Positions 1 through 64,000 of a DNA stretch of 64,000 nt are shown here, one piece after another (within the stretch, counting starts at the first letter, position 1; each line of letters begins with the position of its first letter). The translations under genes and the position numbers were made by a program. The notes under the pieces were generated by a model. That model worked only from the letters and a program-made list of their open reading frames with translations. It was not told where the DNA came from and did not search any database. This DNA is from Petrotoga mobilis SJ95. GTDB lineage: Bacteria; Thermotogota; Thermotogae; Petrotogales; Petrotogaceae. The DNA lies in NCBI RefSeq assembly GCF_000018605.1, contig NC_010003.1, positions 1,898,501-1,962,500 of the forward strand, read 5' to 3'.

Positions 1-762
1 CCAGATAGCGGTTCTACGGTGGCTTCTCGTGCGACATTGGTTGGTGGGAATGCAACGCTAGATGCCGCTAAAAAGCTCAAGAAGAAATTAACTGATTTTC
101 TTATAGAAAAATATAATTTATCCCACAAAGAATTAATATTTAAAGACAATTCGATTTATACTCCAAATCAAATAAAATTAATGTCTTTCGATGAAGCTGT
201 TTCCAGTGCATACAACTCTGGCGTCTTTTTATCTTCATATGGTTGGTACAAATCACCTGAGATAAGTTGGGATGAAGAAACAGGGCAAGGGAGACCCTAT
301 TTTACATATGTTTATGGATGTCAGATAGCAGAAGTTGAAGTTGATATCAGCACTGGTGAGATAAAAGTTTTGAAAATGGTAGCTGCTCATGATGTTGGAA
401 GAGCTATCAATCCTGCAAGCGTTCTTGGACAATTTTATGGTGGGATATCAATGGGCCTTGGATACGGAATCATGGAAGAGTTGGATACAGACGAGGGATA
501 CATCAACAACACCAATTTTGACGAATATTTGATACCCACAGTAAAAGATATGCCAGATATAACTCCCATTATAGTTGAAAACCCTGATCCTAGTGGGCCT
601 TACGGAGCAAAATCCGTAGGAGAGCCCACCTTAGAATTAGGTGCTGCTGCTATAGCTAACGCTGTTGCCCAAGCAACAGGAAAAAGAATAAGATCCTTGC
701 CCATAAACTTAGAGAAAATTGTTGTAGGTCATTCTTTGAAAAAAGGAAGGAAGAAAAGATGA
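1..762 (+). CDS. Xanthine dehydrogenase-type molybdopterin subunit, C-terminal part (cut by window start)
   Basis: The reading frame is open from base 1 (it begins PDSGSTVASRATLVGG), so the gene starts outside the window and the GTG at 19 is internal. About 253 residues are visible. They match the last third of the large molybdopterin-binding subunit of xanthine dehydrogenase/CO dehydrogenase-family hydroxylases. The conserved Gly-Glu-Pro near the end (catalytic Glu codon at 622-624, in KSVGEPTLE) is the residue that activates the Mo-bound water in the family. The stop overlaps the start of the FAD subunit by 4 bases, so the two are translationally coupled. With the next three genes it forms hydroxylase set 1. 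Substrate inferred from neighbours: hypoxanthine/xanthine or another purine. Whether the upstream half is fused or split, as in set 2, cannot be seen. Confidence 0.93.
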   Translation, partial: PDSGSTVASRATLVGGNATLDAAKKLKKKLTDFLIEKYNLSHKELIFKDNSIYTPNQIKLMSFDEAVSSAYNSGVFLSSYGWYKSPEISWDEETGQGRPYFTYVYGCQIAEVEVDISTGEIKVLKMVAAHDVGRAINPASVLGQFYGGISMGLGYGIMEELDTDEGYINNTNFDEYLIPTVKDMPDITPIIVENPDPSGPYGAKSVGEPTLELGAAAIANAVAQATGKRIRSLPINLEKIVVGHSLKKGRKKR

Positions 763-1637
763 TTGAATATGATTTTTTAATTGCTAAAGATGTTGATTCT
801 GCTTTAGAATATTTGCATAAATATGAAAATATAAAGGTATTAGCTGGTGGAACTGATATACTGGTAGATATACATAAAGAAAGTCCAAGATTAGAAAAAT
901 TTGATTATATATTGGATATTTCTAATATCAAAGGTCTTCAATATATAGATGAAATGGAAGATAACGTCGAGTTGGGAGCTTTGTGTACACATACAATGTT
1001 AATCCAATCAAACGTTATCAACAAATATTTCCCATTTCTCGTAACTGCAGCAAAAAGTATAGGCTCCGTACAGATAAGAAACAGAGGTACCGTTGGAGGA
1101 AATATATCTAATGCGTCTCCAGCAGCTGATTTAATTCCTCCTTTGATGGCGTTAGACTCTAAGATAGAGCTAAGTTCTATAAATGGGAAAAGGCATGTGC
1201 CCTTAGATCAGTATATTGTAGGACCTTACAAGACCAGTAAAAATCAAGATGAACTTGTAACTAAAATAATAATTCCAAAACTAGATGAAAATTATCGTTT
1301 TAGTTTTCAAAAAATTGGAAGAAGAAGAGCTTTGAATATAGCAAGACTAAACTTAGCTGTCGTTGCAAAAATAAATGAACAAGACTCAAAAATTGAAGAT
1401 ATAAGAATAGTGCCAGGTTCTGCAACACCTTTTCCGATAAGATTTAAGAATATAGAAGGGGAAATACTAAATCAAAAAGCTAGTCAATTAAATTTGGAAG
1501 AGTTAGCAAAAAAAATAGGTGACGAAATGGTAAAAATAACTGGCGAAAGATGGTCTACTCCCTACAAAAAACCTGCCTTAGGTGCTATTTTCAAAAAGGC
1601 TATCATGGAGGTTACAAACTCAAGCGAAAAATTATGA
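759..1637 (+). CDS. Molybdenum hydroxylase FAD-binding subunit (set 1)
   Basis: This 292-residue protein is a CoxM/XdhB-type flavin subunit that passes electrons from the 2Fe-2S centres to NAD or another acceptor. The two FAD-contacting stretches are visible: AGGTD at residues 29-33 and IRNRGTVGGNISNASPAAD at 106-124. They are followed by the CO dehydrogenase flavoprotein C-terminal domain (about 180-285). The length is normal for the family. The ATG overlaps the stop of the molybdopterin subunit (ATGA). The XdhC gene follows after 26 bases. A second paralogue lies at 5685-6602. Confidence 0.95.
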   Translation: MIEYDFLIAKDVDSALEYLHKYENIKVLAGGTDILVDIHKESPRLEKFDYILDISNIKGLQYIDEMEDNVELGALCTHTMLIQSNVINKYFPFLVTAAKSIGSVQIRNRGTVGGNISNASPAADLIPPLMALDSKIELSSINGKRHVPLDQYIVGPYKTSKNQDELVTKIIIPKLDENYRFSFQKIGRRRALNIARLNLAVVAKINEQDSKIEDIRIVPGSATPFPIRFKNIEGEILNQKASQLNLEELAKKIGDEMVKITGERWSTPYKKPALGAIFKKAIMEVTNSSEKL

Positions 1638-1663
1638 TTTTGGTAAAGTGAGGTGTAACACAT

Positions 1664-2512
1664 ATGAACGAAGACATTCTAAAAGCAATAGATAAAGCTC
1701 TTAAAGAAGGACCTGAAGGGGTTTTGTGTACAGTCGTTGAAGAAAAGGGATCTACTCCTCGCAGTATGGGAGCCAAAATGTGGGTTAGTGCAGACGGCAG
1801 TACAATTGGAACCATAGGAGGAGGCATAGTCGAACACCATGTAATCGATGAAGCTCTCAATTTACTTAAAAACAAAGCTCAAGTTCTTCTATATAGGGAA
1901 TCGCTCAACACAAAAGAAGCTGGAGATGAAGGTGCCATCTGTGGGGGAAGCTTGGGAGTGTTTCTAGAAGTGATAGGGCAGAATCGTGAAGTTGTTATTT
2001 TCGGTGCAGGGCACGTCGGTAAAGCTTTGGCTCGTGTGGCGACTCTAACTGGCTATAAGGTAACCGTATGGGACGATCGTAGAGATTTTGCAAATGAGGA
2101 TAATATACCCTGGGGACATGTGGTTTGCTCTCCATTAAAAGAGGCCTTGGATAATGAAATACGCTTACACAACAAAAGTTATGTTGTGGTAGTAACCAGG
2201 GGACATGCTGTTGACAAAGAGGTAGTACAATCCCTTGAAAATAAACCTTTTGCCTATCTTGGCGTCATAGGCTCAAAGCACAAGATTGCTGAAACGAAGA
2301 AAAATCTGCTTAAAGTTGGTGTGTCCCAACACTTTTTGGACAAGATTCATGCCCCCATAGGTCTACCAATTAAGGCAGAAACACCAGAAGAATTAGCCAT
2401 ATCGATACTTGCTGAATTAATAGCTGTGGAAAAAGGTGCTGATTTAGATACACTCCGTCTTCCATTCTACAACACAATTGGAAGCAAAGAAACAAGCAGT
2501 GTACAAAATTGA
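1664..2512 (+). CDS. xdhC: XdhC/CoxI-family molybdenum hydroxylase maturation factor
   Basis: This 282-residue protein fits the XdhC family, which binds molybdenum cofactor, helps add the terminal sulfido (or selenido) ligand and inserts the cofactor into the hydroxylase. Visible features are GSTPRSMGAKMWV (from residue 29), GTIGGGIVE (49-57), the conserved Cys in GAICGG (90-95) and a Rossmann-type VIFGAGHVG (111-119) opening the C-terminal XdhC_C domain. It sits inside hydroxylase set 1, between the FAD and 2Fe-2S subunits, which fits a dedicated maturation role. The start ATG has an upstream AGTGAGGTG ribosome site. It is the only XdhC in the window, so it may serve both hydroxylase sets. 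Confidence 0.92.
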   Translation: MNEDILKAIDKALKEGPEGVLCTVVEEKGSTPRSMGAKMWVSADGSTIGTIGGGIVEHHVIDEALNLLKNKAQVLLYRESLNTKEAGDEGAICGGSLGVFLEVIGQNREVVIFGAGHVGKALARVATLTGYKVTVWDDRRDFANEDNIPWGHVVCSPLKEALDNEIRLHNKSYVVVVTRGHAVDKEVVQSLENKPFAYLGVIGSKHKIAETKKNLLKVGVSQHFLDKIHAPIGLPIKAETPEELAISILAELIAVEKGADLDTLRLPFYNTIGSKETSSVQN

Positions 2513-2544
2513 TCGAAACTTATGTTTATGGAGGTATTCAAAAA

Positions 2545-3018
2545 ATGAGAAAAATTGAAGTAACTCTCTATGTGAACAATACAAAAGAGACATTACAAGT
2601 GGAACCAACGGAGCGACTTCTTGATACTCTACGCAATCAGTTGAAATTAACAAGTGTAAAAGAAGGATGTGCAGTAGGCGAATGTGGAGCTTGTACTGTT
2701 ATTTTAAATGGTGAAGCTGTTCATTCATGTTTGATATTAACAGCTCAAATTGATGGTTATGAAGTTCTCACGACTGAGGGGTTGGAAGTTAATGGAAAAT
2801 TAGATCCAATTCAACAATCTTTTATTGATCATCAAGCCGTTCAATGTGGTTTTTGTACACCTGGAATGATTATGTCCGCCAAGGCTTTGTTGAATAAAAA
2901 TCCCAGCCCCTCAAAGGAAGAAATAAAAACTGCAATAGAAGGAAATCTCTGTAGATGTACTGGATATCAGCAAATAGTCGAAGCAATAGAAGCAGTCACA
3001 CAAATGAAGGAAGGCTGA
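2545..3018 (+). CDS. Molybdenum hydroxylase 2Fe-2S subunit (set 1)
   Basis: This 157-residue small subunit carries two 2Fe-2S clusters for electron transfer from Mo to FAD. Plant-ferredoxin-type ligands are Cys42, 47, 50 and 62. The C-terminal helical domain has Cys101, 104, 136 and 138 (CGFC and CRC). An in-frame TTG at 2509 overlaps the xdhC stop, but the GGAGGT at 2530-2535 lies 9 bases before ATG 2545, so 2545 is the likely start. Completes hydroxylase set 1. The next gene begins 6 bases after the stop. Confidence 0.95.
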   Translation: MRKIEVTLYVNNTKETLQVEPTERLLDTLRNQLKLTSVKEGCAVGECGACTVILNGEAVHSCLILTAQIDGYEVLTTEGLEVNGKLDPIQQSFIDHQAVQCGFCTPGMIMSAKALLNKNPSPSKEEIKTAIEGNLCRCTGYQQIVEAIEAVTQMKEG

Positions 3019-3023
3019 TATAT

Positions 3024-4391
3024 ATGTCAAGCATATTGATTAAAAAAGCTAAAGTTATAACCACTATGAACGCTAATAAGGATCAATTGAAGGATCACGA
3101 TATTTTAATTAAAGATAAGATAATACATAAGATTTCTCCAAATATAGATGTATCAAATGAACAAATAGATGAAGTTATAGATGGTTCCAAATATTATGTT
3201 TATCCAGGATTAATTAACACACATCATCATTTCTATCAAACCTTTACAAGAAACATTCCTCAAGTACAAAATGTAGAATTATTTGATTGGTTAAAGTTTT
3301 TGTATCCCATTTGGTCAAAGTTGACACCAGAGGTTGTTTACTACAGTACTTTAGTTGCAACAGCCGAATTACTCAAAACTGGATGCACAACATCTGTTGA
3401 TCACTTCTATGTTTTTCCAAAAAATCAACCACCAGATCTTCTTGACAACGAATTTTATGCTGCAAAAGAAATTGGGATCAGATTACATGGAAGTAGAGGA
3501 AGTATGTCATTGAGTGAAAAAGATGGAGGACTTCCTCCTGATTCAGTAGTTCAAACAGAAAAAGAAATATTGAAAGATTCCCAAAGAGTTATTGAAAAAT
3601 TTCACGATCCTTCTCCATTTGCCATGCATAGAGTCATTCTAGCTCCTTGTTCTCCATTTTCTGTAACCTCTACACTTCTCAACGAATCTATTAAATTGGC
3701 AAGAGAATATAGTGTTTGTAGTCATACACATCTAGCTGAAACAAAAGATGAAGAGAGATTTTGTATTGATACTTTTGGGAAAAGGCCATTAGAATACATG
3801 GAGAGTTTAGATTGGTTAGGTTCTGATGTATGGTTTGCCCATGGGGTTCATTTCAACGAAGAAGAGATAGATAAGTTGGCATTAACTAAAACAGGGGTTG
3901 CTCATTGCCCTGTTTCGAATTCAAAACTCGCCTCTGGGGCTGCAAAGATCCCCTCTATGTTAAAAAAGGGTGTCAAAGTTAGCCTGGCTGTCGATGGGAG
4001 TGCAAGCAACGATTCTTCTAATATGATTTTAGAAATGAAAACTGCTTTTTTGATGAGCAGATTAATTTACGGTATCAACGCTATCACATCCGAAGATGTG
4101 CTGAATATAGCCACAAAAGGTGGAAGTGAAGTTATAAATCAGCCGGAAATTGGAAGTTTAGAAGAAGGTAAGGCCGCAGATATGTTCTTGGTTCGTTGGG
4201 ATCGATTGGGTTATACAGGAGGCTTTTATGATCCTATTTCAATGATTATTAATACAGGTGATTCTCAAATTGTAGATATTACGATAGTCAATGGAGAAAT
4301 AGTTGTAAAAGATGGTGAACTTGTTAAAGTTGATGAAAGAAAAATCATCGAAAAGGCTAATGAACTATCTAAAAGGATGCTCGAGGCCTAA
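3024..4391 (+). CDS. 8-oxoguanine deaminase-like amidohydrolase
   Basis: This is a 455-residue amidohydrolase of the TrzN/AtzB-SsnA branch. The sequence around THHHFYQTFTRNIPQ and the LYPIW block resembles bacterial 8-oxoguanine deaminases, which convert 8-oxoguanine to urate. Metal ligands visible are His in NTHHHF (65-70), HTHLAE (234-239), AHGVH (272-276) and Asp324 in VDGSASND. The start at 3024 has AAGGAAGG upstream (3006-3013). The frame stays open to 2955, but that part overlaps the previous gene. Its place between two purine hydroxylases supports a purine substrate. A related hydroxydechloroatrazine/guanine-type specificity cannot be excluded. Confidence 0.87.
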   Translation: MSSILIKKAKVITTMNANKDQLKDHDILIKDKIIHKISPNIDVSNEQIDEVIDGSKYYVYPGLINTHHHFYQTFTRNIPQVQNVELFDWLKFLYPIWSKLTPEVVYYSTLVATAELLKTGCTTSVDHFYVFPKNQPPDLLDNEFYAAKEIGIRLHGSRGSMSLSEKDGGLPPDSVVQTEKEILKDSQRVIEKFHDPSPFAMHRVILAPCSPFSVTSTLLNESIKLAREYSVCSHTHLAETKDEERFCIDTFGKRPLEYMESLDWLGSDVWFAHGVHFNEEEIDKLALTKTGVAHCPVSNSKLASGAAKIPSMLKKGVKVSLAVDGSASNDSSNMILEMKTAFLMSRLIYGINAITSEDVLNIATKGGSEVINQPEIGSLEEGKAADMFLVRWDRLGYTGGFYDPISMIINTGDSQIVDITIVNGEIVVKDGELVKVDERKIIEKANELSKRMLEA

Positions 4392-4411
4392 AAATTTGGA
4401 GGTAAATGAAG

Positions 4412-5743
4412 ATGTTGTTAATAGGTAACGCCACTGTTCTCACCTTTGACGAAGAAACTCCTATAATTAATAATGGTGCGGTGTTAATAGAAGGCATAAA
4501 AATAAAAGAAATAGGAGAAACCGAAGTTTTACTTCAAAAATATCCAAACGCCGTTTTCAAAAACGCTCGAAATAAGGTTTTAATGCCTGGTTTAATAAAC
4601 ACTCACACCCACCTGTACAGTACTTTTGCCAGAGGAATGAATTCAAAAACTGACATCCCCCCACAAAACTTCATAGAAATATTAGAAAAATTATGGTGGA
4701 GATTGGACAACACTTTAAACGAGGATGATATTTATTATAGTGCATTATTTGCAATTTTAGAGTGTATAAAAAACGGAGTTACCACCATTTTTGACCATCA
4801 TGCTAGTTTTAATTATATAGATGGCAGTTTGGACATCATTGCACAAGCAGCAATGGAAGCTGGTATAAGGGCTAATCTTTGTTATGAAGTATCAGATAGA
4901 CATGGTCAGACTAAAAGCGATGCATCTCTGAAAGAAAATGAAAGGTTTATTAGAAAGATTCAGGTTTCTCAAAATGATAAGTTAGGTGGAATGATTGGGT
5001 TACATGCTTCTTTTACACTTGAAGATAGAACCTTAAATAAAGCTTCAGAATTAGCAGACGAGTTACACGTTCCGTTTCATATCCACGTTGCTGAGGGGAG
5101 AGAAGATTTACAGGACAGCGTAAAAAGAGGTTACATGGGTGTAGTCGATAGATTAACGAAATTTAAAATATTAAGGCCACATACCTTAGCTGCTCATGGT
5201 GTTCATATCAAGAAAGAAGAGATTCCTATGTTGAAGAAGAGTGGTGCCTGGGTTGTTCACAATCCAGAATCAAACATGGGGAACGCGGTAGGAGCAGCTC
5301 CAATAAAAGATTTTTTTGATCACGAAATCCTAACCGGTCTGGGAACAGATGCTTATACACACGATATGTTCGAAAGTATAAAGGTTGCAAACTTGCTCCA
5401 AAAACATCAATTGGGTGATCCACAAGCGGGGTGGAACGAAGTTTACAACATGGCCTTTAATAACAATATGCAAATTGTTTCCAACCTATTAGGTGTCGAA
5501 ATTGGAAAAATAAAAGAAAATTTTCGTGCGGATTTAATAATAGTAGATTATATTCCACCAACTCCAATAGAAAAAGATAACGTTTATTCTCATATCCTTT
5601 TTGGAATGAACGGGGGAATGGTTGAAACTGTAATTATTGACGGCAAAATTATTATGGATGATCGGGAGGTGACGATTTTAGATTATGAAAGAATACACAG
5701 GAGAACTAGGGAGCAAGCAAGAAGATTTTGGGAGAGATTCTGA
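4412..5743 (+). CDS. ssnA: SsnA-type putative aminohydrolase
   Basis: This 443-residue amidohydrolase matches SsnA. That protein travels with selenium-dependent molybdenum hydroxylases and purine catabolic genes, but its substrate is not firmly known. The metal-binding THTH is at residues 64-67, followed by the family-typical LWWRLDN and TTIFDHHAS blocks, with later AAHGVH and GLGTD. Two ATGs are in frame: 4406 is only 2 bases from GGAGGT (4398-4403), while 4412 is 8 bases away and is preferred. The downstream FAD-subunit gene appears to start inside its last 59 bases. Confidence 0.88.
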   Translation: MLLIGNATVLTFDEETPIINNGAVLIEGIKIKEIGETEVLLQKYPNAVFKNARNKVLMPGLINTHTHLYSTFARGMNSKTDIPPQNFIEILEKLWWRLDNTLNEDDIYYSALFAILECIKNGVTTIFDHHASFNYIDGSLDIIAQAAMEAGIRANLCYEVSDRHGQTKSDASLKENERFIRKIQVSQNDKLGGMIGLHASFTLEDRTLNKASELADELHVPFHIHVAEGREDLQDSVKRGYMGVVDRLTKFKILRPHTLAAHGVHIKKEEIPMLKKSGAWVVHNPESNMGNAVGAAPIKDFFDHEILTGLGTDAYTHDMFESIKVANLLQKHQLGDPQAGWNEVYNMAFNNNMQIVSNLLGVEIGKIKENFRADLIIVDYIPPTPIEKDNVYSHILFGMNGGMVETVIIDGKIIMDDREVTILDYERIHRRTREQARRFWERF

Positions 5744-6602
5744 TGATTACTTTGCTCCCACCACATTGAAAGAAGCCACAGAGATTCTCGCAAAATACAG
5801 CCCCAACATCAAAATCATCGCAGGGGGCACAGATCTTCTGGTGGATTATTTTGACCGCCTTTATGAAGTAGACAGGTGGATCAGCTTAAAGAACCTCGAT
5901 GAACTAAAAAAAATTGAAATAAACAACGATCGAATAGAAGTTGGTGCTCTAGTCACACACGAGGAATTAGTAAAATCTGAAATTATACAAAAATATTTAC
6001 CGCTAATAAGTCAAGCTGCCTTAGATGTTGGTTCACCACAAATCAGAAACAGGGGTACCATTGGTGGTAATATTGCAAATTCTTCCCCAGCAGGAGATTT
6101 ATTACCTCCCTTAATAGCTTACGATGCTGTATTCAAAATAACTTCCCAAAATGAAACCCGTGAGGTACCTGCAAAAGAGTTTTTCCTAGGACCTAAAAAA
6201 AACGTACTTAGAAATGATGAAATTTTAGAAAAAATTATCATTCCAATACCTCAAAAACACACTTATGGAAAATGGTTAAAAGTTGGAAAAAGAAACGCCT
6301 TGATAATTTCAAGTATAACGTTGGCTATTGTTGTGACCTTCAATGATGATGAACGCATAAAAACAGTGAAATGTTCTCTTGGTTCTGTAGCTCCAGTTCC
6401 AATTGAGATATCTCAAATTCAACCTCTTATGGTTGAAAAAAGGTTTAACGAATTAGACTATTCTCAGATTGGAAAAGTAGTCTCCAATAACATTTCACCA
6501 ATAGATGACATAAGAGGTACCAAAGAATATCGGAGGGAAGTTGCTAAAAATCTAACAATTAGCGCATTAAACGAAATAGAAAGGATGGTGAGGGTAGATT
6601 GA
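5685..6602 (+). CDS. Molybdenum hydroxylase FAD-binding subunit (set 2)
   Basis: This is the second CoxM/XdhB-type FAD subunit, 305 residues. FAD motifs are AGGTD (46-50) and the [19 protein letters not shown] region (120-138). The only in-frame ATG is 5685, inside ssnA. GGAGGT (5665-5670) sits 14 bases upstream, a wide spacing. A TAG immediately precedes (5679-5681), so no earlier start exists. Homology begins only near residue 21 ([11 protein letters not shown]), so the first 20 residues may be an overlap extension or the real start may be unusual. The stop overlaps the next TTG start by 4 bases. With the next three genes it forms hydroxylase set 2. Confidence 0.92.
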
Positions 6603-7093
6603 AAATAAGCTTTACCATAAATGGTATTAAAAGAGAATGCAATGTAAATTCAACTACCCGTTTGTTAGACTTAATTAGGGACGATCTGAATCTTACAGGT
6701 ACAAAAGAAGGTTGTGGAAAAGGAGAATGTGGTGCATGTACGGTTATAATGAATGATAAAATCGTAGCTTCTTGCTTAGTGCTTGCATACGAAGCAGATG
6801 GCGCAGAAATAGTTACTATTGAAGGTTTGAGTGATAAAAATATTTTACATCCTATACAAGAGGCATACATTGAAACTGGAGCTGTACAATGTGGTTTTTG
6901 CACACCTGGATTTATACTAGCAACTAAAAAACTTCTTGACGAAAATCCAAACCCAACGGAAGAGGAAATAAAAATAGGTTTATCTGGCAATATCTGTAGA
7001 TGTACTGGATACCAAAAAATAATAGATGCGGTCAAACTCTCGGCCACTAAAATTGCTGAGTATAAGAGAGGTGAGAAAGTTGAAACCAAATAA
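6599..7093 (+). CDS. Molybdenum hydroxylase 2Fe-2S subunit (set 2)
   Basis: This 164-residue subunit carries two 2Fe-2S centres. Cys39, 44, 47 and 59 form the ferredoxin-like cluster, and Cys98, 101, 133 and 135 the second one. The TTG start overlaps the FAD-subunit stop (TTGA) and has AAGGATGGTGAGG upstream. The protein is parallel to the set 1 subunit at 2545-3018 but clearly diverged, so the two sets are not a recent duplication. The following molybdopterin gene starts 14 bases before its end. Confidence 0.95.
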
Positions 7094-8357
7094 ATACGTT
7101 GGAGAGAATGTTTTCAAAGTTGATGCCAAAGACAAAGTATTGGGTAAAGCCATCTATCCGGATGATATATACTTTGAGGATATGCTCTATGTGAAAGTTA
7201 AACGTGCTACGCATCCACATGCCTACATTCAAAAAATAGATGTCTCTAAAGCAGAATCATTACCTGGAGTAATTAAAGTTATCACTGCAAAGGATTATCC
7301 TCATTTGAATAAGTTTGGATTGATAGTTAAAGATCAACCTGTTTTAGTAGGAATAGGAGAAAAAACACGCTTTATGGGAGACGCTTTGGCTATAGTTGTT
7401 GCAAAGAGTAAAGAAATCGCCACTAAAGCAATTAATTTAATAAATGTTGAGGTTAAAGAATTAGAGGTCATTACCGATCCTTTCAGGGCAATGGAAGAAG
7501 ACGCTCCAAAAATTCATGAAGGTGGAAACATAGTTGTTACTCATCAATTAAACAAAGGGGATGTAATGAAAGGTTTTAACGAGTCTGATGTAATAATAGA
7601 AAGAGAGTACAAAACGCAGCATGTTGACCAACTCCCTTTACAAGTGGAGTCTGGCGTAGCTGTTTACGACGAAAAAACTGGTGTAATAACTATTTGGGCA
7701 GCTACACAATGGCTTCATGATACACAAGCAGATATAGCCCAATCTTTGAATCTACCCAAAGAAAAAATCAGAATAATACAACCCGTTATTGGAGGAGCGT
7801 TTGGTAGAAAAGAAGATATATCGGTTCATATACATTTAGCGTTGGCTGCAATGGTTACTAAACACCCTGTCAAATTAACTTACACCAGAGAAGAATCTAT
7901 GATCGCACAGTCTAAAAGGCATCCACTGTATATTAAGGCTAGAACAGGAGCCACAAAAGATGGAATTCTAAAGGCTTGGGAGGTTGAAGTTGTAGGGGAT
8001 ACCGGAGCATATGCATCCAGTGGTCCTGCTGTTGTACATAAAGGTATGTATCATTGTACAGGTCCATACAATGTACCTAACGTTAAGGGTATAGCTTATA
8101 CCGTTTACACTAATAATACGTATGGTGGAGCCATGAGAGGATTTGGAACAACGCAGATGGCTTTTGCTTATGAATCTCAAATGAACATATTAGCTGAAAA
8201 GTTGGGTATGGATCCAGCAGAGATTAGACTAAAGAACGCTTACAGAATTGGCTCAATTACTCCAAATGGTCAAAAGCTTACACAAAGTGTCAACGTCGTT
8301 GAAACAATACAGGAAGCTTTAAAGCTTTCAAAAGAGAAAGAAGGTGTTCGACATTGA
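7080..8357 (+). CDS. Molybdenum hydroxylase Mo-binding subunit, large (N-terminal) half of a split subunit
   Basis: About 425 residues give the N-terminal part of a xanthine dehydrogenase-type molybdopterin subunit: the aldehyde-oxidase a/b hammerhead domain (residues 10-130), then the first Mo-binding domain with GGAFGRK (about 238-244) and AMRGFGTTQ near the end. The TTG at 7080, behind GAGAGGTGAG, fits the homology better than the upstream in-frame start at 7026 inside the 2Fe-2S gene. The protein stops exactly where fused subunits continue into the second Mo-binding domain. That domain is encoded by the next gene, which overlaps by 4 bases. Eubacterium barkeri nicotinate dehydrogenase (NdhL/NdhM) is divided in the same way. 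Confidence 0.92.
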
Positions 8358-9349
8358 AGAAAAAAGGAAGAGGTATGGCTACAATAATGTTCGGATATGG
8401 TTACGGTGAAGGATTTCCCGATTTTTCTCATGCGACGGTTGAATTTACGGATAATGAAAAGGTTTTAGTGGTAACCGCAGCTGCCGATGTAGGACAAGGA
8501 GTTTTAACGGTTATCAGTCAAATTGCAGCAGAAGTTCTTTCAGTTGGTGTTGAAAAAGTAAAAGTCATTCAGGGCGATACTCATAAAACTATGAATTCAG
8601 GATCAACATCTGCAACTCGTCAAACCACCTTTACAGGAAATGCCGTAAAACAAGCGTGTGAGAACTTAAAGGGAAAAATTTTCCATTATGCGAGTTTAGA
8701 GTTCAATAGTAATTATCCTGAACTAACTTTGAAAGATGGAAAAATCATCTACAATCCTAACCCTGAAAAAACAATTACTTACTGGGATTTAAAAAGAAAG
8801 GTAGAAGAAAAAGGTGAAACTTTGAAAGGTGAAGCGACCTACTTTCCACCAACATATTCTCCCGATTTAATATCCGGACAGGCCCATGAAGTCTACGTTG
8901 CTTATACCTTTATGACTCAAATAGTCGATGTAGAGGTTGACACAACCACTGGAAAAGTTGATGTGAAAGATGTTTACACCGCACTTGATTGTGGAAAAGC
9001 TATAAACCCTATAAATGTGGAAGGACAGATAGAGGGTGGTACAACTCAAGGAATAGGTATGGCTCTTATGGAAGAACAAGTAATAAAAAATGGAATCACA
9101 TTAAATCCAAATATGACAGGTTACTTGGTTCCAACTTCTATGGATATTCCGAATTTTCATTCTGTATTAATAGAAAATGAAGATTCTATCGGGCCATTTG
9201 GTGCAAAAGGTATAGGAGAACCAACAACCATTGCAGCTTCCCCTGCCATTGCTAACGCTATATACGATGCTATAGGTATTAGATTTTATGAATTGCCTAT
9301 CACCCCAGAAAAAATTCTTAAAGCTCTAAAAGAAAAAGAAAATGATTAA
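8354..9349 (+). CDS. Molybdenum hydroxylase Mo-binding subunit, medium (C-terminal) half of a split subunit
   Basis: This 331-residue protein is the second molybdopterin-binding domain. It opens with [19 protein letters not shown], has the VGQG and MNSGSTSATRQ cofactor-contact motifs and ends with the catalytic-Glu motif KGIGEPT. Its TTG start overlaps the stop of the large half (TTGA) and has its own AAGGTG (8341-8346) 7 bases upstream, so this is an organised split and not a sequencing frameshift. The two halves add up to about 756 residues, the size of a normal fused subunit. By family knowledge the halves assemble with the FAD and 2Fe-2S subunits into one enzyme. The substrate could be a purine or another N-heterocycle such as nicotinate. 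Confidence 0.92.
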   Translation: MKKKGRGMATIMFGYGYGEGFPDFSHATVEFTDNEKVLVVTAAADVGQGVLTVISQIAAEVLSVGVEKVKVIQGDTHKTMNSGSTSATRQTTFTGNAVKQACENLKGKIFHYASLEFNSNYPELTLKDGKIIYNPNPEKTITYWDLKRKVEEKGETLKGEATYFPPTYSPDLISGQAHEVYVAYTFMTQIVDVEVDTTTGKVDVKDVYTALDCGKAINPINVEGQIEGGTTQGIGMALMEEQVIKNGITLNPNMTGYLVPTSMDIPNFHSVLIENEDSIGPFGAKGIGEPTTIAASPAIANAIYDAIGIRFYELPITPEKILKALKEKEND

Positions 9350-9893
9350 AAATAACATCTTTCTTACAGGTTCTATAGGTATAGGTAAATCGACGATTAT
9401 ACGTAAAGTGATTAATCAACTATCATTACATGTTTGTGGTTTTTCAGTTGATAGAGAAGGTAAAAAAAATAATTGGAACGCCTTTTATTTAGTAGAAGCA
9501 TCTTCATTTAATAACGGTGATCGATCTAAAAAATCTAAATATAACAGATTTGCCTTCAGAAATGATTACTCTACAAATTGGGAGATAAATATTCAAGTAT
9601 TTAACGAAATTGGTGTAAAACTTCTTACAAACATTGATAATGCTGACATTGTAATAATGGATGAATTGGGAAGATTCGAGTTAACTGCTTACCAGTTCCA
9701 GCAGAAAGTATATGAAGTTTTAAACAGTGATAAACCTGTTTTGGGTGTAATAAAGGATGAATCTAATCCATTTTTGGATAAGATTAGGAATAGAAAAGAT
9801 GTTCAAATATTTAGAGTCCTCCCAGATAACCGTGAAGAAGTTTACAAAAAGGTGCTAAGCCAGATAAAACTAATACTTTCAATAAAGGAGTGA
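9342..9893 (+). CDS. THEP1-like P-loop NTPase
   Basis: This 183-residue P-loop protein has Walker A GSIGIGKST (residues 10-18) and Walker B IVIMDELG (103-110), and a C-terminal NRE motif in PDNREEVYKK, the pattern of THEP1/DUF265 nucleoside-triphosphatases. The start overlaps the hydroxylase gene by 8 bases, and the FMN/ferredoxin gene follows after 4. Such small NTPases recur near molybdenum enzyme genes, so a role in cofactor delivery or enzyme assembly is possible. That is inference from position only. A MobB-like role is an alternative, but the sequence looks closer to THEP1. Confidence 0.72.
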   Translation: MIKNNIFLTGSIGIGKSTIIRKVINQLSLHVCGFSVDREGKKNNWNAFYLVEASSFNNGDRSKKSKYNRFAFRNDYSTNWEINIQVFNEIGVKLLTNIDNADIVIMDELGRFELTAYQFQQKVYEVLNSDKPVLGVIKDESNPFLDKIRNRKDVQIFRVLPDNREEVYKKVLSQIKLILSIKE

Positions 9894-9897
9894 ATTT

Positions 9898-10989
9898 ATG
9901 GCTGATATATCTGTTGATTTACTGGGAATGTTGTTAAAAACACCTGTAATGCCTGCGGCTGGACCACCTATTAAAGATGGAGAGAGTGCTCACAAAGCCA
10001 AAGAAGGAGGAGCTGGTGCGATCGTTACCAAAACGGTTTCCGCCAGAGCAGCAAAAGTTCCAAAACCAAACATGGCTCAAGTAAAAGGAGGGTTTATCAA
10101 TACCGAACTTTGGTCTGAGTTATCCTTAGAACAATGGATTGAAAAAGAATATCCTCAGGTAGTTGAAACAGGGTTGCCGGTGATAATAGGCGTTGGGTAT
10201 ACCTCTGAAGACATAAAAGAAGTAATACCAAAAGTAGAACGGTTCGCTGATGCTTTTGAACTGTCTACACATTACCTTGGTAATGATCCAACCCCCATGA
10301 TTAATAGTATAAGAGCAGCGAAAGAAACTACAGATCTTCCCGTTATGGTAAAACTTAGTCCACAAGTAGATATTCCAAAGTTCGCTAAAGAGGCTGAAAA
10401 CGCCGGTGCAGATGGTTTAGTCTTAATAAACTCTTTCGGTCCTACCTTAGATATTGATTTAGAAAGCGGTAAGCCTTTATTAGGAAGTGAGAATGGTTTT
10501 GGATGGTTATCAGGTCAAGCAATATTCCCTTTAGCTTTGAGATCCGTTTTTGAAGCTGTAAGATCGGTTAATATTCCAGTAGTTGGAGTAGGTGGGATCA
10601 ATACGGGTAAAGAAGCCATAAAGATGATAATGGCAGGAGCCCAAGCTGTACAAGTTTGTACCGCCGCTATTTTGAATGGACCTCAAATATATAAAAAGAT
10701 TACCAATGAAATTGAAAAGTATTTGGACGACCATGATTTTAAGTCTTTAGAGGAAATTAGGGGTATTGCTCAAAAAAATATTGTTAATGAGGCAAATTAT
10801 AATTTGATATTTCCAGCCGTAAACGATGAAAAATGTACAGAATGTGCGCTATGTGTCAAAAGCTGTGTTTACGATGCGATCCATCTCATAAAAGAACTTC
10901 ACAGTGTAAGAATAGATACAAACAAATGCGCTGGTTGTGGATTATGTGTGACAAGATGTAATTTCAATGCTCTGTCCTTATCTTTATAA
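9898..10989 (+). CDS. Dihydroorotate/dihydropyrimidine dehydrogenase-like FMN protein with two 4Fe-4S clusters
   Basis: This 363-residue protein combines a dihydroorotate dehydrogenase-like TIM barrel (about 1-295, with FMN-site features such as VGVGGINTG) with a C-terminal bacterial ferredoxin domain. Cluster ligands are Cys313, 316, 319 and 323, then Cys344, 347, 350 and 354, both in CxxCxxCxxxC form. The layout resembles PreA, the pyrimidine-reducing half of NAD-dependent dihydropyrimidine dehydrogenase. No PreT-like partner is adjacent. Here it may move electrons between the molybdenum hydroxylases and ferredoxin, or reduce a purine breakdown product. Fold confidence is high; function is open. 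Confidence 0.85.
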   Translation: MADISVDLLGMLLKTPVMPAAGPPIKDGESAHKAKEGGAGAIVTKTVSARAAKVPKPNMAQVKGGFINTELWSELSLEQWIEKEYPQVVETGLPVIIGVGYTSEDIKEVIPKVERFADAFELSTHYLGNDPTPMINSIRAAKETTDLPVMVKLSPQVDIPKFAKEAENAGADGLVLINSFGPTLDIDLESGKPLLGSENGFGWLSGQAIFPLALRSVFEAVRSVNIPVVGVGGINTGKEAIKMIMAGAQAVQVCTAAILNGPQIYKKITNEIEKYLDDHDFKSLEEIRGIAQKNIVNEANYNLIFPAVNDEKCTECALCVKSCVYDAIHLIKELHSVRIDTNKCAGCGLCVTRCNFNALSLSL

Positions 10990-11004
10990 AGGGGGAAAAT
11001 ACTA

Positions 11005-12717
11005 TTGTCAAACAAAGATCTTTTACCAATAGCTTTAGGAAAGGAAAAAGCGGATCTAGTATTCAAAAACGGGAAAATAATTGATGTTTTTAACGAAAAA
11101 GTTATAGAAGAGGATTTGGCCATTTCCAATGGTGTAATAATCGGCTTTGGAAAGTATGAAGGTAAGGAAGAAGTTGACTTAGAAGGTAAATTCATATCTC
11201 CGGGGTTTATAGATGCTCATCTGCATTTAGAAAGTGCCATGGTGACAATAGAAGAATTCGCTAAAACGGTTATCCCTTTAGGAACGTTGACTCTTGTTGC
11301 AGATCCACATGAGATAGCAAATGTAGCTGGGAAGGTTGGTATAAAATATTTCTTAACAATCGGGAATAACATACCATGGAATTTTAATTTAATGGTTCCT
11401 TCTTGTGTACCCGTGACCACTTTCGATAAATCAGGATCTGTACTAAATGCAGAGAAAATAAAAGAATTAATTACAGAAGAAAATTTTTTTGGTCTTGGTG
11501 AGGTTATGGACTATGAAGGAGTTATAACAGGTCAAGATTATATTTGGGATAAGATAGAACTCATGAAAGACTATTTCATTGATGGCCATGCTCCAAAATT
11601 ACAAGGAAAAATTTTAAACGCCTATCTTTTAGCTGGAATCATGGCCGATCACGAAACTACATCCCCCAATGAAGCATTAGAAAAGATTTCAAAAGGAATG
11701 TACATAATGGTCAGGGAAGGTTCAGTCACGAGGGATCTTCAGAGTTTGTTACCTGCAATTAACGATAAAAACAACTGTAACTTTTTATTTGCCACAGATG
11801 ACAAACACCCTGAAGACCTTATCTCAGAAGGCCATATAAATTTTATGATTAAAAAGGCTATAAAGCTCGGGATGGAACCATTTAGAGCGATAAAACTTGC
11901 CACTCTAAATGCTGCACGCTCGTTAGGATTACACCGTTTGGGAGGTATTGCTCCAGGATACAAGGCTGATCTTCTAATAATAGATAATTTAGATGAATTG
12001 GGCATTTTCCAAGTGTACAAAGACGGAAAAAAAGTAGCGGAAAATGGGAAAGCCTTATTCCAAGTTAATTCTAATAACTTTGAAAGGCCTCCAACAATTT
12101 TTCATTCTGTAAATATTGCCCCCATTAGAGAAGAGGATTTCAAAATTCCTAAAGGGAAAACTTACCGCGTTATTAACATGATTCAGGATCAGATTATCAC
12201 AGGAGAGGATTTTTTCTCATTTCCAGACAGTTTTGAAGAAGAACGATTTATAAGATATAATATAAATAAAATTGCAGTTGTAGAAAGACACAAAAGTACT
12301 GGAAAGATTGGTTTGGGTTTGATAAGGGGTTTTGGATTAGAGTCTGGTGCCATCGCAAGCTCCATAGCTCATGATTCTCACAACATTATTGTTTTAGGAA
12401 CAAATTCATGCGATATGAAGATAGCAGTAGAAAAAATTGCAGAAATTCAGGGAGGAATTGTGATTGCAAATAATCAAAAAATCGTTGATTTCATCGAACT
12501 ACCCATTGGAGGGCTTATTTCTACCGACCCAATCGGGAAAGTATCTGAAAAACTGCAAGAACTTAGAAAAATTGTCCATAATTTAGGGGTCAAAACGAAT
12601 AGTCCTTTCATGACATTGGCATTTATGGGATTACCAGTGGTTCCCAAATTAAAGATAACTTGTGATGGGTTATACGACGTTGAAAATCATATCTTTGTAT
12701 CATTGGTTGTAAATTGA
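11005..12717 (+). CDS. ade: Adenine deaminase
   Basis: This 570-residue protein matches bacterial Ade, which deaminates adenine to hypoxanthine with a metal centre in an amidohydrolase barrel. The metal-binding DAHLHLES is at residues 70-77, followed by DPHEIANV and the C-terminal adenine deaminase domain ending in a LPVVPKLK-type segment. The start is TTG, with GGGGG 10 bases upstream (10991-10995). In this array it would feed adenine into the hypoxanthine/xanthine oxidation route of the neighbouring hydroxylases. The purine permease follows directly. Confidence 0.96.
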   Translation: MSNKDLLPIALGKEKADLVFKNGKIIDVFNEKVIEEDLAISNGVIIGFGKYEGKEEVDLEGKFISPGFIDAHLHLESAMVTIEEFAKTVIPLGTLTLVADPHEIANVAGKVGIKYFLTIGNNIPWNFNLMVPSCVPVTTFDKSGSVLNAEKIKELITEENFFGLGEVMDYEGVITGQDYIWDKIELMKDYFIDGHAPKLQGKILNAYLLAGIMADHETTSPNEALEKISKGMYIMVREGSVTRDLQSLLPAINDKNNCNFLFATDDKHPEDLISEGHINFMIKKAIKLGMEPFRAIKLATLNAARSLGLHRLGGIAPGYKADLLIIDNLDELGIFQVYKDGKKVAENGKALFQVNSNNFERPPTIFHSVNIAPIREEDFKIPKGKTYRVINMIQDQIITGEDFFSFPDSFEEERFIRYNINKIAVVERHKSTGKIGLGLIRGFGLESGAIASSIAHDSHNIIVLGTNSCDMKIAVEKIAEIQGGIVIANNQKIVDFIELPIGGLISTDPIGKVSEKLQELRKIVHNLGVKTNSPFMTLAFMGLPVVPKLKITCDGLYDVENHIFVSLVVN

Positions 12718-12740
12718 CATTTAAAAAGGGGGTTAAACTT

Positions 12741-14063
12741 ATGGCAAACACTCAGCAAAAAAGTTTTTTTGAAAGGGCTTTCAAGTTAAAAGAGAACGGT
12801 ACAAACGTTAGAACTGAGGTCTTAGCAGGTATCACAACGTTTATGACGATGGCTTATATCATCTTCGTAAACCCTTCTATACTTAGTGATGCAGGAATGC
12901 CTTTCAACGGTGTCTTCATAGCCACTATAGCTGGTGCAATTTTAGGTACCGTCATGATGGCCTTACTTACCAATTATCCGTTTGCATTGGCTTCAGGAAT
13001 GGGTTTGAACGCTTTCTTTGCCTATTCAGTCGTAATAGGTATGGGAGTCTCTTGGCAAACCGCTCTAGGAATAGTATTTATAGAAGGTATAATCTTTATT
13101 GTGCTTAGTGTTACACCTGTAAGAAAGATGATCGTTAATTCGATTCCAATGAGTCTGAAAACGGGGATAAGTTCAGGAATAGGTTTATTTATAGCTTTTA
13201 TAGGTTTGCAAAACGCGGGTATAGTAGTAGCAGATCCTGCAACATTGGTAAGAATGGGAGACTTATTCGCTGGACCAGCTTTAATAGCACTATTAGGCCT
13301 AATTATAACGGGAATTTTACACGCTTTAAGGGTAAAAGGGGCTCTATTGTTGGGAATTATAATCGCTACAATTTTAGGACTATTCAACGGGGTCACACCA
13401 ACACCTGAAGGCGTTGTGGCGTTGCCAAGAATGGCTGATTGGTCTCAAGTTTTGTTCCAACTCGATATTAGATCTGCATTTAATATCGGCATGATAGGTG
13501 TTTTAATTTCTTTCTTATTTGTAGATCTTTTTGATACGGCAGGTACGTTGGTAGGGGTTAGTCAACAAGCGGGTTATTTGAAAGAGGACGGATCTTTACC
13601 AAAAGCAGATAGAGCTCTTTTAGCTGACGCTATCGCTACTACAGGTGGTGCCGTATTTGGAACCAGTACGGTTACAACATACGTTGAATCTGCTTCAGGT
13701 GTCTCAGAAGGCGGAAGAACTGGGTTAACAGGTATAGTCGTGGCTATTTTATTCTTTCTTTCTTTGTTCTTTCAACCTATAATAGCTATAGTTCCAGGTG
13801 CTGCAACAGCACCAGCTTTGATAATCGTCGGCGTAATGATGTTGTCGAATATAAGAAGCATAAAATGGGAAGATTTTACTGAAGTTTTTCCGGCTTTCGT
13901 GGCAATGATAGTAATGCCTTTAACTTATTCTATTTCAAACGGAATAGCTCTAGGCTTTATAACCTATCCTTTAATCAAATTATTCACTGGCAAAGGTAAA
14001 GAAGTTCACTGGTTAGTATACGTTTTGTGTGCTCTTTTTATTGTCTACTTTATTTGGCTTTAA
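12741..14063 (+). CDS. AzgA/PbuG-type purine permease
   Basis: This is a 440-residue multi-spanning membrane protein of the AzgA-like purine permease group (proton symport of adenine, guanine or hypoxanthine). Family segments visible are TTFMTMAYIIFVNPSIL, the ASGMGLNAFFAY re-entrant region, and SFLFVDLFDTAGTL with GTSTVTTYVESASGVSEGG. The ATG at 12741 is 8 bases after GGGGG. An in-frame TTG at 12714 overlaps the ade stop but has no ribosome site. It brings the substrate of the adjoining deaminase and hydroxylases into the cell. Confidence 0.95.
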   Translation: MANTQQKSFFERAFKLKENGTNVRTEVLAGITTFMTMAYIIFVNPSILSDAGMPFNGVFIATIAGAILGTVMMALLTNYPFALASGMGLNAFFAYSVVIGMGVSWQTALGIVFIEGIIFIVLSVTPVRKMIVNSIPMSLKTGISSGIGLFIAFIGLQNAGIVVADPATLVRMGDLFAGPALIALLGLIITGILHALRVKGALLLGIIIATILGLFNGVTPTPEGVVALPRMADWSQVLFQLDIRSAFNIGMIGVLISFLFVDLFDTAGTLVGVSQQAGYLKEDGSLPKADRALLADAIATTGGAVFGTSTVTTYVESASGVSEGGRTGLTGIVVAILFFLSLFFQPIIAIVPGAATAPALIIVGVMMLSNIRSIKWEDFTEVFPAFVAMIVMPLTYSISNGIALGFITYPLIKLFTGKGKEVHWLVYVLCALFIVYFIWL

Positions 14064-14093
14064 ATTTTTTAGGTAAGGAAGTGAAGTTTTACA

Positions 14094-14711
14094 ATGATAT
14101 CAGCGGTGGTATTAGCGGCTGGAGAGTCCCTGAGGATGAAGACTCCAAAACAGATTTTGCCTTGGGGAGACAAAACTGTTCTAGAAACCGTTGTTACTAG
14201 ACTTTTGAAATGTCAATATATAGATGACGAAATAATAGTCGTTTTAGGAGGCAACTTTGAGAAGATAAGCCCCATTTTTTCGAAGTATGAAGACCACCGT
14301 TTGAAAATTGTAAAGAATAACGATTACAAAAAAGGTATGTTAACAAGTGTTTGGAGTGGTTTAAACTCGTTATCCAAAGGTTCTGAATTCACGCTCTTTA
14401 CACTTGGAGACATGCCTTTAATTAAAATTGAAACCTTCAATGAACTTACTAGGTTTGCAATAAATAACAAAACAATCATATCGGCACCTACCTATCAAGG
14501 GAAAAGAGGTCATCCACTGATTGTACATAAAAGTCAGATACCCGATATTTATCAATTATCTGGACCTGGAGGATTAAGAACACTCTTAAGTAATCATCCT
14601 GAAAGGGTATCTCTTCACGAGGTTAACGATGAAGGCATTATCATCGATATCGATACAATTGAAGATTACAATATATATCTAAAAAAACAAAAAGGAGATG
14701 ATAGTGAATGA
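14094..14711 (+). CDS. MocA/YgfJ-like molybdenum cofactor cytidylyltransferase
   Basis: This 205-residue nucleotidyltransferase has the N-terminal signature VVLAAGESLRM with KTPKQILPWGD and the LGDMP metal-binding motif near the middle, then RGHPLIV. Family members attach CMP to molybdopterin (MocA) or belong to the YgfJ group linked with selenium-dependent hydroxylases. MCD-type cofactor is what bacterial xanthine dehydrogenase-family enzymes usually need, so the location fits. Its stop overlaps the next ABC-importer gene (ATGA), which ties that importer to molybdenum metabolism by context. Confidence 0.85.
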   Translation: MISAVVLAAGESLRMKTPKQILPWGDKTVLETVVTRLLKCQYIDDEIIVVLGGNFEKISPIFSKYEDHRLKIVKNNDYKKGMLTSVWSGLNSLSKGSEFTLFTLGDMPLIKIETFNELTRFAINNKTIISAPTYQGKRGHPLIVHKSQIPDIYQLSGPGGLRTLLSNHPERVSLHEVNDEGIIIDIDTIEDYNIYLKKQKGDDSE

Positions 14712-15712
14712 AAAGAATCTCATCCTTTATTTTGATTTTATTTCTTTTAACTTTCACATCAGTTTTATTGTCTGAAACCATAACGGTTATAGATATGGCT
14801 GGAAGGGAGGTAACTGTACCTTCTAAAATTGAACGTATCGTGACAACTTACAAGCCAGCAACTCAATTTGTATTTGCATTAAACGCTCAAAAAATGCTTG
14901 TTGGTGTAGATAATACATCAACAAGAGAAAAATTATTTACTTTAATCTATCCAGAGGTCGAATCTTTAATAGAAGTAGGTTCAAAAAGAGAAGGAGTAAA
15001 TATTGAAACTGTTGCTTCTTTAAATCCAGATTTAGTAATATTATTTCCACATAACCAGGCTGAATTCACCGCTTCCAAATTAGAAACGCTGGGAATCTCC
15101 ACCATTATTATCAATCCCGAAAGTTTAGAAGAAATAAGAGAAACAAATAGACTATTAGGAGAAGTATTAGGATTAGAAGATAGAGCAAAAACAGTAGATG
15201 ACCAGTTTGATAATATTTTAAAAATACTAGAAAAGGCTAAAAATTTGCCTGAGAATCAAAAAAAAGTTGTCTATTTTGCTAATTCTCAACTATTAGATAC
15301 TGTGGGAAAAAATATGATGCAAACTGATATGATAGAATGGGCTGGCGGAATAAATCCCGCTGCAAAGAGCGATGTGGGGTTCATAAAGATATCTCCAGAG
15401 CAGTTAATAGCTTGGAATCCTGATTTTATAGTTACATCCCAAAAATTCCAAGGGGATATAGATCAATTGTATAAAGAAGTAAAATATCAAAACGTTAAGG
15501 CTTTTAAAAACAAACAAATTTATCGTTTCCCTTCGGCCCTTGAACCATGGGATTACCCGAGTCCATCATCTTATTTGGGTATGTTATGGTTAGCAACAAA
15601 AATACATCCTGAACTTTTTTCGGATATTGATTTCGATAAAGTAGCTGACGAATTTTACGATACTTTATACGGAGTTCCATACAGTGAATTGTTATCTAAA
15701 ACTGGAAATTAA
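14708..15712 (+). CDS. FecB/BtuF-type ABC transporter substrate-binding protein (possible molybdate/tungstate)
   Basis: This is a 334-residue secreted binding protein with a signal peptide of about 22 residues (basic start MKRISS, hydrophobic core, likely cut after LLS). There is no lipobox Cys. Two Rossmann-like lobes of the periplasmic-binding PF01497 type follow (VIDMAGREV, ETVASLNPDLVI). Family members carry iron chelates, haem or cobalamin, and one known branch (MolA of Haemophilus) carries molybdate/tungstate. Translational coupling to the MocA-like gene favours Mo/W, but this is inference. The permease and ATPase genes follow. Confidence 0.85.
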   Translation: MKRISSFILILFLLTFTSVLLSETITVIDMAGREVTVPSKIERIVTTYKPATQFVFALNAQKMLVGVDNTSTREKLFTLIYPEVESLIEVGSKREGVNIETVASLNPDLVILFPHNQAEFTASKLETLGISTIIINPESLEEIRETNRLLGEVLGLEDRAKTVDDQFDNILKILEKAKNLPENQKKVVYFANSQLLDTVGKNMMQTDMIEWAGGINPAAKSDVGFIKISPEQLIAWNPDFIVTSQKFQGDIDQLYKEVKYQNVKAFKNKQIYRFPSALEPWDYPSPSSYLGMLWLATKIHPELFSDIDFDKVADEFYDTLYGVPYSELLSKTGN

Positions 15713-15744
15713 ATAACTAAACTTATTTATACGGAGATATTAAT

Positions 15745-16788
15745 ATGCCCATTCGCAATAAGAATCAGACTATAGGTCAACATCAAAAAAGAACACTCCT
15801 CTATCTTTTATTAATTCTGTTATTGGTATTTATTATTTCGCTTTTTGTTGGTAGATACCAAATCTCATTTACTGAAATTACTACAACGATAAAAAACTTA
15901 GTTTTAGGCAATGAGGTAGAAATAAACAACGACTGGCTAGTTTTCTACCACATTCGTTTACCTAGAATTATACTGGTAATATTTGTGGGTTCTGTTTTAT
16001 CTATAACTGGCGCAACATATCAAAGTGTTTTTAGAAACCCACTGGCTTCTCCATCAATTCTTGGTGTATCAGCCGGATCAGCATTTGGAGTAGCCTTAGC
16101 TATCTTATTCAGTGAAGATTTTTTAATCGGTACATACTTATTATCTTTTGTTTTAGGGCTAGTTGCCGTTCTTTTTACTTTTTTCATTTCTGTTTGGAGT
16201 AAAGTAAAAGGGGTTACCGTCCTTGTTCTGGCAGGAATGGCGGTAACCTCTTTCTTCAACGCCTGTGTCTCTTTAGTACAATACTTAGCAGACCCTTACG
16301 AAAAATTACCAAATATAGTTTTTTGGCTAATGGGGAGTTTCAACAGGGCAGGTTGGAGAGAAGTATATATTTCATTATTTACAATGCTTCCAGGGATAAT
16401 AATTCTTCTTATTTTAAGATGGTATTTGAACGTTATGTCTATGGGAGAAGAAGAAGCATTATCCATGGGAATAAATGTACGAAGAATGAGGATTTTATTG
16501 ATCATTGTGAGTACCGTTATGGTTGCTCCCACCGTGGCTGTTGCAGGGCAAATAAGCTGGATTGGGTTAATTACTCCACATATTGCAAGGTATATAATAG
16601 GTGCAAACCATAGATACATGCTTCCTGCAACGTGTATCTTAGGTTCTGTACTCCTGTTAATTATGGACAACATCGCCAGAACAATCACACCCGCAGAAAT
16701 CCCTATAAGTATTGTTACCGCATTTATAGGTGCACCGTTTTTCGTTTATCTTTTATTAAGAAGAAGAGAAAGTGGGTGGAATCAATGA
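15745..16788 (+). CDS. FecCD-family ABC transporter permease
   Basis: This 347-residue integral membrane protein has about nine to ten hydrophobic segments and the FecCD/BtuC signature region (GATYQSVFRNPLASPSILG near residue 90; GLITPHIAR and the final APFFVYLL). It forms the channel for the preceding binding protein and the following ATPase. The stop overlaps the ATPase start (ATGA). The substrate is as uncertain as that of the binding protein. Confidence 0.93.
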   Translation: MPIRNKNQTIGQHQKRTLLYLLLILLLVFIISLFVGRYQISFTEITTTIKNLVLGNEVEINNDWLVFYHIRLPRIILVIFVGSVLSITGATYQSVFRNPLASPSILGVSAGSAFGVALAILFSEDFLIGTYLLSFVLGLVAVLFTFFISVWSKVKGVTVLVLAGMAVTSFFNACVSLVQYLADPYEKLPNIVFWLMGSFNRAGWREVYISLFTMLPGIIILLILRWYLNVMSMGEEEALSMGINVRRMRILLIIVSTVMVAPTVAVAGQISWIGLITPHIARYIIGANHRYMLPATCILGSVLLLIMDNIARTITPAEIPISIVTAFIGAPFFVYLLLRRRESGWNQ

Positions 16789-17546
16789 TATCTGTTAATA
16801 ATATATCTTTTTCTTACGACACTGTTGGAGACACGATTAAAAATATCAGTTTTACTTTGAATAAAGGTGAACTAATTGCTTTGTTAGGGCCCAATGGTTC
16901 AGGTAAATCAACTATACTAAAATGTTTAAACGGCACATTGAAACCAAAAACTGGGGAAATATACATAGAAAATTACAATATTAAAGATCTTAGTTATAAA
17001 GAAATAGCAAAACTTATAAGTGTAGTTCCTCAAGAACACTCTGCTGTATTTTCATACCTTGTGATAGATATAGTAGCCATGGGAATTACTCCCTATCTTT
17101 CTTTTGGAAGGATGCCTACAAAAAAAGATTATAAGGAGGCATATACAAAGTTAGAATTTTTTAATATTCAACACCTTGCTGAAAAGAATTATAACCAATT
17201 GAGTGGTGGAGAGAAACAGTTGGTGCTAATTGCACGAGCTTTGATGCAAGATACAGATTACTTGATCATGGATGAACCTACGTCTCATTTGGATTTTAAG
17301 AATCAACATCTATTAATGAAAGAATTAAAAAAATTGAGTGAAAACGGAAAAGGAGTTATTACAGCACTTCATGATCCTAATCTTGCTTTAAGATTCTGTG
17401 ATAGAATAATAATGGTAAAAAATGGTGAAGTAATTTGTAGCGGTGAAAAAACCGAAGTGATGAACTCACAAAATTTACAAATCCTCTACGACGTACCGGT
17501 TTCGATGAACAAGGTGAAAGACGTAAGCATAATATACATAAACTAA
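16785..17546 (+). CDS. FecE/BtuD-type ABC transporter ATPase
   Basis: This 253-residue ATPase has Walker A GPNGSGKST (residues 34-42), signature LSGGEKQ, Walker B LIMDEPTSHLD and a later switch His in ALHDPN. The frame is open back to 16632, but ATG 16785 overlaps the permease stop and starts the ABC homology (MISVNNISFSYD). It completes the three-gene importer and ends the long purine/molybdenum array. Confidence 0.94.
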   Translation: MISVNNISFSYDTVGDTIKNISFTLNKGELIALLGPNGSGKSTILKCLNGTLKPKTGEIYIENYNIKDLSYKEIAKLISVVPQEHSAVFSYLVIDIVAMGITPYLSFGRMPTKKDYKEAYTKLEFFNIQHLAEKNYNQLSGGEKQLVLIARALMQDTDYLIMDEPTSHLDFKNQHLLMKELKKLSENGKGVITALHDPNLALRFCDRIIMVKNGEVICSGEKTEVMNSQNLQILYDVPVSMNKVKDVSIIYIN

Positions 17547-17584
17547 TAAAATATTAAAAGTTTATATCTTTAGAAGGTGAAATT

Positions 17585-19741
17585 ATGGAAGAAACGAAAA
17601 TAAAGGAAAAAGCACAATTTAAAGTAAGCAAGGGATTTCCAGTCTTAGGTACGTCTATAGATAGAGGAGGAGTTAATTTTGGTGTTTTCACGAGAAACGG
17701 AACATCAGTTACTTTAGAGATATATGAAAATTACTATGATGAAGAACCAGCTTTTAAATATGTTCTCGATAAAAAAGAAAATAGAACAGGCAATATTTGG
17801 CACGTTTTTGTTGAACAAGCAAGAGCAGGTATGTCCTATGGTTGGCGTATTGATGGACCTTACAATCCAGAGGAAGGGTTTAGATTCAACAAAAACAAAT
17901 TACTCTTAGATCCGTATGCTAAAGTAATTGGAGGAAGTTTAGATTTTTCGGAAGAATCCATTTTCGGTTATGACAAAAATGATCCTAAAAAAGACCTAAG
18001 TTTTTCTACTTTGGATTCTGCAAAGTCTCAAGTGAAATCTTTTATTTGGGATAGCCGTGGCTATAACTGGAAAAATGATGAAAATCCACGTCATCCACTA
18101 AACGATATGATTATTTATGAACTTCATGTCAGACTTTACACAATAAATCCAAATTCTAACGTAGAACATCGAGGAACTTATAAGGGAATCGCTGAAAAAA
18201 TAAATTATTTAAAAGGTTTAGGAGTAAACGCCGTTGAACTGATGCCCATCTTTGCTTTTCCTTTGAACGATAATCCCAAAGTGAATACTATAACTGGTGA
18301 AAAATTAAAAAATGTATGGGGTTATAATCCGGTAAACTTTTTTTCTGTAACGAGTAATTACAGATATGGTGTAAAAATTGGGGAGGAAATAATCCAGTTC
18401 CAGGATTTAGTTTTTGAATTACACAAAAATGGAATAGAAGTGATATTAGATGTTGTCTTTAATCACACAGCAGAAGGAAACGAATTGGGACCAACTCTCA
18501 ATTTTAGAGGATTAGAAAACTCTGTTTATTATCTATTAAAAAAAGATAACCCAAGATATTATGAAAATTTTTCAGGAACTGGAAACACTATTAATTCTAG
18601 TCATTATGTTGTAAAACAAATGATTTTGGATAGTTTGAGGTATTGGGTTTCCGAGATGCATGTAGATGGTTTTAGATTCGATCTAGCTTCTATTTTAGGA
18701 AGAGATTCAAAAGGAAATTGGATTGGCGATCTGTCTCTATTAAAAGACATTGCTGATGACCCTATTTTGGCTGGAACCAAACTCATAGCAGAAGGTTGGG
18801 ATGCCGCTGGAGGATACTACGTTGGTGATTTTCCCACTGGATGGGCAGAATGGAATGGAAAGTTCAGAGACACAGTGAGAAGATTTGTTAAAGGCGATAA
18901 TGGTGTAGTTTCAGATTTAGCAACAAGAATAGCTGGAAGCCCAGATCTTTTTGAAAAAAGAGGCAGAAAGCCTTACAATAGCGTTAATTTTATTACTTCT
19001 CACGATGGATTTACTATGTGGGATTTAGTTTCTTACAACAACAAGCACAATGATGCTAACGGGGAAAATAACCGTGATGGAACTGACGCCAATTATAGTT
19101 TCAATTACGGGGTTGAAGGAGAGACTAACGACGAAAATATAATAAAACTCAGAAAACAACAAATTAAAAATTTCATAACTATATTAATGGTATCACAAGG
19201 GTTACCTATGATTTTAATGGGTGACGAATTCTGTAGAACTCAATTTGGTAACAACAACGCTTACTGCCAAGATAATTACATTTCATGGGTGGATTGGAGC
19301 AGAAAAGTAAAATTCAACGACATTTTTAATTTTACAAAAAATATGATCCATTTTAGAAAAGTTCATTGTGCACTTAGAAGAGACAGATTTTTTACGGGAA
19401 GAGATCTAAGTGGTGATGGCATAGCAGACATAACTTGGCATGGAGTCAAACCATTCAAACCTGATTTTGGATATTATTCTCACAGTCTAGCGTTCATGAT
19501 AAGTGGCGATGACTATATTCAAGGATGTAAAGAAAAAGACAGTGATATATACGTAGCCTTAAATGCTTTCATAAAGGATTTACAATTTGAAATTCCAAAA
19601 TTACAAAATGGGAAAAAATGGTATAGGGTAGTAGATACATCTGAAGAATCACCCAACGATTTCCTCTTAGAACCTTCTATAGTCAAAGATAATCACTACA
19701 CCGTACATTCAAGAAGCTCAATAGTTTTAATTTCAAAATAA
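17585..19741 (+). CDS. glgX: Glycogen debranching enzyme (GlgX/TreX-type isoamylase)
   Basis: This 718-residue GH13 enzyme hydrolyses alpha-1,6 branches of glycogen or its limit dextrins. An N-terminal CBM48-like domain (about 15-150) precedes the barrel. Catalytic regions are DVVFNH (289-294), GFRFDLAS with nucleophile Asp366 (362-369), AEGWD with acid Glu403 (402-406) and TSHDGF with His-Asp 473-474. No signal peptide is seen, so it is cytoplasmic. ATG 17585 has AGAAGGTG upstream. It has no functional tie to the purine genes before it. The decayed restriction island begins right after its stop. Confidence 0.95.
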   Translation: MEETKIKEKAQFKVSKGFPVLGTSIDRGGVNFGVFTRNGTSVTLEIYENYYDEEPAFKYVLDKKENRTGNIWHVFVEQARAGMSYGWRIDGPYNPEEGFRFNKNKLLLDPYAKVIGGSLDFSEESIFGYDKNDPKKDLSFSTLDSAKSQVKSFIWDSRGYNWKNDENPRHPLNDMIIYELHVRLYTINPNSNVEHRGTYKGIAEKINYLKGLGVNAVELMPIFAFPLNDNPKVNTITGEKLKNVWGYNPVNFFSVTSNYRYGVKIGEEIIQFQDLVFELHKNGIEVILDVVFNHTAEGNELGPTLNFRGLENSVYYLLKKDNPRYYENFSGTGNTINSSHYVVKQMILDSLRYWVSEMHVDGFRFDLASILGRDSKGNWIGDLSLLKDIADDPILAGTKLIAEGWDAAGGYYVGDFPTGWAEWNGKFRDTVRRFVKGDNGVVSDLATRIAGSPDLFEKRGRKPYNSVNFITSHDGFTMWDLVSYNNKHNDANGENNRDGTDANYSFNYGVEGETNDENIIKLRKQQIKNFITILMVSQGLPMILMGDEFCRTQFGNNNAYCQDNYISWVDWSRKVKFNDIFNFTKNMIHFRKVHCALRRDRFFTGRDLSGDGIADITWHGVKPFKPDFGYYSHSLAFMISGDDYIQGCKEKDSDIYVALNAFIKDLQFEIPKLQNGKKWYRVVDTSEESPNDFLLEPSIVKDNHYTVHSRSSIVLISK

Positions 19742-19798
19742 TTAGATACTTGATTGCCGTCGATAGCACGAGGATCAAGGTGACCAACCGGAACTTAA

Positions 19799-19936
19799 GA
19801 GCTGGAGGACGACGGTGAACCTTTCGAGGAGAAGATAGAACGGTTGTCAACACAACTTGCAGAGCAGTTCGAGAAATCAGAAGAATTAAAGAAACAGATA
19901 AAAGCAAATCTGGAGGGGTTGGGATATGGATTCTGA
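19799..19936 (+). pseudogene. hsdM: HsdM C-terminal remnant (type I restriction-modification methylase)
   Basis: An open stretch of 45 codons after an in-frame TAA (19796-19798) encodes the characteristic tail of a type I methyltransferase: DDGEPFEEKIERLSTQLAEQ, a charged coiled-coil stretch, then a final LGYGF. The rest of hsdM is absent; glgX ends only 57 bases upstream. Codon use is more GC-rich than in the neighbours, for example in 19755-19815. Bases 19750-19798 read as IAVDSTRIKVTNRNLR in another frame, which may be a further scrap, but I cannot assign it. The remnant ends in the hinge shared with the next two gene junctions. Confidence 0.7.
19884..19936 (+). repeat. hsdM-tail hinge, copy 1
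   Basis: This 53-bp segment is repeated at 20377-20429 with only two differences (51 of 53 identical by eye). It encodes KKQIKANLEGLGYGF plus the stop, and within it ATGGATTCTGA starts the next gene, so each copy is a stop/start overlap. Confidence 0.9.
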
Positions 19937-20429
19937 TATTATAAAACGAGCTGAGTATACAGAATTCATCAATGAACTAAAAGAGCGCATCCAAATTGCC
20001 CAGACTAAAGCGATTTTGAGCGTAAACAGGGAATTAATTTATCTTTACTGGAACATCGGCAAAAGTATAGTTGAGAAACAAGAGGATATGGGCTGGGGCA
20101 AAAGTGTGGTGGAGCAGTTGGCTAAAGATCTACGGCGAGAGTTCCCAGATGTAAAGGGCTTCTCTTCAAGGAATATCTGGCGGATGCGTGCGTTCTATTT
20201 GGCTTTTACCGAAGATGTTATAAAACTCTCACAGGCTGTGCCAGAAAGTTCATCTAAGGACCTCGCCCAACTTGTGCTGGCTCTCGATGGTGTAAATCTG
20301 CCACAAGCTGTGGCAGAAATTCCCTGGGGACATAATCTTACCATTATAAATAAAATAAAAGACGAAAAACAGAGGAAATTAAAGAAACAGATAAAAGCAA
20401 ATCTGGAGGAGTTGGCATATGGATTCTGA
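19926..20429 (+). CDS. DUF1016 (YhcG N-terminal) protein, truncated and fused to an HsdM tail
   Basis: These 167 residues match the N-terminal domain of the YhcG/DUF1016 family, proteins often found inside type I restriction loci. The motifs NRELIYLYWNIGKSI, GWGKSVVEQLAKDL and EIPWGHN are visible. Full-length relatives are about 340-370 residues and continue into a PDDEXK nuclease-like domain. Here the match stops at IKDEKQR, and the remaining residues are a copy of the HsdM tail (KLKKQIKANLEELAYGF). The nuclease-like half is therefore missing. The start ATG lies in hinge copy 1 and overlaps the hsdM stop. Probably non-functional or altered; translation itself is intact. Confidence 0.8.
   Translation: MDSDIIKRAEYTEFINELKERIQIAQTKAILSVNRELIYLYWNIGKSIVEKQEDMGWGKSVVEQLAKDLRREFPDVKGFSSRNIWRMRAFYLAFTEDVIKLSQAVPESSSKDLAQLVLALDGVNLPQAVAEIPWGHNLTIINKIKDEKQRKLKKQIKANLEELAYGF
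20377..20429 (+). repeat. hsdM-tail hinge, copy 2
   Basis: This near-identical copy of 19884-19936 forms the C-terminus of the DUF1016 gene and contains the start ATGGATTCTGA of the following AlbA_2-type gene. The repeat begins right where the DUF1016 homology ends. Confidence 0.9.
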
Positions 20430-21876
20430 AAAGAGTTTAAGGTTCATGCTATCCCATCCGGAGGGGCAATTTGTGGAGCTGAAGCGATCTGTTTCTAGTT
20501 CGGTTGATCGTGAGATAGTAGCATTCGCTAATTCAGGTGGCGGCCACATCATAGTTGGAGCCGATAATAATGGCAAAGTTGTTGGTATATCTGATGTTAA
20601 TGATCAAATTTCAAGGTTGGAGAGTATAGCCAGAAACTGTGATCCTCCAATACCTTTGAAGATCAGTTCATATACACTAGATGGAAAAGAAATCCTTGAA
20701 GTTGAAGTTCCAGATGGTGAGGATAAGCCTTATTCTTGCGCTTCAGGGTTCTTTCTTAGAAGCGGCACTAGCACCCAGAAGATGAAAAGAGACGAAATTG
20801 TGGAGTTTCTCTACTCAGTGGGACAGGTGAGGTGGGATGAGAAATCATGTAAAGATTTTCGTTATCCGGATGATTTTGACGAGGAGGCATTCAGGTACTT
20901 TCTGGATAGCGCAAAAATAACCTCGGCCGGAATGTCAAGTGAAGACTTACTGATAAATATTGGTGTTGCAAGGAAAACTAGAGAACGATTAATCTTCAAT
21001 AATGCAGGGGTTTTATTCTTTGCCAAAGAGCCGATACGATTTCTGAGACACAACATTGTAGATTGTATACTTCTTGCAGGTACTGATAAGTTGGAGATCC
21101 TCGATAGAAAAGAGTTGAAAGGAAATCTCATGGAAAATGTGAAGCAGGCAATGATATTCCTAAAAATGCACTTGCCTTTAAGATATGAGATTAAGGGATT
21201 AAAAAGGAAAGAATTTTTAGAAATTCCAGAGGAAGCACTACGCGAAGCCATCCTTAACGCCATTATCCATAGAGATTACCATTTTGATACTGCGTGGATA
21301 ACTGTAGAGATATACAGGGATAGGGTAGAGATTTCGGATCCCGGGGGGCTGCCACCGGGGATGCACCCCGAGGACCTCGGTAAGAAGAGTGTCCACAGAA
21401 ACAAGATAATCGCTGACCTTTTTCACAGAATGGGTGAAGTAGAGAAAGCAGGCTCAGGTATCAATCGTATAAGGGATTTGTTGGCGACCAGTGGGTTGAG
21501 CGAGCCAGGGTTTGAGTTTAAATCATTCTTCACAATTATATTCGATAGGAAGCCACAAGTTATAACAGAACTTACAGATAGTGAAATGCTCTTGAAACGT
21601 GCTTATGATGGAGTAAATGAGGGAGTAGGTGATGGAGTAAATGAGGGAGTAAAATTGAGATTATCAAAAGAGTTGATCGAAATCCACGCACGGAAATCTA
21701 TCACCCGCAGAGATATAGAAAAGCTCTTTAATGTATCAACAGCCACTGCTGAAAGAGATATAGCAATGCTAAAAGATGTAAATCTTATAAGGTTCGAGGG
21801 CGCACCCAAAACAGGAAAATATGTTCTGACAGAGAAGGGAAAGAAGATGATAGAGGAGGCGGGGTATGGGTTCTGA
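20419..21876 (+). CDS. AlbA_2/Schlafen-type putative ATP-binding protein (COG2865-like) of a type I restriction locus
   Basis: This 485-residue intact protein has an N-terminal AlbA_2/divergent AAA-4 domain (EGQFVELKRSVSSS, then FANSGGGHIIVGADN), a GHKL-like C-terminal part (AILNAIIHRDYH; VEISDPGGLPPG; GKKSVHRN; EKAGSGINRI) and a final winged-helix segment (SITRRDIEKLFNVSTATAERD). Residues 396-411 are a Gly-Val-rich linker made by a 21-bp unit present twice (21607-21651). Such genes are common passengers between hsdM and hsdS; their exact role is unsettled. The C-terminus ends in EEAGYGF, a third hinge version, overlapping the hsdS start. The start ATG lies in hinge copy 2. Confidence 0.82.
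   Translation: MDSEKSLRFMLSHPEGQFVELKRSVSSSVDREIVAFANSGGGHIIVGADNNGKVVGISDVNDQISRLESIARNCDPPIPLKISSYTLDGKEILEVEVPDGEDKPYSCASGFFLRSGTSTQKMKRDEIVEFLYSVGQVRWDEKSCKDFRYPDDFDEEAFRYFLDSAKITSAGMSSEDLLINIGVARKTRERLIFNNAGVLFFAKEPIRFLRHNIVDCILLAGTDKLEILDRKELKGNLMENVKQAMIFLKMHLPLRYEIKGLKRKEFLEIPEEALREAILNAIIHRDYHFDTAWITVEIYRDRVEISDPGGLPPGMHPEDLGKKSVHRNKIIADLFHRMGEVEKAGSGINRIRDLLATSGLSEPGFEFKSFFTIIFDRKPQVITELTDSEMLLKRAYDGVNEGVGDGVNEGVKLRLSKELIEIHARKSITRRDIEKLFNVSTATAERDIAMLKDVNLIRFEGAPKTGKYVLTEKGKKMIEEAGYGF
21853..21876 (+). repeat. hsdM-tail hinge, copy 3 (short, diverged)
   Basis: The 24 bases ending the AlbA_2 gene encode EEAGYGF and stop, and contain ATGGGTTCTGA, the start of hsdS. They align with the last 24 bases of copies 1 and 2, differing at several positions. 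Confidence 0.7.
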
Positions 21877-22351
21877 GCAAGAATTTAATGAAACAGAAAT
21901 TGGAAAGATTCCAGAAAAGTGGGATTTTAAAGGACTTCAGGAGGTTAGGCAGATAAATATGGGGCAATCTCCTAAATCAGAAACTTATAGCGAAGTTGGA
22001 AATGGGCTGCCTTTTTATCAGGGAAGGAGAGACTTCGGTAGAAAATATCCTACAGTTAGTGTTTATTGCACTGATCCAAAGAAAATTGCCATTAAAGGGG
22101 ATGTCCTTTTAACTGTGAGGGCTCCTGTAGGCGAAATAAACGAAGCAATCGAAGACTGTTGTATTGGTTTAGGGGAGTCTCGGCTCTTAGATTGGATAAT
22201 GGTAACAATGAATTTCTGTATTTTCTTATGAAATATTATGAACGCAAATGGAAGAGTCTTGAAACTGGAACGGTATTTGGTGCAACAAAAAATCGCCTCT
22301 ATCCTTGGTGCTCTAGACGACAAAATCCACATGCCCCCGAAACAGCAGTAG
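21866..22351 (+). pseudogene. hsdS: HsdS specificity subunit remnant (frameshift plus internal deletion)
   Basis: The start (MGSEQEFNETEIGKIPEKW) is a classic type I specificity-subunit N-terminus. The first frame runs through RAPVGEINEA to about 22170. The homology then continues one frame over (GVSALRLDNGN to GTVFGATKN, about 22171-22290). Next comes a jump to a third frame reading QQKIASILGALDDKI (22282-22327), the conserved region that normally follows the first target-recognition domain, and a stop at 22349-22351. At least one frameshift and one deletion are needed. The second recognition domain is lost. Without hsdR and a whole hsdM, the locus cannot restrict DNA as read here. Confidence 0.8.
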
Positions 22352-22640
22352 TGATTACCAAGGAGGAAGTTGTAGATATATTTGGCTTTACCGAGAAGGC
22401 ACGACCAGAAATTTCTATATACATCCGAGAGAAGTTTTTGCAGACGTAATTACAGATCGAGCAGCATCCGTAATTCTTGTCCACAATCATCCATCTAGGG
22501 TCTTAGAACCCAGTAATCAAGATATTTTTATGACAAAGCAACTTGTTGAGGCCGTATCAATTTCGGGTATTAAAGTATTGGACCATTTAATCATATCGAA
22601 AAGGGGACATTTGAGCATGAAAGATAGAGGTTTATTATGA
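22343..22640 (+). pseudogene. RadC-like (JAMM/MPN domain) gene remnant
   Basis: Bases 22400-22640 encode HPREVFADVITDRAASVI, then the JAMM motif LVHNHPS, LEPSNQD and a normal C-terminal end (HLSMKDRGLL, stop 22638-22640). That is the last two thirds of a RadC-like domain. The upstream part (AVVITKEEVVDIFG, 22345-22386) is in another frame and looks like the start of the same domain. No start codon or full frame is left. RadC-like genes are frequent on mobile and defence islands; this copy is dead. Confidence 0.72.
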
Positions 22641-22743
22641 ACTTTCATTTCTTGATTTGGTAATTTATAATGATAGTTAGGATCGTATTTTTTCCCGTAA
22701 AGATTTTGGCGTTCTACCACCCACTTATTTTAAAAGAAAATAG

Positions 22744-22771
22744 TTGTTTGTTTATGCATATATTGTATTAT
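22744..22771 (+). promoter_or_regulatory. Possible promoter for fhs
   Basis: TTGTTT, a 16-base spacer and TATTAT lie about 55 bases before the fhs start, downstream of the RadC relic. The match to the sigma-70 consensus is moderate. Confidence 0.35.
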
Positions 22772-22824
22772 CAAATATCATAGAAGACTGTATTTCAAAA
22801 TAATTAAAAAGGAGGAGTTTTACA

Positions 22825-24489
22825 ATGCTTTCTGATATCGAAATTGCAAGATCTGCAAAGCTAAAAAAAATTGATTTAATCGCAAACGAGCTGGATATTC
22901 CAGAGGAGTACTACAATCTTTACGGAAAGAACATTGCCAAAGTTTCCCACAAATATTTGAATGAACTTAACTTCAAAAATGACGGTAATTTAGTAATGGT
23001 AACTGCTATTACTCCAACGCCTGCTGGTGAAGGAAAAACTACAACAAGTATTTCACTATCCATGGCTTTAAACAAAATCCACAAAAGGTCAATAGTAACT
23101 CTAAGAGAACCTTCTTTGGGTCCAGTAATGGGTATAAAAGGGGGAGCAGCAGGTGGAGGCTACTCTCAAGTACTTCCTATGGAAGACATAAACTTACATT
23201 TCACAGGAGACATTCATGCCGTTACCTCAGCCCATAACCTAATATCAGCAATTTTAGATGATTACATAAAGTACAATAAATATGATATAGATTCAACCCA
23301 AGTCTCTTGGCCTCGAACTATGGACATGAACGATAGGGCTTTGAGAGAAATAATAGTTGCGTTGGGTGGAAAGAAAAACGGTTATCCCAGACAAGACGGT
23401 TTTATAATCACCGCTGCTTCAGAAATAATGGCAATACTATGTTTGATAGAAAATTTGGAAGACTTAAAGAAAAAATTATCTAATATAGTAGTTGCTAAAA
23501 ATAAAAAGGGAGAACCAGTAACTGTAAAAGATTTAGAAATCACTGGGGCTCTTTCTGTACTCTTAAAAGACGCAATTAATCCTAATTTAGTTCAAACAAT
23601 TGAAAATACACCTGCCTTTGTTCATGGTGGGCCTTTTGCAAATATCGCTCATGGAACCAATTCTATTTTAGCAACAAAACTTGCCTTGAAGCTTTCTGAT
23701 TACGTTGTAACCGAAACAGGTTTTGGTTCTGATTTGGGAGGAGAAAAATTCTATGATTTTGTTTCTCCAACTTTTGGCTTAAAACCATCAGCTACGGTTT
23801 TGGTAGCTACAATACGGGCTTTAAAATACCATGGGGGACAAAACTTAAAGGATTTGAATACGCCAAACCTTGAAAGTTTAGAAAAAGGATTGCCTAACTT
23901 ACAGGTTCACGTTGAAAACCTAAAAAAGTACAATATTCCTGTGGTTGTTTCTTTAAATAAATTTTACTCAGATACGGATGAAGAAATCAATATGGTAAAA
24001 GATTATTGTGATAAATTAGGTGTAGAAGTAAGTGTCAACGAAGGATTTGAGAAAGGTTCAGAAGGTGCTATAGACTTAGCTGAAAAAGTGGTAAAAGTTA
24101 GTGAACAACAATCCGAATTGAAAAGTATTTACGATTTTAAAGATCCTTTAGAAGTGAAAATAGAAAAGTTAGCAAAAAATATCTATCGTGCTTCCAAGGT
24201 TGAATATTCTTCGGAGGCCTTATCAACAATTAAATTTTTGAAAAAATACGGATACGAAAATCTCCCTGTAATTGTAGCAAAAACCCAGTATTCTATATCC
24301 GACGATCCTAAAAAACTTGGATTTCCAAAGGACTATACTTTCACAATACGAGATTTTGAACTTTCGGCGGGCGCAGGGTTCATTGTTGCATTGGCTGGAG
24401 ATATATTGAGAATGCCTGGCCTTTCAAAGGTTCCCAATGCAGTGAATATGGACATAGACAATGAAGGAAACATATCCGGATTGTCATGA
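22825..24489 (+). CDS. fhs: Formate--tetrahydrofolate ligase
   Basis: This 554-residue enzyme interconverts formate, ATP and THF with 10-formyl-THF. The ATP-binding loop [10 protein letters not shown] is at residues 65-74, with [19 protein letters not shown] after it and the family-typical C-terminal [21 protein letters not shown] 22825 has AAAAAGGAGGAG upstream. folD, a PatB-like gene and two serine dehydratase genes follow on the same strand. In this setting it may run toward formate to make ATP, as in purine-fermenting clostridia, or supply formyl-THF for PurH and PurN. The direction cannot be told from sequence. Confidence 0.97.
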
Positions 24490-24526
24490 GCACGGTGAAT
24501 AAATTGAATTTGGGGGGTATCACATT

Positions 24527-25348
24527 ATGTTAATTGAAGTAGACAATATTATTGATGAAATAAAGGCAGAAATATCATCACTTAAAGAAAAAGTTCCTTA
24601 TGAACCCAAATTAGTAAGTTTAGTTGTTGAACCCGATGAATCTACCAAATCTTATCTTAACTCTCAAAAAAGAAATGCAAAAAAATTTGGAATCAACTTA
24701 GAAATTGTTGAAAGTAATGATTTGACTAACGATTTAAGAAAATATAATGAAGACGATGATACTGATGCAATCTTTATTGCAAGACCTTTAAAGAAAGGAT
24801 ACACTGAATTAGATATAGCAAAATATATCAATCCAGAAAAAGATGTTGAAGGGGTAAGTTTACATAACATCGGTTCTATGTTTTACGAAAAAGAATTGTT
24901 TGTACCTTGTACAGCAGAAGCGGTGGTGAAAATAATAGAAGATACAACTGACGTTAGAGGTAAAAATATCGTTATCCTTGGAAGAAGTACAACGGTAGGG
25001 AAACCCGCTGCAATAATGCTTCAAAGACACGGAAGGGATGCCACTGTCACGGTCACACATACAAAAACTAAGAACTTAAAAGAGATAACCAAAGAAGCAG
25101 ACATCTTGGTTGCAGCAATAGGTAAGGCTAATTTCGTTGATAGTACTTTTGTAAAAGAAGGAATGATCGTGATCGATGTGGGAATAAATGTAGTGGATGG
25201 AAAAATAGTGGGTGATGTAAATAAAGATGTCTCAGAAATATGCCAGTTAACACCTGTACCCGGTGGTGTTGGAAGCGTCACAACAGCTATTCTAATGAGA
25301 AATGTTTTTAGAGCGGCTAACAATAAAAAGGGAGATATGCAACTTTGA
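24527..25348 (+). CDS. folD: Methylenetetrahydrofolate dehydrogenase/methenyl-THF cyclohydrolase
   Basis: This 273-residue protein is a FolD. The substrate site has the family Tyr and catalytic Lys in YLNSQK (Tyr43, Lys48), the nucleotide-binding GRSTTVGKPAA starts near 151, and the C-terminal signature PVPGGVGSVTTAIL is present. ATG 24527 has GGGGGT upstream (24511-24516). It links 5,10-methylene-THF and 10-formyl-THF, so it works directly with the Fhs encoded before it. Its stop overlaps the next start (TTGA). Confidence 0.95.
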   Translation: MLIEVDNIIDEIKAEISSLKEKVPYEPKLVSLVVEPDESTKSYLNSQKRNAKKFGINLEIVESNDLTNDLRKYNEDDDTDAIFIARPLKKGYTELDIAKYINPEKDVEGVSLHNIGSMFYEKELFVPCTAEAVVKIIEDTTDVRGKNIVILGRSTTVGKPAAIMLQRHGRDATVTVTHTKTKNLKEITKEADILVAAIGKANFVDSTFVKEGMIVIDVGINVVDGKIVGDVNKDVSEICQLTPVPGGVGSVTTAILMRNVFRAANNKKGDMQL

Positions 25349-26517
25349 AGAATAATTTCAACGAAATTGTGGACAGAAAATCTACAGAGTCAGTAAAATG
25401 GAACGGTGTCAAAAGTCTTTATGGTAGAGATGATGTTATCCCCATGTGGGTAGCTGATATGGATTTTAAATCTCCACCTGAAGTAATTGAAGCATTAAAA
25501 CAACGAGCAGAACATGGAATTTTTGGATATCCAATGTTAGACGAAGATTACTTTGTTCCTTTTATAAATTGGATCAAGGCAAGACATGGCATCGAGATAA
25601 AAAAAGAGTGGATAGTGACTACTGACGGTGTGGTTGACGCCTTAAAAATAGCCATACTTGCCTACTCCAAACCAGGAGACAACGTTGTAATTCAAACACC
25701 TGTTTACTATCCTTTTTATAACATCATCAAATCCAATGGCCGAATGATAATAAAAAATTCTCTAAAATTTGAAAACAGAAATTATAGCATGGATTTTGAT
25801 GATTTAGAAAAGAAATTATCACTCAAAAGAACGAAATTATTCATCTTATGTAATCCGCACAACCCAGTGGGAAGAGTTTGGAAACGGGAAGAATTAGAAA
25901 AGTTAGTTCAATTATGTATTAAACATAACGTTCTTTTGTTATCCGACGAAATACATTCAGATCTAGTATTTTCTCCCAACAAACATATTCCAATATTTTC
26001 GATCTCACAAGATATAAAAGAGGGTTCTTTAACTTTTTATGCCCCAAGTAAAACATTCAATTTAGCTGGCTTAAAAGCCTCGTTTGCTGTTATCCCAAAT
26101 GAACAATTAAGAACTGAATACAAAAATGTTATTGAGAGTCTTTCAAGTGATAATTTAAATATCTTTGGAATGGTTGCAGCTAAAGTTGCTTATGAAAGAG
26201 GTGAAGATTGGCTTGATGATTTACTAAATTACTTGAGAGCCAATATCGATTACGTGTACGATTTCTTCAATGAAAAACTACCTAAAGTAAAATTGCAAAA
26301 ACCAGAAGGAACATATTTAATGTGGTTAGATTTTAGGGCATATGGAGATGAGCAAAAAGTCAAAGATATACTCGTAAACAAAGCAAAAGTTGGTTTAGAA
26401 GAAGGTAGCATCTTTGGAGAAGAAGGTAAAGGCTTTTTTAGAATGAATATTGGATGTCCCATATCTATGTTAAAAGATGCATGCAACAATATTTACGATG
26501 CTTTTAAAAATTTATAA
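25345..26517 (+). CDS. PatB/MalY-type PLP-dependent C-S lyase or aminotransferase
   Basis: This 390-residue fold-type I PLP enzyme has the PatB/MalY opening (FNEIVDRKSTESVKWNG), PMWVADMDF, NPHNPVGR (170-177), DEIHSDL (201-207) and the PLP Lys236 in APSKTFNLAG. Family members cleave cystathionine or cysteine to pyruvate, ammonia and a thiol; some are transaminases. The TTG start overlaps folD. Grouped with serine dehydratase, it suggests a general route from serine/cysteine to pyruvate. Confidence 0.88.
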   Translation: MKNNFNEIVDRKSTESVKWNGVKSLYGRDDVIPMWVADMDFKSPPEVIEALKQRAEHGIFGYPMLDEDYFVPFINWIKARHGIEIKKEWIVTTDGVVDALKIAILAYSKPGDNVVIQTPVYYPFYNIIKSNGRMIIKNSLKFENRNYSMDFDDLEKKLSLKRTKLFILCNPHNPVGRVWKREELEKLVQLCIKHNVLLLSDEIHSDLVFSPNKHIPIFSISQDIKEGSLTFYAPSKTFNLAGLKASFAVIPNEQLRTEYKNVIESLSSDNLNIFGMVAAKVAYERGEDWLDDLLNYLRANIDYVYDFFNEKLPKVKLQKPEGTYLMWLDFRAYGDEQKVKDILVNKAKVGLEEGSIFGEEGKGFFRMNIGCPISMLKDACNNIYDAFKNL

Positions 26518-26545
26518 AAATAGAAAAAGTAAAAGGGAGAATTTA

Positions 26546-27421
26546 ATGTATAACTCTGCAAAGCAACTATTAGAACTTTGTGAAAAGCAAAAAAAGCCAA
26601 TCTATCAAGTAGTTATAGAAGAAGAATCCAAATCATCTGGTTCAGCTCCTGAAATAATTCTTTCACAAATGAAAGAAATTTTATCTGTCATGGAGCACTC
26701 CTCTCAAAGTACCTTGAATAAAAAGGTACCTAGTTTATCAGGAATGATGGGAGGAGATGCTCAACGGGTTAACAATTATCAAAAGGATGGTAAAACCCTT
26801 TTAGGGGTTATTCCTAATAAAGCGATGGCTATGGCCCTTTCAACCGCAGAAGTCAATGCCTCTATGGGAAAAATAGTAGCAGCTCCCACTGCGGGCTCTT
26901 CTGGCATATTACCAGCAGTCTTGATGACTCTTGAGGAAAGTTTAAATTTGAATGAAGAGGATTTGATCCATGCCCTACTTGTAGCAGCGGGGATTGGACG
27001 AGTTATCGGTCAAAATGCAACCTTTTCTGGTGCTGAAGGGGGATGCCAAGTAGAGTGTGGTTCAGCGGCAGCTATGGCTGCGGGAGCTGCAGTGTTTGCT
27101 TCAGAAGGAAACAATGAACAAATCTTTCATGCAGCCTCTATTGCACTCATTAATATAATGGGGCTGGTTTGTGATCCCATTGCTGGTTTAGTAGAATTCC
27201 CATGTATTCTGAGAAATGCTTCAGGAGCTATAAATGCCTTGTCTGCCGCAGATTTAGCTCTTGCAGGGGTAAAATCTTTAATACCTTTTGATGAAGTGGT
27301 AAAAGCAATGTACAAAGTAGGAAAAGCTCTTCCAGAAAGCTTAAGAGAAACAGGGCTTGGTGGTATAGCAGGTACTCCAACAGGTTGTGCTATAAAAAAC
27401 TCTCTGCTTAAGAATGGTTAA
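26546..27421 (+). CDS. sdaAA: L-serine dehydratase, iron-sulfur-dependent, alpha subunit
   Basis: This 291-residue alpha subunit of the two-gene [4Fe-4S] serine dehydratase converts L-serine to pyruvate and ammonia. Cluster Cys residues are seen in GGCQVECGSAAAM and in CDPIAGLVEFPC. APTAGSSGILPA is also typical. The frame is open back to 26477 inside the previous gene, but ATG 26546 has AAAAGGGAGAA upstream and matches the usual N-terminus (YNSAKQLLELCEK). The beta subunit follows after 53 bases. Confidence 0.96.
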   Translation: MYNSAKQLLELCEKQKKPIYQVVIEEESKSSGSAPEIILSQMKEILSVMEHSSQSTLNKKVPSLSGMMGGDAQRVNNYQKDGKTLLGVIPNKAMAMALSTAEVNASMGKIVAAPTAGSSGILPAVLMTLEESLNLNEEDLIHALLVAAGIGRVIGQNATFSGAEGGCQVECGSAAAMAAGAAVFASEGNNEQIFHAASIALINIMGLVCDPIAGLVEFPCILRNASGAINALSAADLALAGVKSLIPFDEVVKAMYKVGKALPESLRETGLGGIAGTPTGCAIKNSLLKNG

Positions 27422-27474
27422 ACTTTGTTACTTTCATTGCAATAATATCAGAGAGATAAAGAAAGGGATATCAT

Positions 27475-28164
27475 ATGAAAAACTTCGGTATTTTCGACGT
27501 AATCGGTCCCGTTATGATTGGTCCTTCTAGTTCTCATACTGCTGGTGCTGCTAGAATTGCTTTAGTAGCTCGAAGGATTGCCGGGGTAGGCTATCATCAT
27601 GTGGATTTTTTTCTTCATGGTTCTTTCGCAGCTACTTACAAAGGCCATGGAACCGATAAGGCTCTTGTTGGAGGAATATTAGGGTTTGAGCCTAGTGATC
27701 TACGCATTAAGAATTCTTTTTTACATGCCAAAGAGGTAGGAATTACTTATAATTTTATTCCTGTTAACTTGGAAGACGTCCATCCTAATACTGTAAAAAT
27801 TGAGTTTCATTACCCCGATGGAAGTTATTTTTATGTAATCGGTTCTTCTATCGGTGGGGGAAATATTGAAATCACTAATATTAATGGTACCTCTGTTATT
27901 TTTACAGCAGAAAATCCTACTTTACTTTTTAGATACAAAGAGCAAAAAGGAATGATTGCTTATATTTCCAATGCTTTGTACTCCAAAGGGCATAATATTG
28001 ATTTAATGAGAACCATCAAAGAAGACGATGAGGTTCTTCTTATAGTAGAATTAAATGAAAGTTTAGATTCTGAACTCTATGAATCTATCCAAAACGGAAA
28101 GACTTTTTTATTTAGCAAATATATTTATGTACCCATTTCAAAAATAGGTAAAAGCAATGATTAA
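27475..28164 (+). CDS. sdaAB: L-serine dehydratase, iron-sulfur-dependent, beta subunit
   Basis: This 229-residue protein opens with FDVIGPVMIGPSSSHTAG, the hallmark of the serine dehydratase beta chain, and ends in an ACT-like domain (about 150-220). ATG 27475 has AAAGGG upstream. The alpha-beta pair completes the oxygen-sensitive enzyme, which fits an anaerobe. It ends the fhs-folD-patB-sda group. About 107 bases without clear signals separate it from the next gene. Confidence 0.96.
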   Translation: MKNFGIFDVIGPVMIGPSSSHTAGAARIALVARRIAGVGYHHVDFFLHGSFAATYKGHGTDKALVGGILGFEPSDLRIKNSFLHAKEVGITYNFIPVNLEDVHPNTVKIEFHYPDGSYFYVIGSSIGGGNIEITNINGTSVIFTAENPTLLFRYKEQKGMIAYISNALYSKGHNIDLMRTIKEDDEVLLIVELNESLDSELYESIQNGKTFLFSKYIYVPISKIGKSND

Positions 28165-28271
28165 ATAAAAGTTAAATGTCTTACTATTGAAAGTTTTAGA
28201 AAATAGTCAAATGCTTGCTTTTACAGTTTCCAAAAATAGTAAAAAACCCAAAACTAAGGAGGAAATTAAAT

Positions 28272-30005
28272 TTGAGAGATTACAAAAAAATCTACTACGA
28301 GTGGTTAAATAATCCATATATTGATGAAAGAGCAAAAGAAGAATTAAAAAGTATTGAAAACAATCCTGAAGAGATAAAAGAAAGATTCTACAAAGATCTC
28401 GAGTTTGGAACAGCTGGATTGAGAGGAAAACTGGGTATAGGTTCGAATATGATGAATATATACACTGTGGGCAGAGCATCTCAAGCCCTTGCTGATTATA
28501 TAACAGACTTTGGTGAAGAAAGGATGAAGATGGGTGTTGTGATAGCCTACGACGTACGCCACTTTTCAAAGGAGTTTGCAAAAGAATCTGCATTAATCCT
28601 TGCGGCTAATGGTATAAAAACTTACTTATTTGACGATATTAGGCCTACGCCCGTTTTATCCTTTGCTGTCAGATATCTGAAAACTACTGCTGGAATAGTC
28701 GTTACCGCTAGTCACAATCCGAAAGATTACAACGGTTACAAGGTTTATTGGGATCAAGGGTCTCAAATATTAGATGATGTTGCCAATGGAATAATAGAAA
28801 AGATCGAAAAAATAGGATACGATTTTAGTAAAATAAAAAAAATAAGCGAAGAAGAAGCGCTTAACAAGAATTTACTTCAATACATTTCAAAAGAAGTCGA
28901 TGAAGAATACATTCAAAGAGTGGAAGGTTTGGCGTTAAGGGACGAAGATTTAGATAAAAATATAAAAATAGTTTACACACCTTTGAATGGAACATCAAAT
29001 AATTTTGTCAGAAGGGTACTTAAAGATAGAGGTTTTAAAAATGTATTCATAGTTAAAGAACAAGAACTACCCGATCCAGATTTCAAAAGCGTTGCCAACC
29101 CAAATCCAGAATACGAAGTAGCTTTTGAAGAGGCAAAAAAATTAGGTTATGAAAAAAATGCCCAATTACTTTTAGCAAATGATCCCGATGGAGATAGAAC
29201 CGCTTTAGAAATTTTAGATGGCAACAATTACAAAATGTTAAACGGTAACCAAGTTGGAGCCCTTTTGGTTAATTACATACTAGAAAGCAAGAGTAAAAAA
29301 GGTAGTTTGGAAGAAAACTCTGTTATCATAAAATCGATAGTTACGGGAGATCTCACAAAAAGGATTGCAAAAAAATATGGTGTATCCGTTCTTGAAACAC
29401 TTACTGGATTTAAAAATATTTGTGGAAAAGAAAACGAATTAGAAAAAGAAGGTAAGAGTAAGTTTCTCTTTGGTTTCGAAGAAAGTATTGGTTATATATA
29501 CGGCACCTTTGTGAGAGATAAGGATGGAACTATTGCCTCTATGCTTATATCAGAGATGGTTGGATACTACTCTAAAAAAAATAAGAATTTAATTGAGGTA
29601 TTAGAAGATATTTATCAGGAGTATGGTTACGAGTTGGAAAACAATTATTCTCTTGTGCTTGAAGGAGTTGAAGGCCAAGAAAGAATTAAAAGGATAATGG
29701 AGAAATTCAGAAACAACTTTCCCAAAGAAATGGGGGATCTCAAACTTGAACAATACGCGGATTATTTAAAAAGAAAAATATACAATTTAACAACAGGTGA
29801 AATTAACGATATAACCGATATACCTTCTTCTGATGTTTTAAGATTCTGGTTTAGCGATGGTTCATGGTATGCAATTAGGCCCTCCGGTACTGAACCAAAA
29901 CTTAAAATATACATATATTCAAACGATAAAGAAAAAGAAAAATCAAAAGCAAAACTCGATCTGATTAGAAATACCGTTGATAGCATCATAGAACATGTTG
30001 TTTAG
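28272..30005 (+). CDS. Phosphoglucomutase/phosphomannomutase (alpha-phosphohexomutase)
   Basis: This 577-residue mutase has the phosphoserine loop TASHNP (145-150, Ser147), the metal loop NDPDGDR, the sugar-binding loop FGFEESIGY and the phosphate-binding RPSGTEPK near the C-terminus. The size and the EFGTAGLRGKLGIGSN opening match the PgcA-type enzymes. The preferred start is TTG 28272 behind AAGGAGGAAA (28257-28266); the upstream ATG at 28215 lacks a ribosome site. It interconverts glucose-1- and glucose-6-phosphate (or ribose/mannose analogues) and would connect with glgX and pfp. Confidence 0.93.
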   Translation: MRDYKKIYYEWLNNPYIDERAKEELKSIENNPEEIKERFYKDLEFGTAGLRGKLGIGSNMMNIYTVGRASQALADYITDFGEERMKMGVVIAYDVRHFSKEFAKESALILAANGIKTYLFDDIRPTPVLSFAVRYLKTTAGIVVTASHNPKDYNGYKVYWDQGSQILDDVANGIIEKIEKIGYDFSKIKKISEEEALNKNLLQYISKEVDEEYIQRVEGLALRDEDLDKNIKIVYTPLNGTSNNFVRRVLKDRGFKNVFIVKEQELPDPDFKSVANPNPEYEVAFEEAKKLGYEKNAQLLLANDPDGDRTALEILDGNNYKMLNGNQVGALLVNYILESKSKKGSLEENSVIIKSIVTGDLTKRIAKKYGVSVLETLTGFKNICGKENELEKEGKSKFLFGFEESIGYIYGTFVRDKDGTIASMLISEMVGYYSKKNKNLIEVLEDIYQEYGYELENNYSLVLEGVEGQERIKRIMEKFRNNFPKEMGDLKLEQYADYLKRKIYNLTTGEINDITDIPSSDVLRFWFSDGSWYAIRPSGTEPKLKIYIYSNDKEKEKSKAKLDLIRNTVDSIIEHVV

Positions 30006-30034
30006 CGTTTCACACCTTATTGGGGGAAAAAACT

Positions 30035-30955
30035 ATGATGGATATAGATAATACATCAGACTCTATAAAAGATAAAGACAAAATCGAAGGATATATCTCA
30101 GAATTTTTATCATATCTGAAATTCGTCAAGCGAAGGGCAGATTCTACTATATATGAATACAAAAAAATATTGAAGAGTTATAAAAAATTTGTTCAAATTT
30201 ATGGTCTTACCCGAGGATGCTTTCTTAAATATCTTGAAGAGATCTCAAATCTATCACAAAGAACCATAAAACTTAGGATAGTTGTTTTAAAATCCTTTTT
30301 GAACTATCTATACGAAAATGGAGAAATATCTGGTAAAAAATATTGGAAAGATGCAAACGCAAAAATTCCAAGTGACGTTCCCAAAGGCTTGACAGAAAGT
30401 CAAATCAAAGTTTTTTTCTCGGTTATTGAAGACAAATTTGACAAAACTTTTTATTCATTGTTATTAAAAACAGGTTTAAGAATTTCAGAGGCTTTGTGGT
30501 TAGAAAAAGAGCAAATTATTTTTTACAACGATCATGCTGAGCTTGTTATAAATGGGAAAGGAAACAGAGTAAGATATCTAAAGATTTCAAAACAATACGC
30601 AGAACAGTTAATAACCTTTGCAGAAAAAAACACCCCAAAGGGGGCTCAAGGTAAGAAGTATATCTTTTCAAATGACAACGATGTCCCCATAACTTCTAGA
30701 ACTATGGAGAGAAGATTCAAAGATTACGTTATTAAAGCCAACAATAAAATTGATCAATTAAGAACAAAGGGCTATAACAATATAAATTATATTAACGCAA
30801 CTCCTCATGCTTTAAGACACACATGTGCAAAAAGGCTTTTGAACTCGGGAAAAAATTTGGAGGAAGTTCGATATATACTTGGACATACAACCATCTCAAC
30901 TACTGGGATATACGTAAGATCTGATAGCCATAGTTCAGTGCTGGATCAAATATAA
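30035..30955 (+). CDS. XerC/XerD-family tyrosine recombinase
   Basis: This 306-residue protein has a SAM-like N-terminal core-binding domain (about 20-110) and a catalytic domain with the full set: Arg149 (TGLRISEAL), Lys175 (GKGNRVR), His258 and Arg261 (HALRHTCAKR), His284 (ILGHTTIS) and nucleophile Tyr293. ATG 30035 lies 8 bases after GGGGG (30022-30026). It could be the chromosome-dimer recombinase, since no phage or integron genes are adjacent, or a lone integrase. Followed by a strong terminator. Confidence 0.9.
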   Translation: MMDIDNTSDSIKDKDKIEGYISEFLSYLKFVKRRADSTIYEYKKILKSYKKFVQIYGLTRGCFLKYLEEISNLSQRTIKLRIVVLKSFLNYLYENGEISGKKYWKDANAKIPSDVPKGLTESQIKVFFSVIEDKFDKTFYSLLLKTGLRISEALWLEKEQIIFYNDHAELVINGKGNRVRYLKISKQYAEQLITFAEKNTPKGAQGKKYIFSNDNDVPITSRTMERRFKDYVIKANNKIDQLRTKGYNNINYINATPHALRHTCAKRLLNSGKNLEEVRYILGHTTISTTGIYVRSDSHSSVLDQI

Positions 30956-30975
30956 CAATTTCAAAGTTACCTCTC

Positions 30976-31007
30976 AAAAAGTTCCCCAACTTAACGGGGA
31001 ACTTTTT
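30976..31007 (+). terminator. Intrinsic terminator after the recombinase gene
   Basis: AAAAAGTTCCCC (30976-30987) pairs with GGGGAACTTTTT (30996-31007), giving a 12-bp perfect stem, an 8-base loop and a T-run. It closes the plus-strand unit. Confidence 0.9.
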
Positions 31008-31291
31008 AATAAAGAAAAAAATATTTTTATTGTTTATTATATGTTTAACTTTACATTGTATAATAATATTTACAGTGATATAATATATTTACTATTAAAA
31101 AGATTATTCTTATTAAATATAAATATATCTAATATATAATTTATGTATGACGTATAATAAAATATATAATGTATATATGATCTTTGAAAATTAAAATATA
31201 ACAAAACGGATCAACAATAAATTAATAATATGAATTTTTCCATTGACAAATAAAAAAGTAAGTAATTTAGTAAAAAATAGAAAAGAAATTA

Positions 31292-31319
31292 ATGTCGGAA
31301 AACCTAAGTTTTCCGACAT
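31292..31319. repeat. Perfect inverted repeat in intergenic DNA
   Basis: ATGTCGGAAAAC (31292-31303), loop CTAA, GTTTTCCGACAT (31308-31319): 12 of 12 bases pair. No T-run follows on the plus strand; a T-rich stretch follows on the minus strand. It could be a minus-strand terminator, an operator or a small RNA end. Confidence 0.75.
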
Positions 31320-31654
31320 AGTGAATTAAACAATCTAAAGTTACTAATTTTAACCTCTAAAAACCTTTATCTATGCTAATTACACATTATCTCTTTGTAA
31401 GAAGCCCTGAGAGCCTTTGAAATTTTAAATAAATATAGAAACTAATATATTAAATTTAATTCTCAAAATTAAGCGTTTTACGAAGACCTTTTTCTTTAGG
31501 AAGTGTTAGATAAAAAATTTTACCTTCATTTAAGATGAAAATTTAATTTTTCCCCTTTACCCAGGAATCCTTTTTATATACATTGTATATTTATATCATT
31601 TTGTACGCATTAACAAATATATAAATTTAAAAGTTTCTTCTTATGCTCAAAGAA

Positions 31655-31663
31655 TGTTATAAT
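31655..31663 (+). promoter_or_regulatory. Extended -10 promoter before the small ORF/TetR genes
   Basis: TGTTATAAT fits the extended -10 consensus (TG, one base, TATAAT). No good -35 is present. It lies about 60 bases before the ORF at 31724. Confidence 0.5.
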
Positions 31664-31723
31664 ATTAATTGATACCCAAAGTTGAAATTAAAAGGGCAAA
31701 AAAGTAAAGAAGGTGAAATACAA

Positions 31724-31822
31724 ATGGAAAGGGCACTTAATGTTAAAGTTGATGTTGTTTCAGATAGAGCTATAAGAGAAGAGTTAAAAGATGAAATATT
31801 AAAAGAAGCTATATTAATATGA
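31724..31822 (+). CDS. Possible 32-residue small protein
   Basis: This short ORF, from ATG 31724 to TGA 31822, encodes MERALNVKVDVVSDRAIREE and a further 12 mostly helical residues. It has a good ribosome site (AGAAGGTGAA, 31709-31718) and an extended -10 upstream. It is followed after 49 bases by the TetR gene. I do not recognise it; it may be a leader peptide or a small regulatory protein. Coding is not proven. Confidence 0.4.
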   Translation: MERALNVKVDVVSDRAIREELKDEILKEAILI

Positions 31823-31871
31823 AAAGAGATTACACTCTTATTTTACAAATTTTATAAGTTGGAGAAGATGT

Positions 31872-32477
31872 ATGGCTAAAAGGCAAAAAACTTCAAAAAA
31901 AAATACAAAATATAAAATTGAAGTATTAATCGATTTGGCAAAGGGGGAACTACTCAATCACGGCATCACTAACTTCAATTATGAAAAGGTTATCTACGAT
32001 GCCAAACTCAGCAAATCGACTGTTTATAAAAAGTTTGGAAAAAAAGATGAATTCATAATTTTTGTTATTAAGAGTTTATTGGACGATTTCTTCACCCCTT
32101 TTAAGAAATACGTTGATGATTTTAACACTTTCCAAGAAGTGCTTGAGTATCTCTCAAACTTAAACTTCGATGTTCAATCTCTGATGAAAGAGTACCCCAT
32201 AGATGATCTTTTTGAACACCCTGAGATCACTTCCATTATAAATGATTACTACTATCAACGTTTTGGTAAGGTAATCATAGAAAAGATTGCTGAGTTTCAA
32301 AATGCTGGACAAATAAGAAAGGATATCGAAGCTAAATACATCTTAGAATTTCTTACTTCTGTTACCAAAGGAATGGGTATGATGCTCAAAGATCATGATT
32401 TCAAAGAAGTCATAGGTAATTATACAAAGTTAATCGAAACCGCCTTAGCTTATAAAATAAATTCTGAAAAGGAGTGA
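31872..32477 (+). CDS. TetR/AcrR-family transcriptional regulator
   Basis: This 201-residue protein has an N-terminal DNA-binding domain (about 15-65; the recognition part is AKLSKSTVYKKFGKKDEF) and a helical ligand-binding C-terminal region (70-190). ATG 31872 is behind GGAGAAG. Its stop overlaps the next gene region, so it probably controls its own unit, including the PBP4-like carboxypeptidase. The ligand is unknown. Confidence 0.85.
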   Translation: MAKRQKTSKKNTKYKIEVLIDLAKGELLNHGITNFNYEKVIYDAKLSKSTVYKKFGKKDEFIIFVIKSLLDDFFTPFKKYVDDFNTFQEVLEYLSNLNFDVQSLMKEYPIDDLFEHPEITSIINDYYYQRFGKVIIEKIAEFQNAGQIRKDIEAKYILEFLTSVTKGMGMMLKDHDFKEVIGNYTKLIETALAYKINSEKE

Positions 32478-32482
32478 ATAAT

Positions 32483-33835
32483 ATTAAATCCAAAAATCAG
32501 TTAAGATCCAGTAATTTTTTGACCGTCTTGAGTCTCACAATCTTTATTTTAGTTTTTTTTAATGTTAGTACAGTTGTCATAGCTGCTCCAATTTCGAGTA
32601 GGGTTCCAATTGCTAGAGATAACGAAGATTCCTCAAAAATACAAATAATAGAACCGTCTAAAATTGCTGAACCTGTGCCCAAATCTGTTCCCACAATCCC
32701 ACCTTCGAAAACAATAACTAATCAAATACAAAATGAATTAATTTCAAAATTTGAAAGTTTTCAAGGATTTGTTGGGTTTGAATTGAGAGATCTTGGCACC
32801 AATGAAGTTCTTTTCAACTACAATTCAGATAAATTATTCATCCCTGCCTCAAACACAAAATTAATTACCGCCCTCGTTGCCTTGGAAAGTCTGGGGGATA
32901 ATTACAAATTCGAAACTAAAATATACCATACAGGGGAAATATCACCTAATTTCAGAGGAAATCTGTATATAAAAGGATTTGGAGACCCTGTTTTAACTTC
33001 CTTACAATATAAAGAAATACTAAAAAGGGCAACGGTGGATAGAGGAATAAAAAGGATATATGGTGATATAATTTTCGATTATTCTTTCATGACCGAAGAA
33101 GGTTTTGGTAGAGGCTGGATGTGGGATGACCCCCAGCCACAAATCGCTGCAATTAATATTTGGCAAACAAGCTATGAATCTTTTAAATATAAAACAAATC
33201 ATGAAATAAAAGATTATATAAACTTCCTTACAACATTATTCTTGCAAGAAATAGGTGTTGAATTTTGGGGAGAAATAAGATATGATGAAGTGCCTTTTAA
33301 CGCTAATCTTCTATATACAAATCATTCTCCACCACTAATCAATATAATACAACAAATGTTGGAAACAAGCGATAACCAGATAGCCGAACAGATTTTTAGA
33401 AATCTTGGCGCTATTTATGGCAATGGGAAAATAGAAGATTCTGAAAATCACTTCCAAAAAGTAATCAAAGAAACCTTAGGATACGACCCAACCGATTATG
33501 TAATTAAAGATGGTTGTGGATTATCAATGTACAACTTGTTACCCCCAAAGATGATATCTGATACATTATTTTATCTATATTCAAAGTATCAATCTAAATT
33601 TTTTGATTACTTAGCATCACCATACGAAAAAAGCACTCTTGAAAATCGTTTTAACTTTGAAATTTACGCAAAAACTGGAACTTTATATTACGATTCTGCC
33701 ATCAGTGGGATTTTCAAATCAAAAAGTGGAAAATATTATATTTTTAGCTTAATGGAAAACAACTTTTCCTTTGATGTTTTGAAGGTGAAAGAGTTTGAAA
33801 ATTCCATAATCAACTATCTCTATGAAAACTTATAA
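32483..33835 (+). CDS. dacB: D-alanyl-D-alanine carboxypeptidase/endopeptidase, PBP4 (DacB) type
   Basis: This is an exported peptidase of family S13 that trims peptidoglycan cross-links. The N-terminal signal/anchor (hydrophobic FLTVLSLTIFILVFFNVS) is followed by a Pro-rich linker, then the three penicillin-binding motifs: SNTK (SxxK), SDN (SxN) and KTG. The start is odd. GTG 32474 overlaps the ribosome site AAAAGGAG (32467-32474), so it can hardly be used, while ATT 32483 lies exactly 8 bases after it. I therefore give 32483 as a likely ATT start; GTG 32474 is the conventional alternative. About 450 residues. Confidence 0.87.
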   Translation: MKSKNQLRSSNFLTVLSLTIFILVFFNVSTVVIAAPISSRVPIARDNEDSSKIQIIEPSKIAEPVPKSVPTIPPSKTITNQIQNELISKFESFQGFVGFELRDLGTNEVLFNYNSDKLFIPASNTKLITALVALESLGDNYKFETKIYHTGEISPNFRGNLYIKGFGDPVLTSLQYKEILKRATVDRGIKRIYGDIIFDYSFMTEEGFGRGWMWDDPQPQIAAINIWQTSYESFKYKTNHEIKDYINFLTTLFLQEIGVEFWGEIRYDEVPFNANLLYTNHSPPLINIIQQMLETSDNQIAEQIFRNLGAIYGNGKIEDSENHFQKVIKETLGYDPTDYVIKDGCGLSMYNLLPPKMISDTLFYLYSKYQSKFFDYLASPYEKSTLENRFNFEIYAKTGTLYYDSAISGIFKSKSGKYYIFSLMENNFSFDVLKVKEFENSIINYLYENL

Positions 33836-33856
33836 TAACAAAAGGGGGATTAATTT

Positions 33857-36800
33857 ATGAGTGAAGAGTTCAACGGTTACTACAGATTTCCGACCATTTA
33901 CAACGATCAAATAGCCTTTGTTGCAGAAGATGACATCTGGGTAGTTCCTTCTTCAGGGGGAATAGCCAGAAGGTTAACCACAAATGTTGGAGAAATCTCT
34001 GATCTAACTTTTTCTGAAGATGGAAAATGGATAGCTTTTACTGGAAGAGATGAAGGAGTACCTGACGTATATATAATTCCTTCAATTGGGGGAGTACCAA
34101 TTAGGTTAACATATCTAGGCGCAAACAGCAAGGTACTATGTTGGCATAATGGGAAGATAATCTTTTCATCAAATTATGTTCAACCGTTTAAAAGGATTAC
34201 ATCTCTATGGGAAGTAGACGTTGAAGATAAGAGAAAATTAAAACAATTAGATTTTGGTATATGCACTGAAATCTCGTTTGGGAAAGAAAAAGGTGTTGTT
34301 TTAGGAAGAAAAACAGGAGACCCAGCTCGATGGAAAAAGTACAGAGGTGGAACAGCGGGTGAATTACTGATAGACTTGGAAGGAAACTACAACTTCAGAA
34401 AATTGATCGACTTAAAATCCAACTTTGCCAACCCAATATGGATCCAAGACCGGATTTATTTTATCTCTGACCATGACGATGTTGCTAACATATACTCCTG
34501 CACAGTTGAAGGAAAAGACCTAAAAAAGCACACATATCACAATGATTTTTATGTTAGAAATCCAAAATCTGATGGAAAAAATATTGTATACCATGCCGGT
34601 TCGGATATTTATATTTTGAATTTATCAAATAACGTATCAGAAAAGGTAAATATAAAATACTACAGTACCTTACCACAAAGAAACAGAAAATTCGTTGACC
34701 CAACACAGTATTTTGAAGGTTTCTCTATTTCTAAAGATGCTGAGAATTTAATAACTACTCATAGAGGCAAAAGCTTTTATTACAATAACTGGTACGGTCC
34801 CGTTAAACAACTTGGAAAAGAAAACGGTGTCAGATATAGGCTTACCACATACCTAAATCTAAAAGATGAAGAAAAGGCAGTAACAATCAGTGATGAAAAT
34901 AATTATGAACATATCGAGGTGTATGATCTAAAAACTGGCAATTTAATAAAAAAAGTAGAAGAATATGATTTAGGAAGGGTTATGAATATCGTTGCCTCTC
35001 CGAAAGATGAAGAAATTTTATTAACCAATCAAAGAAACGAACTCATTTTGATTGATTTGAGAAACCATAAGAAGATTGATGTGGATAAAAGTACCTTTGG
35101 TCCCATTAATGGATATTCTTTCTCTCCAGATGGTAGGTGGATTGCTTATTCAAAGTTTATAAACAGCAAACAAGCAGCTATTATGATATTTGATAAGGAA
35201 AAAGAAGAGGTACACCAAGTTACAAAACCTATTCTATTTGATGTAGACCCTGTCTTTGATCCTGAAGGGAAATATCTTTATTTTCTATCTTATAGAATAT
35301 TCAACCCAATTGAAGATAGATTTCAAATGAATTTAGCTTTCGAAAAAGGAACAAAGCCTTATCTTATAACACTAAAAAAAGATATTTGCTCTCCATTTCA
35401 GGAAATAATCAAAGAAGAAGAAGAGAAAGAGAAAGAGAAAAAAGAAGAAGAAATAAAAGTTGATATTGATTTTGATAACATCGCTGATAGAATTATACCC
35501 TTCCCGGTTAGTGAAGAAAGATATGTAAATATACAAGCTGCTAAAGAGAAGGTTTTTTACGCTATTTCTCCTGTAAGTGGTGTACTGGAAGATGAAGAAG
35601 ATATGCTCAGCGAGAAACATGAAAAATTAACCTTGAAATACTACGATCTCACAGAAAAAGAAGAAAAAACTTATCTTGAGGGAATTTCAGATTTTCAAAT
35701 TTCCGAGGACAAAGAAAAAATCGCAATTCTGATAGACGATGAACTAAGAATTCTTAAAACTACCAATCCTCCCTCCCCAGAACAAGAAAAAGAATGTGAA
35801 AATAAGTATACAAGAAAGTGCGGCTGGATAGATTTTCACAGAATCAATGTGGAAGTTCAACCACTGTTAGAATGGAGACAAATGCTTTGTGAAGCTTGGC
35901 GCCTACAAAAGTTCTATTTTTGGAACAAGGACAAACTAGACGAAATTGAATGGGATAAGATATTAGAAAAGTATTATCCTCTAGTTGAAAGAATAGCAAC
36001 AAGAACAGAATTTTCTGATTTAATATGGGAAATGCAAGGCGAATTAAAATCATCACACGCCTACGAGATGGGAGGAGAATACAAACCCAAACCAGTTTAC
36101 AAAATTGGATATTTAGGAGCAGATTTGATACTCGATGAAGATAGAAAACTATATAAAATTAGTCACATCGTAAAGGGAGACATATGGGACGAAAAAAATA
36201 AACCCCCATTACTTGGACCAGGGGTTGAGGTAAAAGAAGGAGATTACCTATTAGCGATAAACGGCATAGAAATAAAGGATAAAATACCCAATGAATTTTT
36301 GGTGAATTACAGTGGTAAAGATGTTGAAATAGTGGTATCAAGCAGCGATAATATTGATCATAAGAGAAAGTATGTTGTCAAAACGTTAAAAGATGAAACA
36401 CCTCTAAGATACCGAGAATGGGTAGAAAAAAACAAGAAATATGTTCATGAAAAAACTGATTCACGGATTGGATACATTCACATCCCAGATATGGGATACA
36501 CTGGATATGTAGAATTTCACAGAAACTTCTTAAGCGAAGTCAGATATGATGGACTCATAATCGATGTAAGAGTCAACAGTGGTGGTTTTGTATCTTCAAT
36601 GATCTTGGATAAATTGAATAGAAAGTTTATTGGATACGATCTCTCACCATATAGAGAAGCCCAAGCCTATCAATATGACAGTGTAAGAGGCCCAATGGTT
36701 GCTATAACGAACGAGTTTGCTGGTTCAGATGGGGATATTTTTAGTCACTCCTTCAAATTAATGAAACTAGGGAAACTTATAGGTAAGAGAACGTGGGGGG

Positions 36801-37054
36801 GAGTGATTGGAATCTGGCCCAGAAATCCACTTGTTGATCATACCATAACAACTCAACCAGAAATGGCCTTTTGGTTTAAAGATGTTGGATGGGATGTTGA
36901 AAATTATGGAACCGATCCGGACATTGAAATAGATATTACCCCAAAAGATTATAAAGAAAATAAAGATACGCAACTCGATATGGCTATAGAGATTGTACTA
37001 AAAGAACTGAAAGAAAATCCACCAATAGCTCCAAATGATATCAAAAAGCCATAA
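33857..37054 (+). CDS. Tricorn protease homolog (S41 peptidase)
   Basis: At 1065 residues, this is close to the Tricorn of Thermoplasma. N-terminal beta-propeller repeats (about 1-680; for example IAFVAEDDIWVVPSSGG and LTFSEDGKWIAFTGRDEG) are followed by a charged Glu/Lys linker (about 517-533), a C1 helical region, a PDZ domain (about 775-850) and the S41 catalytic part. Catalytic candidates are His734 (SSHAYEMGG) and Ser957 (FAGSDGDIFS). It has no signal peptide, so it is cytosolic. In archaea Tricorn degrades proteasome products into small peptides. Start ATG 33857 lies behind AAAGGGGG. A bidirectional terminator follows. Confidence 0.93.
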   Translation: MSEEFNGYYRFPTIYNDQIAFVAEDDIWVVPSSGGIARRLTTNVGEISDLTFSEDGKWIAFTGRDEGVPDVYIIPSIGGVPIRLTYLGANSKVLCWHNGKIIFSSNYVQPFKRITSLWEVDVEDKRKLKQLDFGICTEISFGKEKGVVLGRKTGDPARWKKYRGGTAGELLIDLEGNYNFRKLIDLKSNFANPIWIQDRIYFISDHDDVANIYSCTVEGKDLKKHTYHNDFYVRNPKSDGKNIVYHAGSDIYILNLSNNVSEKVNIKYYSTLPQRNRKFVDPTQYFEGFSISKDAENLITTHRGKSFYYNNWYGPVKQLGKENGVRYRLTTYLNLKDEEKAVTISDENNYEHIEVYDLKTGNLIKKVEEYDLGRVMNIVASPKDEEILLTNQRNELILIDLRNHKKIDVDKSTFGPINGYSFSPDGRWIAYSKFINSKQAAIMIFDKEKEEVHQVTKPILFDVDPVFDPEGKYLYFLSYRIFNPIEDRFQMNLAFEKGTKPYLITLKKDICSPFQEIIKEEEEKEKEKKEEEIKVDIDFDNIADRIIPFPVSEERYVNIQAAKEKVFYAISPVSGVLEDEEDMLSEKHEKLTLKYYDLTEKEEKTYLEGISDFQISEDKEKIAILIDDELRILKTTNPPSPEQEKECENKYTRKCGWIDFHRINVEVQPLLEWRQMLCEAWRLQKFYFWNKDKLDEIEWDKILEKYYPLVERIATRTEFSDLIWEMQGELKSSHAYEMGGEYKPKPVYKIGYLGADLILDEDRKLYKISHIVKGDIWDEKNKPPLLGPGVEVKEGDYLLAINGIEIKDKIPNEFLVNYSGKDVEIVVSSSDNIDHKRKYVVKTLKDETPLRYREWVEKNKKYVHEKTDSRIGYIHIPDMGYTGYVEFHRNFLSEVRYDGLIIDVRVNSGGFVSSMILDKLNRKFIGYDLSPYREAQAYQYDSVRGPMVAITNEFAGSDGDIFSHSFKLMKLGKLIGKRTWGGVIGIWPRNPLVDHTITTQPEMAFWFKDVGWDVENYGTDPDIEIDITPKDYKENKDTQLDMAIEIVLKELKENPPIAPNDIKKP

Positions 37055-37069
37055 ATTATTAAATAATAC

Positions 37070-37096
37070 AAAAGCCGAGCGTACTGCTCGGCTTTT
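37070..37096. terminator. Bidirectional intrinsic terminator
   Basis: AAAAGCCGAGC (37070-37080), loop GTACT, GCTCGGCTTTT (37086-37096). The perfect 11-bp stem with A-run and T-run serves both the Tricorn gene and the converging pfp gene. Confidence 0.93.
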
Positions 37097-37118
37097 AGTT
37101 TAAATTAAGATCTGTTTC

Positions 37119-38342
37119 TTATCTCTCTTCAATTGGAAAAGATACGTATTTAGGAATACCATTTTCATAAAGCGGATAACTTTCTCCTTGGATTAAAGGT
37201 TTAGCATACTCAATAAAATTCTCATTCACACCATAACCATCAACAGAAATATATTCTTCAGGTAAATATTTGGTATTATTTGCCACTTCAAATAAGGGAA
37301 CCTTCCCAAATTCTATCTTGTAAGGGTTGTTCGAAAGGCGGTTAATTGTTACCATGAATCCTGATATACCATCCAGAGCATATTCTAAGGCCTTTTCCCC
37401 TACCATAACCGCTTCAGTTTGATCAGTCTTACTAACGATGTGTCCAGCACTTCTTTGAAGATAATCCGGGATAGACACATGTACTTTCAAACCTAACCTT
37501 GTTAAAATAATGTTGGCAACAACTCTTCCTACATCTCCCAACTGCCTGTTTCCAAAACTATCGGTGTATCCCATATCAGAAACAAAAGCCCCGCTTTTAT
37601 ACCTAATACCTTCAGAGACAGCAATCGTACAGTAACCATTCTTACTTACTTCTTTTTGAACTTTGTCTATAAAATGATCTTCTTCAAAAATCCTTTCGGG
37701 TAGCAAAATGATATGAGGTCCAAAATCTCTATTCAACTTTGCCAACGAAGTAGCTGCGGTAAGCCAGCCTGCATGTCTCCCCATTGTCTCCATTATGAAA
37801 ATTTTTGTAGAATCTTTTGCCATACTACGCGTATCTATACTTGCTTCCAACATTGAAATTGCCAAATACTTTGCTGCAGAACCATAACCCGGAGAGTGAT
37901 CGGTGCCGTATAGATCGTTATCTATTGTTTTTGGAATACCTATGACTTTTAAATCATAACCAATTTTTTTTGAATACTCATCGATTTTATGGGCCGTATC
38001 CATTGAATCGTTACCACCGTTATAAAAGAAATAACTAATATTATAATCTTCAAACGTTTTAAAAAGTTTTTGAAAACCTTCTTCGTCTCCTTCTTTTAAC
38101 CTATGTCTGCAAGTACCAAAGGCACTTGCAGGTGTGGTTTTCAAATTATTTATTTTATCAAAAGATTCTTTTGTTAAATCGAATAATTTCCCTTCAAGGA
38201 CTCCAGTGATACCATTTATTCCCACATATATCTTATCAATTTGTGGATCCTTTAAAGCCTTACTTATCAGTCCATATGCAGAAGCATTTATGACACTTGT
38301 AACTCCCCCTGATTGTGCATATAAAATATTTTTTTTGTTCAA
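37119..38342 (-). CDS. pfp: 6-phosphofructokinase, probably pyrophosphate-dependent
   Basis: This is a 407-residue phosphofructokinase. The phosphoryl-donor site reads GGNDS, with Asp where ATP enzymes have Gly (GGDGS), and the substrate site reads PKTIDND instead of PGTIDND. Both are the pattern of PPi-using enzymes. MGRHAGW and the ESIGxP-like VSIPDYLQRSAGH region are also present. The TTG start lies 8 bases after GGGGG on the minus strand. It would phosphorylate fructose-6-phosphate reversibly in glycolysis. A separate ATP-type enzyme may exist outside the window. Confidence 0.9.
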   Translation of the reverse strand: MNKKNILYAQSGGVTSVINASAYGLISKALKDPQIDKIYVGINGITGVLEGKLFDLTKESFDKINNLKTTPASAFGTCRHRLKEGDEEGFQKLFKTFEDYNISYFFYNGGNDSMDTAHKIDEYSKKIGYDLKVIGIPKTIDNDLYGTDHSPGYGSAAKYLAISMLEASIDTRSMAKDSTKIFIMETMGRHAGWLTAATSLAKLNRDFGPHIILLPERIFEEDHFIDKVQKEVSKNGYCTIAVSEGIRYKSGAFVSDMGYTDSFGNRQLGDVGRVVANIILTRLGLKVHVSIPDYLQRSAGHIVSKTDQTEAVMVGEKALEYALDGISGFMVTINRLSNNPYKIEFGKVPLFEVANNTKYLPEEYISVDGYGVNENFIEYAKPLIQGESYPLYENGIPKYVSFPIEER

Positions 38343-38389
38343 TAATTACACCCCCGAACTTTTAATTTAAATTACAATTTACCTATATT

Positions 38390-39175
38390 TCAGCCTTCTT
38401 CTGCAAGTTCCAGAAAACTTCTTTCTCTTATAGAATTCTTTTCAACAGAAAGGATCATTCCAAAACCTTGTGCATTTTTTGCTCCCAATCCTGAATTAAG
38501 CGCTAATTTCAACAATTGAGTTTCACCTTTTAAAATGAAATATCCAGTCCATCCTTTTATGATAATATCTTTGTAAAAAAGTAATTTCTCATTTTTTTCC
38601 GTTATACCGTAAGGTTCAATATAAAAATTATTGTTTTTTATTACAATACCTAATGCTGAAGCTTTTCTTTTGAGGTTTTCTTCTATCAATTTTTTAAAAT
38701 CTGATGAATAGGGAGAAAAATAATGAGTATAACGATTTCCGTTTGGTAGGACGATAGTTGAATATGCTGTAATGGGCGATAAAGTTTTAACAAGCATTTC
38801 TTCATCCACTTCATTTTGAATAACTTCATACTTCCTCAAAGTAAAATAATTTTTTTCGATTCTCACGACCTTTTGTTCATTTAAAGAATGTAAAACCGCC
38901 TCTACTAATTTATCAATTGGGGAAGCGAAGTAAATATTGAATAAACCTTTAAAAATCATCCTTCTATTCTCAACTTTAAAAGAACTATAGGGGTAAATCC
39001 TTGAAAAAGTGAAAAGCTTCAACTTCTTATCTTCAGACCTTGTTCCTAAATCGTGGTACTTAGGTACAGTATCTGACATTAAATAGTAAAACAATCCTTG
39101 CAAAGGTCTATTGTAATGAACAGGAAGATCGATTTTGTCGCCTTCTAGAGCTCCAAAAACTAACTTAATGACCAA
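38390..39175 (-). CDS. cas6: Cas6 CRISPR RNA endoribonuclease, standalone
   Basis: This 261-residue protein has two RAMP/ferredoxin-like halves and the Cas6 C-terminal Gly-rich loop GLGAKNAQGFGMI (229-241). Cas6 cuts CRISPR precursor RNA within repeats. The catalytic His is often near residue 40; His20 and His41 (KYHDLG) are candidates. The start is TTG with GGGGGGA upstream. No CRISPR array or other cas gene is visible in the window, so it must act on arrays elsewhere or be a stray. Its neighbours are pfp and an ABC ATPase. Confidence 0.87.
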   Translation of the reverse strand: MVIKLVFGALEGDKIDLPVHYNRPLQGLFYYLMSDTVPKYHDLGTRSEDKKLKLFTFSRIYPYSSFKVENRRMIFKGLFNIYFASPIDKLVEAVLHSLNEQKVVRIEKNYFTLRKYEVIQNEVDEEMLVKTLSPITAYSTIVLPNGNRYTHYFSPYSSDFKKLIEENLKRKASALGIVIKNNNFYIEPYGITEKNEKLLFYKDIIIKGWTGYFILKGETQLLKLALNSGLGAKNAQGFGMILSVEKNSIRERSFLELAEEG

Positions 39176-39212
39176 TAGAATCCCCCCAATATTAATAATA
39201 AGTCTTTAGATA

Positions 39213-39243
39213 AAACCCTTTGTGACAAACGCACAAAGGGTTT
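39213..39243 (-). terminator. Intrinsic terminator after the MsmX-like ATPase gene
   Basis: AAACCCTTTGTG (39213-39224) pairs with CACAAAGGGTTT (39232-39243). On the minus strand a TTTT run follows the stem, just past the end of the gene at 39259. Confidence 0.88.
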
Positions 39244-39258
39244 ATTGACTCAAAGAAA

Positions 39259-40359
39259 TTAAAATATAGCTTGTTCGGTCTCCTTATCGAATGCATGTAT
39301 CATTTTTAAATCAATTGCGACTTCAAAATTCTGTCCAGATTCTGCTCGCGTTTGAGGACTTACCTTTGCAGTCATAGATTGTCCAGCAATCGTTAAATGG
39401 AGTAAAGTCTCACTCCCCAAAGGTTCAACAACGTCAACGAGAGCTTTTAAAATATTAGTTTCTTCAGCACCTTCGAAAAAATTTTTGTCATAAATATCTT
39501 CTGGTCTAACACCAAATATAACATCCTTATCTATATAATTTTCAAGTAAAGGGGCTTTATCATCTGGTACTTTTATAGATATTCCTTCTGATTTGAACCA
39601 AATGCCGTTATTTCTAGCTACTTTTACATTCAAGAAATTCATTGGAGGCGTCCCAATAAATCCAGCAACAAAAATGTTAGCTGGGTTATTGTATACATCA
39701 AAAGGTCCACCAACCTGTTGAATTAATCCTTCATTCATTATAACAATTTTGTCAGCCATAGTCATAGCTTCCACTTGGTCATGTGTAACGTAAGCAATAG
39801 TAGCTTCCAACCTTTTTTGTAGTTTCTTAAGTTCGGCTCTCATCTGCACCCTTAGTTTTGCATCTAAGTTTGAAAGAGGTTCATCAAATAAGAAAACTTT
39901 AGGATCCCTTACTATGGCTCTACCAACTGCTACCCTCTGTCTTTGTCCCCCTGATAACTGTTTTGGTTTTCTATCTAGCAAATGATCGATCCCGAGAATT
40001 TTTGCGGCGTTTCTAACTCTCCTTTCAATTTCGTCTTTAGGGGTTTTTCTCAATTTCAATCCAAAAGCCATATTATCGTAAACAGTCATATGTGGATAAA
40101 GGGCATAATTTTGGAAAACCATCGCAATATCTCTATCCTTTGGTTCCACATCATTTACAACTTTTTGGTCTATTTTTATTGTTCCTTCAGTAATGTCTTC
40201 TAATCCCGCGATCATCCTTAAAGTAGTAGTTTTCCCACATCCTGAAGGTCCAAGTAATACAAGGAATTCCTTATCCTCTATTTCAAATTCTACATCCTTT
40301 ACTGCGTGAAATCCGTTTGGATAAACCTTGTTAACCTTTTCTAATACAACTTGAGCCAT
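39259..40359 (-). CDS. MsmX/UgpC/MalK-type ABC transporter ATPase
   Basis: This 366-residue sugar-importer ATPase has Walker A GPSGCGKT (37-44), signature LSGGQ (135-139), Walker B LFDEP (157-161) and a C-terminal OB-type regulatory region (about 240-366). No permease or binding protein is adjacent, so it may energise several carbohydrate importers, as MsmX does in Bacillus. ATG has GGAGGTG upstream. A copy of the G-rich leader repeat lies 59-91 bases before its start, in the sense direction. Confidence 0.94.
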   Translation of the reverse strand: MAQVVLEKVNKVYPNGFHAVKDVEFEIEDKEFLVLLGPSGCGKTTTLRMIAGLEDITEGTIKIDQKVVNDVEPKDRDIAMVFQNYALYPHMTVYDNMAFGLKLRKTPKDEIERRVRNAAKILGIDHLLDRKPKQLSGGQRQRVAVGRAIVRDPKVFLFDEPLSNLDAKLRVQMRAELKKLQKRLEATIAYVTHDQVEAMTMADKIVIMNEGLIQQVGGPFDVYNNPANIFVAGFIGTPPMNFLNVKVARNNGIWFKSEGISIKVPDDKAPLLENYIDKDVIFGVRPEDIYDKNFFEGAEETNILKALVDVVEPLGSETLLHLTIAGQSMTAKVSPQTRAESGQNFEVAIDLKMIHAFDKETEQAIF

Positions 40360-40417
40360 TAAAGTACACCTCCATCTTTTAATTTATTCTGTCTTTAATA
40401 ACACTAAAACTTGTGTT

Positions 40418-40450
40418 AGCGCCCCTTCGCCTCGCAGCCACCCATAAGGA
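40418..40450 (-). repeat. G-rich leader repeat, copy upstream of the ABC ATPase
   Basis: Read on the minus strand it is TCCTTATGGGTGGCTGCG then AGGCGAAGGGGCGCTA, nearly the same as 62102-62134. It has weaker G-runs than the other copies. Confidence 0.85.
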
Positions 40451-40500
40451 AAAAAGAGTCTATGCCATACCTGCAGAGTCAACCAAAAAGAATGATGAAC

Positions 40501-40755
40501 TCAGTAATCAAAATCTTTAAAAAAGTCCTTAATCCGATGATATTCCTCTACGTTTTCTATCTCAAAAAGAGAAATATCTCTCACTTCATCGACGAATTCC
40601 ATGAGCTTAACAAATTTATCATAATCTAATAAAACAACCTTTGGTACACCATTCTTGGTAATAACAATGTCTTTGTTTTCAACTTCATCAACAACTTGAG
40701 ATAATTTTGCTTTCGCTTCGGCTAAGCTATAAAAAGTAAAGTCTTTTAAATACAT
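40501..40755 (-). CDS. Phd/YefM-family antitoxin (no toxin adjacent)
   Basis: This 84-residue protein has the Phd/YefM fold pattern: a DNA-binding N-terminal part (SLAEAKAKLSQVVDEVENKD), IVITKNGVPKVVLLDYDKF, and an acidic C-terminal tail of the kind that wraps a toxin. A RelE/Doc/PIN-type toxin gene would be expected next to it, but the 141 bases downstream hold only the G-rich repeat and leader of the ABC ATPase. Its promoter carries a perfect palindrome over the -10, typical of self-repression. It may be an orphan regulator. Confidence 0.88.
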   Translation of the reverse strand: MYLKDFTFYSLAEAKAKLSQVVDEVENKDIVITKNGVPKVVLLDYDKFVKLMEFVDEVRDISLFEIENVEEYHRIKDFFKDFDY

Positions 40756-40767
40756 ATCTCACACCCC

Positions 40768-40787
40768 TTGACTATAATTATAGTCAA
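40768..40787 (-). promoter_or_regulatory. Perfect 20-bp palindrome, probable antitoxin operator
   Basis: TTGACTATAATTATAGTCAA is identical to its reverse complement. It covers the -10 box of the antitoxin promoter and ends 13 bases before the start codon, the usual place for a Phd autorepressor site. Confidence 0.85.
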
Positions 40788-40805
40788 TTTATTCTAATTT
40801 GTCAA
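40777..40805 (-). promoter_or_regulatory. Consensus sigma-70 promoter of the antitoxin gene
   Basis: On the minus strand: TTGACA (40805-40800), 17-base spacer, TATAAT (40782-40777). Both boxes match consensus exactly, with ideal spacing. Confidence 0.88.
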
Positions 40806-40871
40806 CCCAAGGAATTTAAAGATTTTTGGGCATAATCAATTCTAATTCATTCTAATGCCAAATAATCTCAT

Positions 40872-42218
40872 CTAATTGATATATTTGGCTTTGGTATATC
40901 TTTTTACTTCTTCAATATCGGCAATAGAAAGGCCAAAATTCGACCAATAAGGGATAATTGTGTTGTTTAGAAGCAAAGGATCTATATTTGAAGATATAGC
41001 ATTTTTTTTAACAAGTTCTTCGTATTCAACCGTGCCAGGAATTGGAGTAAATTCGTTTAAATTCACCTTTATTCCGAGCGAATGGCAGAAATCAACAGCT
41101 TGTATTACATCATTCTTATTCTGAGATGGTAGATTTACCAAGACGTAAGCATAAACATCGTTCATATCAAAACCAGCATTTTTCAGACATGTAACCGCTT
41201 TTACAAGATCGTTATTAGTTACCTTAAACCCTGTCCCTTTTTGAATATTAAAATCATAGCTTTCGTATCCCAGCTTTATCGTTTTAAAATTTGCTTTTTT
41301 CAATAACAAAGCTATTTCATCATCAACACGTCGGGCATGTATACCATTGGGCAAATGATATCGAACGTCAAATTTAGAAAGGTACTTCAACAATTCTTTA
41401 ATATCTTTTCTTAATAAAAACGCATCGTCAAAAAAAACGATATCTTTTACATAGGGTCTTTTTTTAAGAACATACTCTATATTATTTATTATTTTGTCTA
41501 TACTTCTATATTGAAATTTCCACATCTTAGGAGTTACACAATACGTACAGTGAAAGGGACAACCTACTGAAGAAACTAGAACAACATAAGTCAAATAAGA
41601 AGCATAAAAATCGTAGGTAAGATCGATTTCTTCAAACCAGTTGAAGTTATCTAATTTTATGGTATCTTCGTTTAGTACTTCCAAAACTGTCTTTAAAGGA
41701 GACATACCTGTTCCTGGAGAAATATTGACTCCAAATTTGGAAAAATTATCTTCTGCATGCTTTGTATACAAAGTTGAATAAATTCCACCTAAAAAGATAG
41801 GAGTTGACGGGAAGAAATTTCTCAAAATTTCGATAGTTTTTTCTCCACCGTAGTACCAGTATGTTAAAGTGATTCCCACCAAAATTGCATCAACTTTGTT
41901 CTGTTTTTTTATAGCTTCTAATTTACTTTCAAACAATTTTAAAGGTAATCCATACCTTTTAAATTTTCTTGGAATATTCTTTAATATATCCGGCTTTTCA
42001 ACGCCTTCGTTATAAAACTTACCAGTTCCGTACTTTTTATCTTTTGGAGGATATTTTGAAATTAAATCATCATCATGCCTGTTTAGCAGATCGATAAAAG
42101 TTACGCTGTGACCTAAATAAGTTAGTACCTCACTTATGTATAACAACCCTAAGGGCTTAAGCCAAAAATCATATGCTGCAAAATCGTAGATCCAAGGATT
42201 AACAACCAAGAAGTTCAA
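40872..42218 (-). CDS. B12-binding-type radical SAM protein, function unknown
   Basis: About 448 residues. The N-terminal half looks like a cobalamin-binding-type domain (LNFLVVNPW, LGLLYISEVLTYLGHSV, VGITLTYWYYG). The middle holds the radical SAM cluster motif CPFHCTYC (Cys 220, 224, 227). A TTG at 42218 lies 7 bases after AGGAGG and is preferred over the GTG at 42236, which overlaps the coaX stop. Members include methyltransferases and MiaB-like or hopanoid/bacteriochlorin enzymes; the sequence does not let me choose. It follows sua5 and coaX in the same direction, with coaX directly upstream. Confidence 0.82.
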   Translation of the reverse strand: MNFLVVNPWIYDFAAYDFWLKPLGLLYISEVLTYLGHSVTFIDLLNRHDDDLISKYPPKDKKYGTGKFYNEGVEKPDILKNIPRKFKRYGLPLKLFESKLEAIKKQNKVDAILVGITLTYWYYGGEKTIEILRNFFPSTPIFLGGIYSTLYTKHAEDNFSKFGVNISPGTGMSPLKTVLEVLNEDTIKLDNFNWFEEIDLTYDFYASYLTYVVLVSSVGCPFHCTYCVTPKMWKFQYRSIDKIINNIEYVLKKRPYVKDIVFFDDAFLLRKDIKELLKYLSKFDVRYHLPNGIHARRVDDEIALLLKKANFKTIKLGYESYDFNIQKGTGFKVTNNDLVKAVTCLKNAGFDMNDVYAYVLVNLPSQNKNDVIQAVDFCHSLGIKVNLNEFTPIPGTVEYEELVKKNAISSNIDPLLLNNTIIPYWSNFGLSIADIEEVKRYTKAKYIN

Positions 42219-42232
42219 ATCGTTGCCTCCTA

Positions 42233-43000
42233 TCACAATTTCTTGATTTCTTTTGAATAATATAATATTCCCTTTAATGTTAAATAAGGGTCGTAATGCT
42301 TGAAAATAGATATTTTACTCGAAAGGAAACTCATATCTCCCCCAGTTGCTACAACGACAAAATCTTTGTTCCTTTCTCTTTTTATTTCGTCTATAAGTCT
42401 CTCTATCCCGTATAACGTTGTTTTTATTACCCCTATTTGAATATTGTCGATAGTATTTTTCCCCAAATGGTATTCAGGAATCTTTATCTCTACCTTCGGA
42501 AGTTGGGCAGTTCTAGAAAACAATGCACCTATAGCGGTCTTAAATCCAGGAATTATCGCACCACCAACAAAATTCCCTCCTTCTAAGACATCTACGGTTA
42601 TAGCGGTCCCAAAATCTAGAGCAATTACGTTGTCACCATATTCTTGTTTACATGCAATAACGTTACATATTCTATCCGCACCAACTTCTTTGGGATAATC
42701 TACTAAATATGCTATATTATTAATTTTGTTCTTCGTACCAACAAAAATAATTTCAACATTAAAATATTTTTTTAGCATCTGTTCTAAAATAAAGTTTACA
42801 TTGGGAACCACAGAAGAAATGCCTGCCAAGGTTATCTTGTTTAAATCAACATTTACCCGATTTAATAAATTTGAAATGATAACAAATAAACCATCCTCCG
42901 ACTCAAAGCTACTTGGTCCAATTCTCCAAGTCAAAAACTTACCATCTTGGTGTATCCCAACCATCGTATAAGAGTTACCGACATCAAATAAAAGTTCCAA
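42233..43000 (-). CDS. coaX: Type III pantothenate kinase
   Basis: This 255-residue ASKHA-fold kinase catalyses the first step of CoA synthesis. Visible motifs are FDVGNSYTMVG (5-15), the Asp-containing GADRICN and ALDFGTAITVD, and GGAIIPG. The start is TTG with GGAAGGGG upstream. Downstream the radical SAM gene begins within 20 bases. It lies between sua5 and the radical SAM gene as a probable operon. Confidence 0.95.
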   Translation of the reverse strand: MELLFDVGNSYTMVGIHQDGKFLTWRIGPSSFESEDGLFVIISNLLNRVNVDLNKITLAGISSVVPNVNFILEQMLKKYFNVEIIFVGTKNKINNIAYLVDYPKEVGADRICNVIACKQEYGDNVIALDFGTAITVDVLEGGNFVGGAIIPGFKTAIGALFSRTAQLPKVEIKIPEYHLGKNTIDNIQIGVIKTTLYGIERLIDEIKRERNKDFVVVATGGDMSFLSSKISIFKHYDPYLTLKGILYYSKEIKKL

Positions 43001-43047
43001 TTTTACCCCTTCCTTTCTTTACCTTGAACCCCTTTGGGGGCGTCTCT

Positions 43048-44082
43048 TCATAATATATGGTAGGCTGCCTTCCTTAGACGATTCATGACTGCTATACCTA
43101 TACCTTTATCTTCTATACCTTCGATAATCATGGCATCAACTTTTTCATCGTATTTTCTTAACATTTCAAAAAGTTTAACCGCAAATTCATAGTAATTTGA
43201 TTCACTACCTATAGTGTCAAAATTAATATTATGATCTTTATAATATCCAACATGTTCTTTCAGGCAGAGAACTAAAGGATTGTTATAACTTTTCACTTCC
43301 TCTAAAACCTTTTTTACCATAGTATTTGCATCATCATGTTCAACCAAAATAACAGGGGTGTTAGGAGCATAATGCCTGTATTTCATACCCGGAGATTTTA
43401 TATAGTCCGGTTCTATTTTTCCATATACAAAATCAGGAATAATAATATCTCCAAAAATCTCTTTTAATTTCTCAGGTGGAATGGGACCTGGCCGTAATAT
43501 TATTGGTATCTTTCCTTGAGTTAAATCAATTATCGTCGATTCTACTCCAAACTCTACTTTACCTCCAATAATTATATAGTCAACTTTCCCAAGCATATCC
43601 TTTAAAACATGTTCCGACATTGTTGGACTAGGCTTACCTGAAATATTAGCACTTGGTGCAGCAATTGGTACTTCAGCGTACTCTATCAATTTTAAAGCTA
43701 CAGGATGGGCGGGCATTCTAATAGCCAAGGTGTCTTTTCCAGCTGTCACAATATCTGGAACAACCTCCCGTTTTTTCAATACAAAAGTAATCGGACCTGG
43801 TAATAACCTTTCTATTTTTTCTAAAAGAGCATAAGAGATATAAGTATACTCTAAAAAAGATCTAACGTTTGATACATGGAGTATCAAAGGATTGTCGTAA
43901 GGTCTACCTTTAGCTTCAAAAATCTTTCTCACGGCATTTTCTGAAAGACCATTTGCCCCCAAACCGTAAACCGTTTCAGTAGGAAAAACGACTGTTTTAT
44001 CTTCTTTGATTGCTTGAGCTGCTTCTTTAATTTTTTCCTCTTCGATATTTAATGGATCCACGTCGATAACTTTGGTTTCCAT
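43048..44082 (-). CDS. Threonylcarbamoyl-AMP synthase (Sua5/YwlC type)
   Basis: About 344 residues. The N-terminal YrdC domain (about 10-200) has TVVFPTETVYGLGA, EAKGRPYDNPLI and SANISGKPSPT. The C-terminal Sua5 domain covers about 230-344. It makes threonylcarbamoyl-AMP for the t6A37 tRNA modification. ATG 44082 is 8 bases after GGAG; an earlier TTG (44109) lacks a ribosome site. Its coaX neighbour lies 47 bases downstream. Confidence 0.94.
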   Translation of the reverse strand: METKVIDVDPLNIEEEKIKEAAQAIKEDKTVVFPTETVYGLGANGLSENAVRKIFEAKGRPYDNPLILHVSNVRSFLEYTYISYALLEKIERLLPGPITFVLKKREVVPDIVTAGKDTLAIRMPAHPVALKLIEYAEVPIAAPSANISGKPSPTMSEHVLKDMLGKVDYIIIGGKVEFGVESTIIDLTQGKIPIILRPGPIPPEKLKEIFGDIIIPDFVYGKIEPDYIKSPGMKYRHYAPNTPVILVEHDDANTMVKKVLEEVKSYNNPLVLCLKEHVGYYKDHNINFDTIGSESNYYEFAVKLFEMLRKYDEKVDAMIIEGIEDKGIGIAVMNRLRKAAYHIL

Positions 44083-44243
44083 AATGAATTCTCCTTTTCC
44101 ATTTGGCAAATAAAAATACCTTCAACTTATATTATACAAGAAAACATCAAAAAAGTGAAATAATCGATCATAATGACCTCTAATCTCTGTTAAATGTCTC
44201 TAAATACAAATATTCGACTTTTTTCTTGTAGTAAAGCTAAATG

Positions 44244-44252
44244 TGGTATAAT
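44244..44252 (+). promoter_or_regulatory. Extended -10 promoter before the coiled-coil gene
   Basis: TGGTATAAT (TG, one base, TATAAT). A weak TTCTTG lies 18 bases upstream of the -10. It drives the G-rich leader repeat and the gene at 44330. Confidence 0.6.
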
Positions 44253-44267
44253 TCAAAAAGTACACGT

Positions 44268-44300
44268 TGGATGGAGAGCGGGGGCTAAGTGCCGTTAAAA
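44268..44300 (+). repeat. G-rich leader repeat, diverged copy
   Basis: GGATGGAGAGCGGGGG then CTAAGTGCCGTTAAAA aligns with the 62108-62140 copy. It lies 16 bases after the promoter -10 and 30 bases before the start at 44330, so it should be inside the transcript leader. Confidence 0.6.
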
Positions 44301-44329
44301 GCAAAAGAAAGAGAAAAGGTGGGTTATAA

Positions 44330-44680
44330 ATGAATACTCAAAAGACCGTAATAGAAGAATTAATAAGTAAAATAAACAAAAAGGAAAATATGCTAGATGA
44401 TTCGCTAGAGAACGATAATTTTGAAATTTTTTCTAAAACGCTAGAAGAAAGATTGGAACTACTGAAACAATTGGAACCATTTAAAAACGAACTCGCCGTA
44501 AAAAACGTCCTTGAAAAAATCTTAAAAAAAGATTCTGAGCGTTCAAAAAGTATAGAGGAGAAGATGAAAAAAATCAAAGGCGATCAATTCAACGTTCAGG
44601 TGAGTAAAAAAGCTATGAAAAAAGGATATCTCAAGATCGAGGAGTCCTTAAGTCGTCACAAAATTAACAGAAGTGGTTAA
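44330..44680 (+). CDS. Small coiled-coil protein, unknown (possibly FliT/FlgN-like)
   Basis: This 116-residue, highly charged, almost wholly helical protein is rich in Lys, Glu, Leu and Ile. It has no Cys, no membrane segment and no signal peptide. The size and helix pattern recall flagellar chaperones such as FliT/FlgN, but no flagellar genes are near, so this is a weak guess. It has its own extended -10 promoter, a G-rich leader and a GGTGGG ribosome site (44319-44324). It converges on purD with 7 bases between. Confidence 0.7.
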   Translation: MNTQKTVIEELISKINKKENMLDDSLENDNFEIFSKTLEERLELLKQLEPFKNELAVKNVLEKILKKDSERSKSIEEKMKKIKGDQFNVQVSKKAMKKGYLKIEESLSRHKINRSG

Positions 44681-44687
44681 ACACTCA

Positions 44688-45926
44688 CTAGAGATCCTTT
44701 CTATAATACTTTGATTTAAAATGAATTTTTTCTGCTTCTTCGTAAACAATATTTCGTGCCTCTTCTAATGTATTTGCTTTATTTACTATCGATAATACCC
44801 TACCACCGTTGGTAAGTAAATCTTCACCATCTTTTTTAACACCAGAATAAAAGATTTTCGAAGTTATTTCAGGTTTAATTGTGATTCTTTCACCTTTCGC
44901 ATAGGAAAAAGGGTAACCTTCGCTACTAAGCACAAGACAAAAAGAAAAGCCATCATAAAACTCAATATTGGTAGTGTTAACTCTCTCTTCTTCTATGTCG
45001 TTTATGATATCACTAAAATCAGATTTTAATAAATAAAGCATCGATTGGGCTTCTGGGTCTCCTAAACGCACATTGTATTCCAATACAAAGGGTTCATCAT
45101 TTTCAATTATTAAACCTATGTACAAGAATCCCTTGTACAATAAACCCTCTTCTTCTAAACCTTTGATAGTTGGGTTTATGATTTTTTGAAATATTATCTT
45201 TGTTAATTTTTCATCAACGTCAGGATGAGGTGTAATTGCTCCCATCCCTCCAGTATTTGGGCCTTGATCTTTTTCCAACAACTTCTTATGGTCCTTCGAA
45301 ACGTTAAAAAATTTGTAATTTCGACCATCCATCAGCAAAAAAACAGAGGCTTCAAAGCCTTTTAAATATTCCTCAACAACAATTTTTCTACCAGCTTCAC
45401 CGAATTTTTCTTCTTTCATAAGTTCATTAAGAGCTTGGGTAGAATCTTTATAAGAATTACATATAAAAACACCCTTACCTGCCGCTAAACCATCGGCTTT
45501 TATTACCAATGGATACGAAGCTTTTTTGGAATATTCAAGGGCATCTTTTAACTCAATAAATGTATTAAAAGATGCAGTTTGAACGTTGTGCCTTTTCATG
45601 AAACTCTTTGCGAATATCTTACTGCTTTCTAATTGGGCGGCATTTTGGCTGGGACCGATTATTTTTAAATTTGACTCCTCAAACTTATCGACTATTCCAT
45701 TAGCCAAATACTCTTCCGAACCTACTATCGTTATATCTATATTGTTATTTTTAACAAAATTCAAAATTTCTTTGATAGATTCTATTTTTAAACATTCACA
45801 TTTATTTTCAATTGATATACCATCATTACCAGGGGCCACAAACACTTTTTCTATATCTTTACTTTGAGATAACTTCCAAGCGATTGTGTGTTCTCTACCA
45901 CCTTTGCCTACTACTAATACTTTCAT
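44688..45926 (-). CDS. purD: Phosphoribosylamine--glycine ligase
   Basis: This 412-residue ATP-grasp enzyme covers the second step of purine synthesis. Family motifs are GKGGREHTIAW (7-17), PLVIKADGLAAGKGV, TGGMGAITP and the LEYNVRLGDPEAQ active-site block. ATG has AGGAGGAA upstream. It is the last gene of the pur cluster, separated from purH by a GGDEF gene. Its substrate phosphoribosylamine is normally made by PurF, which is truncated here. Confidence 0.97.
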   Translation of the reverse strand: MKVLVVGKGGREHTIAWKLSQSKDIEKVFVAPGNDGISIENKCECLKIESIKEILNFVKNNNIDITIVGSEEYLANGIVDKFEESNLKIIGPSQNAAQLESSKIFAKSFMKRHNVQTASFNTFIELKDALEYSKKASYPLVIKADGLAAGKGVFICNSYKDSTQALNELMKEEKFGEAGRKIVVEEYLKGFEASVFLLMDGRNYKFFNVSKDHKKLLEKDQGPNTGGMGAITPHPDVDEKLTKIIFQKIINPTIKGLEEEGLLYKGFLYIGLIIENDEPFVLEYNVRLGDPEAQSMLYLLKSDFSDIINDIEEERVNTTNIEFYDGFSFCLVLSSEGYPFSYAKGERITIKPEITSKIFYSGVKKDGEDLLTNGGRVLSIVNKANTLEEARNIVYEEAEKIHFKSKYYRKDL

Positions 45927-45993
45927 TATTTTTTTCCTCCTGTTACAAAAAAAATAACCACCCTCGTTTTATGTCTACAAAAAGTAAGATCTA

Positions 45994-47637
45994 CTAAACC
46001 ATCAAATTACCTTTACCTTGATTTTTTGATAGATACATTTTTCTGTCTGCAATTTCAACGATCTCTTTATAATTATTAATTACTTCATCACAAGTACTTA
46101 ATCCCGCACTAAAACTGATCTTTGGTTGAAAAACTTTTAGCACATCATAGAGCCTTTCTATAATCTTTATACCAATCTCTGTTGAAATACCAGTAAATAA
46201 AATTACAAATTCATCTCCACCATATCTATAAACCCTGTCTTTATTTCTAACAGTATTCAATATTAATTGAGAAAATTTAACAAGAACATCATCACCAAAC
46301 TTATGGCCATATTTATCGTTTATGTCCTTGAAATCATCCAAATCTATAAATACAGCACAAATTTTCTCTTCATTTTTTTCAAAATCTTCCAAATCAGAAA
46401 ATAATTTAGAATGGTTAAAAAGTCCCGTTAAACTATCTCTCTCGGCTTGGTCTCTAATCTCCATGAATTTTTGTGAATGCTCCAACGCCAGTGAGACTAA
46501 CTGAGCGAAAACCGATAAAATGTTCAACTCCTCTTTAGACGGCCTTAAATTATTTTCTGGAGAATCCAAAGATATATACCCTATAATGTTGTTTCTTTCA
46601 TCTCTCAAAGCTAATAGCAATAAATCATCAGGATCCCATAAATTCTGATTATCTTCTAAATAATCTATGCTCACTTCATCCCTAGGTTGATAAGTATAAG
46701 TTTCGCTTATTTTATCAGCGTGAGGAATAAAGTAGGTATCTTTATAATTATATTTTTCATCCATAAATTTAAGAACTTCAGATATAGGAACCTCTTGACC
46801 TTTAATTTTTTCAAACATTTCTTCTTTTAGACCTCGATGTGCTATTCTTTCAACTTTATTATTCTGATAATTAAACAAACTGATAAGAACATATGCATAA
46901 CCCATATTTTTCTGCATTATTTCTGCTATTTGATCGAGAATTTTTTCGGAGGATACCTTCAAGGAAAGTTGCCTGATAACCTTGCTTAAATTAACAATCA
47001 CATCGTTTAATTTTCGTATTCTTTGGGTTCTCAAAATCTCATCGTTTTTATCGTTTCTCGTTTTAATTATCAGATAAAAAAGCATTAGTATCAATAAGTT
47101 CACAGAAATTATTAAGTACTTAAAAGGCGAAAACCCGAATTGTAAATACAAGTAAGAAAATGGTAAAAGACTCAAAAAGTAAAGATATTCATAAATAAAC
47201 ACTGAAAAATCAAAATTTTTTCTACCTTCAACTATAATGGTGTTAATAATTTTCGAAATAGTCAAAAATAAAAATATAGAAAGAGGTGGACTGAATCTAT
47301 AAGAAATCAAAGCAGCCAAAGAATAGCTCGTGGAGAACACGAGAGTCCTGTATAACTTTCTACTTATTTCTTGATGTTTTGTTTTACTCAAAAGAATGAC
47401 CAAAGAGGAAATTAAAATATATTGCGGCCCCAATATAAAAGCATATACAAAACCCACGGTGTTAGAGACCAACCTATTGCTGTAATTCCAATAAACCCTT
47501 ATATTATCAGAAATAGCAGTTAATGCTATTACCATTAAAGCATCTAAAAGAGCAATACTTTCAAAATCTACCCTTAAAAAATAAAAAGAAAAGATTGTAA
47601 TTCCTAGTAAAATAAGAGATTTTATTTTTACATTCAT
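45994..47637 (-). CDS. Membrane GAF-GGDEF diguanylate cyclase
   Basis: About 547 residues. Some six hydrophobic segments (1-190) lead to a coiled linker, a GAF-like domain (about 215-375) and a GGDEF domain at the C-terminus with intact RYGGDEF. RNKD, the inhibitory I-site, lies exactly 5 residues before GGDEF. The start is ATG 47637, 6 bases after GGGTG; the GTG at 47646 is within the ribosome site. It should make cyclic di-GMP in response to a signal sensed by the membrane or GAF part. It lies between purH and purD in the pur cluster. Confidence 0.92.
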   Translation of the reverse strand: MNVKIKSLILLGITIFSFYFLRVDFESIALLDALMVIALTAISDNIRVYWNYSNRLVSNTVGFVYAFILGPQYILISSLVILLSKTKHQEISRKLYRTLVFSTSYSLAALISYRFSPPLSIFLFLTISKIINTIIVEGRKNFDFSVFIYEYLYFLSLLPFSYLYLQFGFSPFKYLIISVNLLILMLFYLIIKTRNDKNDEILRTQRIRKLNDVIVNLSKVIRQLSLKVSSEKILDQIAEIMQKNMGYAYVLISLFNYQNNKVERIAHRGLKEEMFEKIKGQEVPISEVLKFMDEKYNYKDTYFIPHADKISETYTYQPRDEVSIDYLEDNQNLWDPDDLLLLALRDERNNIIGYISLDSPENNLRPSKEELNILSVFAQLVSLALEHSQKFMEIRDQAERDSLTGLFNHSKLFSDLEDFEKNEEKICAVFIDLDDFKDINDKYGHKFGDDVLVKFSQLILNTVRNKDRVYRYGGDEFVILFTGISTEIGIKIIERLYDVLKVFQPKISFSAGLSTCDEVINNYKEIVEIADRKMYLSKNQGKGNLMV

Positions 47638-47700
47638 TTTAATCACCCATTAATAGTATACCAAAAAATGGGTGCTTTGTATACTAAAAATTTAAACAAA

Positions 47701-49227
47701 TTATATATGTTTGAAATGTCTCATTCCCGTAAATACCATGGCTATTCCATATTTGCTACACGCCTGAATAGACTCATCATCTCTGATTGATCCTCCAGGT
47801 TGGATTATCGCTTTTATTCCATATTCTGCAGCCTTTTCTACCACATCGCTAAAAGGGAAAAAGGCATCTGAAGCTAAAACGTCCCCTCCTTTATCCTTAC
47901 TTCTTTCTAGAGCTTGCGTAGCAGCCCAAATCCTGTTGGGTTGGCCAGCCCCTATGCCTGTGGTAGCCTTGTTTTTTGAAACCACTATTGCATTTGATTT
48001 TACGTGTTTTACCGCCTTCCATGCAAACAAAAGTTCTTCTTTGATTTCTTCTGATACTTTAGTTTCTGTTACAACCTCAAATTCGTTTATAACCCGTTTA
48101 TCAACTTCTTGAACGAGAATCCCTCCATCAACTGATACATATTCATACGTATCAATAGGCTTAGAATTCATCTTCAAAATTCTTAAATTCTTTTTCTCTT
48201 TTAAAATATCTAAAGCCTCTTCATCGTACTCTGGAGCCATTATTATCTCAAGAAATATTTTCTTTAGCTCAAGTGCTGTTTCAACATCAATTTTCCTGTT
48301 AAAAGCAACTATTCCACCAAATATTGAAACAGGGTCGCATGAATAAGCCTTCTGGTATGCTTCTATAACACTATCTCCCAAAGCAATACCGCAAGGAGAA
48401 CTGTGTTTTAAACAACAACATGCTGTATCTTCAAATTCATTCACCGCTTTCCATGCAGAATCTGCATCTCTCAAATTGTTAAAGGATAACTCTTTCCCGT
48501 TTAATTGTTCAAATGAAGTCATAGCCCCAGAAGTTAAAGTATTTTTATAAAAAATGGCACTTTGATGAGGATTTTCACCATACCTCATTTCATAACTTTT
48601 TTCAAATGGAACCGTTAAAAATTCTTGAAAATCATCCTTATTTGTTAATTGAGCATTTAGATAATTACTTATACAACTATCATAAAAGGCGGTCAAATTA
48701 AAAGCTTTTGAAGCTAAGTACAATCTATAATTCTCATCTAACTCTTCTGGTGTCTTTAATTTAGCGGATATTTGTTCCAAATCAGATTCATCTACTACTA
48801 CAATTACATCTTTGTAATTTTTCGCCGCAGATCTTATCATTGTTGGTCCGCCTATATCTATAAATTCAATCAACTCATTCATGTCAACATCGCGTTTGTT
48901 AGCTACTTCTACAAATGGATAAAGATTAACATAAATGAGATCTATTGGCTCTATTTTTAAATTTTCTAGAGTTTCCATATCTTGCTTATTCTCTCTTCTT
49001 GCAAGAATACCTCCTTGTATAAAAGGATTCAAAGTTTTAACTCTTCCATTTAATATCTCAGGAAAATTGGTGATTTCTTCAACGGGGGTAACTTCGATGC
49101 TGTTCTCTTGAAGTTTCTTAGCGGTTCCACCCGTTGAAATAATTTCAATTCCAAGTTCTTGAAGAGTTTGCGCGAAATCGACTACTTTTTCTTTTTTGTA
49201 AGTACTTAACAATGCTCTTTTTATCAC
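47701..49227 (-). CDS. purH: Bifunctional AICAR formyltransferase/IMP cyclohydrolase
   Basis: About 508 residues. The N-terminal MGS-like cyclohydrolase domain (to about 190) has STGGTAKKL and NFPEILNGRVKTLNP. The AICAR transformylase part has MRYGENPHQSAIFY, KHSSPCGIA and QPGGSIRDDE. The GTG at 49227 is 6 bases after GGGAGGT; an in-frame ATG at 49242 overlaps that site. It uses 10-formyl-THF (see fhs). It could still serve AICAR from histidine synthesis even if de novo purine synthesis is broken. Confidence 0.96.
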   Translation of the reverse strand: MIKRALLSTYKKEKVVDFAQTLQELGIEIISTGGTAKKLQENSIEVTPVEEITNFPEILNGRVKTLNPFIQGGILARRENKQDMETLENLKIEPIDLIYVNLYPFVEVANKRDVDMNELIEFIDIGGPTMIRSAAKNYKDVIVVVDESDLEQISAKLKTPEELDENYRLYLASKAFNLTAFYDSCISNYLNAQLTNKDDFQEFLTVPFEKSYEMRYGENPHQSAIFYKNTLTSGAMTSFEQLNGKELSFNNLRDADSAWKAVNEFEDTACCCLKHSSPCGIALGDSVIEAYQKAYSCDPVSIFGGIVAFNRKIDVETALELKKIFLEIIMAPEYDEEALDILKEKKNLRILKMNSKPIDTYEYVSVDGGILVQEVDKRVINEFEVVTETKVSEEIKEELLFAWKAVKHVKSNAIVVSKNKATTGIGAGQPNRIWAATQALERSKDKGGDVLASDAFFPFSDVVEKAAEYGIKAIIQPGGSIRDDESIQACSKYGIAMVFTGMRHFKHI

Positions 49228-49265
49228 TCTAATACCTCCCATGTTATTTTTATAAATTATCCTTT

Positions 49266-49300
49266 ATAAACTTTATTCATCGCCCCTTCAATCTTTAGCT
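49266..49300 (-). repeat. Partial G-rich leader repeat before purH
   Basis: On the minus strand GATTGAAGGGGCGATGAATA matches only the last third of the repeat (GAAGGGGCG). It lies about 40 bases before the purH start. Confidence 0.4.
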
Positions 49301-49873
49301 ATCTTCATCGGAATTGCTCAAGAGATTCTCAATTACTTGAGGATAATATTGATGTTCTAACTTATGAATTTCTTCCTCTAACTTTGCAAGGTCCCAATTT
49401 TTGTCTACTTTTAACTTTTTTTGTAATATGATTCTCCCACCATCAACTTCCTCTTCAACGTAATGAATCGTTATTCCTGTGTATTCTTCTTTATTATTAT
49501 ATGCCCTTTCTATTGAACGTACACCAGGGTACTTAGGTAAGAGAGAAGGATGAATATTTATTATTTTATTGTCATAATATCTAACTATGTAGCTTGGTAA
49601 GATTCTCATGTATCCTGCTAGTACCATTAGATCAAAATCTAGAGCTTTCAAACGATCAAAAAGATAATCATTGAACTCTTTTTTTGATTTGAAAGTGCTA
49701 TAATCTATTATTTCATAATCTATTCCCAATATTTTTGCTCTTTCTGCTACCTGAGCTTCCTTGTTATCCGTTATCAATTTAATTATACTAATTTTTTCAG
49801 ATTTCGAAAAATATTTACATATAGCTTCAAAATTTGTCCCGTTACCTGAGGCTAAAATTACTATCTTTTTCAC
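49295..49873 (-). CDS. purN: Phosphoribosylglycinamide formyltransferase
   Basis: This 192-residue protein has the formyltransferase fold, with ILASGNGTNFEAI (6-18), the catalytic INIHPSLLPKYPG block (Asn-His) and the VEEEVDGG Asp region. The start is GTG with AGGAG upstream. It uses 10-formyl-THF to formylate GAR. It lies between purM and purH. Confidence 0.96.
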   Translation of the reverse strand: MKKIVILASGNGTNFEAICKYFSKSEKISIIKLITDNKEAQVAERAKILGIDYEIIDYSTFKSKKEFNDYLFDRLKALDFDLMVLAGYMRILPSYIVRYYDNKIINIHPSLLPKYPGVRSIERAYNNKEEYTGITIHYVEEEVDGGRIILQKKLKVDKNWDLAKLEEEIHKLEHQYYPQVIENLLSNSDEDS

Positions 49874-49900
49874 AGTATATCGCTCCTAAAAACGTTTTTA

Positions 49901-50869
49901 CTAAATGATCCTAACTTTTTGGTTTGAATCGTTTGCCATCTTCACTTCTCCAATAATGAAAAAATCTTCCTTCAAAACAGATTCCAATATTTTTGTAACT
50001 TCAGAAAGATTGTCTTCAGAAACAACATAAATCATACCGATACCCATGTTGAAGGTTTTGAACATTTCTTCATCAGAGACACCTGACTGTTTAATACTTT
50101 CAAAGACAGAAGGAATCTCCCAATTAACCTTTATATCTGCACAACAACCATCAGGGATTATTCTGGGCAAGTTATCGATTATTCCCCCGCCCGTTATGTG
50201 AGCAGCACCTTTTATATAATTAATCAACGTTAAAGTTTGTTTAACATATATTCTTGTAGGGTTTAAAAGTTCTTCTGTGAAGGTAATTTTTCTTTCATCC
50301 AGTAATTTTCTAACCAAAGAATAGCCATTTGAATGTATCCCAGAAGAAGAAAGACCGATAAGCTTATCACCTGGCTCTACCTTTGAATAGTCAAATATAT
50401 TATCTTTTTCAACTATTCCAACGGCGAAACCAGCGATATCTTCACTCTTGTTTTTAAAAACACCAGGTAGTTCGGCTGTTTCTCCACCTAAAAGAACACA
50501 CTCATATTCATCTAAAATATTTTTTAAATGCCGAATGAAAGTGACAAAATTATTCTTATTTAAGTGTGATGTAGAGAAATAATCTAAAAAAAATAAAGGC
50601 TTTGCACCCATGCAAACCAAATCGTTTAAATTCATAGCCACCAAATCTTGTGCAGCTATATCCCATCTTCCATACTTTTTTAACAAATGAAGCTTTGTAC
50701 CTATTCCATCGGAAGTAGCTACTAAAAAAGGATTTTTATAATTAGGTAGCACATCTTTCAAAGGAAATATCCCTGCATATGCACCTATATTGGAGCCAAT
50801 AAAAGATCTGATTTCTTTAATTGATTCGTTAGCTTTGTCTATATCTACACCTGAGTTTTTATAAAACAT
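49901..50869 (-). CDS. purM: Phosphoribosylformylglycinamidine cyclo-ligase
   Basis: This 322-residue AIR synthetase has ATSDGIGTKL, DLVAMNLNDLVCMGA, LGGETAELPG and AHITGGGIIDNLPR. ATG is behind GGGAGGT. Immediately upstream (50911-50939) is a strong copy of the G-rich leader repeat in the sense direction. Confidence 0.97.
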   Translation of the reverse strand: MFYKNSGVDIDKANESIKEIRSFIGSNIGAYAGIFPLKDVLPNYKNPFLVATSDGIGTKLHLLKKYGRWDIAAQDLVAMNLNDLVCMGAKPLFFLDYFSTSHLNKNNFVTFIRHLKNILDEYECVLLGGETAELPGVFKNKSEDIAGFAVGIVEKDNIFDYSKVEPGDKLIGLSSSGIHSNGYSLVRKLLDERKITFTEELLNPTRIYVKQTLTLINYIKGAAHITGGGIIDNLPRIIPDGCCADIKVNWEIPSVFESIKQSGVSDEEMFKTFNMGIGMIYVVSEDNLSEVTKILESVLKEDFFIIGEVKMANDSNQKVRII

Positions 50870-50910
50870 GGATTACCTCCCAAATTTTGGTTATAGTGTC
50901 TTCTATGATA

Positions 50911-50943
50911 TTTGCTCCCCTTCGCCCCGCATCCCACCCTTTT
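50911..50943 (-). repeat. G-rich leader repeat (quadruplex-like) before purM
   Basis: On the minus strand the G-runs are GGG (50939-50937), GGG (50935-50933), GGGG (50928-50925) and GGGG (50920-50917), with short loops. It is the same order as at 62108-62130. Confidence 0.88.
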
Positions 50944-50947
50944 TATG

Positions 50948-50966
50948 AAGGGACCTGCGGTCCCTT
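50948..50966. repeat. GC-rich hairpin in the purF-purM gap
   Basis: AAGGGACC, loop TGC, GGTCCCTT, followed on the plus strand by a GC-rich stretch (50971-51000) with a GGAGAGCTCC near-palindrome. No T-run follows. Confidence 0.6.
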
Positions 50967-51070
50967 AAACTGGCTGGGGGAGAGCTCCGCCCTGTGACCC
51001 TTTTTAAAAGCAGATTTTTTTATTAATTGTTTGCATGGTTTTCATGTAAGCCTTGTTTAGTCTTTGTTAT

Positions 51071-51093
51071 CGACCCTTTGCCCCGCTACCCAA
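51071..51093 (-). repeat. G-rich leader repeat, short copy in the purF-purM gap
   Basis: On the minus strand: TTGGGTAGCGGGGC then AAAGGGTCG. It has three G-runs, so it is a shortened copy about 130 bases upstream of the one at 50911-50943. Confidence 0.65.
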
Positions 51094-51107
51094 TAATTTA
51101 AAAAATT

Positions 51108-52004
51108 TTAATCTTTTATAAAACAGTGAAAGCAGTAATTTTTTCCCTTTTCACCTAAAGAAGTAAGTAAATTCGGCAAAGTAATAAAATTAAGAGAATC
51201 TGCATTAAGAATTTTTCTAATGTCTTCGACCGTTTTAGTTGCGCAGATTAATTCTTCTTTCGTAGGAATATCAACCCCCCAAAGGCACGTATTAGTTACC
51301 ATTGGAGAGGCTATTCTTATATGAACTTGTTTGGCTCCATTCTCCCTTAGCATCTTCACTATATGTTTCATCGTTGTTCCTCTTACGATGGAATCATCTA
51401 TTAAAATAACTCTTTTGTTGTCTATAACTTCTTTAATCGGTAAAAGTTTACGTCTGACTCCCAACTTTCTTTCTTGCAGATCTGGATCGATAAAAGTTCT
51501 TCCAACATACTTGTTTCTCATTAACCCCATTTCTAACGGAATACCAGATGCTTTTGAATATCCTAAGGCAGCAGAAAAGCCGCTATCCATTACCGGAACA
51601 ACTATATCAGCATCCACAGGATTCTCTTTTGCACACAACTCTCCCAACTTTTCACGCATTAAGTGTACGTTATCACCAAATATATTTGAATCGGGTCTTG
51701 CGAAGTAAACGTGTTCAAAAAAGCAAAACTTATTAGGACTATTAGAAGATATTAAATGACTTTTAATCTTTCCATCCTTTATTTCAATTAATTCACCGGG
51801 CTTTATTTCTCTAATTTTAGCATTTCTAAGAGGAAAAAATTTGAAAGCACTATCTTCCGAAGCTATATAAATTCCATTTTCAGTTTCACAAATACTTAAC
51901 GGTCTGTATCCGAAAGGATCTCTAAAAGCAATGATTTTATCTGTAAAAAGAAAAAGTAGTGAGTAAGAAGGAGATATATTTTCAGCAATTAACTTACCTA
52001 TATA
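51108..52004 (-). pseudogene. purF: purF lacking its N-terminal glutaminase domain
   Basis: The frame is open for 298 codons and stops at an in-frame TAA (52007-52005). Homology to amidophosphoribosyltransferase begins near residue 160 of normal PurF (ENISPSYSLLFLF; FRDPFGYRPLSI) and continues through EHVYFARPDS, NKYVGRTFI and the PRPP motif VILIDDSIVRGTT. The first about 155 residues, with the nucleophile Cys and most of the glutaminase domain, are absent, and I find no trace in other frames just upstream. A short product could start at ATG 51659. It probably cannot use glutamine. The C-terminus is also short. Confidence 0.85.
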
Positions 52005-52020
52005 TTATGTTAATTTAAAA

Positions 52021-52194
52021 TAACTTAATTTAAGAATGCAACTCTTTAAAACTCAAAAAATGTTCAGCCCATAAATCCAATCTTCTAATATCTCCTGGTT
52101 CAAGTTACCAATCGCTGATTTTTTTTATTGTTACTTGACTCTTAAAGATATTAATTGTATAATAGAGATAATTAATTCAATTTAAATTAAGTTA
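52021..52194. repeat. Inverted 13-bp pair flanking the purF break
   Basis: TAACTTAATTTAA (52021-52033) and its exact reverse complement TTAAATTAAGTTA (52182-52194) bracket about 150 bases next to the purF truncation. The sites may be operators or ends of a small lost element. Confidence 0.55.
52135..52163 (+). promoter_or_regulatory. Promoter of the peptide ABC operon
   Basis: TTGACT, a 17-base spacer, TATAAT. Good sigma-70 match about 200 bases before the binding-protein gene. The right arm of the inverted pair lies 18-30 bases after the -10. Confidence 0.7.
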
Positions 52195-52362
52195 CCAATT
52201 GAGACATTATTTATGAAATTTTTGTCAATAAAAGAACTTCTATGAAATTTTTTTCATATTTTTGTAAAACTAGTTTTTGGTTCAGCAAATAATTAGCATA
52301 AGTTTTTGTAGTAGGGGTTTTTCAAGTATTACATATCAGCATATTTTACGAGGAGGGATTTT
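52195..52362 (+). other. Long leader before the peptide ABC operon
   Basis: About 170 bases with the direct repeat TATGAAATTTTT (52210s and 52240s) and no ORF. The ribosome site is ACGAGGAGGGA (52348-52358). No known riboswitch is recognised. Confidence 0.5.
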
Positions 52363-53868
52363 ATGAAAAAGTATTTGGTGAGTTTATTTGTTGTGTTGGT
52401 TTTATTTGTTGGAGTTTGGGCACAATCTACTATAGTTGTTGGTACCACAGACAAAATTAGAACTCTAGACCCGGCTTTGTGTTATGACTACTTTTCTAGT
52501 AATATTTTACAAAATGTTTTAGCTGGGCCAGTAGATTACAAGGTTAATTCGACGGAAATTGTTCCAAATTTATTCGAAAGTTGGGAAGTATCTGAAGATG
52601 GATTAGAGTATCTTTTCCACGTTCGAAAAGGTGTAGTTTTCGAAGATGGGACCCCTATAGATGCATCCATTTTTAAATTCTCTTTCGATAGGGTTATAAA
52701 CCTTGGGGGAGATCCCGCATTCTTACTTTCTGATATAGTTAAAACAACCGAAGTGGTCGATGATTATATCTTCAAAGTGACTCTCGATTATCCTTTTTCT
52801 GCTTTTGTATCAGTATTAGGTTACACTGTTGGTTGGCCTGTCAATCCAAACGTATTCTCCGCAGATAGTTTTTATGATGGGGCACCTTCCGCTTCTGGTC
52901 CATACAAAGTCACCGAATGGATAAGAGACGTAAGAATTACATTGCAAGCAAATGACAAATACTTCGGTGAAAAACCTAAAACGGATAGGATCATCATTTT
53001 ATTTTACGAAAACGCGGCAACGTTGAGATTAGCTTTGGAAACGGGTGAAATAGATATTGCATTCAGACATTTAGACCCAAGGGATATACAAGATTTAAAA
53101 AGTTCTAAAAATGTTCAAGTTATCCAGGGGGAAAGTCCACAAATCAGAATGCTAGTATTCAATGCACAGAAAGAACCTTTCGACGATCCATTGGTAAGAC
53201 AAGCGATTTCCTTAGCTGTGGAAAGAGATGTAATCGTTGAAGATGTATTTTTGAATATGGCATCACCACTGTACTCACTTGTACCAATGGGAATGTGGAG
53301 TCATGAAGATGTCTTCCAAGAAGGGGATCTTGAGGCTGCAAAACAACTGTTGTATCAAGCTGGTTACGACGAAAAAAACAAACTAGTGGTTGATCTTTGG
53401 TACAGCCCTACTCATTATGGAACAACAGAAGCAGATGTCGCCCAAGTTTTAATGGAGTCCTTAGAAAAAACAGGAATTATCGATATCAACTTAGAATATG
53501 CTGAATGGGCAACCTATGTTGATTATTTCTTAAATGGAAACATGGGGATGTTCTTATTAGGTTGGTATCCTGATTATATTGACCCTGATGATTACCTCTG
53601 GCCATTCTTAAGTGAAAATGGGGCTAGATCGATGGGTAGTTTTTATGTCAATCCAGTAACTGAAAGTGTAATGAGGGCGGCAAGAGTAGCGACTGACCAG
53701 GAAGTTAGATCCCAATTGTACAAATTGGTCCAACAAGATCTAGCGTTCAACGCACCATACGTTTCGCTTTGGCAAGGTGTAGAAACGGTAGCTGCCCAAA
53801 ATAACATCAAAGGAATTTTGTTAGAACCTTCTCAAGTTTTTAGATATTATTTGCTTTACAAGGAATAA
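52363..53868 (+). CDS. Oligopeptide/dipeptide-type ABC transporter substrate-binding protein
   Basis: This 501-residue SBP family 5 protein has a clear signal peptide (KKYLVSLFVVLVLFVGVWA, cut before QSTIVV) and no lipobox Cys. The family pattern is KIRTLDPALCYDYFSS, then LFESWEVSEDGLEYLFHVRK and VEDGTPIDAS-like blocks. Many members in Thermotogota bind oligosaccharides instead of peptides, so the ligand is open. ATG lies behind AGGAGGG. A terminator sits between it and the permease genes. Confidence 0.93.
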   Translation: MKKYLVSLFVVLVLFVGVWAQSTIVVGTTDKIRTLDPALCYDYFSSNILQNVLAGPVDYKVNSTEIVPNLFESWEVSEDGLEYLFHVRKGVVFEDGTPIDASIFKFSFDRVINLGGDPAFLLSDIVKTTEVVDDYIFKVTLDYPFSAFVSVLGYTVGWPVNPNVFSADSFYDGAPSASGPYKVTEWIRDVRITLQANDKYFGEKPKTDRIIILFYENAATLRLALETGEIDIAFRHLDPRDIQDLKSSKNVQVIQGESPQIRMLVFNAQKEPFDDPLVRQAISLAVERDVIVEDVFLNMASPLYSLVPMGMWSHEDVFQEGDLEAAKQLLYQAGYDEKNKLVVDLWYSPTHYGTTEADVAQVLMESLEKTGIIDINLEYAEWATYVDYFLNGNMGMFLLGWYPDYIDPDDYLWPFLSENGARSMGSFYVNPVTESVMRAARVATDQEVRSQLYKLVQQDLAFNAPYVSLWQGVETVAAQNNIKGILLEPSQVFRYYLLYKE

Positions 53869-53904
53869 TTTTCTTAAGAATTTTTTTACGTTTGAAACTA
53901 AAAC

Positions 53905-53937
53905 AATTGCCCCGATTTTTTAAGAATCGGGGCAATT
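53905..53937 (+). terminator. Intra-operon terminator/attenuator
   Basis: AATTGCCCCGATT (53905-53917) and AATCGGGGCAATT (53925-53937), a 13-bp stem followed by TT. It lies between the binding-protein gene and the permeases, which would lower permease expression relative to binding protein. Confidence 0.9.
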
Positions 53938-53974
53938 TTAAGAAAACAAACCTCAGAAAAGAAGGGTGATCTAA

Positions 53975-54982
53975 GTGTCTCTGAGAAATTATATTATTGT
54001 GAGGATCTTGTTGGCTATTCCCATGCTTTTTGTTCTCCTAGTAGTAATATTTTTTGTTATTAGGATAATTCCCGGAGATCCCGTTGCAGCAATGTTAGGT
54101 GGAAGAGCCTCTCAAGAAGTTATTGAAGCCAGGAGAGCAGAATTAGGACTTAACGATCCCATATTGGTTCAATTTTTTAAATACGTAGGGGGACTGTTCA
54201 AAGGTGACTTGGGAACTTCAACAATGACGGGAAGGCCTGTGCTTGATGAGATCTTAGAAAGATTTCCTGCAACACTTGAATTAACGATTTTTGCGTTTAT
54301 TGTAGCAGTAGTTATAGGGGTCTTTTGGGGTTCAAAAGCTGCACAAAAAAGAGACAAACCCGTAGATATAATTGCCAGAGGATTTTCGATGCTTATGTAT
54401 GCTGTACCGGTATTTTGGTTTGGTTTGATGATGCAATTCATTTTTGGAATGCAGTTGAAATGGCTACCTATTGCCGGAAGGATCGGCGCTACAGTGCAAT
54501 TCGAAGAAATTACAGGTTTGTTTTTACTGGATTCCCTTTTAAGAGGTAATTGGACTGCTTTTTGGGATGTTCTGCAACATTTGTTGTTACCTGGTATTAC
54601 TCTTGGCCTTGTTATCTCAAGTATTTTTTTAAGAATGGTGAGGAATAATACAATTCTAACGTTAACCTCTGATTATGTTAAATCTGCTAAAGCAAGGGGT
54701 ATACCTGAAAATAGAATATTATACAGGCATGCTTTAAGGAACGCTTTAGTTCCTATTTTAACAGTAATGGGATTACAGCTCGCACTATTGATGGCTGGAG
54801 CTGTTTTAACTGAAACAACTTTTTCTTGGCCAGGGATAGGGAGTTACCTCATCATGAAAATCAGATACAGAGATTTTCCCGCCATTCAAGGAACGATAGT
54901 TTTTTTCGCAATTTTCGTAATTATAATTAACATCATAGTAGAAATTATCAACGCGTTAATAGACCCAAGAGTAAGGTACTGA
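53975..54982 (+). CDS. DppB/OppB-type ABC transporter permease
   Basis: This 335-residue permease has an N-terminal membrane segment (IIVRILLAIPMLFVLLVVIFFV) starting with residues 7-26, the EAA-type loop (YVKSAKARGIPENRILYRHALRNAL) and GDLGTS. The start is GTG 53975 behind AAGAAGGGTG. Part of a four-gene set with dppC-, dppD- and dppF-like genes. Confidence 0.93.
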   Translation: MSLRNYIIVRILLAIPMLFVLLVVIFFVIRIIPGDPVAAMLGGRASQEVIEARRAELGLNDPILVQFFKYVGGLFKGDLGTSTMTGRPVLDEILERFPATLELTIFAFIVAVVIGVFWGSKAAQKRDKPVDIIARGFSMLMYAVPVFWFGLMMQFIFGMQLKWLPIAGRIGATVQFEEITGLFLLDSLLRGNWTAFWDVLQHLLLPGITLGLVISSIFLRMVRNNTILTLTSDYVKSAKARGIPENRILYRHALRNALVPILTVMGLQLALLMAGAVLTETTFSWPGIGSYLIMKIRYRDFPAIQGTIVFFAIFVIIINIIVEIINALIDPRVRY

Positions 54983-54995
54983 GGAGGGTATAAAA

Positions 54996-55871
54996 TTGGA
55001 AGAACATAAATTCATTTCATCGAAGATTGGAAAGGGCTTCTCCAGATTCTTTAGAGGTTCCAATGCATGGCTTACCTTCATAGGTATGGTTATTTTAATT
55101 TTTTACATTTTTTTAGCCATTTTTTCACCTCAAATAGCTCCTTACGACCCTACAGAAAGGGTTGGAAGATCTTTAACCCCTCCGAGTAATGAATTTTGGT
55201 TTGGAACAGACAACCTCGGTAGGGACGTATTTAGTAGGGTTGTTTATGGGGCTAGAATAGCCTTAACAATAGCTTTTGTTTCTGTGGCAATAGCTTCTGC
55301 TATTGGTATACCGTTAGGTTTATTATCTGGATTTGTGGGCGGAATATTCGATAGAATAATGACCATAGTTATGGATGCTATATATTCTTTTCCAGGTTTG
55401 ATTCTTGCCATAGCGATAGCTGCATTTTTAGGACCAGGTATTATGAATATCGCTATTTCAATAGCCGTTGTTTACATACCCACATACTTTAGGGTAATTA
55501 GGAATCAAGTATCTTCAGTAAAAAATGAACTTTATGTCGATGGTGCAAGGGCTATAGGCGCTTCGAACTTGTCTATTTTGGGAAGGTATATACTTCCAAA
55601 TGTGCTTCCGTCCGTTGTGGTTGTGCTTTCTATGAACCTAGCAGACGCCATAATGACAGAAGCTGGACTAAGCTTTTTGGGATTAGGCATAGCTCCTCCA
55701 ACTCCCGATTGGGGTTTTGATTTAAGTAACGGTCAAAGATTCATTTTGAGTGGTGCTTGGTGGGCTTTGACGTTTCCCGGTGTTGCTATAATGACTGTTA
55801 CACTAGGATTTTCCATGTTCAGCGAAGGGTTGAACGAGATGCTGAATCCAACAATTAGGGAAAGAAGGTAG
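54996..55871 (+). CDS. DppC/OppC-type ABC transporter permease
   Basis: This 291-residue permease has six hydrophobic segments, GTDNLGRDVFSRVVYGAR (the family N-terminal signature) and the EAA-loop YVDGARAIGASNLSILGRYI. The start is TTG 54996, behind GAGGAGGG. The next ATPase starts 5 bases after the stop. Confidence 0.94.
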   Translation: MEEHKFISSKIGKGFSRFFRGSNAWLTFIGMVILIFYIFLAIFSPQIAPYDPTERVGRSLTPPSNEFWFGTDNLGRDVFSRVVYGARIALTIAFVSVAIASAIGIPLGLLSGFVGGIFDRIMTIVMDAIYSFPGLILAIAIAAFLGPGIMNIAISIAVVYIPTYFRVIRNQVSSVKNELYVDGARAIGASNLSILGRYILPNVLPSVVVVLSMNLADAIMTEAGLSFLGLGIAPPTPDWGFDLSNGQRFILSGAWWALTFPGVAIMTVTLGFSMFSEGLNEMLNPTIRERR

Positions 55872-55876
55872 TAAGA

Positions 55877-56866
55877 GTGCTTGAAGTGAAAAATCTGAAA
55901 GTTTATTATAAAAGTGAAGAAGGGATTATAAAAGCGGTTGACGATGTTAGTTTTAAGGTAAAAGACGGAGAAACCCTGGGCCTAGTGGGAGAATCGGGCT
56001 GTGGGAAGTCTACCTTAGGACAAGCTATAATGAAAATATTACCGTTAAATGCACGATTGTACGGCGAAATTATATTAAATGGTCAAAATATTATTAAAAT
56101 GAACGAAAAACAAATGCGAGAAATTCGTGGTAGAGATATTACCATGATCTTTCAAGATCCGATGACTTCTCTCAATCCCATCATGAAAGTCAAAGACCTG
56201 TTTGTTGAAATTGTAAGAGCTCATTTTCCCGATATATCTAAAGAAAAAGCTATAGAAATGGGTGGTGGTGTCCTAAAGGATGTGGGAATAGACCCAAGCA
56301 GGATGAACCAATATACATTTCAATTCAGTGGTGGTATGAGACAAAGGGTGATGATCGCCCTAGGTCTTGTTTTAAAACCGTCCTTTGTCATTTCTGATGA
56401 GCCAACAACTTCTTTGGATGTCATAGTTCAAGCACAAATAATAGAGTTGATGAATAAATTAAGGGATGAATATCAAATGTCTATGTTGCTTATAACACAT
56501 GATTTAGGTGTAGTTGCTCAACTTGCAGATAAGATTGGAGTAATGTATGCCGGTCATTTGGTGGAAATATCTTCAAAGGAAAATATTTATTACAATCCCA
56601 AGCACCCTTATACAAAAGCTCTTTTAGATTCAATCCCAAATACAGATATCAACGACAAAGATTTAAAATATATTCCTGGAAGTCCTCCAGATTTAGGTAA
56701 ACCTCCAAAAGGATGCCGATTCGCCCCTCGGTGTGAGTACGCTATGGATATCTGCCATGAGCAGGAGCCCCCAAGTTTTTTAATCGAAGGATCGGAAGTT
56801 AAGTGCTGGCTTTATGAAAATTCTCAAGATTTAAATAATGTAAATGTAGGTGGTACTAATGACTGA
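55877..56866 (+). CDS. DppD/OppD-type ABC transporter ATPase
   Basis: This 329-residue ATPase has Walker [10 protein letters not shown], signature FSGGMRQRV, Walker [13 protein letters not shown] and the C-terminal oligopeptide-transporter extension with Cys-rich [15 protein letters not shown] (a likely FeS or zinc-like cluster site). The start is GTG 55877. It overlaps the next gene. Confidence 0.95.
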
Positions 56867-57872
56867 AAATACAATCTTAAAAGTTCAAGGTTTGAAAAAA
56901 TATTTTCCTCTAAAAAGAACGGTGGGGGAAGTTTTAACTAGAACTCCACCAAAATATGTAAGGGCGGTAGATGAGATTAATTTTGAAGTAAAAAAAGGTG
57001 AAACTCTTGGTTTAGTTGGTGAATCAGGAAGCGGGAAAACAACTACAGGTAGGCTGATTACAAGGTTAGAAGATCCCACTGAAGGAAAAATTTTATTCAA
57101 AGAAAAAGACATCAGTACATTAACAAAAAAAGAATTAAAACACATAAGAAAAGAGATTCAAATAATCTTTCAAGACCCACTTGCAGCCTTGAACCCTCAT
57201 ATGAGGATCGGTGAAGCTGTGATGCATCCTCTAGAAATACACAATATTGGCAAAGACCATTCCGAAAGACAAAAGCTTGTTATGGAGATGTTGGAAAGGG
57301 TACAGTTATCACCTGCAAGTGAGTATTATTATAGATATCCTCGTGATTTATCTGGTGGTCAAAGGCAAAGGGTTGTAATAGCAAGAGCTTTGATCTTAAA
57401 GCCTACTTTTGTTGTGGCGGATGAAGCAGTTGCGATGTTGGATGTCTCTGTTAGATCCCAATTGTTGCAACTGATGATCAACTTAAAAAACGATTTTGAT
57501 CTGACTTATCTTTTCATCACACACGATTTAGCTACAACCAAATATATATGTGACAGAATCGCCGTAATGTACTTGGGCAAAATTATCGAAGTTGGAAATT
57601 TTGAGCAAATATATACAAAACCCAAACATCCGTACACTCAAGCTCTAATATCAGCCGTTCCTGAACCTGACCCCAAGAGCAAGAAAAGAAGAATAATACC
57701 TCAAGGGGAAGTTCCAAGTGCCGTTAACATCCCTACAGGTTGTAGGTTTCATCCTCGATGCCCGTATGCAAAAGAAATTTGTAAAATTAAAGAACCCATT
57801 TTGAAAAATGTTGAAAACCAAGAAGTTGCCTGTCATCTCTATGATTCAGAATATGAAAAGAGTGCCGTTTAG
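56859..57872 (+). CDS. DppF/OppF-type ABC transporter ATPase
   Basis: About 337 residues. Walker A GESGSGKTT, signature LSGGQRQRV and Walker B VVADEAVAMLD, in which the Pro after Glu is replaced by Ala; the C-terminal extension has GCRFHPRCPYAKEIC. ATG 56859 is just after AGGTGG; an in-frame GTG at 56850 overlaps that site. It ends the operon and converges on murJ with 3 bases between, with no terminator visible. Confidence 0.94.
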   Translation: MTENTILKVQGLKKYFPLKRTVGEVLTRTPPKYVRAVDEINFEVKKGETLGLVGESGSGKTTTGRLITRLEDPTEGKILFKEKDISTLTKKELKHIRKEIQIIFQDPLAALNPHMRIGEAVMHPLEIHNIGKDHSERQKLVMEMLERVQLSPASEYYYRYPRDLSGGQRQRVVIARALILKPTFVVADEAVAMLDVSVRSQLLQLMINLKNDFDLTYLFITHDLATTKYICDRIAVMYLGKIIEVGNFEQIYTKPKHPYTQALISAVPEPDPKSKKRRIIPQGEVPSAVNIPTGCRFHPRCPYAKEICKIKEPILKNVENQEVACHLYDSEYEKSAV

Positions 57873-57875
57873 ATC

Positions 57876-59360
57876 TTATTTTCTTTTCAAGAAAAGGTTT
57901 ATTGCTAATTTTAACTTTTTTGAACCTATAAGGTACGCTGATAGGAAGTAGACGATTACACTCAGAGCAATCAGGAGAACAACTAACAATCTCGAATCGA
58001 AAAATCCTTTACAAGTCACAATAAATATGGACATAAAAGCGCTTGCGATGAAAATTTTAAATATTTCTACCCAATCTTCACCAGTCAAACCTTTAATAAT
58101 ATTGAAACCAGTCATAAACATGCCGATAATTCCAGAAATAGAAGTTGCAAAGGCAATTCCAACAACACCATATCTGAAAGCCAACAAAACATCGAGAATT
58201 GCGTTCACTGAAAGCATTACAACTGCGACTAAAGAAGGATACCTTGTATTTAATTTAGAGTGATAAGTCCTAATGAAAATGGTATGTAAAGAATAAAATG
58301 GAAGCCCTATAGAATAATACAACAAAGTTTTTGCTGTTATCAACGTATCTTCAAAGGTAAAACTACCATGTTGATATATCAAAGCAACGATCTCATTGTT
58401 TAAAAATATCAAACCGAACATGGAAGGAATTGCAAAGAACAAAGTTAGTTCTATACTATCTTTCAAATTCTTGTTGTATTCTTTTTCATCTTTTATACTC
58501 GAAGAATACGATAATTTAGGTAAAAGGGCGTTTGCAACACTGATGGCGAATATGCTTAGAGGAAGCTGATAAATTCTCAGGGCGTATTGAATGGTCGAGA
58601 CACCGCCAGTACCCGTCCAGGTTGCGATATTGGTATCGACCAACGTATTCAAGGAAGCTACTGCTACTCCTAATAATGCGGGACCAAACAAGTTCATTAT
58701 ACTTTTCAGATCTTTGAAATTAAAATCAAGTGTCATCCGGAAGTGTATCTTTCTCAAAAGATAATAAACCAACAAAAACTGTAAAACTCCACCCACTGTG
58801 AATCCTATAGTTGGTCCCAATATTCTTGGGGAAAAGTAAGAAGATAAAAAGATAAAAACGATACTGCAAAGGTTGGATAAAGCTGGAGCGAAAGCAGGCC
58901 CAAAATAGATATCTTTACTATTTAAAACACCGGTAGCTATTGCCCACAAAGAGATAAAAATTATAAATGGATATGTAATTTTCAACAAATAAGAGGTTAA
59001 TTCCATAGTTGATTCGGACAAACCTGTTCCCAAAACTAAAACTATTTGGTCGGAAAAGAGATATACAGGTATATATAATAAAACAGTCGTTATTAATACA
59101 AACCATATTGTGGTGCTAAGAAAAACCTGAGAATCTTTTCCTTGTTTTCTTGTAAATAAAGGAATAAAAGCTGAGGAGAGGGCTCCATCAGCGAAGATTT
59201 TCCGAAGAAAAAAAGGTAGAAGAATGGCAACTAAATATGCATCGTACTCTGCACTAATCCCAAAATAATGAGCAAAGGTAGCATCCCGCAAAAGGCCTAA
59301 AAGTCTACTTATAAGAGTTGCCAAAGAGAAAAGAAATGTATGCCTCAACAATTTCGACAT
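57876..59360 (-). CDS. murJ: Lipid II flippase MurJ (MviN family)
   Basis: This is a 494-residue membrane protein with about 13-14 segments and the MviN opening (TLISRLLGLLRDATFAHYFG). It moves lipid II across the membrane for peptidoglycan synthesis. ATG has GGGGGCAT upstream. It starts a minus-strand set with upp, the kinase and the aldo-keto reductase upstream of it, although these have separate roles. Confidence 0.94.
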   Translation of the reverse strand: MSKLLRHTFLFSLATLISRLLGLLRDATFAHYFGISAEYDAYLVAILLPFFLRKIFADGALSSAFIPLFTRKQGKDSQVFLSTTIWFVLITTVLLYIPVYLFSDQIVLVLGTGLSESTMELTSYLLKITYPFIIFISLWAIATGVLNSKDIYFGPAFAPALSNLCSIVFIFLSSYFSPRILGPTIGFTVGGVLQFLLVYYLLRKIHFRMTLDFNFKDLKSIMNLFGPALLGVAVASLNTLVDTNIATWTGTGGVSTIQYALRIYQLPLSIFAISVANALLPKLSYSSSIKDEKEYNKNLKDSIELTLFFAIPSMFGLIFLNNEIVALIYQHGSFTFEDTLITAKTLLYYSIGLPFYSLHTIFIRTYHSKLNTRYPSLVAVVMLSVNAILDVLLAFRYGVVGIAFATSISGIIGMFMTGFNIIKGLTGEDWVEIFKIFIASAFMSIFIVTCKGFFDSRLLVVLLIALSVIVYFLSAYLIGSKKLKLAINLFLKRK

Positions 59361-59380
59361 CCAAATGCCCCCGATATTCT

Positions 59381-60010
<630 letters not shown>

Positions 60011-60037
60011 TTAAAATTTGCACCTCCCAAATCTTTG

Positions 60038-60973
60038 TTAAAATATCTTCTCGATTTTGACTTCATCTAAAAGCCTCAAAACGTCATTTTTTCTACAAAG
60101 TTCTGTTCCTGGAGTTATGACTGAGGCATTACCTGAGGCATTTGCCCATTTAAATGATTCTTCTACATTTGCGCCTTCTTCACGTTTTAAAACGTAAGCG
60201 GCAAGAAAGGAATCTCCGGATCCAACGGCACTTTGAACAGGGACATCTATGGAAGGAGAGTATAGGCAACTCTCCTTTGAGATAAACATAGCTCCGTTTG
60301 ATCCTAGAGTAAGCAATATTTCTTTTATTCCGTACTTATCAATTAGCTCCAAACCATATTTAGCAAGTTCGTCTTGGTCAATCTCATTTATTTTTTTATC
60401 AAGAACCCTTTGAAACTCGTATAAATTAGGTTTGATACAATCAGGGTGTGATTCGATTCCGACTTTTAAATTTTCACCATCGGCATCAAAATATACCTTA
60501 GCGTTTTTCCTTTTAAGGTAAGAAATTATTTCTGCATAAAAATTTGGGGTTACTCCTGGTGGCAAACTTCCTGAAATAACAACGGTATCATTTTCTCTGA
60601 TTAAAAGTTTGAGAGTCTCATACAGTTGGTTCAAATCAGTTTTTGGAATCTTTGGGCCCTGAACACTCAGCCGGTATTGAAAATTTTGCTCCTGTAGGAT
60701 GATGTTCATTCTCGTTTCTTTTGTAATTCTAACAGCTGTGTATATTACCCCTTCTTTGTCCAACATTTCCTCAATCTTTCTTCCGTTTTCACCACCAAGA
60801 AAAGAAATAGCTACGGACTTCCCATCTAATTCTTTGATTGCCCTAGAAACATCTATTCCTTTTCCTGCAGGATAGTCTTTTATCTTTTTAACACGGGTAG
60901 TATCATCTGTTTTTAATTTATCTACATAAAGGTATCTATCTAAACATGGATTAAGCGTTATTGTAAATATCAT
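60038..60973 (-). CDS. 1-phosphofructokinase-type PfkB kinase
   Basis: This 311-residue ribokinase-fold enzyme has NPCLDRYLYVDKL (8-20), PAGKGIDVSRAI, VISGSLPPGV and the catalytic GSGDSFLAAYV with Asp base. The pattern is that of FruK/LacC, kinases for fructose-1-phosphate or tagatose-6-phosphate. No PTS genes are near. ATG is behind AAAGGAG. Confidence 0.88.
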   Translation of the reverse strand: MIFTITLNPCLDRYLYVDKLKTDDTTRVKKIKDYPAGKGIDVSRAIKELDGKSVAISFLGGENGRKIEEMLDKEGVIYTAVRITKETRMNIILQEQNFQYRLSVQGPKIPKTDLNQLYETLKLLIRENDTVVISGSLPPGVTPNFYAEIISYLKRKNAKVYFDADGENLKVGIESHPDCIKPNLYEFQRVLDKKINEIDQDELAKYGLELIDKYGIKEILLTLGSNGAMFISKESCLYSPSIDVPVQSAVGSGDSFLAAYVLKREEGANVEESFKWANASGNASVITPGTELCRKNDVLRLLDEVKIEKIF

Positions 60974-60991
60974 ATAAAATCATCGTCTCCT

Positions 60992-61888
60992 TTACGGTAC
61001 ATCATGGCCGAGGGCAGCTTCATAGATTTTAAACCATTGCTCCCTCGTCATTTCTACGTTCAGAGCTTCAACAGCGTTCTTAAGTCTTTCTAATCTACCG
61101 CTTCCAGAAACAGGGATTATCCCGACAGTATGGTTTAAAAGCCAAGCATAGACAACAGTATCTATTGAATCAATATCCAGTTCTTTGCCAACTTCTTTCA
61201 ACGTTGTCAATATTCTTACTGATTTATCGTTTGAACCATCGAATAACTTCCCGCCAGCCAAAGGTGACCAAGCCATTGGATTGATATTTTTCCCTTTTAG
61301 AAAATAAATATTATCGTTTTCAAAATGTTCTAAGTTGAATGGAGAGATTTCTATCTGATTAGTCACCAAAGGAAGATTCAATTTCGATTGTAAAGCTTCA
61401 AACTGATTGATGGTGAAGTTTGACACTCCGAAGAAACGAACTTTACCAGATTTGTGTAATTCTAAGAAGGCTTCTGCAATTTCTTCTGGGTTCATGAAGG
61501 GATCTGGGCGATGTATCAGTAGTAAATCGATATAATCGGTATGAAGACTACGAAGGGAATTATCTACAGATTTCAGAATATGTTCTTTGCTAGTATCGTA
61601 ATAATGAATTCTTTTTGTCTCCTTGTTAGGAAGTACTATGCCACACTTGGTTACAATTTGCATCTTATCTCTTAAAGAAGGATTTGACTTTAAAACTTCT
61701 CCAAATAAGCCTTCACAAGTATAATTTCCATAAATATCGGCATGATCGAAAGTAGTTACTCCTAAATCTATCGCTTTCATAATAAATTTTTCTGTTTGTT
61801 CTGTTGAAAAATTCCAGTCTCTAAGTCTCATCATCCCTTGTACTATTCTTGATAAATACAAACCACTATTAGAAACGTTGACTTGCAT
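60992..61888 (-). CDS. Aldo-keto reductase (YdhF-like)
   Basis: This 298-residue AKR has the tetrad pattern: Asp in FDHADIYGNY with the catalytic Tyr, Lys in TKCGIV, His in LLIHRPDPF, and a C-terminal NADPH-binding part (PVSGSGRLERL). The substrate is unknown. Its ATG is preceded by AGAGGTG and an extended -10 promoter at 61945-61937. Divergent from the HAD gene. Confidence 0.93.
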   Translation of the reverse strand: MQVNVSNSGLYLSRIVQGMMRLRDWNFSTEQTEKFIMKAIDLGVTTFDHADIYGNYTCEGLFGEVLKSNPSLRDKMQIVTKCGIVLPNKETKRIHYYDTSKEHILKSVDNSLRSLHTDYIDLLLIHRPDPFMNPEEIAEAFLELHKSGKVRFFGVSNFTINQFEALQSKLNLPLVTNQIEISPFNLEHFENDNIYFLKGKNINPMAWSPLAGGKLFDGSNDKSVRILTTLKEVGKELDIDSIDTVVYAWLLNHTVGIIPVSGSGRLERLKNAVEALNVEMTREQWFKIYEAALGHDVP

Positions 61889-61936
61889 TATTTCACCTCT
61901 TGATCTAGAAGAATTTGAATACTTTTTATTCCATTT

Positions 61937-61945
61937 ATTATAACA
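61937..61945 (-). promoter_or_regulatory. Extended -10 promoter of the aldo-keto reductase
   Basis: TGTTATAAT on the minus strand, about 50 bases before the start. No clear -35. Confidence 0.55.
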
Positions 61946-62002
61946 TATTTTATTCTTAGCTATCGTTTGAAATAGAAAAAAAGCAACAAACTTTTAATTT
62001 TT

Positions 62003-62011
62003 TGATATAAT
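62003..62011 (+). promoter_or_regulatory. Extended -10 promoter of the HAD gene
   Basis: TGATATAAT on the plus strand, upstream of the G-rich tandem leader. No clear -35. Confidence 0.55.
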
Positions 62012-62060
62012 TAAATGCATAAGCAGGTCTGCGGGTCAAAAGGGTAAAGGCTCCTTTTGC

Positions 62061-62134
62061 TTATGGGTGGGGAGCTGGATGAAATGACAAAAGAATCTTT
62101 TCCTTATGGGTGGGGAGCGGGGCGAAGGGGCGCT
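62061..62134 (+). repeat. G-rich leader repeat before the HAD gene, with a tandem unit
   Basis: Two units, each starting TTATGGGTGGGGAG (62061 and 62104). The second runs on through the quadruplex-like core (62108-62130: G3, T, G4, AGC, G4, CGAA, G4) and ends CGCTA. About 48-60 bases upstream of the gene start. Confidence 0.9.
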
Positions 62135-62181
62135 AATAAAAGGTTTAGAGTTTCTAAAAACAGAATTAAATTTTAAAAAAG

Positions 62182-63015
62182 GTGGTTTTTACTCTGATAA
62201 ACGATATAAAAACAATCGAAAAATTACAACAAATAGAACTCTTCGTTTTAGATATAGACGGTACTTTTTATGTCAGCCAAAAGTTAGTTAACGGTGCACT
62301 AAAATTCTCCAACCTTTTAAAAAAGCAAAATAAAAAGCTTGTCTTTTTAACCAACAATTCAAACAAATCGAAGAAAGAATACCAACAAGAGTTTGACGCT
62401 TTAAACTATCCAATAAAAGAAAACGAAATCTACACAGCAGGTATCGCTGCTGCAGAATATATAAAAGATAAGTTTGGGACAAAAAGGATTTTTTTGGTGG
62501 CTACTCCCTCAATGATAGAAGAATATGAAAGATTTGGACATCAAATTGTTACAGATTTCCCTGAGATGGTGGTAGTTACTTTCGATAAAAGTTTAACCTA
62601 TGATAAGTTAGCAAAAGCCTCCATATTTGTATCTAAAGGAGCCTTCTTTTTTGTTACCAATCCAGATTTGAACTGTCCAACTGAAGAAGGGCCTATCCCC
62701 GATACCGCTGCTATTGCAAGTGTAGTATCTAAAGCATGCAATAAAGAACCCGACATCATCTTTGGGAAACCAGATCCCAAGATTTTAGAAATGATAATGA
62801 AAGATTATCAAGTAACCCCAGAAAAAACCTGTATAGTTGGAGACAGGTTGTATACCGATATATTAATTGGAATAAACGCTGGTACGTTATCTACATTAGT
62901 ATTAACCGGGGAAGCAAAATTAGAGGACCTAAAAGATTCTGCAATAAAACCGGATCTTGTAGTTGACGATTTAGGACAACTTGCAGATCTAATCATAGAT
63001 GGGGGACGTGGCTAA
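62182..63015 (+). CDS. HAD-IIA (NagD-like) sugar phosphatase
   Basis: This 277-residue HAD phosphatase has motif I LDIDGTFYV, FLTNNSNKSKKEY, GKPDPKIL and motif IV VGDRLYTDILIG. Family members hydrolyse sugar phosphates or nucleotides. The start is uncertain. GTG 62182 is inside the GGTGG ribosome site, whereas CTG 62194 is 8 bases past it; no ATG is suitable. Preceded by the tandem G-rich leader. Confidence 0.92.
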   Translation: MVFTLINDIKTIEKLQQIELFVLDIDGTFYVSQKLVNGALKFSNLLKKQNKKLVFLTNNSNKSKKEYQQEFDALNYPIKENEIYTAGIAAAEYIKDKFGTKRIFLVATPSMIEEYERFGHQIVTDFPEMVVVTFDKSLTYDKLAKASIFVSKGAFFFVTNPDLNCPTEEGPIPDTAAIASVVSKACNKEPDIIFGKPDPKILEMIMKDYQVTPEKTCIVGDRLYTDILIGINAGTLSTLVLTGEAKLEDLKDSAIKPDLVVDDLGQLADLIIDGGRG

Positions 63016-63032
63016 AGGTATAGTCTTTTGTT

Positions 63033-63153
63033 CTTCCGTAGATGGGGGGAAATGGATAAAAGGACAAAGAATCTTTTCCTTATGGGTGGGGAGTTGGATG
63101 AAAGGGTAAAGAACCTTTTCCTTATGGGCGGGTTGCGGGGCGAAGGGGCGCTA
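63033..63153 (+). repeat. G-rich leader repeat before the MetH activation gene, three tandem units
   Basis: Three successive units (from about 63037, 63080 and 63122) of the pattern TTATGGGTGGGGAG with GGATGAAA-type tails. The last is quadruplex-like: G3, C, G3, TTGC, G4, CGAA, G4 (63126-63148), ending CGCTA. About 52 bases before the start. Confidence 0.9.
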
Positions 63154-63205
63154 TCGCAGGACTTTCTAAAGATGTTATTATCGAAATAACAGGAGGGGGA
63201 ATTTT

Positions 63206-63760
63206 ATTAAAATCTACATTCCAGAAACTTATGAAATAATGCCTCAAAAAAAAATATACTTACTCCGAGCAGGCTTCAATGGATCTAAATTCCAAATCAA
63301 CGACAAATTAAAAGAAGAAATAAATAAAATATACAAGATCGGCTTAGAATTAGCACAACCAAAAGCCATATGTGACACATATAAAGTAGACTCACTTCCA
63401 AAAGAGCTGATTCCTAAATCTTTCGAAGGTGTTAAGTCGATCACTTTTTTTGTATCCACCTTAGGATACGAAATAGACAACTATATATCAAACGCCAATA
63501 CTCTCTCTTCCATGTTAATGGATGCTTGGGCTTCAGAAGCCATAGAAGCGTTCAACGAATCTATCGATAAAAAACTTAGAAAAGATTTCGGTAAAGGTAC
63601 CAGGAGATTTTCTCCTGGATATTCGGATATAGATGTGAGAAAAAATTGGGATATCGTCTGTAATTTACTCAAAACAGAGATAGTAGTTGTCAACAAAGAA
63701 ACTGGTATCATAACTCCAAGAAAAAGTACTGTATGTATGATAGGGTGGTATGATGAATAG
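63206..63760 (+). CDS. Methionine synthase activation (AdoMet-binding) domain as a separate protein
   Basis: About 184 residues. The pattern SLPKELIPKSFEGVK to GKGTRRFSPGYSDIDV and the final CMIGWYDE match the C-terminal activation domain of B12-dependent methionine synthase, which uses AdoMet and a reductant to rescue inactive cobalamin. In Thermotoga it is likewise separate. AGGAGGGGG (63191-63199) lies 9 bases before ATT 63206, which continues in frame to ATG 63239. I therefore place the start at ATT; the ATG has no ribosome site. The metH gene overlaps the stop. Confidence 0.88.
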   Translation: MKIYIPETYEIMPQKKIYLLRAGFNGSKFQINDKLKEEINKIYKIGLELAQPKAICDTYKVDSLPKELIPKSFEGVKSITFFVSTLGYEIDNYISNANTLSSMLMDAWASEAIEAFNESIDKKLRKDFGKGTRRFSPGYSDIDVRKNWDIVCNLLKTEIVVVNKETGIITPRKSTVCMIGWYDE

Positions 63761-64000
63761 AAAAGAGTTTGCAGAAATATTGAATGAAAAGATACTCATT
63801 TTAGACGGAGGATATGGAACAGAATTTATAAAAAGAGGATATAAAAATATTCCTGCTGAGATTTTAAACATCGAATATCCAGAAGTAGTTTACAATCTAC
63901 AAAGTGAATACGTAAAATCTGGAGCAGACATTCTTTTAACTAATACTTTTAGTGGAAATCGACGAAAACTCAAAGAGCTAAATTATGAAGAAGCATTCGA
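63753..64000 (+). CDS. metH: B12-dependent methionine synthase, N-terminal part (cut by window end)
   Basis: 82 residues are visible. ILDGGYGTEFIKRGYKNIP, EVVYNLQSEYVKSGADIL and TNTFSGNRRKL match the homocysteine-binding domain. ATG 63753 (or 63750) overlaps the previous stop, with GGGTGG upstream. The frame is open at the window end. Confidence 0.93.
   Translation, partial: MNRKEFAEILNEKILILDGGYGTEFIKRGYKNIPAEILNIEYPEVVYNLQSEYVKSGADILLTNTFSGNRRKLKELNYEEAF

Follow-up and report, generated by a model that had tools for sequence, protein, structure and literature searches.

Duplicated ends of the hsdM gene, each placed directly in front of the next gene of a type I restriction operon, are probably footprints of repeated insertions at the hsdM 3′ end. 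One such end lies in the window, a 64,000-nucleotide stretch of the Petrotoga mobilis SJ95 genome (NC_010003.1, positions 1,898,501 to 1,962,500; the genome is a single contig of 2,169,548 bases), and others are present in the loci compared with it (designated by L numbers). Type I operons often carry unrelated genes, some of them antiviral, between hsdM and hsdS; the duplicated ends are a simple mark that gives such insertions an orientation and that one can look for in any set of genomes.

A Decayed Type I Restriction Locus in the Window

The locus, all of whose features are on the forward strand, has a G+C content of ca. 40-46% and forms an island among flanking genes that are mostly at 29-40%. 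To its left, a GH13-like gene ends at position 19741, and to its right a formate-tetrahydrofolate ligase-like gene starts at position 22825 (both named by eye).

The locus begins with a 45-codon remnant of the hsdM C-terminus (19799-19936) that carries the native tail ending in GYGF and a stop codon. It is recognized by an HsdM-tail profile with E = 3e-22 and is 78% identical to the tail of the intact HsdM of locus L148. No hsdM body or start was found upstream of this remnant, and the hsdM of the sequence-only reading is no more than this short frame. The next gene (19926-20429) is a truncated DUF1016_N gene (Pfam PF17761, E = 5.9e-34) that runs in frame into a second hsdM tail. It covers only positions 1-110 of the 137-position model, and a YhcG_C PDDEXK nuclease domain is absent according to Pfam, so that the protein lacks the two-domain composition of DUF1016/YhcG. 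An intact passenger gene follows (20419-21876), with SLFN_AlbA_2, HATPase_c_4 and winged helix domains by Pfam; its relatives in L040 and L041 are 58-63% identical. Relatives of this AlbA_2 gene were discarded as a guide to orthologous loci, being mostly found outside comparable hsd loci.

The remainder of the locus is broken. The N-terminal part of hsdS (21866-22231) matches Pfam PF01420 with E = 0.0023, which is under the curated cut-off, and shows 50-52% identity to plasmid HsdS proteins in tblastn. It is followed by a frameshifted middle part (22232-22409), with a further fragment ORF at 22159-22449, and by what is left of the C-terminal part of a radC gene (JAB domain; 22410-22640; PF04002, E = 9.9e-27, model positions 49-121 of 121), corresponding to the last 73 residues of the domain. 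A further 60 bp (22637-22696) are left over from the 3′ terminus of an IS110-family transposase gene that has ten other copies in the genome, at 86-87% identity. No hsdR adjoins the hsdM and hsdS remnants, and the HsdM body and a complete HsdS are also missing, which leaves the locus without the components of a functional type I system. It is a dead, decayed type I restriction locus, the fossil of a passenger insertion. A contig of a metagenome-assembled genome, L039, has a nearly identical arrangement from inside the DUF1016 gene onward; an assembly error at the DUF1016/AlbA_2 junction is therefore unlikely, and, being a near-identical copy of the window locus, this contig gives no independent evidence.

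Three Junctions of Unequal Origin

The three consecutive junctions of the locus (hsdM to DUF1016, DUF1016 to AlbA_2 and AlbA_2 to hsdS) had been proposed to share one design. All three do have an 11-base overlap, with upstream frames ending at 19936, 20429 and 21876 and downstream ATG codons at 19926, 20419 and 21866, and every upstream frame ends in YGF and a stop codon; they are not, however, three equal copies of a hinge. Copy 1 (19884-19936), which consists of the hsdM end and the first 11 bases of the next gene, and copy 2 (20377-20429), which lies immediately 5′ of the AlbA_2 start, match at 51 of 53 bases, as alignment confirmed. Of the 42 bases that they have in common upstream of the start codon, 40 are identical. 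A gapped alignment widens the similarity to 62-64 bases at 92% identity, its 5′ edge lying inside a short A/G-rich stretch through which the DUF1016 end is joined to copy 2. Junction 2 contains a genuine additional hsdM tail.

The third copy was described as shorter and diverged. The hinge at 21862-21876 matches copies 1 and 2 at 19 of the last 25 bases, compared with 14 for the next best unrelated end and a mean of 8.3 among the ends of 63 genes of the window (ORFs of at least 100 codons). The copy is essentially GGGTATGGGTTCTGA, that is, four bases plus the first eleven of hsdS, and relatives of the AlbA_2 protein terminate at about the same residue without GYGF. Since 11 of the matching bases belong to hsdS and the AlbA_2 relatives stop alike, junction 3, which is mostly hsdS's own start, is best read as the AlbA_2 gene entering an hsdS start that was formerly contained in an hsdM end.

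The Overlap Is Native to the hsdM End

The sequence-only reading took the hinge to be the native HsdM C-terminus plus the HsdS start. An identical 11-base overlap, in an unchanged register relative to the hsdM codons for LGY(G/E)x-stop, is found between hsdM and hsdS in Staphylococcus, Klebsiella, Priestia, Shewanella and Pseudomonas plasmids, and between hsdM and a full-length DUF1016 gene in Deinococcus plasmids. Junction 1 has its closest relative in L148, where HsdM overlaps by 11 bases a full-length DUF1016 protein that is 62% identical to the fragment in the window and contains both DUF1016_N and PF06250; hsdS follows the DUF1016 gene there without a tail copy. Because an 11-base overlap is the usual junction between hsdM and the next gene in several phyla, junction 1 is native and ordinary.

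Among 97 hsdM tails, 72 have a buried ATG at their end, and a purine-rich, Shine-Dalgarno-like motif is present upstream of the buried start in many of them, not in all. Searches with HsdS and AlbA_2 retrieved no relatives of the hinge among plasmids.

Extra hsdM Tails Accompany Passenger Genes in Other Loci

The HsdM-tail profile was run against 87 sequences. Extra tails without an HsdM body, located directly 5′ of the next gene (hsdS or a second passenger), were detected in L060, L087, L132, L133, L141, L206, L207 and L208, with two of them in L136; most of these tails match the profile with E-values of 1e-6 to 1e-21. For counting, we used loci with both hsdM and hsdS in view and defined as passenger-bearing those with a passenger or a gap of at least 300 bases. 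An extra tail between a passenger (DUF1016 or Fic) and the next gene was present in 10 of 44 passenger-bearing loci and in none of 22 passenger-free ones (Fisher p = 0.024); since the sample was collected by tail similarity and includes relatives, these counts are not population frequencies. The expectation that hinge copies would mark passenger borders and that passenger-free loci would have a single hinge thus fits the passenger-free loci, while in the majority of passenger-bearing loci (34 of 44, L148 among them) no tail copy was found. The idea that passengers entering between hsdM and hsdS regenerate the hinge is supported as a frequent outcome, not as a general one.

The extra tails make up about eight independent cases (the window; L060; L087 with L244; L132; L133 with L136; L141; L206 with L207; L208), which fall in archaea, Thermotogota and Gammaproteobacteria. 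A single ancestral fusion, named beforehand (for the three junctions of the window) as an outcome that would overturn the idea, is rejected because the cases have differing passengers and tail lineages. Pfam identifies the passengers as DUF1016/YhcG or Fic proteins, those of L133 and L136 being assigned through their resemblance to other DUF1016 proteins; DUF1016_N and YhcG_C are both present in L148, L060, L141, L206 and L207. The arrangement that the sequence-only reading had proposed is seen in L060, from Thermotogota, where hsdM, an 11-base hinge, DUF1016, an hsdM tail copy, a second 11-base hinge and hsdS follow one another.

At the DNA level, the tails of a pair are 92% identical in the window, 79% in L060, 91% in L087, 81% in L141, 88% in L206 and 91% in L207, and the third tail copy of L136 shows 93% identity. 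In most loci the pairs align over ca. 60-125 bp; the alignments are weaker in L132, L133 and L208. The length of the repeat differs from locus to locus (53-64 bp in the window), with no common 5′ edge. Each clear insert consists of one DUF1016 or Fic gene and has no transposase or fixed attachment core of its own. In L087 and L141, some copies are frameshifted or joined to the next gene by 1 base only. An upstream tail of L131 (7853-7969) was left uncounted, as it is not downstream of its hsdM, and alignments of L081 and L155 were dropped for want of support from the tail profile.

Filled and Empty Sites

Loci L219 and L141 lie at equivalent positions in two genomes that are related to each other, with flanks that are 85-93% identical. 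The hsdM end of L219 (117 bp) matches L141 twice, on either side of a DUF1016 insert of ca. 1.1 kb, and the repeat in L141 passes the hsdM stop by ca. 10 bases, reaching the opening codons of the gene that follows. A second pair is formed by plasmids. In the Pseudomonas plasmids L245 and L246, hsdM and hsdS overlap by 11 bases and there is no insert; the Azotobacter plasmids L087 and L244 carry a related operon with an inserted Fic gene and ca. 85 bp of the hsdM end repeated before hsdS. The L087 hsdM is 83-84% identical to the Pseudomonas plasmid hsdM, the hsdM end of L245 matches both tail copies in L087, and the left copy in L087 retains ATGAGTTCTGAGT, a relic of the hsdS start. Judged from these alignments between species, both pairs bear the signature of insertion with an 85-120 bp target duplication.

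No empty-site relative of the window locus was found, this hsdM tail being absent from the other genomes of its genus. A separate search at genus level, around G345, was confined to two genomes. In E. coli, the loci examined from this hsdM family, among them those of ET450, TW10722 and SCU-115, have no passenger between hsdM and hsdS; a tail fragment in E. coli Z226-6 is an IS-flanked scrap and was set aside.

Foreign and Mosaic Tails

In several loci the extra tail is nearer to the tails of other loci than to the locus's own hsdM: this is the case in L132, L133/L136 (second copy), L208 and L206/L207. The copies in L060, L087 and L141 are nearest to their own hsdM. The related hsdM of L212 matches that of L207 only to ca. 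55 bases before the stop, yet it matches the hsdS-side tail of L207 through to the end. Such a mosaic is as expected if the hsdM end of a donor, together with its passenger, replaced that of the recipient.

L206 and L207 are ca. 90% identical in hsdM DNA and 82% identical in the tail and the hsdS start, and the DUF1016 proteins encoded between the tails are only 34% identical. The DNA similarity stops at the hsdM stop and returns just before the tail. This comparison is the best evidence that passengers may be exchanged between tails. The earlier suggestion was that recombination between hinges could swap modules; the window locus itself is dead, and therefore nothing is being swapped there. 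In L136 modules are stacked, in the order hsdM, DUF1016a, tail B, a DUF1016b fragment, tail A′ and hsdS. We put forward, tentatively and with some reserve, that the hsdM 3′ end, in which the C-terminus of HsdM and the start region of the following gene are both encoded, might for this reason serve as a portable operon hinge: units of a passenger plus an hsdM tail would be gained, stacked and exchanged among bacterial and archaeal type I loci by recombination between tails, and defence genes would find at the hsdM/hsdS boundary a docking site that renews itself.

Origin of the Duplicated Tails

The insertions that we consider probable may have proceeded as follows. The ancestral operon would have had the start codon of the following gene within the last hsdM codons (the 11-base overlap), in many cases closely preceded by purine-rich bases. 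A passenger (a DUF1016/YhcG nuclease, Fic or AlbA_2 gene) would insert at the hsdM boundary, and the insertion would duplicate a terminal stretch of hsdM, from tens to a few hundred bases long, while the next gene keeps its start region. Of this course of events, the sequences show the native overlap, the duplicated tails with their varying length, the filled and empty alleles, the foreign or mosaic tails and the difference in passengers between conserved tails. We infer that the event is an illegitimate recombination, in which another hsd locus often provided homology on one side. The tail copy may be retained because it preserves coupled translation, the initiation region of the next gene lying inside the tail. 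That the next gene's start sits in a short, repeatable stretch also suggests why the hsdM/hsdS boundary would accept insertions. In the window, AlbA_2 would have entered first and DUF1016 afterwards by the same route; alternatively, DUF1016 may later have been trimmed to the tail through a microhomology deletion. Decay of hsdM, DUF1016 and hsdS would have followed. The closeness of the two copies (51 of 53 bases in the core and 92% over the gapped alignment) argues that the event was local or came via a close relative. Against the insertion model speak the passenger loci without a tail copy (34 of 44), the copies in L087 and L141 that are frameshifted or joined to the next gene by 1 base only, and the absence of an empty-site relative for the window; against a translational role of the tail speaks that no more than 72 of the 97 tails bury an ATG and that Shine-Dalgarno-like motifs do not occur in all of them.

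How the homology was supplied may vary. Recombination with a donor hsd locus, homologous within hsdM at the left junction and illegitimate into the recipient tail at the right one, is a form of the insertion explanation whose chances we regard as about even. The tails nearer to other loci on the next-gene side (L132, the second copy of L133/L136, L208 and L206/L207) and the mosaic breakpoint near position -50 in L206/L207/L212 point to it, but a local target duplication fits equally well or better where the copies are nearest to their own hsdM, as in L060, L087, L141 and the window. A tandem duplication of the whole hsdM-(passenger)-hsdS unit, with a subsequent deletion that spared only the 3′ end of the second hsdM, would suit several features: copy 2 of the window abuts a truncated DUF1016 gene, as a deletion from DUF1016 into a downstream hsdM would leave it, the copies in L206 and L207 keep ca. 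55 HsdM codons, and that in L132 extends over ca. 180-250 bases. We nevertheless consider it unlikely, given that the inserts in L060, L087, L141, L206, L207 and L208 are single complete passenger genes of ca. 1.1-1.4 kb, that between passenger and tail no remnant of hsdS was seen, and that the flanks of the empty sites are otherwise collinear.

Dedicated exchange of modules, in which a recombinase or regular crossover between tails moves a unit of passenger plus hsdM tail, would account for the different DUF1016 genes between the conserved tails of L206 and L207 and for the stacked modules in L136. This appears quite improbable, since no recombinase was seen within the inserts (the recombinase gene of the Azotobacter plasmid is upstream of hsdM, outside the insert) and the repeats vary in length and have no fixed core. 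Finally, overlaps are common, and any gene that ends in frame within the hsdS start ends in YGF and a stop codon. Chance or convergence of this kind explains most of junction 3, whose 15-base hinge includes 11 bases that are those of hsdS, but as a general explanation it has almost no likelihood: the 40 of 42 identical bases upstream of the start refute it for junction 2, and the profile scores of most extra tails elsewhere argue against it as well.

Relation to Known Systems

The sequence-only reading knew of no description of such a mechanism, which was too strong a statement, as insertion with long target duplication was described in 2000 by Nobusato et al. for restriction-modification genes of Helicobacter pylori (as cited in PMC3031569 and PMC1643837). 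As presented in those citations, the Helicobacter case resembles ours in the long direct target repeats of variable length that flank the insert, in the existence of an empty-site relative and in the lack of an obvious transposase inside; it differs in that the restriction-modification genes are the insert there, whereas here the insert goes into the hsdM/hsdS boundary of a restriction operon, and the start of the following gene lies within the repeat. One-copy empty alleles (L219 for L141; L245 and L246 for L087 and L244) and border repeats of tens to hundreds of bases are found in our loci. The tail duplications thus fit insertion with long target duplication, and it is the use of the operon's own coupling junction as the duplicated target that appears to be new. 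The search, which covered open-access literature and few subscription journals, yielded no account of hsdM ends repeated at the borders of passengers.

Homology-facilitated illegitimate recombination, which is homologous on one side and illegitimate on the other, leaves duplicated or chimaeric ends. We infer its operation here from the mosaic tails.

Passengers in type I loci are themselves familiar from the rlo genes of Campylobacter (rloA/rloB; PMC2928727) and from TgvAB on Vibrio cholerae VPI-2 and RloF (PMC11411939), which, like the genes discussed here, are defence-associated genes embedded among hsd genes; in the available text of these two sources, no duplicated hsdM end was found at the borders of the rlo and TgvAB loci. 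Translation is coupled across the hsdM/hsdS stop/start overlap in EcoKI (PMC3510504), which parallels the junctions described above, except that the overlap is 1 base long in EcoKI and 11 bases long in the hsdM family studied here.

Junctions and Borders of the Compared Loci

In Deinococcus grandis (locus L080, 8143-8153), the junction between DUF1016 and hsdS is likewise an 11-base overlap, and the DUF1016 gene end has no similarity to hsdM despite this overlap. Since the 11 bases are kept there without hsdM similarity, the length of the overlap may itself be under selection. In both L206 and L207, where a duplicated hsdM 3′ end (tail copy) follows the DUF1016 passenger, a conserved spacer of ~100 bases separates the DUF1016 stop codon from the tail copy and contains a hairpin-like GTCCCAC...GTGGGAC 5′ of the latter.

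Two plasmids of Pseudomonas in which the hsdM/hsdS hinge is empty (L245 and L246) have, in the interval from hsdS to hsdR, a gene annotated as PDDEXK nuclease domain-containing; therefore, the other junction of the operon also docks passengers.

The right edge of the window island is marked by a 60-bp leftover of the end of an IS110-family transposase gene (22637-22696), of which ten more copies (86-87%) are present elsewhere in the genome. The window locus and its flanking housekeeping genes are nearly alike in JARRBB010000091.1, a MAG contig titled Thermotogaceae bacterium, which probably comes from a close relative and was assigned to the wrong bin.

Repeats in the AlbA_2 Protein Linker

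Short in-frame tandem repeats were observed in the linker of the AlbA_2/HATPase_c_4 protein, N-terminal to the C-terminal winged helix, in the window (DGVNEGV, 21606-21651) and in loci L041 (TPQV), L040 (KFGV), L042 (GGVF) and L131 (RKLG). Judging from these repeats, the linker is a possible slippage site.
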